Assembly (NCBI GenBank): GCA_024687165.1
Contig: JAILEY010000080.1
Span: 1 to 35,705 of the forward strand
Source: Treponema sp.
GTDB lineage: Bacteria > Spirochaetota > Spirochaetia > Treponematales > Treponemataceae
Reading direction: 5' to 3'
DNA: 35,705 nucleotides
Shown: one piece after another, positions 1 to 35,705 of the stretch
How the letters are laid out: each line of letters opens with the position of its first letter
Position numbering within the stretch: position 1 is the stretch's first letter
The notes under the pieces: model-generated
What the model saw: only the letters and a program-made list of their open reading frames with translations
Database searches by the model: none
What the model was told of the DNA's origin: nothing
Position numbers and translations under genes: made by a program

Positions 1-215
1 CATCACAGTTTTATACGCTTTTCTTCCTGTAAGTGCATGAGGCATTTCTTTGAAATTATTGGATTTTAATCGTCGGAGTTTTGCGCGGCTGATTCCGCAT
101 CTCCGTTCCAGCTCCGCAAGATTGACTTTCGCAAGGTCAAACTTTCGTCTTGCTCCATCTTCATATCTTGGAGCGCTTGTGCTAAACTGACTTTAGAGTC
201 ATTATCATTTTTCAT
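1..215 (-). pseudogene. Transposase-like N-terminal fragment with a helix-turn-helix, frameshifted and cut by the window edge
   Basis: On the minus strand a GGGAGG Shine-Dalgarno (219-224) lies just before an ATG at 213-215 that opens MKNDNDSKVSLAQALQ and then ends at a stop within about 50 codons. A second minus-strand frame, open from position 192 to the edge, encodes a basic helix-turn-helix-like stretch: FDLAKVNLAELERRCGISR, followed by KLRRLKSNNF and a short LTGRKAYKT motif. That style of HTH followed by a basic linker is typical of transposase N-termini. The HTH frame has no start codon of its own, so the natural reading is one gene broken by a frameshift. A programmed frameshift, as some insertion sequences use, is possible, but I see no slippery heptamer. 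The rest lies outside the window, and the IS family cannot be named from this fragment. Confidence 0.5.
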
Positions 216-543
216 ATTCCTCCCTGACTGAGTTTCTGGTTACTATTCAGTTTAGAGAGTTTTATATGATTTGATAATGGCTTTTTTAATTGAACTAGAA
301 TTTGGCGATTTCCGCTGGACTTAGGTGTGGCTGAAATCAGCGAACTCTAACAAGCACATGGTTAATATTTGTGGTAAAGAAGCAGTGAAGAGTAAGCTTT
401 TGAAAATCTTGGGTAAATAAACTTAAATTTTATTATAATTATTTTAGTTGAATTAAAAAAAAATAAAATGGGATTTAGTAAATAATTCACGGAATTAGAA
501 ATTAAATTTGCAAAAATATGGATTTTTTATTATACTACATACT
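216..543. other. Non-coding gap upstream of the RloA-like gene
   Basis: About 330 bases without a supportable gene. It holds the leader of the minus-strand transposase-like fragment on its left. A 20-codon plus-strand ORF at 358-420 could be a gene remnant but matches nothing I recognise. On the right is an A/T-rich stretch that probably carries the promoter of the defence pair. A TATAAT occurs at 434-439, but no -35 box is convincingly spaced from it. Confidence 0.5.
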
Positions 544-1782
544 ATGTTGATTCAGTTTTCTGCAAGAAATTTCAAATCCTTTAAGGATTCATTTACTCTT
601 GATTTGTTCACAAATAAAGACGAGTCGGTTTGCCCTATTTATGAACAAGGAAATAATAAAGTTTATCCATCGGCTGTTTTTTACGGCGCTAACGGAAGCG
701 GTAAGTCAAATATTTTAAAAGCCTTTACAATGATGCGCCGCCTTGTGCTGAATGAGGATAAAATCATTCAGTCTACAGATGTGCTTCCTATGAATAGGTT
801 CAAACTTTCTTCTGAGACGGAAGATGATACAACTGCATTTGATATTACTTTTTTTTCAAATGATAAAAAATACAAATATGGTTTTGAATATGATGAGAAA
901 TGTGTATATTCTGAGTATCTTTATGTTTATGAAACAAATCGTCCTACAATTGTGTTTGAATACGATGTTGACGAGAATAACGGCGAAATAAAAATCACAA
1001 AATATGAGGACTTGAAGACTGTTAGACATTTGAAAAATTCTCTTTTTATCGTTGAAGCTGACAGAAATGATAACGAAGAAGCAAAAACTGTGCTAAACTG
1101 GTTTAAGTCAGCTCATTATGTTGAGTATGCTTCTAGACATTCTCTTGCCCCTGATTATTGGGATAATTTAAACAAACCTGCCGTAAAAAAGATATTTCAA
1201 AAATTCATTTCTGATGCGGATATCGGAATAAAAGATATTTTTCAGGATTCCCATAGAGTTAAAAATCCTGACATGATGTTGGGTGTGCCAAAGGGAGCAA
1301 TCCTTGAAGAAGTCTCTGTTAAAACATTACATTCAAAATTTAATTCTGAAAATGAATATTTGGAAGATGAGAAATTTAATCTTTTTGAGGATGAATCTTT
1401 AGGAACTCAAAAATATTTTTATGTAATCGGACCTGTAATAGATACGTTGCAAAAAGGTACGGTTCTTTTTCTTGATGAACTTGACGCAAGCTTACATCCA
1501 ATCCTTACACAAAAGATTCTTTCTTTGTTCAATAATAGAGACTCAAATCCTAACGGGGCACAGCTTATTTTCACTTCACAAGACACAAACCTCTTAAACC
1601 AGAATTTGTTTGATAAAGAGCAAATTTGGTTCGTAGAGAAAGACAAGTATGGCTCATCTCATATAGCAAGTCTTAGTGAATATAAAAATGTTCGTAAAGA
1701 GCACAAAATAGAGCGAAATTATATCATGGGAAAATACGGGGCTATTCCTTATCTTGGTGATTTTAATTTTGAGGAGTTGTAA
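544..1782 (+). CDS. RloA / AbiLi-type AAA-family ATPase (anti-phage defence)
   Basis: A 412-residue cytoplasmic ATPase of the OLD/RloA-like AAA family. The N-terminus MLIQFSARNFKSFKD is the usual start of this family, so I place the start at ATG 544 rather than an in-frame TTG at 508. Neither has a clear Shine-Dalgarno. A Walker A GANGSGKS lies at residues 48-55. A Walker B LFLDELDASLHP follows near 306-317, with a switch-like FTSQDTNLL near 343. The region between is long and divergent, as in RloA proteins. Its stop overlaps the start of the next gene (TAATG), and that partner carries an RloB domain. The pairing is what identifies it as the ATPase half of an AbiL-type abortive-infection system, presumably sensing phage and controlling the RloB effector. 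The role is inferred from family and neighbour. Confidence 0.85.
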   Translation: MLIQFSARNFKSFKDSFTLDLFTNKDESVCPIYEQGNNKVYPSAVFYGANGSGKSNILKAFTMMRRLVLNEDKIIQSTDVLPMNRFKLSSETEDDTTAFDITFFSNDKKYKYGFEYDEKCVYSEYLYVYETNRPTIVFEYDVDENNGEIKITKYEDLKTVRHLKNSLFIVEADRNDNEEAKTVLNWFKSAHYVEYASRHSLAPDYWDNLNKPAVKKIFQKFISDADIGIKDIFQDSHRVKNPDMMLGVPKGAILEEVSVKTLHSKFNSENEYLEDEKFNLFEDESLGTQKYFYVIGPVIDTLQKGTVLFLDELDASLHPILTQKILSLFNNRDSNPNGAQLIFTSQDTNLLNQNLFDKEQIWFVEKDKYGSSHIASLSEYKNVRKEHKIERNYIMGKYGAIPYLGDFNFEEL

Positions 1783-2495
1783 TGCCAAGAAAAAGTCATG
1801 CATCATTTAAAACTACAGCTCCTGAAGTTCGTAAAGGGGAAAGTCTTTTCCAGAAAAAGGCTTTTTTAATTGCATGTGAAGGAGTTTGTACAGAGCCAAA
1901 TTATATAAAAAACTTGGTGAAAATTGAAAAATTAAACAAGAATATTGCAGAAGGTACAACCGTAATAATTGCGCCTCATCAACATTCTGATCCATGTGGT
2001 GTTCTTACAGATTTATTATCTATATCTGATAAAGAAGATTTTGATGAATGCTGGATTGTTATAGATAGAGACGCTAAAGAATTTAAAGGTAAAGGCTTTG
2101 GTGGTCATACGAAAGAAAATTTTGATAAAGCAATAAAATATGCCTCAGAGAACAATATAAAAGTCGCTTTTTCTAATCCATGTTTTGAATTATGGATTGT
2201 TCTGCATTTTGAATACAGAGATACAGAATGTTCACGAGAATCTATTCAAAAGAAAGCATTAGAAAAAGTTAATTCTTTGCTTCCTCAAAATAAAAAATTG
2301 AAAAATGTTGATGAATTAAAGAGTTTTGACGAATTGTATTCTATTTTGAAAGATAAAACTTCTTTAGCAATAAAGTTTTCAGAAAAACTCTCTGAAAACG
2401 AAGCAAAACAGAAAAATCCTTCTACAAGTGTGCATAGGCTTGTTAGTACAATTACTACAAGTACAATGTTACATATTGGGGATGAAAATAAATGA
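1782..2495 (+). CDS. RloB / AbiLii-type protein, TOPRIM-like nuclease partner of RloA
   Basis: A 237-residue protein with the RloB domain. The motif CEGVCTEPNYIKNL near residues 32-45 has the conserved acidic E-G entry of TOPRIM-like folds. WIVIDRDAKE near 95-105 gives the D-x-D metal-binding pair, and SNPCFELWIVLHFE near 133-146 is the RloB signature. Translation is coupled to RloA: a GAGGAG lies 5 nt before the ATG, and the ATG overlaps the upstream TAA. RloA-RloB pairs are known as an abortive-infection defence (AbiL) and often sit inside restriction loci. The likely effector action is nucleic-acid cleavage, but that is inference. The stop overlaps the next ATG (ATGA), so the RhuM-like gene was part of the same operon. 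Confidence 0.85.
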   Translation: MPRKSHASFKTTAPEVRKGESLFQKKAFLIACEGVCTEPNYIKNLVKIEKLNKNIAEGTTVIIAPHQHSDPCGVLTDLLSISDKEDFDECWIVIDRDAKEFKGKGFGGHTKENFDKAIKYASENNIKVAFSNPCFELWIVLHFEYRDTECSRESIQKKALEKVNSLLPQNKKLKNVDELKSFDELYSILKDKTSLAIKFSEKLSENEAKQKNPSTSVHRLVSTITTSTMLHIGDENK

Positions 2496-3022
2496 AAAAA
2501 AATCAATCTAAAGATATCTCAATAAAAAGTTCCGCTGCAGAATATCTTACTTACATTGCCGCAACAGGTGATGCTCCAGAAAGCTATGAAATGAGATATG
2601 AGGATGAAAACATTTGGTTGACCCAAAAAATGATGGCGACTTTATATGATGTTGATGTTAGAACTATAAATGATCATATCCAGAAAATTTATTCTGATGA
2701 AGAACTGACTCAAGAGGCAACTATCCGAAATTTTCGGATAGTTCAGCAGGAAGGAGCAAGAACTGTATCTAGAGAACTTATGCACTATAATCTTCAGATG
2801 ATTATTGCTGTTGGTTTTAAAGTAAATAATGAGCGTGCTGTTCGATTTAGAAAATGGGCCGGGCAGATTGTTAAGGATTATACAATTCAAGGCTGGACTA
2901 TGGACAAAGAGCGCCTGAAAAAAGGGCACATGTTCACAGATGAATACTTTGATCGCCAGCTTGAGCAGATTAGAGAAATAAGACTTTCAGAAAGTGTATC
3001 CTGTATTGAAATATTATCATAA
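2492..3022 (+). pseudogene. RhuM-family protein, missing its C-terminal half
   Basis: The first about 165 residues are a clear RhuM (virulence RhuM) family N-terminus, with IWLTQKMMATLYDVDVRTIN, the IRNFRIVQQEG segment, a YNLQMIIAVGFKVNNERAVRFRKWA core and GWTMDKERLKKG. Family members usually run to about 330-350 residues, continuing from REIRLSE into an RRFYQK-type stretch. Here the reading frame leaves the family after REIRLSE (near base 2990) and stops nine codons later. The natural explanation is a deletion that fused the middle of the gene to sequence just upstream of the next gene. RhuM genes commonly accompany restriction and Rlo genes, which fits the neighbours. The product may still be made, since its start is intact and coupled to rloB. 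Confidence 0.75.
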
Positions 3023-3035
3023 GGAGGAATTTACC

Positions 3036-3305
3036 ATGAATGTTGATATAGGAAAATTTGGTGATGTTCTTAATTCTCGTCCTGCGGGTCATGATGCATT
3101 TTTGATGGCTAAAGCGTATATTTTTAATGCTTTACAGGAAAACGAAGTCCTTTGCCTTGATTTTTCGAATGTAAAGGTTTTGACGCCTTCATGGGCGGAT
3201 GAATTTATTTCAGGAATCAAAAACACATATAAAAATAATTTGAATTTTATAAACACGCATAATGAGTCTGTTAAAGCTTCTCTAAAATGGTGTATAAATG
3301 ACTAA
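3036..3305 (+). CDS. STAS-like DUF4325 protein
   Basis: An 89-residue protein preceded by a strong AAGGAGGA (3021-3028). It starts MNVDIGKFGDVLNSRPAG and carries the STAS-like signature: CLDFSNVKVLTPSWADEFI followed by a short helix and strand. DUF4325 proteins resemble anti-sigma-antagonist STAS domains and are usually found beside histidine-kinase-like ATPases in accessory regions. No such ATPase follows here, so the partner may be lost. The gene looks complete. It overlaps the next small ORF by 8 nt. Confidence 0.7.
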   Translation: MNVDIGKFGDVLNSRPAGHDAFLMAKAYIFNALQENEVLCLDFSNVKVLTPSWADEFISGIKNTYKNNLNFINTHNESVKASLKWCIND

Positions 3306-3372
3306 TCTTTTACAAATTAATATTTACGAAGAAAACCAAGGTTTTCTGAAAGCTAAAGGAGCTGCACTATGA
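3298..3372 (+). CDS. 24-codon ORF, possible remnant
   Basis: An ATG overlapping the end of the DUF4325 gene opens a 24-residue frame, starting MTNLLQINIYEENQ, that closes at a TGA overlapping the ATG of the DUF3990 fragment. The overlapping start and stop are operon-like. The product is too short to recognise and may be two gene ends joined by a deletion. Confidence 0.25.
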   Translation: MTNLLQINIYEENQGFLKAKGAAL

Positions 3373-3491
3373 ACGAGTTGGAAAATGGAATGATCTTGTA
3401 TCACGGAAGTTATTGTGTTGTAGAAAATCCTGATTTGAAGAAATGTGCTGCTTTTAAAGATTTTGGACTCGACTGCGATTATGGCAAATGA
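3369..3491 (+). pseudogene. DUF3990 protein, only the N-terminal 35-40 residues left
   Basis: An AAAGGAG lies 9 nt before the ATG. The product starts MNELENGMILYHGSYCVVEN and goes on PDLKKCAAFKDFG. The LYHGS...PDL..C...FKDFG pattern is the diagnostic start of DUF3990 proteins (about 150 residues, ADP-ribosyltransferase-like). Where the family continues GKGFYLTTD, this frame reads LDCDYGK and stops. The break falls about 10 bases before the ATG of the next gene, so a deletion removed the rest of the gene. A product of this size cannot keep the catalytic fold. Confidence 0.7.
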
Positions 3492-3702
3492 TAAAACTTT
3501 GTTTGCAATGGACTTAACAGCTTTAATGGCTGTTGAGCAGCTTTCTAAAGAAACAAATCAGCCTATAGAAAAAATTCTTCTGGATTTTATGGAATCTAAT
3601 GCGGCAAAAATGCTTTATGATGATTCAACAAAACTCTGGTGGGACGGACCTTCTGCAACGGCAGAGGAATTTAAAAACAGTCTGTTTGTTTATAGACAGT
3701 AG
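3481..3702 (+). CDS. Small protein of the DUF3990 neighbourhood
   Basis: A 73-residue acidic protein starting MANDKTLFAMDLTALMAVEQ, with MLYDDSTKLWWDGPSATAE near its C-terminus. From memory, similar LYDD..KLWWDGPS proteins sit directly beside DUF3990 genes in gut bacteria, which would make it a companion of the truncated upstream gene. An antitoxin-like role is possible but not shown. The start ATG 3481 lies inside the DUF3990 remnant and has no good Shine-Dalgarno. An in-frame start at 3445 would add residues read from the DUF3990 fragment in another frame, so I reject it. Confidence 0.6.
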   Translation: MANDKTLFAMDLTALMAVEQLSKETNQPIEKILLDFMESNAAKMLYDDSTKLWWDGPSATAEEFKNSLFVYRQ

Positions 3703-3833
3703 TAATTAAAAAAAATGAATAGAATATCATTATAAGTAGAAACTAGAAAAATCTTCCCCTTTATGCTATCCTATGACAATTAATAATAATTTGATTTAAT
3801 TTAGTTTGTAGAATAGATTCAGGAGCTTTTTTT

Positions 3834-4913
3834 ATGTCGAACAAAACAGCACTTATTACAGGTATTACCGGTCAGGACGGTTCGTTTCTTGCAGAATTTC
3901 TTTTGGAAAAAGGCTACGAGGTTCACGGTATTATCCGCCGTTCTTCTTCTTTTAATACTGGCCGCATTGAGCACCTGTATCTTGAAACTGCATTAAAGGA
4001 TATGCACGAGGCACGCCGCATTCAGCTGCATTATGGTGATCTTACAGACAGCGAAAGCCTTATCCGCCTGATTCGCGAAATTAAGCCTGCAGAAATTTAT
4101 AATCTTGGTGCACAGAGTCATGTTCAGGTTTCTTTTGAAGTTCCTGAATACACTGCAGATTGTGACGCAACCGGTGTACTCCGTATTCTTGAGGCGGTTC
4201 ACTTCCTTGGAATGGAAAAGACTTGCCGTATTTATCAGGCTTCTACTTCTGAACTTTTTGGTCTTGTTCAGGAAGTTCCTCAGAAAGAAACAACTCCTTT
4301 TTATCCGCGCTCTCCTTATGCTGTTGCAAAGATGTACGGTTTTTGGATTATGAAGAACTATCGCGAATCTTACGGCATGTTCTGCTCAAACGGTATTCTT
4401 TTTAATCACGAATCAGAGCGTCGTGGTGAAACCTTCGTAACACGTAAAATTACTTTGGCTGCTTCACGTATTGCACAGGGCCTTCAGAAAAAACTTTACC
4501 TTGGAAATCTCAACGCTCTCCGAGATTGGGGATATGCAAAAGATTATGTTGAATGTATGTGGCTAATTCTTCAGCAAGACAAGCCGGATGATTTCGTAGT
4601 TGCAACTGGTGAGCAGCACTCAGTTCGTGAGTTCTGTCTTTATGCTTTCCGCGAAGCCAGAATTGAAATTGAATTCAAAGGCGAAGGTGTAAACGAGAAG
4701 GGCTACAACAAAGCAACCGGTGAAGTTCTTATTGAAGTAGACCCAAAATATTTCCGTCCTGCAGAAGTAGAAACTTTGCTCGGAGATCCTACAAAAGCAA
4801 AATCAGTTCTTGGCTGGAACCCGACAAAAACTAGCTTCCCAGAACTTGTTAAAATCATGATGAAACATGACATGGAATATGTTAAACAGGAAAAAATATT
4901 GCATAAGAGATAA
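3834..4913 (+). CDS. gmd: GDP-mannose 4,6-dehydratase
   Basis: A 359-residue short-chain dehydrogenase of the extended class, converting GDP-D-mannose to GDP-4-keto-6-deoxymannose in the cytoplasm. The NAD(P)-binding GITGQDGS sits at residues 9-16, followed by [11 protein letters not shown]. The STSELFG segment gives the catalytic Ser/Thr-Glu. The YxxxK pair is in YAVAKMY, and [17 protein letters not shown] is characteristic of Gmd. The length matches the family. An AGGAG lies before the ATG. It supplies the substrate of the fcl product, which is encoded two genes downstream after an inserted toxin-antitoxin module, so the original gmd-fcl operon has been interrupted. Upstream, no clean -35/-10 pair stood out; a TAGAAT at 3809-3814 is a possible -10. 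Confidence 0.95.
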
Positions 4914-4934
4914 TAAGTACTACAATTATTATTC

Positions 4935-4963
4935 TTGACGGTTTTGCATTTCCTAATTATATT
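4935..4963 (+). promoter_or_regulatory. Sigma70-type promoter of the toxin-antitoxin module
   Basis: TTGACG at 4935-4940 and TATATT at 4958-4963 are separated by 17 bp, close to consensus. The -10 ends 11 nt before the ATG of the Panacea gene, predicting a leader of only about 5 nt. It gives the module transcription independent of gmd. Confidence 0.65.
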
Positions 4964-4974
4964 TGAATTTAGTT

Positions 4975-5535
4975 ATGAATACGGAAAAACTTTTTCAGAC
5001 TGTTGCGTATATTTTGTATCGCAACGATGACGAAATGGATTATTATAATCTCATCAAAGAATGTTATATTGCTGATCGTAAATCGATTGCAAAAACGGGA
5101 CATTCAATAACAGGGGATGATTATGTTTCTATGAATCGTGGACCTGTCCTGAAAAATCTGTATTCGTTCATCAAAAATAATAATACTGATGAAACAGTTC
5201 AGACAAAATGGAATGAGTGTTTTTCTGTTGATGATAATCATAGAATTCGTATACTCAAAAAAGATATTTCTGACGATTATCTTTCACGTTTTGAAGAAAA
5301 TGTTTTGAATGAAGTCTGTCAGAAATTCTATAAATATTCTTATCAGGATATGAAAAAATACGCTCATTCCGCCGGAGTCTTCCCTGAATGGGAACCTGTA
5401 GAAAAGGGTGTAGAAAAAGTCCTTACAATGCATTCAATTATGAGTGCACTAAAAATCCCAGAAAATGCGATTCAGATACTTCTTGAAGAACAGAAGGTAT
5501 TTGAGCAAGAGGCAGCCTTATTTCAGTCGAATTAG
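4975..5535 (+). CDS. Panacea-domain (SocA-like, DUF4065) antitoxin
   Basis: A 186-residue protein starting MNTEKLFQTVAYILYR. It shows the Panacea layout: an N-terminal KLFQTVAYIL helix, then YNLIKECYIADRKSIAKTG, the G..ITGDDYVSMNRGPVLKNLY core and a helical C-terminus. Panacea domains are antitoxin domains paired with many unrelated toxins; SocA of Caulobacter is the best-known member. I use ATG 4975 because the in-frame TTG 4963 overlaps the -10 box. There is no Shine-Dalgarno, which fits the short leader predicted from the promoter. The gene right after it reads as a PemK-like toxin. The position between gmd and fcl suggests insertion of a stabilising module. Confidence 0.85.
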   Translation: MNTEKLFQTVAYILYRNDDEMDYYNLIKECYIADRKSIAKTGHSITGDDYVSMNRGPVLKNLYSFIKNNNTDETVQTKWNECFSVDDNHRIRILKKDISDDYLSRFEENVLNEVCQKFYKYSYQDMKKYAHSAGVFPEWEPVEKGVEKVLTMHSIMSALKIPENAIQILLEEQKVFEQEAALFQSN

Positions 5536-5561
5536 AGCCGGGCGCCGCTTTTCGCGGGATT

Positions 5562-5921
5562 GTGGACACTGCACAAGACGGAAAAAAATATAAGCATCTT
5601 AGAATCGTCATTTCTCATATTTCAGAAGATAACAGGGCTTTAGTTATTCCTGTATCTACAATTCATTCTGAATCTCAGATGTATGATGACACTTGCATTC
5701 TGTTACAGGGAGAACACAGTTTTCTAACTGAACAAAAGTCTTATGCTGTTTACTCAAAAGCAGAAGCTTTAAGTCAAAAAGATTTAGATGATTTGGAGCG
5801 AAACAATAAGTTGATATCTTATGAAGATGTTTCAGTTGATTTGCTTCAGAGGTTGCAGGAAGGAGCCAGAAATTCTCCATATCTTGCAAAAATCTTTACT
5901 AAATATTTTAGTGATTTTTAA
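5562..5921 (+). CDS. PemK/MazF-like toxin paired with the Panacea antitoxin; start uncertain
   Basis: From GTG 5562 the product has 119 residues. HLRIVISHISEDNRALVIPV, the D-x-x-C (DDTCILL) and the SYAVYSKAEALS segments follow the strand order of PemK/MazF-like SH3-fold endoribonucleases, as far as I can recognise by eye. The same frame stays open upstream to 5505, with no ATG, GTG or TTG. It reads SLISVELEPGAAFRGIVDTA, which looks like the missing first strand of the fold. Either the true start is a rare codon such as ATT, or a frameshift has cut off the original start, or GTG 5562 gives a shortened protein. The reading overlaps the end of the antitoxin gene, as expected for a coupled module. 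Toxin identity is inference from position and pattern. Confidence 0.6.
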   Translation: MDTAQDGKKYKHLRIVISHISEDNRALVIPVSTIHSESQMYDDTCILLQGEHSFLTEQKSYAVYSKAEALSQKDLDDLERNNKLISYEDVSVDLLQRLQEGARNSPYLAKIFTKYFSDF

Positions 5922-5945
5922 TTAAGCAAAAGGAAAGAAAATATT

Positions 5946-6923
5946 ATGAATAAAACTTCAAAAATTTATGTAGCAGGTCACCGAGGACTTGTAGGCGGTT
6001 CTATTATTCGTTGTCTTAAGGAAAAAGGCTACACAAACATTATTACAAGAACTCATAGTGAACTTGATTTACTCAATCAGGCTGCAGTAAATGAATTCTT
6101 TGCTGCTGAAAAACCTGAATATGTTTTTCTTGCAGCTGCTCATGTTGGCGGTATTGGTGCAAACTCAACTTATCCTGCTGATTTTATCTATCAGAATATG
6201 GTGATCGGATTTAACGTTGTTGAAGCTGCCCGTGTAAATGGTGTAAAAAAATTGATGAACCTTGGTTCTACCTGTATCTATCCAAAGATGGCAGAGCAAC
6301 CGATTAAAGAGGAATCACTTCTTACAGGACCGCTTGAACCGACAAACGATGCCTATGCTCTTGCAAAAATTTCTGTCATTAAACTTTGTACTGCTTATAA
6401 CAAACAGTTTGGTACGAATTTCCTTTCTGTAATGCCGACAAATCTTTATGGTCTTGGTGATAACTACGAGCTTCAGGGAAGCCATGTTTTCCCTGCAATG
6501 ATCCGCAAGTTCCATGAGGCAAAGGCGGGTGGGGATGATGTAGTTCATCTCTGGGGTGACGGTTCTCCTTTACGAGAGTTTTTGTATGCCGGAGATTTAG
6601 CAGATGCTGTTGTTTATCTTATGGAAAACAAAGATGCTTCTGATTTGCGCACTCCAACTGGAGACTTTGTGAATGTTGGAACTGGCAAAGAGTGTACAAT
6701 TAAAGAACTTGCAGAAACAATTGAAGACGTTGTATATGCTGATGTCCGCAAAGACGGACGCCATTGTCGTATGAAATGGGATTCATCAAAACCGAATGGT
6801 ACTCCAAGAAAACTTTGTGATGTAACCCGATTGAACGCTCTTGGATGGAAAGCAAAGGTTGATGTTCGCGAAGGTGTAGAAATCGCTTACGATGACTTCT
6901 TACATGGAGATGTGAGAAAATAG
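5946..6923 (+). CDS. fcl: GDP-L-fucose synthase
   Basis: A 325-residue SDR enzyme performing the 3,5-epimerisation and NADPH-dependent 4-reduction that turns GDP-4-keto-6-deoxymannose into GDP-L-fucose. Visible marks are the nucleotide-binding GHRGLVGGSI at residues 11-20, FLAAAHVGGIGAN, the NLGSTCIYP Ser-Cys segment, the YALAKIS YxxxK pair, PTNLYGLGDNY and HV.PA.I.KFHEA. An AAAGGAAAG lies before the ATG. With gmd it completes GDP-fucose synthesis; the GDP-mannose comes from the manC product downstream. No terminator is evident before the convergent HipA-like gene. Confidence 0.95.
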   Translation: MNKTSKIYVAGHRGLVGGSIIRCLKEKGYTNIITRTHSELDLLNQAAVNEFFAAEKPEYVFLAAAHVGGIGANSTYPADFIYQNMVIGFNVVEAARVNGVKKLMNLGSTCIYPKMAEQPIKEESLLTGPLEPTNDAYALAKISVIKLCTAYNKQFGTNFLSVMPTNLYGLGDNYELQGSHVFPAMIRKFHEAKAGGDDVVHLWGDGSPLREFLYAGDLADAVVYLMENKDASDLRTPTGDFVNVGTGKECTIKELAETIEDVVYADVRKDGRHCRMKWDSSKPNGTPRKLCDVTRLNALGWKAKVDVREGVEIAYDDFLHGDVRK

Positions 6924-6992
6924 AATCTTTTAAGAAACAACAGTTTGTGAATATTTTTTTTAGCTGTTGACAGGGGCTTGATTGATCAGGTG

Positions 6993-7775
6993 TTAAAACT
7001 CCCACTTAGCATCAAAGCCCAAAATCCGCTCGCACTGAACATTTTTAATCATGTTCATAAGATCAAGTCTGTGTTCTGTAAATTTTTCATCACAAGGTAC
7101 GGTTAGTGGCGTCTCGCGAATTTCTTCCACGCATTTTTTTATTTCTGGGGTAAGAATTGCGCGGGCAGGGGCAACGTAGTCGCTTCCAATTACAGGTCCA
7201 CGTTTTGAAAGATATTCATCAAAATCAAGTTCCTTTCCGTCTTTATCCTTGCCGAAATCAAATCCTTCTTCTGCAAAAGGAACAAATGCCATATCTGTCG
7301 TAAGTTCAGGCGAAGTTGTGGACATCTGTATTCCAAAAAGTCCGTTACCGTACGCCGCTTCGCGTCGTTTGCATGATAGGAAATTATTTAACTCGCCGCA
7401 TTCTGCGGCTTTCGCATCAAATGACAATTTAGAAATTACTTCATCAAAATTATTTTCATAAAGATTAAGCTGTTTCCAGGTGACATTTTCTTTTTCAGAT
7501 TTTACCCAGAGCGTATCTGTTAATGAAAGACAGTGGGTAAGGGCAATAAAACCGCTCTTTGTTTTGCCGCCGCACATTTCAAGAATTTTATTTACATGTG
7601 ATCGGTGCTTTGCCGAGCTTCTGTTGTCTACCCAAGTAGAAAGCGGATTGCACCAGAACGGCAGCGGATTATATTCCTTTACAATCTTGCAAAGCTCAAG
7701 TTCTCCTTCGCCTTCAATTATAAAGTCGCAGAGAGGAGTTTCTTTGTTTATGAGCGTGTAAATCAAACCCTGCAT
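6993..7775 (-). CDS. HipA-like protein lacking the kinase core (internal deletion)
   Basis: A 260-residue protein. Residues 1 to about 155 match the N-terminal domain of a HipA-related family I recall from Treponema and Lachnospiraceae: KHRSHVNKILEMCGG, then GFIALTHCLSLTDTLWVKSE, NLYENNFDEVISKLSFD and TTSPELTTD. In full-length members TSPELTTDG leads into a lysine-bearing ATP-binding kinase core. Here it jumps to MAFVPFAEEGFDFG and a tail with RGPVIGSDYVAPARA and HRLDLMNMI that resembles the C-terminal end of the same family. Roughly 150-200 residues are absent without loss of frame. The DNA junction is near 7285. No Shine-Dalgarno precedes the ATG. A kinase activity is very unlikely; the remaining domain may be inert or still bind partners. 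Confidence 0.6.
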   Translation of the reverse strand: MQGLIYTLINKETPLCDFIIEGEGELELCKIVKEYNPLPFWCNPLSTWVDNRSSAKHRSHVNKILEMCGGKTKSGFIALTHCLSLTDTLWVKSEKENVTWKQLNLYENNFDEVISKLSFDAKAAECGELNNFLSCKRREAAYGNGLFGIQMSTTSPELTTDMAFVPFAEEGFDFGKDKDGKELDFDEYLSKRGPVIGSDYVAPARAILTPEIKKCVEEIRETPLTVPCDEKFTEHRLDLMNMIKNVQCERILGFDAKWEF

Positions 7776-7991
7776 AGGAATAATTATGAATTAAAAAAGG
7801 AGGTCAGTCAACGCGGTTAGGAATAAAGAATGATGAATTAAAATCACATAATCGGATTTTTGATTATAACTCTGTTTACAAATTCTATGGTAGTAATTTA
7901 ATCTTTACTTAAAATCAAAAAAATCCTTGGCAGGAACACTCGGTAAATGAAAGTAGGTTGAAAAAAGTTGAGCTGTTTAATTAAAAACTTC

Positions 7992-8020
7992 TTGCGCAGA
8001 ACTTTTTTCTCTTATATCAT
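7992..8020 (+). promoter_or_regulatory. Predicted promoter of the flavoredoxin-rubredoxin gene
   Basis: TTGCGC at 7992-7997 and TATCAT at 8015-8020 with 17 bp between them. An AGGAG follows at 8029-8033, before ATG 8041. The -35 matches consensus in four of six positions. The rest of the 7776-8040 gap is AT-rich and shows nothing else I can name. Confidence 0.45.
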
Positions 8021-8040
8021 TTTAGTTCAGGAGTTTTCAT

Positions 8041-8664
8041 ATGGAAAATAAATCTTTTTATAATCTTTCTTATGGAGTTTTTGTTCTTGGTTCAAAAAGT
8101 GCTGAAAAAATCAATGCCTGTATAATTAATACCTGTTTTCAGGCTGCTGTTGCTCCGGTTCGTATAGCAATTTCATGTATCAATCAGAATCTTACCTGTC
8201 AGATGATTAAGGAGAGCGGGGTATTTTCGCTTTCTATCCTGGATAATTCTTCTACTTTTGAAACGATTTCACACTTCGGTTATCAAAGCGGCCGTGATAC
8301 AGATAAATTTAAAACTTTTGAATATGAACTTGATTCTAACGGCTGCCCATTTATTAAAAAACAGGTTTGTTCCGTTTTTGAATGCTCTGTAGTTTCTTCG
8401 CAAGATTTAGGAAGTCATACTATTTTTATTGCAGAAGTTACTGATGCCCACGTAATAAGTAAAAATCCTCCGCTTACATATGCTGAATATCAATCGAACA
8501 TAAAGCCTGAAAAAAGTACAGAAAATTCTTCATCCAGAAAAATCAAAGGCTGGAAGTGTAAAGTCTGCGGTTTCATTTTTGAAGGGGCAGAACTTCCTCC
8601 TGATTTTCAGTGTCCTCTTTGCGGTCATGGTGCAGAAGATTTTGAACCTGTTTTTGAGGATTAG
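8041..8664 (+). CDS. hrb: Flavin reductase-rubredoxin fusion (high-molecular-weight rubredoxin)
   Basis: A 207-residue cytoplasmic two-domain protein. Residues 1 to about 155 are a flavin-reductase-like FMN-binding split barrel (YNLSYGVFVLGS, INACIINTCFQAA, SCINQNLTCQMIKESGVFSL). After a polar linker, residues 167-205 form a rubredoxin with the iron ligands CKVCGF and CPLCGH and the GAELPPDFQCP signature. This is the architecture of Hrb proteins, which pass electrons from NAD(P)H to flavodiiron NO/O2 reductases or rubrerythrins. Rubrerythrin lies immediately downstream, so electron delivery to it is the natural guess. The gene is monocistronic or reads through the tRNA remnant. The symbol follows the family name; the flavin-domain assignment is by pattern. 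Confidence 0.85.
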   Translation: MENKSFYNLSYGVFVLGSKSAEKINACIINTCFQAAVAPVRIAISCINQNLTCQMIKESGVFSLSILDNSSTFETISHFGYQSGRDTDKFKTFEYELDSNGCPFIKKQVCSVFECSVVSSQDLGSHTIFIAEVTDAHVISKNPPLTYAEYQSNIKPEKSTENSSSRKIKGWKCKVCGFIFEGAELPPDFQCPLCGHGAEDFEPVFED

Positions 8665-8674
8665 CCTGGGGGAA

Positions 8675-8703
8675 TTGAAATTATGACTTTAACTTATTAT
8701 TAT
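8675..8703 (+). promoter_or_regulatory. Promoter of the decayed tRNA, possibly now serving rubrerythrin
   Basis: TTGAAA (8675-8680), a 17-bp spacer and TATTAT (8698-8703) form a good promoter whose start would fall near 8710, five bases before the tRNA-Gly 5' end. It begins immediately after the hrb stop. Because the tRNA is broken, transcription from here should run into the rubrerythrin gene at 8846. Confidence 0.6.
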
Positions 8704-8714
8704 TGAAAACAATT

Positions 8715-8776
8715 GCGGATGTCATATAACGGCTTATTATCTCAGCCTTCCAAGCTGATGACGAGGGTCTTCGAGT
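8715..8776 (+). pseudogene. Decayed tRNA-Gly (anticodon TCC), 3' third destroyed
   Basis: The 5' two-thirds of a tRNA is intact: acceptor strand GCGGATG (8715-8721), a 3-bp D-stem ATA/TAT with AACGG in the loop, and an anticodon stem TCAGC/GCTGA (8742-8746 with 8754-8758) around the loop CTTCCAA, giving TCC (Gly). It then reads GAGGG, two extra bases and a T-loop-like TTCGAGT (8770-8776). The expected 3' T-stem strand (CCCTC) and acceptor strand CATCCGC are not present; the following sequence does not pair. It cannot be charged as a tRNA. A functional tRNA-Gly(TCC) must exist elsewhere. Confidence 0.75.
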
Positions 8777-8845
8777 TGTAATATGGCACTGCGCAATTAG
8801 CTAAAATACCGTATTTTTTTTATAAGATTTTATCAGGAGGAAAAA

Positions 8846-9406
8846 ATGGGAAAATATACTGGAACTGAAACAGAGAAAAATTTGATGGCTGCATTTGCAG
8901 GTGAATCACAGGCCCGAAACAAATACATCTTTTTTTCGGAAGTAGCTGAAAAAGAGGGTAATGATAAGATTGCGGAGATTTTTAAGAAAACTGCAGGAAA
9001 CGAACAGCAGCATGCAAAAATGTGGCTCAAAGAACTTGAAGGAATTTCTGATTCTAATACAAATCTTTCAAATGCAGCAGATGGTGAAAATCATGAATGG
9101 ACTGATATGTACGAAGGTTTTGCCCTTACTGCAGAAAAAGAAGGATTTAAGGAACTTGCTGCAAAATTCCGTGCTGTAGCAAAGATTGAAAAACGTCATG
9201 AAGAGCGCTATCGTTCACTTTTAAAAGATGAAGATTCTAAGGCTCAGCTTGCAAACAGTTCAATAAAAGTCTGGGAATGCCTTAAATGTGGTCACATCGT
9301 AACAGGTCCTTCCGCTCCAGAATATTGCCCGACCTGCGGAGAATACAATCAGTACTTTGAAGTTCGGGATGATAATTATGATTTAATTCTTACCTGGGGA
9401 AGATAA
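8846..9406 (+). CDS. rbr: Rubrerythrin
   Basis: A 186-residue diiron peroxidase of anaerobes that reduces hydrogen peroxide in the cytoplasm. Residues 1 to about 140 are the ferritin-like four-helix domain, with metal-ligand Glu/His in [33 protein letters not shown] and [10 protein letters not shown]. Residues about 150-186 are a C-terminal rubredoxin with CLKCGH and CPTCGE. The length is typical. A strong AGGAGG stands 6 nt before the ATG. It follows the Hrb gene and the tRNA remnant, ends in a good terminator, and is the likely electron acceptor of an NAD(P)H-Hrb-Rbr chain. Confidence 0.95.
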
Positions 9407-9415
9407 GATTTAGAG

Positions 9416-9447
9416 AGCCACATGAAGCGATTTCGTGTGGCTTTTTT
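9416..9447 (+). terminator. Rho-independent terminator of rubrerythrin
   Basis: AGCCACA / TGTGGCT stem enclosing an AT-rich loop, followed by six T. It separates rbr from the rfb operon. Confidence 0.85.
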
Positions 9448-9467
9448 ATTATAACAAATCACCGCAA

Positions 9468-9496
9468 TAGAAAATTTTCTTTTATTCTGCTATAAT
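9468..9496 (+). promoter_or_regulatory. Promoter of rfbACB-manC, predicted to give a leaderless mRNA
   Basis: Perfect TATAAT at 9491-9496 with a TAGAAA -35 (4/6 matches) 17 bp upstream. Only 7 nt (TATTTTT) lie between the -10 and ATG 9504, and there is no Shine-Dalgarno. Transcription should begin at or next to the A of the start codon. Confidence 0.6.
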
Positions 9497-9503
9497 TATT
9501 TTT

Positions 9504-10376
9504 ATGAAAGGCATTATTTTAGCAGGCGGAAGCGGAACCCGCCTTTATCCGATTACAAAAGCTGTTTCTAAGCAGATTCTTCCGCTTTATGATAAGCCGA
9601 TGATTTATTATCCTCTGAGTGTTCTTATGCTTGCAGAAATTCGAGAAGTATTGATTATTTCAACTCCGCGTGATCTGCCGGTTTTTAAAGAGCTTTTTGG
9701 TGACGGTTCATGGCTTGGTATGCGTTTTGAATATGCTGTGCAGGAAAAGCCTCGTGGACTTGCAGATGCTTTCATCGTTGGTAAAGAGTTTATTGGTAAT
9801 GATAATGTTACTCTTGTTCTTGGTGATAATATTTTTTATGGTGATGCATTTGGAAAAGTTGTGTGCCAGTGCAGAAAATCTCTGGAAGAAAAAGGTGGCG
9901 GAAATATTTTTGGTTACTATGTAAAAGATCCGACTGCATACGGTGTTGTTGAGTTTGATCCTAATGGAAAGGTTCTTGGAATCGAGGAAAAACCTACAAA
10001 TCCAAAATCAAATTATGCTGTCCCTGGTCTTTATATGTATGATAATTCTGTTGTCCAGATTGCAGAAAATGTAAAACCAAGTGCACGTGGTGAAATTGAG
10101 ATTACAGAAATCAACAATGAATATTTAAGACAGGGCAAATTAAAGGTTAATCTTTTAGGACGTGGTATGGCTTGGCTTGATACAGGAACTTACGACGGTC
10201 TTCTTGAAGCAAGTAATTTTATTGCAACAATAGAAAAACGTCAGGGACTTTATGTTGCATGTCTTGAAGAAATTGCTTATTCAAATAAATGGATTACAAA
10301 AGATCAGTTGCTTGCACTTTCTGAAGGTTATAAAACAGATTATGGTGCTTATTTAAAACTTGTTGCAGAGCGCTAG
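9504..10376 (+). CDS. rfbA: Glucose-1-phosphate thymidylyltransferase
   Basis: A 290-residue nucleotidyltransferase forming dTDP-glucose from dTTP and glucose-1-phosphate, the entry step of dTDP-deoxysugar synthesis. The nucleotide-binding GGSGTRLYPIT sits at residues 8-18. KQ.LP.YDKPMIYYPLS follows, then the Q-K-P-R-G-LADAF loop, GDNIFYG, and EEKP with YDN further on. The length agrees with RmlA. It leads a tight operon: 5 nt to rfbC, 17 to rfbB, 29 to manC. No ribosome binding site is present, consistent with the -10 box lying 7 nt upstream. Confidence 0.95.
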   Translation: MKGIILAGGSGTRLYPITKAVSKQILPLYDKPMIYYPLSVLMLAEIREVLIISTPRDLPVFKELFGDGSWLGMRFEYAVQEKPRGLADAFIVGKEFIGNDNVTLVLGDNIFYGDAFGKVVCQCRKSLEEKGGGNIFGYYVKDPTAYGVVEFDPNGKVLGIEEKPTNPKSNYAVPGLYMYDNSVVQIAENVKPSARGEIEITEINNEYLRQGKLKVNLLGRGMAWLDTGTYDGLLEASNFIATIEKRQGLYVACLEEIAYSNKWITKDQLLALSEGYKTDYGAYLKLVAER

Positions 10377-10381
10377 TTCAT

Positions 10382-10987
10382 ATGAGTTTTATTTTTGATA
10401 AATGTTTTTCTGAAGACTGTGATGAATTCAAAGGTCTTTATCAGATTTTGCCTGAGTGTCACAAAGATGCTCGCGGATATTTTTTAGAAAGCTGGAATAA
10501 GAGAGATTTTAATGCAGCCGGTATAAATGCAGACTTTGTTCAGGATAATAAAAGTTCGTCTGTTAAAGGAGTTTTGCGCGGTCTTCATTTTCAAAAAAAT
10601 CATTCGCAGTCAAAACTTTTATGGACTGATTCAGGCACGATTTTTGATGTTGCAGTTGATTTGAGAAATGGCAGTGAAACTTTTGGAAAATATTTTAAAA
10701 TAATTTTAGACAGTTCAAAACATAACATGCTTTTTATTCCAAAAGGATTTGCACACGGCTTTCTTGTTTTAAGTGAAGCTGCTGATATTTATTACAAATG
10801 CACAGATTTCTACGACCCGAAAGGTGAAGGTGGAATCCTCTATAATGATCCTGTTTTAAACATAGACTGGAAATCAGTTTGTGCAGATTTTGATAATATC
10901 ATTCTCAGTGAAAAAGATAAAAATCATGATGCGTTTTGTGCAGATAAAAAATATTTTGATATAAACGGAAATTGGATTGGAGATTAA
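10382..10987 (+). CDS. rfbC: dTDP-4-dehydrorhamnose 3,5-epimerase
   Basis: A 201-residue cupin-fold epimerase acting on dTDP-4-keto-6-deoxyglucose. RGYFLESW and FVQDNKSSSVKGVLRGLHFQ are family hallmarks. His69 in RGLHFQ is the expected catalytic base, and DVAVDLR, F.PKGFAHGFLVLSE and the YYKCTDFYDP region follow. It is slightly longer than the common 180-190 residues because of extra C-terminal sequence. No clear Shine-Dalgarno is present; the ATG is 5 nt after the rfbA stop, so expression probably depends on coupling. Confidence 0.93.
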   Translation: MSFIFDKCFSEDCDEFKGLYQILPECHKDARGYFLESWNKRDFNAAGINADFVQDNKSSSVKGVLRGLHFQKNHSQSKLLWTDSGTIFDVAVDLRNGSETFGKYFKIILDSSKHNMLFIPKGFAHGFLVLSEAADIYYKCTDFYDPKGEGGILYNDPVLNIDWKSVCADFDNIILSEKDKNHDAFCADKKYFDINGNWIGD

Positions 10988-11004
10988 TCAGGAGATAGGA
11001 ATTT

Positions 11005-12120
11005 ATGAGACGACTTAAAAATATTCTTGTTACTGGCGGTGCGGGATTTATTGGCTGCAATTTTATTCATTATCTTTTTGGGCTTTCAAACAGCGGCACA
11101 GATCTTTTTGGTGATGCTGATTTTACAGGAAATGTTATCAATGTTGACAGCCTTACTTATGCAGGAAATCTTGAATCATTAAAAGATGTTGAAGAAAAAT
11201 TCGGCGGCAAAAGATATTTTTTTGAAAAAGTTGATATCTGCAATCGATCTGAAATTGAACGTATCTTCAAACAGTATGACATTGACACTGTAATTCACTT
11301 TGCAGCAGAAAGTCATGTTGACCGCTCAATTTTAGGACCTGAGGCTTTCATCAAGACCAATGTGACTGGAACTTTTACTCTTCTTGATGTTGCAAGAAAT
11401 TACTGGGGTATCTCACTTGATAATCAGCGTGATGATGTTTTATTCCATCATATTTCTACAGATGAAGTTTACGGCTCTTTGGGCGAAACCGGTTACTTTA
11501 CGGAAACAACTCCTTATGATCCGCGCTCTCCATACTCAAGTTCAAAGGCAAGTTCTGACCACATTGTAATGGCTTACTATCACACATACGGTCTTCCGGT
11601 AACTCTTTCAAACTGTACGAATAATTACGGGCCGTTCCAGTTCCCGGAAAAACTTTTGCCTTTAATGATTTCAAATATTCGTGACGGAAAAAATCTTCCT
11701 GTTTACGGAAAAGGCGACAATATCCGCGACTGGATTTATGTAGAAGATCATAATCGCGGCGTATGGGAAATCGTTAAAAAATCACCTGCAGGAGAGAAGT
11801 GGAATCTTGGCGGTGAAAATGAATGGCAGAATATAAAGCTTCTTAATGAAGTAATCAATTTAACTTCCAGGGAGCTTGGAAAAGATGCTGAAAAAGTCCG
11901 TGAGACAATTACTTATGTTAAAGACCGACCAGGCCACGACAAGCGCTATGCAATCGACTGCACAAAAGCAAAATCAAAACTCGGCTGGCAGCGTAAGATG
12001 ACTTTTGAACAGGGACTTCTTGCAACAATCCGCTGGTATTTAAATCATGAAGAATGGATTAAAAATATTCAGTCCGGTGATTATAAAAACTGGATCAGCA
12101 AAAATTACAGCGGCAGATAA
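11005..12120 (+). CDS. rfbB: dTDP-glucose 4,6-dehydratase
   Basis: A 371-residue extended SDR that makes dTDP-4-keto-6-deoxyglucose, the substrate of the rfbC product. NAD-binding GGAGFIGCNF lies near residues 11-20, FAAESHVDRSI in the middle, HISTDEVYG carries the catalytic Asp-Glu, and YSSSKASSDH contains the YxxxK pair. CTNNYGP.QFPEKLLPLMI, RDWIYVEDH and the late DRPGHDKRYAID motif are diagnostic of RmlB. A CAGGAGA stands before the ATG. The order A-C-B is less usual than B-A-C-D, and rfbD is not in the window. Confidence 0.95.
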   Translation: MRRLKNILVTGGAGFIGCNFIHYLFGLSNSGTDLFGDADFTGNVINVDSLTYAGNLESLKDVEEKFGGKRYFFEKVDICNRSEIERIFKQYDIDTVIHFAAESHVDRSILGPEAFIKTNVTGTFTLLDVARNYWGISLDNQRDDVLFHHISTDEVYGSLGETGYFTETTPYDPRSPYSSSKASSDHIVMAYYHTYGLPVTLSNCTNNYGPFQFPEKLLPLMISNIRDGKNLPVYGKGDNIRDWIYVEDHNRGVWEIVKKSPAGEKWNLGGENEWQNIKLLNEVINLTSRELGKDAEKVRETITYVKDRPGHDKRYAIDCTKAKSKLGWQRKMTFEQGLLATIRWYLNHEEWIKNIQSGDYKNWISKNYSGR

Positions 12121-12149
12121 TTTACTTTGATTTTTTAAAGGGGTATATA

Positions 12150-13196
12150 ATGACAATTATTCCAGTTATACTTTCAGGCGGGTCAGGAACAAGACTCTGG
12201 CCGATGAGCGTTTCAGAAAAACCAAAACAGTTCCTTCCTCTTGTTGGAAAAGAAACAATGATTCAGCAGACTTTACTTCGACTTGAAGGTCTTGAGACTG
12301 CAGATCCGATTGTAATCTGTAATCAGGCACACAGGTTTGTTGTTGCTCAGCAGATGCAGCAGATTGGAATGAATTCAGTAATCATGCTTGAGCCTCTTGC
12401 CCGAAACACAGCACCTGCAATTGCCTGCGGTGCATTTAAAGCTTTGGAAACTGATAAAGATGCCGTTATGGTTGTGCTTCCAAGTGATCATGTAATTAAA
12501 AATAAAGACGCATTTTGTAAAGCTGTAAAAGCAGCTGCAGAAGAAGCAATGAAGGGTAGCCTTGTAACTTTTGGTATTGTTCCGACGATGCCTCACACAG
12601 GTTACGGTTATGTTAAAGCCGGAAAAAGTAATGACAACATAGTTTTTGATCTTGAAAAATTTGTTGAAAAGCCTGATATTGAAACTGCAAAAAAATATCT
12701 TGCAGAAGGAACTTACAGCTGGAACAGCGGAATGTTTGTTTTTAAAGCACAGACTTTTATCGATGAATTGAAATCTTTTGAACCTGAGATGGCTGAACTT
12801 TCTTTTAAGGCTTTTGAAACTTCGGAAAAAGACAGCGACTTCATCAGAATTAACAAAGATTATTTTGAGCAGATTAAAGGTAACAGTATTGACTATGCCG
12901 TTATGGAAAAAACAAAGAAGGGTAAAATCATTAAGCTTGATGCAGGCTGGGATGATGTTGGTTCTTATTCTGCACTTTTTGAAATCAATGAAAAAGATTC
13001 AGACGGCAATGTAATTTATTCTTCTGAAAAAACTGCTTCTATTGATTCAAAATCGAACTATGTAAACACAAAAAAGAAAACTGCACTTATTGGTGTTGAA
13101 AATCTTGTTGTTGTAGAAACTGATGATGCACTTCTTGTATGTTCAATGGATAAATGCCAGGACGTAAAAAAAGCTGCAGCACTTCTTTCAAAATAA
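12150..13196 (+). CDS. manC: Mannose-1-phosphate guanylyltransferase (GTP-dependent)
   Basis: A 348-residue nucleotidyltransferase making GDP-mannose from GTP and mannose-1-phosphate. GGSGTRLWPMS at residues 10-20, EPLARNTAPAIA, VLPSDHVI, HTGYGYV and the FVEKP active-site lysine are all present, with NSGMFVF and DAGWDDVGSY further on. It is the short form, without the phosphomannose isomerase domain that makes bifunctional ManC proteins about 470 residues. An AAAGGGG precedes the ATG. GDP-mannose is the substrate of the Gmd encoded upstream, linking this operon to fucose synthesis. Confidence 0.93.
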   Translation: MTIIPVILSGGSGTRLWPMSVSEKPKQFLPLVGKETMIQQTLLRLEGLETADPIVICNQAHRFVVAQQMQQIGMNSVIMLEPLARNTAPAIACGAFKALETDKDAVMVVLPSDHVIKNKDAFCKAVKAAAEEAMKGSLVTFGIVPTMPHTGYGYVKAGKSNDNIVFDLEKFVEKPDIETAKKYLAEGTYSWNSGMFVFKAQTFIDELKSFEPEMAELSFKAFETSEKDSDFIRINKDYFEQIKGNSIDYAVMEKTKKGKIIKLDAGWDDVGSYSALFEINEKDSDGNVIYSSEKTASIDSKSNYVNTKKKTALIGVENLVVVETDDALLVCSMDKCQDVKKAAALLSK

Positions 13197-13230
13197 AAAA
13201 AAAGTCATGCCGATTTTTTTCAGCATGACT
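13194..13230 (-). terminator. Terminator between the convergent manC and PurF-like genes
   Basis: An 8-bp stem AGTCATGC (13203-13210) / GCATGACT (13223-13230). The long A-run to its left becomes a T-run on the minus strand, so it mainly ends the PurF-like transcript. It could weakly stop manC. Confidence 0.7.
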
Positions 13231-13240
13231 GATTAATATT

Positions 13241-14659
13241 TTATTCTTTACCGTTCCAGCAGTAAGTACAGAGTTTGCAGTGATCAAGTCCTGTACTGTT
13301 GAGCATATCATCAAGACGATGGAATCTTAATGTTGTAAAGTGAAGCTGCTTGCGGATTTCTTCAAGCATTTTTGCATACTCCGGTGTGTCAGGGTCGCAG
13401 TATTTTGCAAGAACTTCATTGCTCACGTTTTCACCTTCAAATTGTCTTACTATGCGGCGTGCTATAAGATCCATCTCACTTTTTGAGCGGCTGAAGTTAA
13501 GGTATTTGCATCCGAACATAATCGGAGGACATGCAGGGCGTACATGAACTTCTTTTGCTCCGCTTTCATAAAGGAAGTCTGTTGTTTCCCTCAGCTGTGT
13601 TCCGCGGACGATTGAATCATCAATCAAAAGAATACTTCTGTCTTTAATAAGCTGCTGAACTGGAATAAGCTTCATGTGTGCAATCAAGTTTCTCTGATTC
13701 TGATTTGTCGGCATGAATGAGCGTGGCCATGTCGGAGTGTACTTGATGAACGGACGTGTAAAAGGAATTCCGCTTTCGTTTGCGTAACCTACAGCATGTG
13801 CAGTTCCACTGTCTGGAACTCCTGCAACACAGTCAGGCTTGATGTTATTTTCAGCATCACGTTTTGCAAGATATGCTCCGCAGTTATATCTCATCTGTTC
13901 AACATTAACACCTTCGTAAGAGGCAGTAGGGTATCCGTAGTAAATCCACAGGAATGTACAAATCTTCATTTCTTTGCCGGGCTGCTGAAGAACTTCAACT
14001 TTATCCGAAGTAACAAAAACAATCTCCCCAGGTCCAAGTTCTTTATAATCTTTATAGCCGAGATTTATGTATGCGTGGCTTTCAAAACTCAAACAGAAGC
14101 CGTCATCTTTCTTTCCGATTACAAGCGGAGTGCGGCCGAATTTATCACGTGCACCATAAATTCCTTCTTTTGTCATTACCATCAAAGTCATTGAACCTTT
14201 GATTTTTTCCTGAACGTTTTTAATTCCTTCTACGATTGAATTTTTCTGATTGATAAGTGCAACGATAAGTTCAGTCTGATTGATTTCCCCGCCGCTCATT
14301 TCAAGAAAGTGCGTTTTTGAGCAGTCAAGAATATCCTGAACAAGTTCATCTTTATTTGTTACGATTCCTACAGTTGTAATTGCAAAAGAACCAAGGTGGC
14401 TGTTTACAAGAAGCGGCTGTGCTTCGTAATCAGAAATACATCCGATTCCGATTGTTCCGTGCATTTCATTTATGTCGCTGTCAAATTTAGTTCTGAATGG
14501 TGAGTTTGAAATATTGTGGATTGAACGTACAAAAGTTCCTTCGTCTGTTAAAACTGCAAGTCCGCCTCTGCGTGTTCCAAGATGGCTGTGATAGTCAACG
14601 CCAAAAAATAAATCCAAAGAAATGTCGCCTTTTCCGGCAGCACCAAAAATTCCGCCCAT
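13241..14659 (-). CDS. PurF-like amidophosphoribosyltransferase homologue lacking the catalytic cysteine
   Basis: A 472-residue protein with PurF architecture. It has an N-terminal Ntn glutamine-amidotransferase-like domain (YHSHLGTRRGGLAV, HNISNSPFRTKF, GIGCISD) and a C-terminal phosphoribosyltransferase domain. The latter has the PRPP loop SILLIDDSIVRGTQLRE and, near the end, CKLCTYCWNG. True PurF begins Met-Cys-Gly-Ile, the Cys becoming the N-terminal nucleophile; here the start reads MGGIFGAAGK. ATG 14657-14659 has an AGGGG about 10 nt upstream. An in-frame TTG 21 nt earlier would add a Cys, but not in the right place. From memory a family starting MGGFFG is annotated as PurF in Bacteroides-like anaerobes, so this may be a conserved paralogue that does not use glutamine. 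Its actual reaction is unknown. Confidence 0.8.
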   Translation of the reverse strand: MGGIFGAAGKGDISLDLFFGVDYHSHLGTRRGGLAVLTDEGTFVRSIHNISNSPFRTKFDSDINEMHGTIGIGCISDYEAQPLLVNSHLGSFAITTVGIVTNKDELVQDILDCSKTHFLEMSGGEINQTELIVALINQKNSIVEGIKNVQEKIKGSMTLMVMTKEGIYGARDKFGRTPLVIGKKDDGFCLSFESHAYINLGYKDYKELGPGEIVFVTSDKVEVLQQPGKEMKICTFLWIYYGYPTASYEGVNVEQMRYNCGAYLAKRDAENNIKPDCVAGVPDSGTAHAVGYANESGIPFTRPFIKYTPTWPRSFMPTNQNQRNLIAHMKLIPVQQLIKDRSILLIDDSIVRGTQLRETTDFLYESGAKEVHVRPACPPIMFGCKYLNFSRSKSEMDLIARRIVRQFEGENVSNEVLAKYCDPDTPEYAKMLEEIRKQLHFTTLRFHRLDDMLNSTGLDHCKLCTYCWNGKE

Positions 14660-14753
14660 ACAAATTACCCCTGCATGCAAAAATAAAAGATGCTAAATAC
14701 TATCATTTTTTGTTTAAAATGTCATCGAGGCTGAATTTGTTTTTTATGATTAA

Positions 14754-14782
14754 TTGATTGTAATTTTTTTTTCATATAAAAT
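14754..14782 (+). promoter_or_regulatory. Promoter of the P1-family peptidase, predicted leaderless
   Basis: TTGATT (14754-14759) and TAAAAT (14777-14782) 17 bp apart. Exactly 7 nt separate the -10 from ATG 14790, the same spacing as at rfbA, and no good Shine-Dalgarno fits in between. Confidence 0.6.
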
Positions 14783-14789
14783 CGGATTC

Positions 14790-15764
14790 ATGGAATTAAT
14801 GGAAATCAGCATAAAAGATATTGAAAACGTAAAAATCGGAAATGAAACTGATGCTGCAAACGGAACCGGCTGCACTGTCTTTTTATTTGAAAAAGGATGT
14901 CCTTGTGGAGTTGATGTTCGTGGAGGAGGGCCTGCTTCCCGGGAGACAACTCTTCTTCTTCCAACTTCTGCGGCGCAGGTAATTCATGCTCTTGTTCTTG
15001 GCGGTGGAAGTGCATACGGTCTTGATGCTTCAGGCGGAGTGATGAAATATCTTGAAGAAAAAAATATCGGCTTTCCTGTCGGTAATGGCGTTGTTCCTCT
15101 TGTAGTTCAGTCTGATATTTTTGATTTAACTTGCGGAAGCTTCAATGTCCGTCCTGATCAAAAATACGGCTACAATGCCTGTATTAATGCTTACAAAGAT
15201 AATTATCAGGATGGAAATTTCGGTGGAGGGACGGGTGCTACATGCGGAAAATTTACAGGCATGGATTTTTGCACAAAGACTGGAATCGGAAGTTATGCAG
15301 TTCAGTGCGGTGAGCTTAAGGTTGGTGCTGTTGTAATTGTGAATGCACTTGGAAATGTTTATGATCATGAAGGAAAATGCATCGCAGGTTTATTAAATAA
15401 AAATAAAAACGGATTTGAAGACAGTGAAAAACTGATGTATGAGAATGCTTCAAAAGTCACTGAAAATAAATTTACCGGAAACACGACGATTGCAATCATT
15501 TTAACAAATGCTTTGTTTGATAAAAGCCGTCTTACAAAAATTGCTTCGATGGCTCAAAATGGAATGGCGCGATCAATAAGACCTGTTCATACTTCTGCAG
15601 ACGGAGATACTGTTTATGCTGCAAGCACCGGAAATGTAAAAGCCGACCAGGATGCAGTAGGAACTCTTGCAGCAGATGTTCTTTCGCGTGCAATAGAAAA
15701 AGCCGTACACACTGCACAAAGCGCATACGGCTTTAAATCTTCAAAAGATATTATGGCTGGTTAA
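14790..15764 (+). CDS. P1-family (DmpA/BapA-like, S58) aminopeptidase
   Basis: A 324-residue Ntn-type hydrolase that would be autocleaved into two chains. VKIGNETDAANGTGCTVFLF, then GVDVRGGGPASRET, VLGGGSAYGLDA and GFPVGNGVVP match the family's alpha-chain landmarks. FTGNTTIAIILTNA carries the expected Thr/Ser nucleophile region at the cleavage site, and PVHTSADGDTVYAAST closes the beta chain. Family members are aminopeptidases or peptide/amide hydrolases; the substrate cannot be read from sequence. No signal peptide is seen, so it is cytoplasmic. I choose ATG 14790; an in-frame upstream extension would overlap the promoter. Its stop is only 3 nt from that of convergent glf. Confidence 0.88.
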   Translation: MELMEISIKDIENVKIGNETDAANGTGCTVFLFEKGCPCGVDVRGGGPASRETTLLLPTSAAQVIHALVLGGGSAYGLDASGGVMKYLEEKNIGFPVGNGVVPLVVQSDIFDLTCGSFNVRPDQKYGYNACINAYKDNYQDGNFGGGTGATCGKFTGMDFCTKTGIGSYAVQCGELKVGAVVIVNALGNVYDHEGKCIAGLLNKNKNGFEDSEKLMYENASKVTENKFTGNTTIAIILTNALFDKSRLTKIASMAQNGMARSIRPVHTSADGDTVYAASTGNVKADQDAVGTLAADVLSRAIEKAVHTAQSAYGFKSSKDIMAG

Positions 15765-15767
15765 AAA

Positions 15768-16889
15768 TTACAGCTTAAATTCTTCTTTACATTTTTTAAT
15801 GCAGTCTTCTATTACGTCGTCCATGTCAAAATATTTATACTGTCCGAGTCTTCCGCCAAAAATTATGTTTTTTAATTTTGAGGCTCGTTCAGCATATTTT
15901 TCATAAAGCGAAGAATTTTTTTCATCGTTGACAGGGTAGAAGGGTTCACAGCCTTCGCTCCATTCCGTTGAATACTCCCTGCTGATTACTGTTTTGCTGT
16001 TTTCAAAGCCTTCTTTATTTTCTGTTTCAAAATGCTTGTGCTCGATGATTCTTGTAAAAGGCTGCTCTTTGCTTGTGTAATTTATAACTGCATTTCCCTG
16101 ATAATTCTGTTCATTTAAAATTTCTGTTTCAAATGTTACTGTTCTATATTCAAGTTTTCCAAGATCATATCCAAAGTATTCATCAATGCATCCGGTGTAA
16201 ACAATTTTTTCTGCAGAGTTTTCCCAGCTTTCTTTATCCGCAAAAAAATCAACATTTGTTTTAACTTCAATTCCTTCAAGCAAACCTTCAATCAGTTTAT
16301 TGTATCCGCCGATCGGGATTCCCTGATAAGAGTCGTTGAAATAATTGTTGTCAAAAGTAAATCTGAATGGAAGTCGCTTTATGATGAATGCGGGAAGTTC
16401 TGTACATTTGCGTCCCCACTGTTTTTCTGTATATTCTTTAATCAGTTTTTCGTAAATGTCACGGCCTGCAAGATAGAGTGCCTGTTCCTCAAGATTTTTC
16501 GGTTCGCTGATTCCACTTTCTTTTCTCTGCTGTTCAATTTTTGCTTTTGCTTCCTGCGGTGTTTTTGTTCCCCAAAGCTGATAGAACGTATTCATATTGA
16601 AGGGCAGGTTGTATAATTCTCCCTTGTAATTTGCAACAGGACTGTTTGTGTATCTGTTGAATTCAACGAATGAATTTACAAAATCCCAGACCTCTTTGTT
16701 TGAAGTATGAAAAATATGTGCACCGTATTTGTGAACGTTGATTTTTTCAATTTTTTCACAGTAGACGTTTCCGCCTGCAACATTTCTTTTTTCAATTACA
16801 AGAACTGATTTTCCTGCTTTGCGTGCAAAATATGCAAAAGTTGCTCCATACAAGCCTGAGCCTACAACAAGATAATCATATTTTTTCAT
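15768..16889 (-). CDS. glf: UDP-galactopyranose mutase
   Basis: A 373-residue flavoenzyme interconverting UDP-galactopyranose and UDP-galactofuranose, the donor for galactofuranose-containing surface glycans. The FAD-binding GSGLYGATFAYFA sits at residues 10-22, followed by VIEKRNVAGGN, KYGAHIFHTSN, PFNMNTFYQLWG, the KQWGR segment and the late GGRLGQYKYFDMDDV motif. The length is normal. Its ATG overlaps the cca stop (ATGA), so the two are translationally coupled. It adds a fourth sugar-nucleotide route to the window. Confidence 0.95.
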   Translation of the reverse strand: MKKYDYLVVGSGLYGATFAYFARKAGKSVLVIEKRNVAGGNVYCEKIEKINVHKYGAHIFHTSNKEVWDFVNSFVEFNRYTNSPVANYKGELYNLPFNMNTFYQLWGTKTPQEAKAKIEQQRKESGISEPKNLEEQALYLAGRDIYEKLIKEYTEKQWGRKCTELPAFIIKRLPFRFTFDNNYFNDSYQGIPIGGYNKLIEGLLEGIEVKTNVDFFADKESWENSAEKIVYTGCIDEYFGYDLGKLEYRTVTFETEILNEQNYQGNAVINYTSKEQPFTRIIEHKHFETENKEGFENSKTVISREYSTEWSEGCEPFYPVNDEKNSSLYEKYAERASKLKNIIFGGRLGQYKYFDMDDVIEDCIKKCKEEFKL

Positions 16890-18286
16890 CTGTATTTTTC
16901 CTTATAAATATTTTCTGCTAGTGTGATTAATTTTTCTTTTTGATTCATTTCTGGACTTTCTGTTACAGTTTCAAAAAGTTCATTTAAAATTGAGCCGATG
17001 ATTTTTCCTTTCGGTATTCCAATCTGCATAAGGTCATTACCATTTACTAAAAGATCCTTAAGGCTTAATGCTGCTTTTTCTTCTGTAATTTTTTCAATTC
17101 GATTTTTAAATTCCGCAAGATTCAGATAAACGGGACTTCCAGGAACTGGTGCCACATTATTCATTCCGTGAATATCTGCAATTCTCAATGCAAAAAGATC
17201 ATCGATGTTTTCCATTCCGGCTCGAATTATGAAACGTCGTACCGCTGCATCACTCCAGTTGCTTTCATAAAAAAACATGTGCTCTTTTACAAGGTGAGAA
17301 ACTTTTTTTATTTCATCGTTTGAAAATTTCAGTGCAGTCATTGATTCAACACATTTTTTTGCACTCATAGACTCGTGTCCATGAAAATGTACTGCAATCT
17401 TACCGTCAATATTTTCTGTTGTACGGCATTCAGGTTTTCCAATGTCATGATAAAATGCTGCGAGACGAACATAAAGATTTTCTTTTGGAGCTCCGTCACA
17501 GGCATAAAAATTATGATCAGCAACATCAAATTTATGGAAGCCCCTGTAATCCTGCTGAGTGCAGTTTCTGCAAACCTTAAACTGAGGAATAAAAACATCC
17601 ATGAGACCTGTATCTTCAAGCAGCTTTAAGCCGACGCTGGGTTTCTCACTTTTCATCATTTTGCAGAATTCATCTCTAAATCTTTCTACAGAAATTCCTT
17701 TTGTTTTTTCACGTACATTCGGAATCATGATTGCTTCATAGGTTTTGTCTTCAATTTTAAAATTAAGCTGACTTGAAAACCTGATTGCACGAATCGGCCT
17801 TAATCCGTCTTCTGTAAATCTTTCTTCTGCTTTACCAACTGTTCTGATTATTTTATTTTTTATATCTTTTTGACCGTCAAAGGGATCTACAATTTTAAGC
17901 GTTGAAAGATCCACCGCAATTGCGTTCATCGTAAAATCACGACGGCTTAAATCTTCTTCAATAGTTGCGGCATATTCAACTTTATCAGGATGTCTTCCGT
18001 CTGAATAGTCACTCTCTGTTCTGAAAGTTGTAGTCTCATATTCTTCACCGAAAATATGAATCGTAACAGTTCCATGTGCAATCCCCGTTGGAATGACACG
18101 CTTAAAAATTTTCATGACCTGCTGTGGTGTTGCATTTGTTGCAATGTCGTAATCGTGAGCTTCTTTATTCATCAGCATATCACGAACGGCACCACCAACA
18201 AGGTATGCTTTAAATCCATGGTCAGAAAAAATCTTTGCTGTTTTTAAAAGATTTTCCGGAACTGTTATACTTTTCTTAAAAAACAT
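16886..18286 (-). CDS. cca: CCA tRNA nucleotidyltransferase / poly(A) polymerase family with HD domain
   Basis: A 466-residue class II nucleotidyltransferase. GGAVRD at residues 31-36 and the metal-binding DYD at 45-47 form the active site. HGTVTIHIFGEEYETTTFR, RRDFTMNAIAVD and the EDGLRPIRAIRFSSQL RNA-binding motif follow. An HD domain (YHDIGKP) sits near residue 290. It adds or repairs the tRNA 3' CCA; a poly(A) polymerase role cannot be ruled out by sequence alone. A -10-like TAAAAT lies 9 nt before the start, and 43 nt separate it from divergent thiN. Confidence 0.92.
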   Translation of the reverse strand: MFFKKSITVPENLLKTAKIFSDHGFKAYLVGGAVRDMLMNKEAHDYDIATNATPQQVMKIFKRVIPTGIAHGTVTIHIFGEEYETTTFRTESDYSDGRHPDKVEYAATIEEDLSRRDFTMNAIAVDLSTLKIVDPFDGQKDIKNKIIRTVGKAEERFTEDGLRPIRAIRFSSQLNFKIEDKTYEAIMIPNVREKTKGISVERFRDEFCKMMKSEKPSVGLKLLEDTGLMDVFIPQFKVCRNCTQQDYRGFHKFDVADHNFYACDGAPKENLYVRLAAFYHDIGKPECRTTENIDGKIAVHFHGHESMSAKKCVESMTALKFSNDEIKKVSHLVKEHMFFYESNWSDAAVRRFIIRAGMENIDDLFALRIADIHGMNNVAPVPGSPVYLNLAEFKNRIEKITEEKAALSLKDLLVNGNDLMQIGIPKGKIIGSILNELFETVTESPEMNQKEKLITLAENIYKEKYR

Positions 18287-18329
18287 GATACAGTGATTTT
18301 ACAAAATTAACAGGAAAAATTCTATTGAT

Positions 18330-19019
18330 ATGAATATATTGATTTTTACAGGTGGAGAAGCAGCTGCTCCCAAAAAGTTTTCAGATTTTTTTTCTCAAAG
18401 AAAATTTCATTACATCATCGCTGCAGATTCCGGACTTGATACATTTGAAGCTTATTCTTTCTTTTATAAAAAAATTAATCCGCTGAAATTAAATTTTATT
18501 CTCGGCGATATGGACAGCGTAAAAAACAGAAAGCTTATAAAAAAATACAAAGATGTTCCTCATGAATTCTGCAGTCACGACAAAGATTTTTCAGATACAG
18601 AACTTGCTCTTATGAAAGCGCACGAAGTTACAAAAAAATCAACAGAAGAAAATATAATAATTCTTGTTGGAGCGGGTGGCGGAAGAATTGATCATCTGCT
18701 TGGAGTATGGGAAACTTTTTCAAAAGATTTTTCAGCAGACATATGGCTTTCAAATGAGCAGAAAATTACAAAACTTAGTGAAGGAAAAAGCATTGAGCTT
18801 TGTGACTTAAAACTTGAAGAGAGAATTTCAATTTCGTGCATAAAACTTGGAAGTGAAGGAAAAGGGCTGGTCTTAACGGAAGGCCTTGAGTGGACACCTG
18901 CTGAAACTGAAAAAACAGGACTCATCAGCCTCTCAAACAGAATCAATAGAAATCACCTTGAAAAAAATCTCCCCGTAAAACTCACCGCTTCCAAAGGAGA
19001 CTTTCTAATCTATAGTTAA
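18330..19019 (+). CDS. thiN: Thiamine pyrophosphokinase
   Basis: A 229-residue enzyme converting thiamine and ATP to thiamine diphosphate. Visible are AADSGLDTF (31-39), the catalytic GDMDS at 59-63, a HDKDFSDTELAL segment and GAGGGRIDHLLG, all diagnostic. The C-terminal beta domain is present. The sequence is more divergent than Bacillus ThiN but all core residues are kept. The AGGAAAA is rather far (12 nt) from the ATG. A large palindrome follows 20 nt after the stop. Confidence 0.85.
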   Translation: MNILIFTGGEAAAPKKFSDFFSQRKFHYIIAADSGLDTFEAYSFFYKKINPLKLNFILGDMDSVKNRKLIKKYKDVPHEFCSHDKDFSDTELALMKAHEVTKKSTEENIIILVGAGGGRIDHLLGVWETFSKDFSADIWLSNEQKITKLSEGKSIELCDLKLEERISISCIKLGSEGKGLVLTEGLEWTPAETEKTGLISLSNRINRNHLEKNLPVKLTASKGDFLIYS

Positions 19020-19038
19020 TTTAAAATTATTATAGATA

Positions 19039-19134
19039 TAATAAAATTGGCGCGAAGGAGTGTTGAGCAGGACGAAAATATTCTGTATAGTGCGTTTTCG
19101 TAATGCTCAACGCGACTGGAAGCCAATTTTATTA
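19039..19134. repeat. 96-bp nested palindrome (three-tier hairpin)
   Basis: Three nested inverted repeats share one centre. The outer arms TAATAAAATTGGC / GCCAATTTTATTA are perfect over 13 bp (19039-19051 with 19122-19134). The middle arms GTTGAGCA / TGCTCAAC pair over 8 bp (19062-19069 with 19104-19111). The inner arms ACGAAAA / TTTTCGT pair over 7 bp (19072-19078 with 19095-19101), closing a 16-nt loop. The whole folds into one long stem with symmetric 10-nt internal loops. It lies between convergent genes. It could be a terminator for both, a structured RNA or a MITE-like mobile repeat. No T-run follows the stem, which argues against a simple terminator. Confidence 0.75.
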
Positions 19135-19137
19135 AAG

Positions 19138-19497
19138 CTAATTAATTCCTTTGGCTATGATTGAAATCGAACTGAACGCAATTAAAAATACAAAACACAA
19201 AACACTTAAAATCAAAAACAGCGCAGAAAAAACTATGTATCTTTTCTGCCTGTTGATGAAAAAAAATGCAAGAGACTCAATAAAACCGGCTGCAGAAAAA
19301 AGAAGAAGAATTACAGAATTAAGTGAGCACAAAAATAAAAGAAAAAACTGTGTTGTGTCCAGAAAATTCTGATAGCTTCCTGTTATGTAAATAGAAATTA
19401 TTGAAACAGAAAAGAGCAGAAAAAAAATTGATGTGCGGCAAGTCAGCTTAAAGAGGAAGGATCTGCTTATTTTTATCTTTTTATTGTTTGAACTCAT
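19138..19497 (-). CDS. Small membrane protein with three TM helices, unknown function
   Basis: A 119-residue protein with a basic N-terminus (KKIKISRSF). Three strongly hydrophobic segments, roughly residues 22-44, 50-77 and 88-112, are separated by short polar loops, one of which is RQKRY. I recognise no family. It is kept because the frame is open from end to end, the hydrophobic pattern is regular and it fills the space between the palindrome and a divergent promoter. There is no Shine-Dalgarno. A minus-strand TATACT lies 7 nt before the ATG, so a leaderless transcript is possible. Confidence 0.55.
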   Translation of the reverse strand: MSSNNKKIKISRSFLFKLTCRTSIFFLLFSVSIISIYITGSYQNFLDTTQFFLLFLCSLNSVILLLFSAAGFIESLAFFFINRQKRYIVFSALFLILSVLCFVFLIAFSSISIIAKGIN

Positions 19498-19512
19498 TTT
19501 TTTCAGTATAAT
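19484..19512 (+). promoter_or_regulatory. Promoter of the SPFH-like gene and glgA
   Basis: TTGTTT (19484-19489) and perfect TATAAT (19507-19512), 17 bp apart. The -10 region is shared back-to-back with a TATACT on the other strand, and the -35 lies inside the first codons of the divergent membrane-protein gene. Confidence 0.6.
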
Positions 19513-19541
19513 AGAAAGAACATAAATTTGCGAGTGGAAAA

Positions 19542-20333
19542 ATGAAAGCCAAAAAATTTTTTACATGGATTATTGTCATTATACTTTTTGCTGCTGCTAT
19601 TTTCAGCATCGGATGGATTCAGCTCTGGACTGAAAAAGGCGACAACTGTACTGTTATGATTTCAAAAACCAGCGGTATCTATGAAGAACCTATTGTAAAC
19701 GGAAGTTTCAACTGGAGATGGGAACGCCTTATTCCTTCAAATGTTGTTCTTGAAAGTTTTGAAATTAACAGAGGAACTTACAGCAAATCATATACGGAAA
19801 AACTAGACGGTGCAGATTTTTACGGCTCACTGACATCAACGGATTTTTCATACAGTATAGATCTTTCTGTAAATATTACTGCTGAGCCTGATGAAATTTT
19901 AAAACTATGCGAAAAGAAAATTATAAAAAATGATTCTGATCTTACAGAATATTGCAAGGGAATTGTTGATAGTTTTGCACTTAAGCTTCTTGCTGAACTT
20001 AAAGAAACTTCTTTTGCAGATATTGAAAAAAGTGTTGAAAAAGTTCTCCGCGATTTTAACAACGGAATAAAAATTACTTCTGCAAAAATCACTGATCATA
20101 AATTTCCTGATATGACTTTGTATTCAAAAGCAAAAGAAATTACTGATCAGTATTATGAAGTTCTGAACAAAAAAATTAATGATCTTGCTGATTCTAATGC
20201 TGCAAAAATTGTTCAGCAGAAAGAAGCTCTTTCAAAACTTGAAGAGCTTGGTCAGATTGTAGAAAAGCATCCAGTCCTTACGGAAATTCTAAAAGAAGGA
20301 AATCTTGAACAGATTATGAAGGTTTTAAAATGA
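19542..20333 (+). CDS. SPFH/prohibitin-like membrane-anchored protein
   Basis: A 263-residue protein with one N-terminal membrane helix at about residues 8-29 (WIIVIILFAAAIFSIGWI). A beta-rich region resembling an SPFH/band-7 domain follows: SIDLSVNITAEPDEILKLC, then a helix, KITSAKITDHKFPDM. A helical, charged C-terminal tail ends it. It lacks the long coiled coil of flotillins and is short for the family, so this is a divergent assignment. It sits in the inner membrane with the bulk probably outside the cytoplasm. Its stop overlaps the glgA start (ATGA), which is unexpected for a scaffold protein and may simply be operon packing. Confidence 0.6.
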   Translation: MKAKKFFTWIIVIILFAAAIFSIGWIQLWTEKGDNCTVMISKTSGIYEEPIVNGSFNWRWERLIPSNVVLESFEINRGTYSKSYTEKLDGADFYGSLTSTDFSYSIDLSVNITAEPDEILKLCEKKIIKNDSDLTEYCKGIVDSFALKLLAELKETSFADIEKSVEKVLRDFNNGIKITSAKITDHKFPDMTLYSKAKEITDQYYEVLNKKINDLADSNAAKIVQQKEALSKLEELGQIVEKHPVLTEILKEGNLEQIMKVLK

Positions 20334-21865
20334 ACATCTGGCTTGTCGCAAGAGAGTATGCGGGAATTGCAGAAGCGGGTGGTGTAAAAAATGTTTCCTG
20401 CTCACTTTCTGAAAGTCTTGCAAAACTTGGACACAAAGTTGTTTTTTTTATTCCTCTTTACCGGTGCACGGATCTTTCAAAGATAGAAAATTTTACATGC
20501 TTTTATCATCAGCCTGTACAGCTTGAATTAACTGACAGAAAAAGAGTTCCTGTTTCTTTTGCACATGGAACGATGAACGGCGTAGAAATTGTTTTTGTAT
20601 GTCATAAATCTTTTGCAGAAAAAAATGCAGTCTATACATACACTAAAAAAGATCAGGAAGAAAACTGCGAACATATTCAGGGGACGGGGCACAAGGACGT
20701 AATGTTTTTGAACATGCTTTTTCAAAAAGCTGTCGTTGAATTTTCGCGCACCTGTTCAAAGGAAGAAATTCCTGATGTAATTCATTGCCAGGATGCGGCA
20801 TGTGCACTCATTCCAAATTTTGCAGCACAGAACCCGCTTTTAAAAGATACAAGGTGCATCGTTACAATTCACAATGCAGGCCCGGGGTATCATCACAATT
20901 ATGCAGATATTGCACAGGCTGAATATTTTACGAATCTTGACAGAAGCATTTTGTGTTATGGAGCAAACGGCTATTCAATTGAGCCTTATGTTTTATGTAC
21001 GCTTAATGCAACGCTGACAACAGTCTCTCCAGAGTATGCTGCGGAAATTTTAAATGGTACAACAAACACAGATGGTCTTTCTGAAATTTTCCGTCAGCAT
21101 AATACAAGCATTGTCGGTATTACAAACGGAATTGATTTTGACCGCTATGATCCGACTGATGTAAATAAATCGCAGCTTCCGTTTGCATACGATCCAAAAA
21201 ACGGAGATTTAAAAAATAAATATGGTGCAAACAGAAAAATCTTTTTAGAAACTTATGCTTCAAAAGAAAAAATCAAAACCGCTGATATTACGCAGTATGG
21301 ATTTATAGAAGGGGAGCCGAAAGATATTTACATTGCATATCACGGACGTGTTGTTCATCAGAAGGGAATTGAGATTGTTGCACGTCTTGCTGAAAGTATC
21401 TGCTCAAAAAATCTGAATGTAAAATTTATTTTTGCAGGTCAGGGCGCTCCGGAACTTGAAAACATGCTCAAGGATATTGCAGAACGATATCCTGGAAAAT
21501 GCGTTTACCTTTGCGGATATGATAAAATTGTTGCAAGGTTAAGTCTTGCTGCAGCAGATTTTTCACTTCATCCAAGCTACTTTGAGCCGTGCGGTCTTGA
21601 AGATTTTATTGCTCAGATTTTTGGAACCTTACCGATAGCTCATGCAACTGGCGGTCTGTGCAAAATAATCAATGGAAAAACAGGCTATCTTTATTCACCA
21701 AATACCGCAGAACATCTTGAATCAATTGTTCTTTCACTGATTTCACAGATTAACAGTGAAGGTATTGAATCTCTTAAAGAAACTATTAAATATGCGGCAA
21801 ACTACATCTTTGACCGTTATTCCTGGGACAAGGTTGCCGGTGAATATCTTAAGCTTTATAAATAA
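20330..21865 (+). CDS. glgA: Glycogen/starch synthase
   Basis: A 511-residue GT5 glycosyltransferase extending alpha-1,4-glucan from an NDP-glucose donor. The N-terminal Rossmann domain has REYAGIAEAGGVKNV, HKVVFFIPLYR and VIHCQDAACALIPNF. The C-terminal domain has AYHGRVVHQKGIEIVA, IFAGQGAPELE and the donor-site HPSYFEPCGLEDFIAQIFG followed by HATGGL. Classical GlgA has Lys in the N-terminal K-x-G-G-L motif; here it reads E-A-G-G-V. The gene is translationally coupled to the SPFH-like gene and ends in a shared bidirectional terminator. Confidence 0.9.
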   Translation: MNIWLVAREYAGIAEAGGVKNVSCSLSESLAKLGHKVVFFIPLYRCTDLSKIENFTCFYHQPVQLELTDRKRVPVSFAHGTMNGVEIVFVCHKSFAEKNAVYTYTKKDQEENCEHIQGTGHKDVMFLNMLFQKAVVEFSRTCSKEEIPDVIHCQDAACALIPNFAAQNPLLKDTRCIVTIHNAGPGYHHNYADIAQAEYFTNLDRSILCYGANGYSIEPYVLCTLNATLTTVSPEYAAEILNGTTNTDGLSEIFRQHNTSIVGITNGIDFDRYDPTDVNKSQLPFAYDPKNGDLKNKYGANRKIFLETYASKEKIKTADITQYGFIEGEPKDIYIAYHGRVVHQKGIEIVARLAESICSKNLNVKFIFAGQGAPELENMLKDIAERYPGKCVYLCGYDKIVARLSLAAADFSLHPSYFEPCGLEDFIAQIFGTLPIAHATGGLCKIINGKTGYLYSPNTAEHLESIVLSLISQINSEGIESLKETIKYAANYIFDRYSWDKVAGEYLKLYK

Positions 21866-21903
21866 GACTGCAGGTTAAGAAACAATTATCAATCTGCAAT
21901 AAA

Positions 21904-21940
21904 AAAAGGACTGGTGATTTTACTCATCAGTCCTTTTGCT
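21904..21940. terminator. Bidirectional terminator between glgA and the P83/100 gene
   Basis: AAAAGGACTG (21904-21913) pairs with CAGTCCTTTT (21928-21937), with additional TGA/TCA pairing inside. A-run on the left and T-run on the right, so it can stop transcripts arriving from both convergent genes. Confidence 0.85.
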
Positions 21941-21961
21941 TTAATTATGTCTTTCCTATAA

Positions 21962-23656
21962 TTACTGTGTTACTTTTGTAAGGTCTGTAAGAGAGAGAAG
22001 AACAGGAGTTCCGTCTGACTGTGTTACAACAAGACCCTTTCCTGTAACAGTAATTGGTGTGCTTCCTGTAACTTCAACAGAACTCTTTGTTACAAGTGTA
22101 AGCTGCTTGTCATAAGAAGCAACATAGTTCTTTCCTTTTTCTTCAATTACTACAAAGTAGTTTGTTCCGCTTTGAATAAGTACAGAATTCTTTGAAAGAG
22201 TTTCTTCACTTTCTTTCTGGATTTCCATCTTGTATGCATCGATAAGGCAAAGCTTTACAACACCACTGTTATTTCCACAAACTGCCATATAGAAGATGCT
22301 TGTGTCCGGTGTATTTTTAGCAAATGCAACGTCTGCAGCCATACTGATGATTGCATCCTGTACAGGAATTGCCGTTCTGTTGCGGATTACGTTTACCTTT
22401 GATTCGCGTACAACTTCTCCAGTTTTTCCGTTGAGCTTAACGAGAGAGCTTAGCATTTCTGCTTCATTTACAACCTTAAGGCCCATTACAGTTCCATCAA
22501 CCATTTCCTTGAGGTTTTCATTTGCAAGTTCCTGCTGGTCTTTTGCAATTTCTTCACGTTCCTTCTGTGCTTCATCAGATTTTTTGTCTGCTACAGCCTG
22601 GAGATTTGAAGCTTCGTTCTGTGCTTCGTCAACCTTTGACTGCTGTTCTTCAGTCTTTGCAGCTTCCTTGTTTGCGTTATCTCTTGCTTTTTCTGCATCC
22701 TTTGAAGCCTTTGAAGCGTCAGATTCAGCTTTCTTTGCATCCTGCTGCTTCTGCTTGTTTCCAGGATCTTTCTTTGCTTCTTCCTTTTTCTGTTCTGCTA
22801 CCTGCTGTTTCTTTTCTGCTTCAGCTTCTTTCTTGTTAGCAGTCTTTTCAGCTTCCTTCTGATTCTTCTTCTGATCTTCTAACTTTTTATTTTCTTCTGC
22901 AACTTTTTTTGCAGCATCCTGTGCTTTTACAGATGCATCTTCAGATTCACGTTCCTTGATGTCTACCATGTTCTTGCGTTCATCAATTCCCTTATCATCT
23001 TCTTCCTTCATTGAATCAACAACTTTCTTGTCACTGATTACAGATGTTTCAACAGATGAAAGTCCACCGTCTGCAAATTCTCCAAGAGGAATAACAATCT
23101 GTGAGTTTCCAGGCCACTGAGTCCATTTAAGACCAAGACCACATTTTTCTGCTGTAAGATTTTTTGTTACAACGTCCTTGTATTTTTCCTTGAAGGAATC
23201 GATTTTTCCTCTGTATACGGCATTGTAAACTGTTACGAATGTTGCAACTGTATTTGCGTCTTTATCAGAATATCCGTATGCACTTGAAAGATATCCTGCA
23301 ATAATTCTTCTTAAGTTTCTGATGTGATCTACTGTTGCACTAGGATTGATTATAAGGATATCTGCATCAAGTTTGTCCTTTGAGGAAGGGTCAATTGCAT
23401 GAATTACAGTATATTTTGAATTTGATGAAGTTGTAGTTTCAACCTCAATGTTTTTTCTGATTTCGTTACCAAGACCAGTACCGATTGCTTTGATTGCATC
23501 TGCTGTTTCAATAACTTTGTGAGGTCCCATGTAGTTTTCAAAAACAACTGTTCCTTCACCGCCGGCACTCTGAAGTTCCTTTTCATTTACGTCAATTGCA
23601 AAAACTGATGTTGCAAATGAAAGTGCCATAATAGCTGCAAAAATCTGCTTTTTCAT
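21962..23656 (-). CDS. P83/100-family spirochaetal antigen
   Basis: A 564-residue exported protein. A signal peptide MKKQIFAAIMALSFATSVFA is followed by IDVNEKEL at the predicted cleavage. Residues about 20-215 form the conserved P83/100 domain (FENYMGPHKVIETADAIKAI, DADILIINPSATVDHIRNL). Residues about 220-390 are an alanine-, lysine- and glutamate-rich coiled coil. The rest is beta-rich. This matches the family of Borrelia P83/100 and its Treponema homologue; function is unknown and location is thought to be periplasm or outer-membrane-associated. The start is set by GGAGG just upstream and by the signal peptide; an open extension to 23722 overlaps the promoter. It has the best promoter in the window, so it is probably strongly expressed. 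Confidence 0.85.
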   Translation of the reverse strand: MKKQIFAAIMALSFATSVFAIDVNEKELQSAGGEGTVVFENYMGPHKVIETADAIKAIGTGLGNEIRKNIEVETTTSSNSKYTVIHAIDPSSKDKLDADILIINPSATVDHIRNLRRIIAGYLSSAYGYSDKDANTVATFVTVYNAVYRGKIDSFKEKYKDVVTKNLTAEKCGLGLKWTQWPGNSQIVIPLGEFADGGLSSVETSVISDKKVVDSMKEEDDKGIDERKNMVDIKERESEDASVKAQDAAKKVAEENKKLEDQKKNQKEAEKTANKKEAEAEKKQQVAEQKKEEAKKDPGNKQKQQDAKKAESDASKASKDAEKARDNANKEAAKTEEQQSKVDEAQNEASNLQAVADKKSDEAQKEREEIAKDQQELANENLKEMVDGTVMGLKVVNEAEMLSSLVKLNGKTGEVVRESKVNVIRNRTAIPVQDAIISMAADVAFAKNTPDTSIFYMAVCGNNSGVVKLCLIDAYKMEIQKESEETLSKNSVLIQSGTNYFVVIEEKGKNYVASYDKQLTLVTKSSVEVTGSTPITVTGKGLVVTQSDGTPVLLSLTDLTKVTQ

Positions 23657-23693
23657 ATTAAATTTTCCTCCATGAAAAATACACGTGTTTAAA

Positions 23694-23722
23694 ATTATAC
23701 CATATAGAAGTAATATACACAA
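23694..23722 (-). promoter_or_regulatory. Strong sigma70-type promoter of the P83/100 gene
   Basis: On the minus strand TTGTGT (23722-23717), 17 bp, TATAAT (23699-23694). It begins directly after the stop codon of the upstream beta-propeller gene and leaves a leader of about 30 nt containing GGAGG. Confidence 0.75.
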
Positions 23723-25486
23723 TTAAAAGTCTGTCTTGATTATTTTTTTAAGGATGACTCTTGCATAATCTTTTGTTTTTTTATCGAACTGCGGATAAAG
23801 CATGTATGAGATAATCCCTTTGCCTTTTTCTATAAACAGAGGACGTCCCATAAAACGGCAGATTTCAAACGTAGAATCTGCAATTGCCTTTAAAAGAGTT
23901 CCATCCTTTTTTCCTTTCTGCTGAATCAAATATTCAAGTGAAGAAATCATGCTGCCTTCAGGATCATAGCCGATTTTTCCGGCACACTTTACAAGAGTCA
24001 GCAATATAGTTGGATCATCAGTCTTTCTGATTAAATTTGCAATCTGTCTTGTCCTAAAATAAATTCCCGTTTCACTTGAAAGAGTTAAAATATCTTCTAT
24101 ATATTCCGCATTCTTTCTGAAAAATGAATGTTCCTCATGAGAATTGTTTTGAGAAGCTGTAAGTTCAAAATACATCCTGTCAAATTCTGCAATCAAAAGG
24201 GAAGTCCATTCAGCTTCATCCTGCCCAAAGTTTCCTGCTTTAAAAGCTTTTCTCATTTTATCTGCAAGATCCTGAGTAATTGCACGACCGTAAAATTCCG
24301 TTGACTGCGGCACATCTTTCGTTGAATAAAAATCGTACATCTTAACAGTTTTTTCTTTATATGATGATTCTGTAGAACCGATATTCAGCCTCATCTGATA
24401 AACTTCAAAAGACCAGTTTCCTAAACAGAAGCACATGAAGCCGGCATCAGTGGCATAATTAAAATACCAGTTTTTCTTCGGATCAAAGCGGCACTTCCAC
24501 GCAATGTCTCCGCTTTGTCTGTAACACCACGAGTGTTTTCCGTCACTTAAAAAAAGTCCCTGACTTGTGTGGCAGTAATTTGTAATCAGTTCAATTTTTG
24601 AAATTTCCGTGTCGAATCTTTTTGTTTCTTTTCCGTTGAAAGAATTTATGTAGACAACTTTAGCAGGACTTCCGTAAATAAGTGCAATTTTTGAATCCGG
24701 GCTGTCCGTAAGAATTTTTACCGGTGCACACAGCGCATTTTCCGAAGATGAAATAACCCATTTTGAATATGCGCCGTTCTTGTTTGCTGCACAAAGCCCT
24801 ACAGCTCCGTCTGAAAATGAAAGAACAACACCGTTCTTGCAGCTTTCTGCAAAAAGTACATTGCCTGCAAAAACAATTTCTTCACTCAAATTTCCAAACG
24901 GATCTATTCTTCGTGCAACAGATTTTCCTTCTCTTGAAGTTCCAAGAAAAAAAAGTACGGAGCCGTCATTTAAAGTCTGAAGTTTAATTTTTTCATTTTG
25001 AAGTTCAGTATTTACTTTCCAGCGACATACTCCGTTCAATCCGAAGCATGCAATATTCTTTGAGCCTCGGACAAACACACGACCATCAAGGCCCGGGAGT
25101 GGAGCTTCAACAACATTAAAGCCCGCCTTTGAAGTCCACAGCACGCAGCCGCTTGAATTCATCATGCTGATTTTTGAATCTTTTGAAACTATATAAAGCA
25201 TGTCTTCTGCAGCAACACTTACAAAAGGCTTCATGTTTGAATGAAATCTGCGCTGCCACAAAAGTTTTCCATGCGGAGTGAATGCGTAAATCTGACGGCT
25301 TTCACCAACTGCAACATAACCGTAACTTGTTTTTACAGGCTGACATAAAACCGTTCCGCCAAGAACTGCGACAGAATCAGGCAGTTTATCTTCCAGATTA
25401 ATTTCCTGCGATGCAAAAGATTTTTGACTGAATGCGGGGAAGAGCAGGAATAAATAAATTAATGCTGAAAGAAGCTTTTTATTCAT
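23723..25486 (-). CDS. Exported PQQ-like beta-propeller protein
   Basis: A 587-residue protein with a signal peptide (KKLLSALIYLFLLFPAFS, then QKSFA). It has repeated blades of the PQQ/WD-like type: YAFTPHGKLLWQRRF, MMNSSGCVLWTSK and ACFGLNGVCRWKV are three near-copies of a tryptophan-docking motif in the first 180 residues. The C-terminal third is helical, without propeller repeats. No catalytic motif is visible, so a binding or scaffold role is more likely than a quinoprotein dehydrogenase. ATG 25484-25486 overlaps the methyltransferase stop by 8 nt, so the two are coupled. It lies directly upstream of P83/100, another exported protein. Confidence 0.75.
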   Translation of the reverse strand: MNKKLLSALIYLFLLFPAFSQKSFASQEINLEDKLPDSVAVLGGTVLCQPVKTSYGYVAVGESRQIYAFTPHGKLLWQRRFHSNMKPFVSVAAEDMLYIVSKDSKISMMNSSGCVLWTSKAGFNVVEAPLPGLDGRVFVRGSKNIACFGLNGVCRWKVNTELQNEKIKLQTLNDGSVLFFLGTSREGKSVARRIDPFGNLSEEIVFAGNVLFAESCKNGVVLSFSDGAVGLCAANKNGAYSKWVISSSENALCAPVKILTDSPDSKIALIYGSPAKVVYINSFNGKETKRFDTEISKIELITNYCHTSQGLFLSDGKHSWCYRQSGDIAWKCRFDPKKNWYFNYATDAGFMCFCLGNWSFEVYQMRLNIGSTESSYKEKTVKMYDFYSTKDVPQSTEFYGRAITQDLADKMRKAFKAGNFGQDEAEWTSLLIAEFDRMYFELTASQNNSHEEHSFFRKNAEYIEDILTLSSETGIYFRTRQIANLIRKTDDPTILLTLVKCAGKIGYDPEGSMISSLEYLIQQKGKKDGTLLKAIADSTFEICRFMGRPLFIEKGKGIISYMLYPQFDKKTKDYARVILKKIIKTDF

Positions 25487-26738
25487 GCTGTAAAACTGCA
25501 AAAGACTCTATATGTCCAGTCTGCGGATAAAAGTCAAGAAGATACAGATCCTTAAGAACGTAACCTGAACGAAGAAGAAATTTTATGTCACGTGCATGAG
25601 TTGCAATGTCACAGGACACGCTTCTGATTTCAGGAATTGCAGAAGACTGAAGCCACTGACATACAGATTTTTCCATTCCGCTTCTTGGAGGATCGATTAC
25701 GACTGCATCAAAATTTCCATTGCGTTCAATACAGTTCTGCGCATGGTATTTTACCCAAACTTCACCGGAGACACCAAAGCTTTCATGCCTTGTTCCTGCA
25801 AGATTCTGTTCTGCATAAACAAGTGCACCTTTATTGTGTTCAACTAATGTGATGTTTTCAAAATTATCTTTTAAGAAGACACTGAAGGTTCCGCAGCCGG
25901 CATACATATCAAGAACATTTTTTCCTTTAAGTCCGCCTGTTACAAGAGGAACTGCTTTTTCAAGAACTTCCATGTTTGACTGAAAAAAGCCTTTTACATC
26001 AAAAGTTATATTTTTCCCGCACAGACTTATTGTACACGGAAGCTGATCCTCAGAATTTGTTCCTTCATAGCGAGCCTTAATTTTTTTCTGCTTCTTAAGT
26101 TTTGCACCGCTTGGAGTTCTAAGCTGCTGTTTTGGAGACTGCTTCTTCCAGTTTTTATTTTTGCTTTCATCCGCCTGTTCTGCAATGATCAGCTTATCAA
26201 AACCTTCTGGAATTGAAACAATATTTGAAGAACCGAAAACGTGAACACGACCAAGAGGCCTTTCGTTTTCAGGAACTTCCTTAAGGTAATGATTTATTTC
26301 ATCAGTTGCACAAGGGCATTTTTCTAGCTTGATGATTTCATTGCTTCTTTTACCCATAAGGCCGCCGCTGTGAAACTGAAATCTTGAACGGTAGCCGCTG
26401 TCATTTCCATAAACTGATTTAATTTCTCCGACGGAAACCCCCTCACGCTCAAAAGCATCACGCAGAATCTGCATGCGAAGTTCTCTCTGATGTTCTGCCG
26501 AGACGTGCTGCATGTTACAGCCTCCACACTGTGTGTAGAGAGGGCAGAACGGTTCAACGCGGTGAGGCGACGGTTCAATGACATTTAAAATCCGTGCTTT
26601 AGAATAATCGCGTTCTTCGCAGATGATTTCAACTTCAAGTTTTTCGCCGGGAATGGCATACGGAACGAAGACTGTCTTGCCGTTAATCTTACCGATACAG
26701 TCTCCGCCGAAAACCATTTTTTCTGCTTCAAGAATCAT
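25479..26738 (-). CDS. TRAM-domain RNA m5U methyltransferase (RlmD/TrmA/RumA family)
   Basis: A 419-residue SAM-dependent enzyme methylating uridine C5 in rRNA or tRNA. An N-terminal TRAM domain covers residues 1-58. The [4Fe-4S] ligands include C65, C71 and C74 (CPLYTQCGGCNMQH), with a further Cys in KLEKCPCATDEI. The central region is basic (KKQKKIKARY). The SAM site is LDMYAGCGTFSVFL, and DAVVIDPPRSGMEKSV follows. The nucleophile is in SVSCDIATHARD, and HIESFAVL ends the fold. RlmD versus RlmC versus TrmA cannot be separated by eye, though the Fe-S cluster points to the RumA type. It is 6 nt downstream of dapL. Confidence 0.88.
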   Translation of the reverse strand: MILEAEKMVFGGDCIGKINGKTVFVPYAIPGEKLEVEIICEERDYSKARILNVIEPSPHRVEPFCPLYTQCGGCNMQHVSAEHQRELRMQILRDAFEREGVSVGEIKSVYGNDSGYRSRFQFHSGGLMGKRSNEIIKLEKCPCATDEINHYLKEVPENERPLGRVHVFGSSNIVSIPEGFDKLIIAEQADESKNKNWKKQSPKQQLRTPSGAKLKKQKKIKARYEGTNSEDQLPCTISLCGKNITFDVKGFFQSNMEVLEKAVPLVTGGLKGKNVLDMYAGCGTFSVFLKDNFENITLVEHNKGALVYAEQNLAGTRHESFGVSGEVWVKYHAQNCIERNGNFDAVVIDPPRSGMEKSVCQWLQSSAIPEIRSVSCDIATHARDIKFLLRSGYVLKDLYLLDFYPQTGHIESFAVLQHE

Positions 26739-26744
26739 AAAGTA

Positions 26745-27926
26745 TTATGCCTTGAGAAGAGCTTCAAATCTCTTCATTGCTTCCTGAGTTTTTTCAAGAG
26801 TATTGAATGCAGTAAGACGGAACCAGCCTTCACCGTTGTTACCAAAGCCTGCACCCGGAGTTCCAACTACCTGAGCTTTTGTAAGGAGAAGGTCAAAGAA
26901 ATCCCAGCTCTTCATGTTGTTAGGACACTTGAACCAGATGTATGGAGAATTCTTTCCGCCTGTATATTCAATTCCAAGAGCGTCAAAAGTTTTTGTAATT
27001 ACTTTTGCATTTTCCTTATAAATCTTGATGTTTGCCATTACCTGCTTCTGGCCTTCTTCTGTAAAGATTGCTGCGCCGCCTTTCTGAACGATATAAGAAG
27101 CACCGTTGAATTTTGTTGACTGTCTTCTAAGCCACATCTTGTTGAGCTTACCGCCAAGAAGTGCAGCCGGGACAACTGTGTATCCGAGACGAACACCTGT
27201 GAAACCTGCAGTCTTTGAGAATGAACAGAATTCAATTGCACATTCCTTTGCACCTTCAATTTCAAAAATGCTTCTTGGAAGTTCTGCATCTTCAACAAAT
27301 GCCTCGTATGCTGAATCAAAAAGAATTACTGCACCGTTTGCTTTTGCGTAATCAACCCATGCCTTAAGCTGTGTTCTGTTGTAAGTTGCACCAGTAGGAT
27401 TATTTGGTGAGCAGAGATAAATGATGTCGCACTTAACGCTTGAATCAGGAAGAGGAAGGAATCCGTTTTCTCCAGTAGCGTTCATGAAGATCGTCTTTCT
27501 TCCGTGCATGATGTTAGTGTCAACGTAAACCGGGTAAACTGGATCCGGAACAAGAACTACATTGTCCTTGTCAAAAATGTCGAGGATATTTCCAACGTCA
27601 CTTTTTGCACCGTCAGAAATAAAGATTTCAGAAGTTTCAATTGAAACATTATGCTTCTTGTAGTAATTCTGAATTGCTTCACGAAGGAACAAATGTCCCT
27701 GTTCTGGTCCGTATCCCTTGAATGTTTTTCCGTCTGCCATTTCATCAACTGCAGAATGAAGTGCCTTAATTACTTCACCACAGAGTGGGAGAGTAACATC
27801 CCCGATTCCGAGGCGGATGATGTTTGCATCAGGATTTGCTTCTGCAAAAGCTGCAACACGTTTTGCAATTTCAGAAAAAAGATATGATTCCTTAAGGTTG
27901 TCGTAATTTGTATTGATTTTAAGCAT
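26745..27926 (-). CDS. dapL: LL-diaminopimelate aminotransferase
   Basis: A 393-residue fold-type I PLP enzyme converting tetrahydrodipicolinate directly to LL-DAP, the short route to lysine and peptidoglycan DAP used by spirochaetes, chlamydiae and plants. RLGIGDVTLPL at 38-48, FKGYGPEQGHLFLREAI, SDGAKSDVGNI, CSPNNPTGATY and the PLP lysine K238 in FSKTAGFTGVRLGY are all visible. It is slightly shorter than the about 410 residues often seen. It is probably co-transcribed with thyX, 59 nt upstream; no separate promoter was identified. Confidence 0.93.
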   Translation of the reverse strand: MLKINTNYDNLKESYLFSEIAKRVAAFAEANPDANIIRLGIGDVTLPLCGEVIKALHSAVDEMADGKTFKGYGPEQGHLFLREAIQNYYKKHNVSIETSEIFISDGAKSDVGNILDIFDKDNVVLVPDPVYPVYVDTNIMHGRKTIFMNATGENGFLPLPDSSVKCDIIYLCSPNNPTGATYNRTQLKAWVDYAKANGAVILFDSAYEAFVEDAELPRSIFEIEGAKECAIEFCSFSKTAGFTGVRLGYTVVPAALLGGKLNKMWLRRQSTKFNGASYIVQKGGAAIFTEEGQKQVMANIKIYKENAKVITKTFDALGIEYTGGKNSPYIWFKCPNNMKSWDFFDLLLTKAQVVGTPGAGFGNNGEGWFRLTAFNTLEKTQEAMKRFEALLKA

Positions 27927-27985
27927 TTTAATTCTCCTTGCTATATTTTATTTTGTTTGATTATATCAAAGTTAAGCTTTATCAC

Positions 27986-28678
27986 TCAAGCATCAACTGT
28001 AGCCTTTGGTTTTCTTCCGCAGCTTTTCTTTTCCTTACAGAAGCCGGAAACTTCGCATTTTGGCTTCATCAGGTTCTCAACGATCCATTTCCATTCCTCG
28101 CTGTATGAGCTGAGTGCGGCGCAGATGTCCTTCATCAGGTTTCTGTATTCCCAGTATGCCCTCGTGCAGAGCCTCTGGTGGCTCATTTCGATCAGGTTGC
28201 GGAGGTTGCGCTTGTCCACGATTTTTGTCTTCATTCCAAGAGGATAGAACATTGCGATGTCTTCCTTTGGAACTCCGCTCAATTCCATTGACGCCATCAG
28301 CTTTTCAAATGCATCCGTGAATTCGCCGTACGCTTTTTTTGTCTCTTCTGATTCAAGTGATTTTTGTACGGTCGGAGGAATGACAAAATTCTCCGCAAAA
28401 CCATCAGTCCACTTTACGTACCTTGTGCTTGACTGAAGCCGTGTAGGGCCGCCCGCGATGTGAGTGTACCATTCGCGAATGCATCGTGCGGAATATCCGT
28501 CGATTACGAGCTCTACGTCAGGAAACTCAAGCGTGCGTCCGTGCTCGCTCAAGATGCAGTCCATTCCGCGCCTGTAGTTTTTCTCAGCATCATCAGTCGG
28601 ACTGTTCCAGCATACGCCGGCCATGTACCCGATTTTGCTTATTGGATTTTTCGTAGTTTCTTCCAGAATTGTAATCAT
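27986..28678 (-). CDS. thyX: FAD-dependent thymidylate synthase (ThyX), non-canonical motif
   Basis: A 230-residue enzyme making dTMP from dUMP with methylene-THF and FAD. The family signature RHRxxSxNExSxRY appears in altered form as THIAGGPTRLQSSTRY, near residues 71-86; the final S-x-R-Y is kept and the flanking arginines are changed. The C-terminal NLIEMSHQRLCTRAYWEYR matches the ThyX substrate-binding helix. A similar THIGG.PTRLQ form is one I recall from Firmicute and phage ThyX proteins. It ends in a basic cysteine-containing tail. The base composition is visibly more GC-rich than the neighbouring dapL, which hints at transfer. AAAGGAAG precedes the ATG. Confidence 0.8.
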   Translation of the reverse strand: MITILEETTKNPISKIGYMAGVCWNSPTDDAEKNYRRGMDCILSEHGRTLEFPDVELVIDGYSARCIREWYTHIAGGPTRLQSSTRYVKWTDGFAENFVIPPTVQKSLESEETKKAYGEFTDAFEKLMASMELSGVPKEDIAMFYPLGMKTKIVDKRNLRNLIEMSHQRLCTRAYWEYRNLMKDICAALSSYSEEWKWIVENLMKPKCEVSGFCKEKKSCGRKPKATVDA

Positions 28679-28702
28679 TTTTCTTCCTTTAATTTGACCT
28701 CG

Positions 28703-28730
28703 ATTTTATCAGAAATAAGCCTTTTGTAAA
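28703..28730 (-). promoter_or_regulatory. Promoter of thyX-dapL
   Basis: On the minus strand TTTACA (28730-28725; five of six match), 16 bp, TAAAAT (28708-28703). Confidence 0.55.
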
Positions 28731-28754
28731 ATACGGCTGACGAACGGGCGAAAC

Positions 28755-28782
28755 TTGACAGTATCCGTTTATTTCTTAAAAT
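28755..28782 (+). promoter_or_regulatory. Promoter of the outer-membrane protein gene
   Basis: Consensus TTGACA (28755-28760), 16 bp, TAAAAT (28777-28782). The -10 ends 10 nt before ATG 28793, giving a predicted leader of about 3 nt; no Shine-Dalgarno is present. Confidence 0.65.
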
Positions 28783-28792
28783 TATTTCATAG

Positions 28793-30313
28793 ATGAAAAT
28801 GAAGAAAAGATTTTTAATGCTGATTTTCTGCATCGTGCCGATATGTGTTTTTGCAGAAAATAAAATTTATAGAATAAGAGATTACGTCTGGAACATAGAA
28901 GGAAAGACTGATTCCTTTTACCTTGAGAAAAAAATCAACGCGGAAAAGGAAATTGAATTTTCCTCAAGGGAAGAACTTTCGCAGTACGTTGAGGCCCTTG
29001 AAAAAAAATGCTCCAACCTGCGCCTCTTTGAAGATTTTAAAACAAATTTAAAAATCACTCCGTCTGAAATTTCAGGGCGCAATGATGTAGTCGTTGAAAT
29101 TGACGCAAGAGAATCATTGTCGCATGCAGTCGTTCCGTACCCGAAATACAGTTCCATTGAAGGCTTCAAATTCAAGACAAAACTGAAGGACATGAATTTT
29201 CAGGGAAAGCTTGAGAAGCTTGAGGCCGAGCTTGCGTTCATCATGCAGAAGAAAACTTATGAGAAGGAATACAGGCCGGGCGTCGGCGTAGCATTCAAAT
29301 ACCGGCTGCCTTTTTACATCGGGAAGGCTGAACTTACATGGGACAATTTTCATGAGGTCTCATACATAAAGGACGATCCGCTTCCTGAGTGGAACTTAGC
29401 GTCAGGTTTTTCGCTGCTGTATCCGTTTGATCATTTTGACTTAAGCGTTCATGCGCATCAGGTCGCATCAAGGGATTCTCTTTATGAGAAATACGATGAC
29501 GAAATTTATTTTTCAGAGAACGCAGATTTTTCCGTTCCTATTACAATAATGCAGAATGATTTTCTCGGCGAGCTGAAATACGCTCCGGGCTGTTCAATTG
29601 AATGGATCTGGAACGCTGACCACAAGATTAATTCAAGAACAGAAGATTTGGCACGTCAGGAGCTTTTGGGCTTTCACAAATTTTACGCTGGCAAAATTGA
29701 CTGGGAAGGAAATTTTAGAAAAGGGCTCTGCTTTGAACTTAAACATTCTGCAGGATTTAATTTTTATGACAGAAAGAAAGTTCACGGAATTGAAGCAGAT
29801 TTTACGGGCCACACACACAATGAAAGAGTCGGAATAAATTTCAGAACAAAAGCTTTCTATTACAAAAACAAAAAATTAAGAATCGGAAACTATCTGCGCG
29901 GAATTGCGGATGACCAGTATTACGGCAGCCAGAGCGGCTATGATGATTTCTTTTTGTGTGCGACAAATACAGCCTTTGTCTTTAACATCGATGTTCCGAT
30001 AAAACTTTTTGATCTTGATTTTGGAGAGAGTTCACTTAAGCTGTTTAACTGCGAGGTTCAGTTTTCTCCGTTTGTAGATTTTGCCTTAACTTACAGCAGG
30101 TACAACGACAGGTACTTCAACCTCAAGGACGGATTTTACTGCGCCGGTTTTGAATGTATTGTTTACCCGAAAAAATTCAAATCGATGCAGGCAAGGCTCA
30201 GCGGTGGGGTTGACATCTCAAGGACGCTGCTCAAGGAATATGCGGACAATTCATGCAGGCAGAAGAAAACTCCAAGGTACGAAATTACTTTTGGGTTTGA
30301 CCTGTATTTTTAA
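28793..30313 (+). CDS. Outer-membrane beta-barrel protein with N-terminal POTRA-like region
   Basis: A 506-residue exported protein. A short signal peptide (KKRFLMLIFCIVPICVFA) is followed by a region at about 20-115 of alternating strands and helices that could be one or two POTRA domains. From about residue 120 to the end, alternating-hydrophobicity strands rich in aromatic residues run to a C-terminal EITFGFDLYF. A terminal Phe after alternating hydrophobics is the usual beta-signal recognised by BamA. It may belong to the Omp85/TamA-like superfamily, but no diagnostic loop motif was seen. Its stop overlaps the convergent ECF-like gene by 3 nt. Confidence 0.65.
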   Translation: MKMKKRFLMLIFCIVPICVFAENKIYRIRDYVWNIEGKTDSFYLEKKINAEKEIEFSSREELSQYVEALEKKCSNLRLFEDFKTNLKITPSEISGRNDVVVEIDARESLSHAVVPYPKYSSIEGFKFKTKLKDMNFQGKLEKLEAELAFIMQKKTYEKEYRPGVGVAFKYRLPFYIGKAELTWDNFHEVSYIKDDPLPEWNLASGFSLLYPFDHFDLSVHAHQVASRDSLYEKYDDEIYFSENADFSVPITIMQNDFLGELKYAPGCSIEWIWNADHKINSRTEDLARQELLGFHKFYAGKIDWEGNFRKGLCFELKHSAGFNFYDRKKVHGIEADFTGHTHNERVGINFRTKAFYYKNKKLRIGNYLRGIADDQYYGSQSGYDDFFLCATNTAFVFNIDVPIKLFDLDFGESSLKLFNCEVQFSPFVDFALTYSRYNDRYFNLKDGFYCAGFECIVYPKKFKSMQARLSGGVDISRTLLKEYADNSCRQKKTPRYEITFGFDLYF

Positions 30314-30858
30314 CGTTTAATGATTTTATACACCCAGAAACTGAGTGTGGCGCTTATCAGCTTGTCGGCAAAATTTGTAAGGAATCCTGAAAAGTAAACT
30401 GCAAAAGTCAGGTTAGGAACAGCAAGATAAATTGCCTGAACGCTGTTGTTTATATTTTCCGCAGTGTTTGAACCGAATACAGCATCTGAAATTACTGTTC
30501 CTAAAATCGCATTACTTACCGCACTTAAAATACCTGCCCATATAAAAGAATCCATTTCAATTTTTTCACCTTTCTTTTTTGCTATTACAGACACAAGATG
30601 CGCAAGCAGTGCAGTTGTAATATGGCAGAGTGTAAACGGAATCATTTTACGGTCAATTATAAAAAGAGTCGCATTTGAAAGAACGGCAGTTGCAAGACCA
30701 TACGGAAGTCCGCAAAAAAAAGTCACCGCAATGGTAAGGATTGAATCCAGATAAAGCGGAAGATTAAAAATTCTTGCAAGACATGAGCCCGCATAATTTG
30801 CCGCAACACAGAGAAAAGTAAACAAAATTTTTCTTTTGATACTGCAGTCAGCTGTCAT
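30310..30858 (-). CDS. ECF-transporter S-component-like membrane protein
   Basis: A 182-residue integral membrane protein with five or six predicted helices. LPLYLDSILTIAVTFFCGLP near residues 33-52 resembles the start of substrate-binding S components, and SNAILGTVISDAVFG comes later. The vitamin or other ligand cannot be told, and no energising EcfA/EcfT genes are nearby. It overlaps the response regulator by 4 nt, forming the last gene of a kinase-regulator-membrane-protein operon. It may therefore be a sensing partner of the kinase rather than a transporter. Confidence 0.6.
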   Translation of the reverse strand: MTADCSIKRKILFTFLCVAANYAGSCLARIFNLPLYLDSILTIAVTFFCGLPYGLATAVLSNATLFIIDRKMIPFTLCHITTALLAHLVSVIAKKKGEKIEMDSFIWAGILSAVSNAILGTVISDAVFGSNTAENINNSVQAIYLAVPNLTFAVYFSGFLTNFADKLISATLSFWVYKIIKR

Positions 30859-31535
30859 ACAATCACCCCGAGCTTTTTGGCATAATCAATCAGTTCCAGC
30901 TGGTCAGAAAGATACAGCTTCTGGTAAATCATCGTGCGCTGATTTATGACAGTCTTTTCTTTTTTGCCAAGGATTTTTGCAATCTCGTCGGTCTTTTTTT
31001 TCTGCGCGAGAAGGGCGAAAACTTCCTGCTCGCTTTTTGAGAGTTCCATGTACTGCTTGTAAAATTCGCCGTTGTTCCTGTTATCTGCCGTTCCGCTGGC
31101 AGAAGAGCCGAACAGCTTTTTCTGAATGACAAGACTTGCCGCCATGCTGCAGCACAAGCCGCCGTTTGCCACGATTTTTATCGCGCTTTCAAGCTCGTCC
31201 GTACCGTCATTTTTTGTGATGTAGCCCTGAACTCTATACTCCAGAGACTTTTCTATTCGCCGTTCGTCCGCATACATTGAATACACGATTATTGGAACGG
31301 AACTGTTTTTTGCACGGACAATAGGAACTGCCTCAAGTCCGTCTTCCCCGTCAAGATTCAGGTCTAAAACCGCAAGATCAATCTTTTCTTCTGCGTCCAG
31401 AATTTCCTTTGCTTCTTCAAGGCTGGATGCGAACAAAAAATCAAATTCTTCGTTCCTGCTTTTAAGCAGAAGTCCAAGCCCGTCACGCAGGCTTTTGTGG
31501 TCATCAATGAACAATATTTTCAATGCTGATTGCAA
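30855..31535 (-). CDS. NarL/FixJ-family response regulator
   Basis: A 226-residue protein. The receiver domain spans about residues 5-125: the acidic pair D11-D12, the phospho-acceptor D58 in LAVLDLNLDG and the switch lysine in GYITKND. A LuxR-type helix-turn-helix lies at about 165-220 (LSKSEQEVFALLAQKKKTDE, then KTVINQRTMIYQKL). The start is a TTG (31533-31535), decided by a strong GGAGGG 7 nt upstream; it lies inside the 3' end of the kinase gene, a 32-nt overlap. The kinase just upstream is its obvious partner. The target is probably the divergent lipoprotein promoter, its own operon, or both. Confidence 0.88.
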   Translation of the reverse strand: MQSALKILFIDDHKSLRDGLGLLLKSRNEEFDFLFASSLEEAKEILDAEEKIDLAVLDLNLDGEDGLEAVPIVRAKNSSVPIIVYSMYADERRIEKSLEYRVQGYITKNDGTDELESAIKIVANGGLCCSMAASLVIQKKLFGSSASGTADNRNNGEFYKQYMELSKSEQEVFALLAQKKKTDEIAKILGKKEKTVINQRTMIYQKLYLSDQLELIDYAKKLGVIV

Positions 31536-32583
31536 TTACGCACCCTCCGTCGTTTATAAACTGAACGCTTCCGCCAAGTGAAGAAATCCTTTCCCGTATG
31601 TTTTTTACGCCGTGATGTTTCCTGTCCGGTTTTCCATTCAGATTGTCTTCCTCAAAGCCTTTTCCGTTGTCGCGGATTGTGATTTTCAGCGAATGACCTG
31701 CATCGACAATCTTTACGCAGGCTTCTCCCGCATCTGAATGACGCGCAATGTTGCTTAGCGACTCCTGAATGACATAAAGAATTTCCATCTGCGCACTCTG
31801 CGGTATTTCCTGAATCAGTTTTGAGGCAATTACAAATTCCATTTTGATTTTATAATTCACTTCAAACGAACGCACTGTTTCTTCTATCAATTCTGTAACG
31901 TTCTTGTCCGGCGAAGAATCCATGGCGTCTATCATGTATCTGGTTTCTTTCAACGCCCTGTCTGCAAAAAACGAAGATTTCTGAATGTCACCGTTTTCCA
32001 GGTAAACGCGTGCCGCCGCCAGATCCTGAGCCACGGTGTCATGAAGATTTCGGCTGAAATCGCGCTGCTTTTTGTTTACCAGAGTAATCCGCTCAAGTTC
32101 CGAAGCCTGAACAAAACGCTTGTACAGAATGGTGCAGACTGCAAGAATACCAAGAATTATCGGGAAAAACAAAAGACTGTCATAACCCGCAGAAAGCTCC
32201 CGTTGTTTTATGTGGATAAGATTTTGAACACTCTGAATTTCTGAAATCAAAATGTATGATTTTTGTACATCTTCCGGATTATCAGAAAAAGAAGTAAGCC
32301 TCGCAGAAATTATTGAAAAGCTTTTGTTAAGGGATGGAGAAAAATAAGTGTAGGGCAGCGCATGTTTTTGAACGGTATCTAACAAAGAAAAAATTAATTC
32401 CATATCCGCACCGCAACCGGCTGAATCAGAATGAGAAAAGGAATCATAAAGTTTTTGAAAATCTTCATCCAGCAGAGTATATGTCCGTAATGCTCTTGAT
32501 CTGAACAAAGCCGTCACAAAAAAACTGAAAACAGCAAGAAAGATGAGCACATATTCTGCTTTAAGACGGCGTGTAAAAGTCAT
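31504..32583 (-). CDS. HisKA_3-type sensor histidine kinase
   Basis: A 359-residue inner-membrane kinase. TM helices lie at about residues 11-27 and 136-154 and enclose a roughly 110-residue extracytoplasmic sensor of no recognised family. The dimerisation/phospho-acceptor motif RNLHDTVAQDLAAARV places H181. The ATPase domain has an N box (ESLSNIARHSD), DNGKGFEEDN and HHGVKNIRERISSLGGS. This is the NarX/DesK-type kinase that always pairs with NarL-like regulators, as here. A minus-strand TATAAC sits 6 nt before the ATG, with no Shine-Dalgarno, suggesting a leaderless start. Confidence 0.9.
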   Translation of the reverse strand: MTFTRRLKAEYVLIFLAVFSFFVTALFRSRALRTYTLLDEDFQKLYDSFSHSDSAGCGADMELIFSLLDTVQKHALPYTYFSPSLNKSFSIISARLTSFSDNPEDVQKSYILISEIQSVQNLIHIKQRELSAGYDSLLFFPIILGILAVCTILYKRFVQASELERITLVNKKQRDFSRNLHDTVAQDLAAARVYLENGDIQKSSFFADRALKETRYMIDAMDSSPDKNVTELIEETVRSFEVNYKIKMEFVIASKLIQEIPQSAQMEILYVIQESLSNIARHSDAGEACVKIVDAGHSLKITIRDNGKGFEEDNLNGKPDRKHHGVKNIRERISSLGGSVQFINDGGCVIAISIENIVH

Positions 32584-32642
32584 ATTTTTGTTATATCAAA
32601 CATTCGAAAAAAAAGAAATAAAAAAAACAACAATTTCCGTTC

Positions 32643-32657
32643 CGGGAAATTTTCCCG
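32643..32657. promoter_or_regulatory. Palindromic operator candidate between the kinase operon and the lipoprotein gene
   Basis: CGGGAAA-T-TTTCCCG, a perfect 7-bp dyad with a single central base. It sits 60 bp before the kinase start and 83 bp before the lipoprotein start, next to a further imperfect AATTTCC...GGAAATT dyad. NarL-type regulators bind paired heptamers of this size; binding by the neighbouring regulator is inference. Confidence 0.5.
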
Positions 32658-32739
32658 TTTGTTTGGGATTTTTTCTCATGACTTTTTAAGATTCAACCGT
32701 TAACATCATTTTAAAATTTTAATTACAAGGAGATTTTCT

Positions 32740-33123
32740 ATGAAAACAAAAAAAATTTTTACAGCGGTATTTATGGGGCTGCTTGCAGTAATGATGTCTG
32801 CAGCTTTAATCTCATGCAAAAAAAGCAAAGAAGCTGAATCTTCAAAGTACGCACCTTTAGCCGGAAAAACTTGGGTTTTAGAAGTTGGCGGAGAGGCACT
32901 CTTTAATTCTGATGGAACAGGTGTGCATACAGATATCAATGGTAAAACTGAAAATTTTAAATATGAAATATCACGGATATTGAAAGAAGATGCATACTTC
33001 GAAGCATACTTCAAAGTTAAATTTGAAGACGGGAAAATATTAAAAAGTATGAAGTACGGAATCGACGATGATGGTGAATTCATTGAAGGCGAATATTTTA
33101 TTTCAGGAAGAATCAAAAAATAA
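32740..33123 (+). CDS. Small lipoprotein
   Basis: A 127-residue protein with a lipoprotein signal peptide ending in the lipobox ALISC (Cys26) and followed by KKSKEAES. The mature part, from LAGKTWVLEVGGEALFNSDG on, is short and beta-rich, like small lipocalin or META-like treponemal lipoproteins. I do not recognise the family. AAGGAGA precedes the ATG. It is divergent from the two-component operon and ends in a good terminator, so it is a single-gene unit and a likely target of that system. Confidence 0.75.
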   Translation: MKTKKIFTAVFMGLLAVMMSAALISCKKSKEAESSKYAPLAGKTWVLEVGGEALFNSDGTGVHTDINGKTENFKYEISRILKEDAYFEAYFKVKFEDGKILKSMKYGIDDDGEFIEGEYFISGRIKK

Positions 33124-33146
33124 TGTAACTATTCAAATTTAATTTT

Positions 33147-33199
33147 CCGGCAAGTCTGTAAACTGTTTTTCATGCAGCAATAAGGCTTGCCGGTTTTTT
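33147..33199 (+). terminator. Terminator of the lipoprotein gene
   Basis: CCGGCAAG (33147-33154) pairs with CTTGCCGG (33186-33193), followed by six T. The loop is unusually long at 31 nt. Confidence 0.8.
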
Positions 33200-33264
33200 A
33201 TATTTCTAAATCTAAAAAATCCATGTTATATTTCTTTGCATGGAATGCGCGCAGTAAATGATCC

Positions 33265-34290
33265 TTACTTTACGATGCGGTTCTTGCCGTTGCGCTTGCC
33301 GTAATAAAGCCTGTCGTCAGCCTGCTTAATTACAGACTCATATTCAGTAAGGCTTGAGCCGGTGCACATTCCGACCGTAACCGTAACACTGATCTTCTGA
33401 TTCTCAAATTCAACGACAGTGCCCTCAATTTTTTTGCGCAGTGACTCCAGGAATTCAAAGGCCTTCTGCTCGTCAGTCTGCGGCATGTAGAGAACGAATT
33501 CCTCGCCGCCCCAGCGTACCGTTACGAATTCCTTGCAAGAAATGTTTTCGATGATCGTGCTAATTGAAACTAAAACCTTGTCTCCGGCCTGGTGTCCGTA
33601 AGTGTCGTTGACCTTCTTGAAATCATCAATGTCAAAAATCGCCATCGTGTATTTGTTGAGGTTTTCGTTTTTGTTGCGCTGCATAATGTGCTCAAAAAAG
33701 CGGCGGTTGAAGAGCCCGGTCAGAAGGTCGTGGTTGCTGTAGTATGTAAGCTGTTCCTTTGCGGCATTCATCTCAAAAAAGTAAAGGTTCGAAATGTAGA
33801 AGAGCGTAAAGAGCGTGATGCAGAGGTTTATGAAGCCGATGTTGTTCTGATATTTCTGGATTACTTCAAGATACTTCGGAAACAGGCAGACTGATTTTAC
33901 GCGGATCATGTAGATTGCGACCGCATAAATTATTCCGGCAAACTGCAGGATGTGCTTGATCCTGTTTTTAAGAGGCAGAAGATAAAAGATCACTGAGATC
34001 ATTCCGACGACGAAGAAGATGTAGTATAAATTTCCGCCGGCAAAAAGCTCGCTAATCAGTGAGAAAGTAATGATCTCAAAATACGTGAAGATGACGTAGA
34101 AGCAGTTGTTTTCCTTGAAGCAGAAAAGAACAAGAAAATAAAAAATCGAGCTGAAGACATTCAGAACAAAAAACGGGTAAAGGCCCAGAGAATAAAAAAG
34201 CACGGCATTGAATGCATGCACCATGAGGCACATGATCAGAAAGAGCCTTGTCTTCTTTTTGGAAAGGAACTCAATAAATTTTTTACGCAT
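33265..34290 (-). CDS. Membrane diguanylate cyclase (GGEEF)
   Basis: A 341-residue protein making cyclic di-GMP. The N-terminal half has five to six membrane helices with no recognised sensor. The GGDEF domain starts about residue 180 (HDLLTGLFNRRFFEH), with FDIDDFKKVNDTYGHQAGDK and the active-site RWGGEEF at about 259-265. The usual inhibitory I-site RxxD five residues before GGEEF is absent (the sequence there is CKEFVTV), so feedback inhibition is unlikely. I start at ATG 34288-34290, which has GGAG 8 nt upstream, rather than an in-frame ATG 27 nt earlier. A perfect dyad overlaps the Shine-Dalgarno. Confidence 0.92.
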   Translation of the reverse strand: MRKKFIEFLSKKKTRLFLIMCLMVHAFNAVLFYSLGLYPFFVLNVFSSIFYFLVLFCFKENNCFYVIFTYFEIITFSLISELFAGGNLYYIFFVVGMISVIFYLLPLKNRIKHILQFAGIIYAVAIYMIRVKSVCLFPKYLEVIQKYQNNIGFINLCITLFTLFYISNLYFFEMNAAKEQLTYYSNHDLLTGLFNRRFFEHIMQRNKNENLNKYTMAIFDIDDFKKVNDTYGHQAGDKVLVSISTIIENISCKEFVTVRWGGEEFVLYMPQTDEQKAFEFLESLRKKIEGTVVEFENQKISVTVTVGMCTGSSLTEYESVIKQADDRLYYGKRNGKNRIVK

Positions 34291-34296
34291 AGATAC

Positions 34297-34329
34297 TCTC
34301 CATAAATATTTTAACATGATTTATGGAGA
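34297..34329. promoter_or_regulatory. Perfect 11-bp dyad around the -10 box of the diguanylate cyclase gene
   Basis: TCTCCATAAAT (34297-34307) and ATTTATGGAGA (34319-34329) are exact inverted repeats with an 11-nt spacer. The spacer holds a minus-strand TAAAAT (34313-34308), and the gene-proximal arm contains the GGAGA Shine-Dalgarno. It can act as a repressor operator over the -10. If transcription starts upstream, it can act instead as an RNA hairpin hiding the ribosome binding site. Confidence 0.7.
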
Positions 34330-34350
34330 ATTCACGATTTTAAATCAATA

Positions 34351-34455
34351 TCAGTTTTTTTTCTGGTGCGTAAAAAGATAGAACAGCGGCGTGTCGATCA
34401 GTGCGAGGATGAATTTGAATACGTACTGTCCGAAATTGACTTTAAGACAGGGGAA
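34351..34455 (-). pseudogene. 3' remnant of a queuosine-precursor transporter gene (QPTR/YhhQ family)
   Basis: The minus strand reads FGQYVFKFILALIDTPLFYL followed by FTHQKKN and a stop at 34351-34353. The (N/Q)YVFKxxLALxDTPxxYL pattern is the last transmembrane helix of VUT-family queuosine-precursor transporters. The rest of the gene (about 200 residues) is missing; the frame upstream stays open but stops resembling the family. The fragment has no start and is not expected to give a protein. Confidence 0.65.
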
Positions 34456-34528
34456 AAGAATTTCTAATTTCACAATTATCTTTAAATAATCTTGAATTCC
34501 ATGTACACTGTCTGAAAGGAAAATTCAG

Positions 34529-35419
34529 ATGAGAAAAACAATGCTTGCGGCTGCATTCATTCTTTTGTCGTTTTCAGTTCATGCCGGTGAACGCAACGGC
34601 CAGGCTGAGGTTACTCACTGCGGCGGAATTTATAACGGTGCAAGGGTAATCATTACGGAGAACAAGGTGAACGTGCGCTCAAGTCCGGGCATGGACGGCG
34701 AGGTAGTCGATCAGCTTAATGCGGGCGACATTGTTACGGTTGGTGAAGTCTGCGAGGAAAAAATGTTTGTTGACGGCGCATGGGCAAACTGGGTTATTCT
34801 TGATGTACCAGGAGAACCTTGTTACGCACTGAGCCGCTGGATGACCGCATATTTCATAGACCTTGAAAATCCTTCCTTAAAAATTTGTGATTCTCTTGCC
34901 TATGAGTTTTTCTGCATCATGCCTGACGAACCTTCTGAGCCATTGGTCGTGCGGGACAATTTCATACGCATAAGACAAACTCATAAAAAATCAAAATTCA
35001 AATACCTGGATTATCCGACGTTTGTTCCTGAAAATAACGGAGATTCTTTTATTCCGCCGCAGATGAGCCTTACTCCGCATCTTGATGACCTGCTGGATTC
35101 TGAAAAGGAGCCGATGGTTCTTTTCCGCCAGAATTATAAATATCATGACGGTTATTTTTCTAACGTCAGGTTTTACAGGCTGTTCAAGGAAGGCTTCGGA
35201 ATTTGTGTTGAAGCAAATGCCTTTTCCAACACAAATGGTGAATACAGCCGCGTTCATGTCAATTTTGAAAATGCATGCTACGACGTGCTGAAGGATGAAT
35301 GGGTTCAGCATACATCGGACAAAGCAGGAAAAGGTACGGTAATCGTAACAGAAGAAAAATCGGAATATAAAAACGGAGAAAAAATCATCACAAAAAGAGA
35401 ATACAATCCGGAGTTGTAA
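34529..35419 (+). CDS. Exported SH3b-domain protein
   Basis: A 296-residue protein with a signal peptide (RKTMLAAAFILLSFSVHA). A bacterial SH3 domain lies near residues 38-110, marked by ENKVNVRSSPGMDGEVVDQL and GDIVTVGEV. The remainder is unlike any family I recognise; it is rich in aromatic and acidic residues and has five or so cysteines, some of which could form disulfides. Bacterial SH3 domains usually bind peptidoglycan or peptides, so a periplasmic wall-associated role is plausible. AAAGGAAAA lies 9-10 nt before the ATG. The gene stands alone. Confidence 0.7.
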   Translation: MRKTMLAAAFILLSFSVHAGERNGQAEVTHCGGIYNGARVIITENKVNVRSSPGMDGEVVDQLNAGDIVTVGEVCEEKMFVDGAWANWVILDVPGEPCYALSRWMTAYFIDLENPSLKICDSLAYEFFCIMPDEPSEPLVVRDNFIRIRQTHKKSKFKYLDYPTFVPENNGDSFIPPQMSLTPHLDDLLDSEKEPMVLFRQNYKYHDGYFSNVRFYRLFKEGFGICVEANAFSNTNGEYSRVHVNFENACYDVLKDEWVQHTSDKAGKGTVIVTEEKSEYKNGEKIITKREYNPEL

Positions 35420-35489
35420 AAGTGTAATTTTTAATGTAGCATTTAACAAGTTAAAAAAATTGATATAACAATATAAGCGAGGAAAAAAA

Positions 35490-35705
35490 ATGAGTGACGA
35501 AACAACTTACACAGAAGACGACATCAGGTATTTTTACTGGGACAGAGCCTATTCTTCTTTTTTAAAATACCTTGAGTACAAGGCAGACACACTTTTCAAA
35601 CTTGGAAACATTCAGGATTCTTTTTATTACTATGAATTGATTTCAAGATTCTATCCTGCTGACTGGAAAGGCTGGTGGGGAATCATCCGATGTTTTTCCG
35701 GCGAC
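35490..35705 (+). CDS. N-terminal part of a TPR-like cytoplasmic protein (cut by the window edge)
   Basis: ATG 35490, preceded by GCGAGGA, opens a frame running to the right edge (72 codons). There is no signal peptide. Paired helices with TPR-like spacing are visible: YSSFLKYLEYKADTLFKLGN, then DSFYYYELISRFYPADWKGW. No family can be assigned to this fragment. Confidence 0.65.
   Translation, partial: MSDETTYTEDDIRYFYWDRAYSSFLKYLEYKADTLFKLGNIQDSFYYYELISRFYPADWKGWWGIIRCFSGD

Follow-up and report, generated by a model that had tools for sequence, protein, structure and literature searches.

The tRNA-Gly remnant upstream of rubrerythrin

The window analysed here is a stretch of 35,705 nucleotides, contig C34 of a metagenome-type assembly of a rumen-type Treponema (2.38 Mb in 87 contigs; contamination of the source MAG 0.61%). 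On its forward strand, a gene for a flavin reductase with a C-terminal rubredoxin-like domain (8041–8664; PF01613 and PF21349) ends 10 nt before a sigma-70-type promoter, TTGAAA-17-TATTAT (8675–8703; 10/12), which itself lies 11 nt before the 5' end of a partial tRNA-Gly(TCC) gene (8715–8768). Unrelated sequence (8769–8800) stands where the 3' strands of the T arm and acceptor stem would be expected, and is followed on the same strand by a ribosome binding site recognized from the sequence (AGGAGG, 8835–8840) and a gene for a 186-aa rubrerythrin (8846–9406; NF045767 above cut-off with 204.6 bits, PF02915 and PF21349). The named relatives by rubrerythrin are rumen/gut treponemes, among them T. 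bryantii and T. porcinum, and in about ten relatives the flavin reductase and rubrerythrin genes are also neighbours, in a different order.

The 54 nt of the remnant (GCGGATGTCATATAACGGCTTATTATCTCAGCCTTCCAAGCTGATGACGAGGGT) have counterparts in intact tRNA-Gly(TCC) genes from several other Treponema species, with identity as high as 100% (E about 1e-22). The homologous stretch opens with the tRNA 5' end (TGCGG), runs through the 5' acceptor strand, the D arm, the anticodon arm with anticodon TCC, the variable loop, and the T-stem 5' strand, and stops abruptly within the T stem at GAGGGT. Past this motif, intact genes continue with TCGACTCCCTTCATCCGC and the window with CTTCGAGTTGTAATATGGCAC; the T loop is missing, as are the 3' strands of the T stem and the acceptor stem. 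We find no copy of the lost 3' half anywhere in the window (the best match has 6 mismatches in 19 positions). ARAGORN predicts no tRNA gene anywhere in the window, nor does Rfam report a match there at gathering or relaxed thresholds. With its 3' strands absent, the gene cannot close an acceptor stem or a T arm, and so does not encode a functional tRNA-Gly(TCC); partial but clear homology with loss of essential parts makes it a tRNA pseudogene, i.e. a remnant. A sequence-only reading of this DNA had described a broken tRNA-Gly(TCC) with intact D and anticodon arms and replaced T-stem and acceptor 3' strands. These points hold. The remnant is otherwise undecayed, which fits constraint as well as a recent origin.

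The junction is known from one MAG contig alone: allowing up to 3 mismatches, its sequence occurs in 1 of 200 genomes of the genus, the source genome, and the fusion is absent from the other 199. Orthologous rubrerythrin leaders hold no tRNA sequence and are unrelated to that of the window, which rejects a conserved rubrerythrin leader. The earlier reading had also proposed looking in relatives for an intact copy at this site; none of the 80 loci fetched has an intact tRNA-Gly within about 6 kb of rubrerythrin, nor does an intact tRNA-Gly of the remnant's type ever occur near the flavin reductase or rubrerythrin in the loci checked. A search of viral contigs for the fusion sequence found none, and its phage matches are confined to ordinary tRNA-Gly genes. 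We found nothing in the literature on a comparable case.

Two other regions of the window carry defence-like or antitoxin-like genes. AAA_21 ATPase, RloB-like, and RhuM-family genes stand in a row at 508–3022, a defence-like cluster close to the edge of the contig and with a lower GC, 33%, and a SocA/Panacea-domain (antitoxin-like) protein is encoded at 4963–5535 with a sugar-nucleotide enzyme on either side.

tRNA types, probable foreign origin, and recombination at tRNA-Gly(TCC)

The source genome carries tRNA-Gly(GCC) genes and, as the earlier reading had proposed to check, an intact tRNA-Gly(TCC) (G000:C49:44127-44199). The latter is a different gene, 83% identical to the remnant over 54 nt, and its presence implies that loss of the remnant's tRNA is tolerated. 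This intact copy is of the type found in the nearest relatives (G021, G084, G043, G001, G090, and G031; rpoB identity 82–86%), whose tRNA is 81–87% identical to the remnant. By contrast, rpoB identity is 74–78% in all 12 genomes that combine a measured rpoB with a tRNA 98–100% identical to the remnant. Across 62 genomes, tRNA identity to the remnant is negatively correlated with rpoB identity (Spearman −0.41); as the genomes are non-independent through kinship, the P value is given no weight. Both flanking genes lean the same way. The flavin-reductase protein is closest to those of three genomes of this distant group (G052, G189, and G062; 72–74% identity, rpoB 75%), and in the rubrerythrin tree the sister is G016 (support 99/95), with weak support for the enclosing group that includes T. 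bryantii. Given that the remnant's type belongs to a more distant group and that both neighbours lean likewise, the segment was probably acquired horizontally; the tRNA fragment would have arrived along with the flavin-reductase gene, and perhaps with rubrerythrin.

The possibility that the flavin reductase travelled on a tRNA-integrated element was considered, since tRNA-Arg/Ser genes adjoin its closest relatives, and was set aside, as this arrangement looks like a chromosomal neighbourhood and is no proof of such transfer. One of them (L068 in G189, about 1358–1401) shows the 3' half alone of a tRNA-Arg(GCG), broken at the anticodon, beside a close flavin-reductase relative; L069 and L070 have an unbroken version of this tRNA.

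Within the genus, tRNA-Gly(TCC) is itself an integrase target. In two relatives (G047, contig C3, and G041, contig C1; loci L207–L210), elements of ~38 kb are integrated at this gene, with a Phage_integrase gene adjoining it and the tRNA 3' part, from the anticodon loop onward, repeated at the far end. These elements mark the gene as a recombination hotspot in the genus. A separate tRNA-Gly(TCC) gene (L223, G183:C31:15504-15636) has two acceptor-stem mismatches (5' strand GCGGATG, 3' strand CTGCCGC), which look as if an integrating element had swapped the tRNA 3' half.

The locus resembles the tRNA remnants left at island or phage integration and deletion sites in that a partial tRNA gene lies at a recombination junction. 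It differs from them in that integration as a rule leaves a second copy of the tRNA 3' part, whereas here the 5' 54 nt and the promoter are kept. The site itself shows no sign of an element, an integrase, or an att copy, the window holds no copy of the tRNA 3' part, and none of the remnant's type was found in the genome. With the 5' part retained and the 3' part lost, the locus does not qualify as a standard att site, and an origin by aberrant excision or deletion is possible. The alternative raised in the earlier reading, scar tissue of an integration or deletion, is the best fit for the origin.

Promoters and predicted structure of the rubrerythrin leader

The promoter at 8675–8703 has the geometry of a working tRNA-gene promoter. 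Among 42 intact tRNA-Gly genes, 34 have promoters scoring 10–11 of 12, mostly spaced 11–15 nt from the tRNA, and shuffling the upstream sequence of the window itself yields an equally good promoter at such a position about 1% of the time. The well-spaced promoter described in the earlier reading is thereby confirmed. That reading had also seen no other promoter before rubrerythrin. A scan of the forward strand from 8560 to 8900 agrees, reporting 8675–8703 as the only promoter-like site; what remains close to the gene is a weak proximal site (GTAATA-18-TAAAAT, 8/12, with only 3/6 in the −35). Its TAAAAT (8802–8807, forward strand) lies 38 nt from the ATG, within the range of orthologues, and lacks a good −35; it may be the leftover of a native rubrerythrin promoter whose −35 went at the junction. 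A promoter of at least 9/12 stands 25–50 nt before the ATG in 43 of 61 orthologue leaders (about 70%; 7.2 expected by shuffling), while the other 18 have no clear proximal promoter. The stretch from the remnant to rubrerythrin contains no GC-rich intrinsic terminator. By sequence alone, the best candidate promoter for rubrerythrin is that of the tRNA, and because the proximal promoter is weak here compared with most orthologues, capture of the tRNA promoter by rubrerythrin is plausible. The co-option proposed earlier therefore keeps its plausibility through the geometry and the weak proximal site, with the weak −10 and read-through as other possible sources of transcripts.

Fold energy also predicts a long hairpin of about 23 bp (8711–8798, forward strand), a feature absent from the earlier reading. 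In this structure, 8771–8798 of the new 3' sequence pairs with 8711–8735, i.e. the tRNA 5' part plus the 4 nt (AAUU) upstream of it, in 7 perfect pairs (AAUUGCG/CGCAAUU) followed by 1, 8, and 7 more, with four G-U. The segment 8710–8800, whose bounds were picked after seeing the fold, reaches −31.2 kcal/mol (z −4.0), a value matched by 0 of 500 shuffles, and 0 of 623 windows of similar GC fold as well. With the tRNA part fixed, only 0.3–0.7% of alternative 24-mers pair as well; when the comparison takes in longer 3' stretches, of various lengths, the share among genomic pieces is 24%, and the entire 131-nt leader folds unremarkably (z −1.5). The hairpin is predicted to be stable from a single sequence, and is best treated as a lead that may have arisen by chance or selection. 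Fold-back synthesis of an inverted tRNA copy was considered as its source and is unlikely if recent, given that the right arm matches the tRNA 5' end, by eye, at only ~14–17 of 22–23 positions and the left arm is unchanged; a repeat finder reported no inverted repeat.

Weighing the explanations

We consider it probable that the truncated tRNA-Gly(TCC) pseudogene at 8715–8768 marks a recombination scar and that its promoter has been captured by rubrerythrin. Under this reading, a distant-type tRNA gene would have lost its T-arm and acceptor 3' strands in a recombination or deletion that fused its promoter and 5' 54 nt to the rubrerythrin leader and weakened rubrerythrin's own promoter at the junction. 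The surviving tRNA promoter would then start transcription near 8710, and the transcript would cross the predicted hairpin before running on into rubrerythrin.

It is rather unlikely that the pseudogene is an inert scar without a role and that rubrerythrin expression depends on the gene's own weak promoter, with its −10 at 8802, or on transcripts reading through from the flavin reductase. The residual −10 at an orthologue-like distance from the ATG, the upstream gene on the same strand, and the 18 orthologue leaders that also lack a clear proximal promoter all speak for this, against which the proximal site is poor, above all in its −35, when set beside a tRNA promoter of 10/12 in working geometry. 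We regard as improbable a leader in which the hairpin of remnant and new 3' partner has been maintained by selection to stabilize or regulate rubrerythrin mRNA: the depth of the fold relative to windows of like GC, the rarity of 24-mers that pair as well, and the reach of the pairing into the AAUU upstream of the tRNA are in its favour, but the evidence comes from one sequence, 24% of genomic pieces pair equally well once longer stretches are compared, there is no Rfam family, and orthologues show no conservation. Similarly doubtful is a model in which the cut tRNA gene became promoter and structured leader in one step, the new 3' arm was selected, and the hairpin controls rubrerythrin expression. 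A chimeric contig joined inside the tRNA gene is very unlikely. The locus comes from a single MAG, tRNA genes can be sites of assembler misjoins, and the remnant's tRNA type is foreign to the nearest relatives; against this, neither that tRNA type nor the sequence after the junction has a second copy in the assembly that could cause a misjoin, contamination is low, and the two flanking genes adjoin in about ten relatives, if in a different order.

Known systems offer partial parallels to the preferred reading of a pseudogene with a captured promoter. In the E. coli tRNA-tufB operon, tRNA and mRNA are co-transcribed, and here too a protein gene would be transcribed from the promoter of a tRNA upstream of it; the locus differs in having a broken tRNA, incapable of maturation, and in that co-transcription is putative. 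The E. coli thrS operator is a case of tRNA mimicry in an mRNA leader, and shares with this locus an anticodon-arm sequence in the 5' leader. However, the locus shows neither a regulatory partner nor conservation, and its downstream gene encodes rubrerythrin rather than a glycyl-tRNA synthetase.

The locus is interesting, if ordinary in kind. If transcripts start at the tRNA promoter, it would be a sequence-level example of a strong housekeeping promoter captured when a tRNA gene breaks, in this case by rubrerythrin, a gene of oxygen defence and oxidative stress. If true, this would mean that the tRNA-Gly recombination hotspot of gut treponemes can leave working promoters behind.
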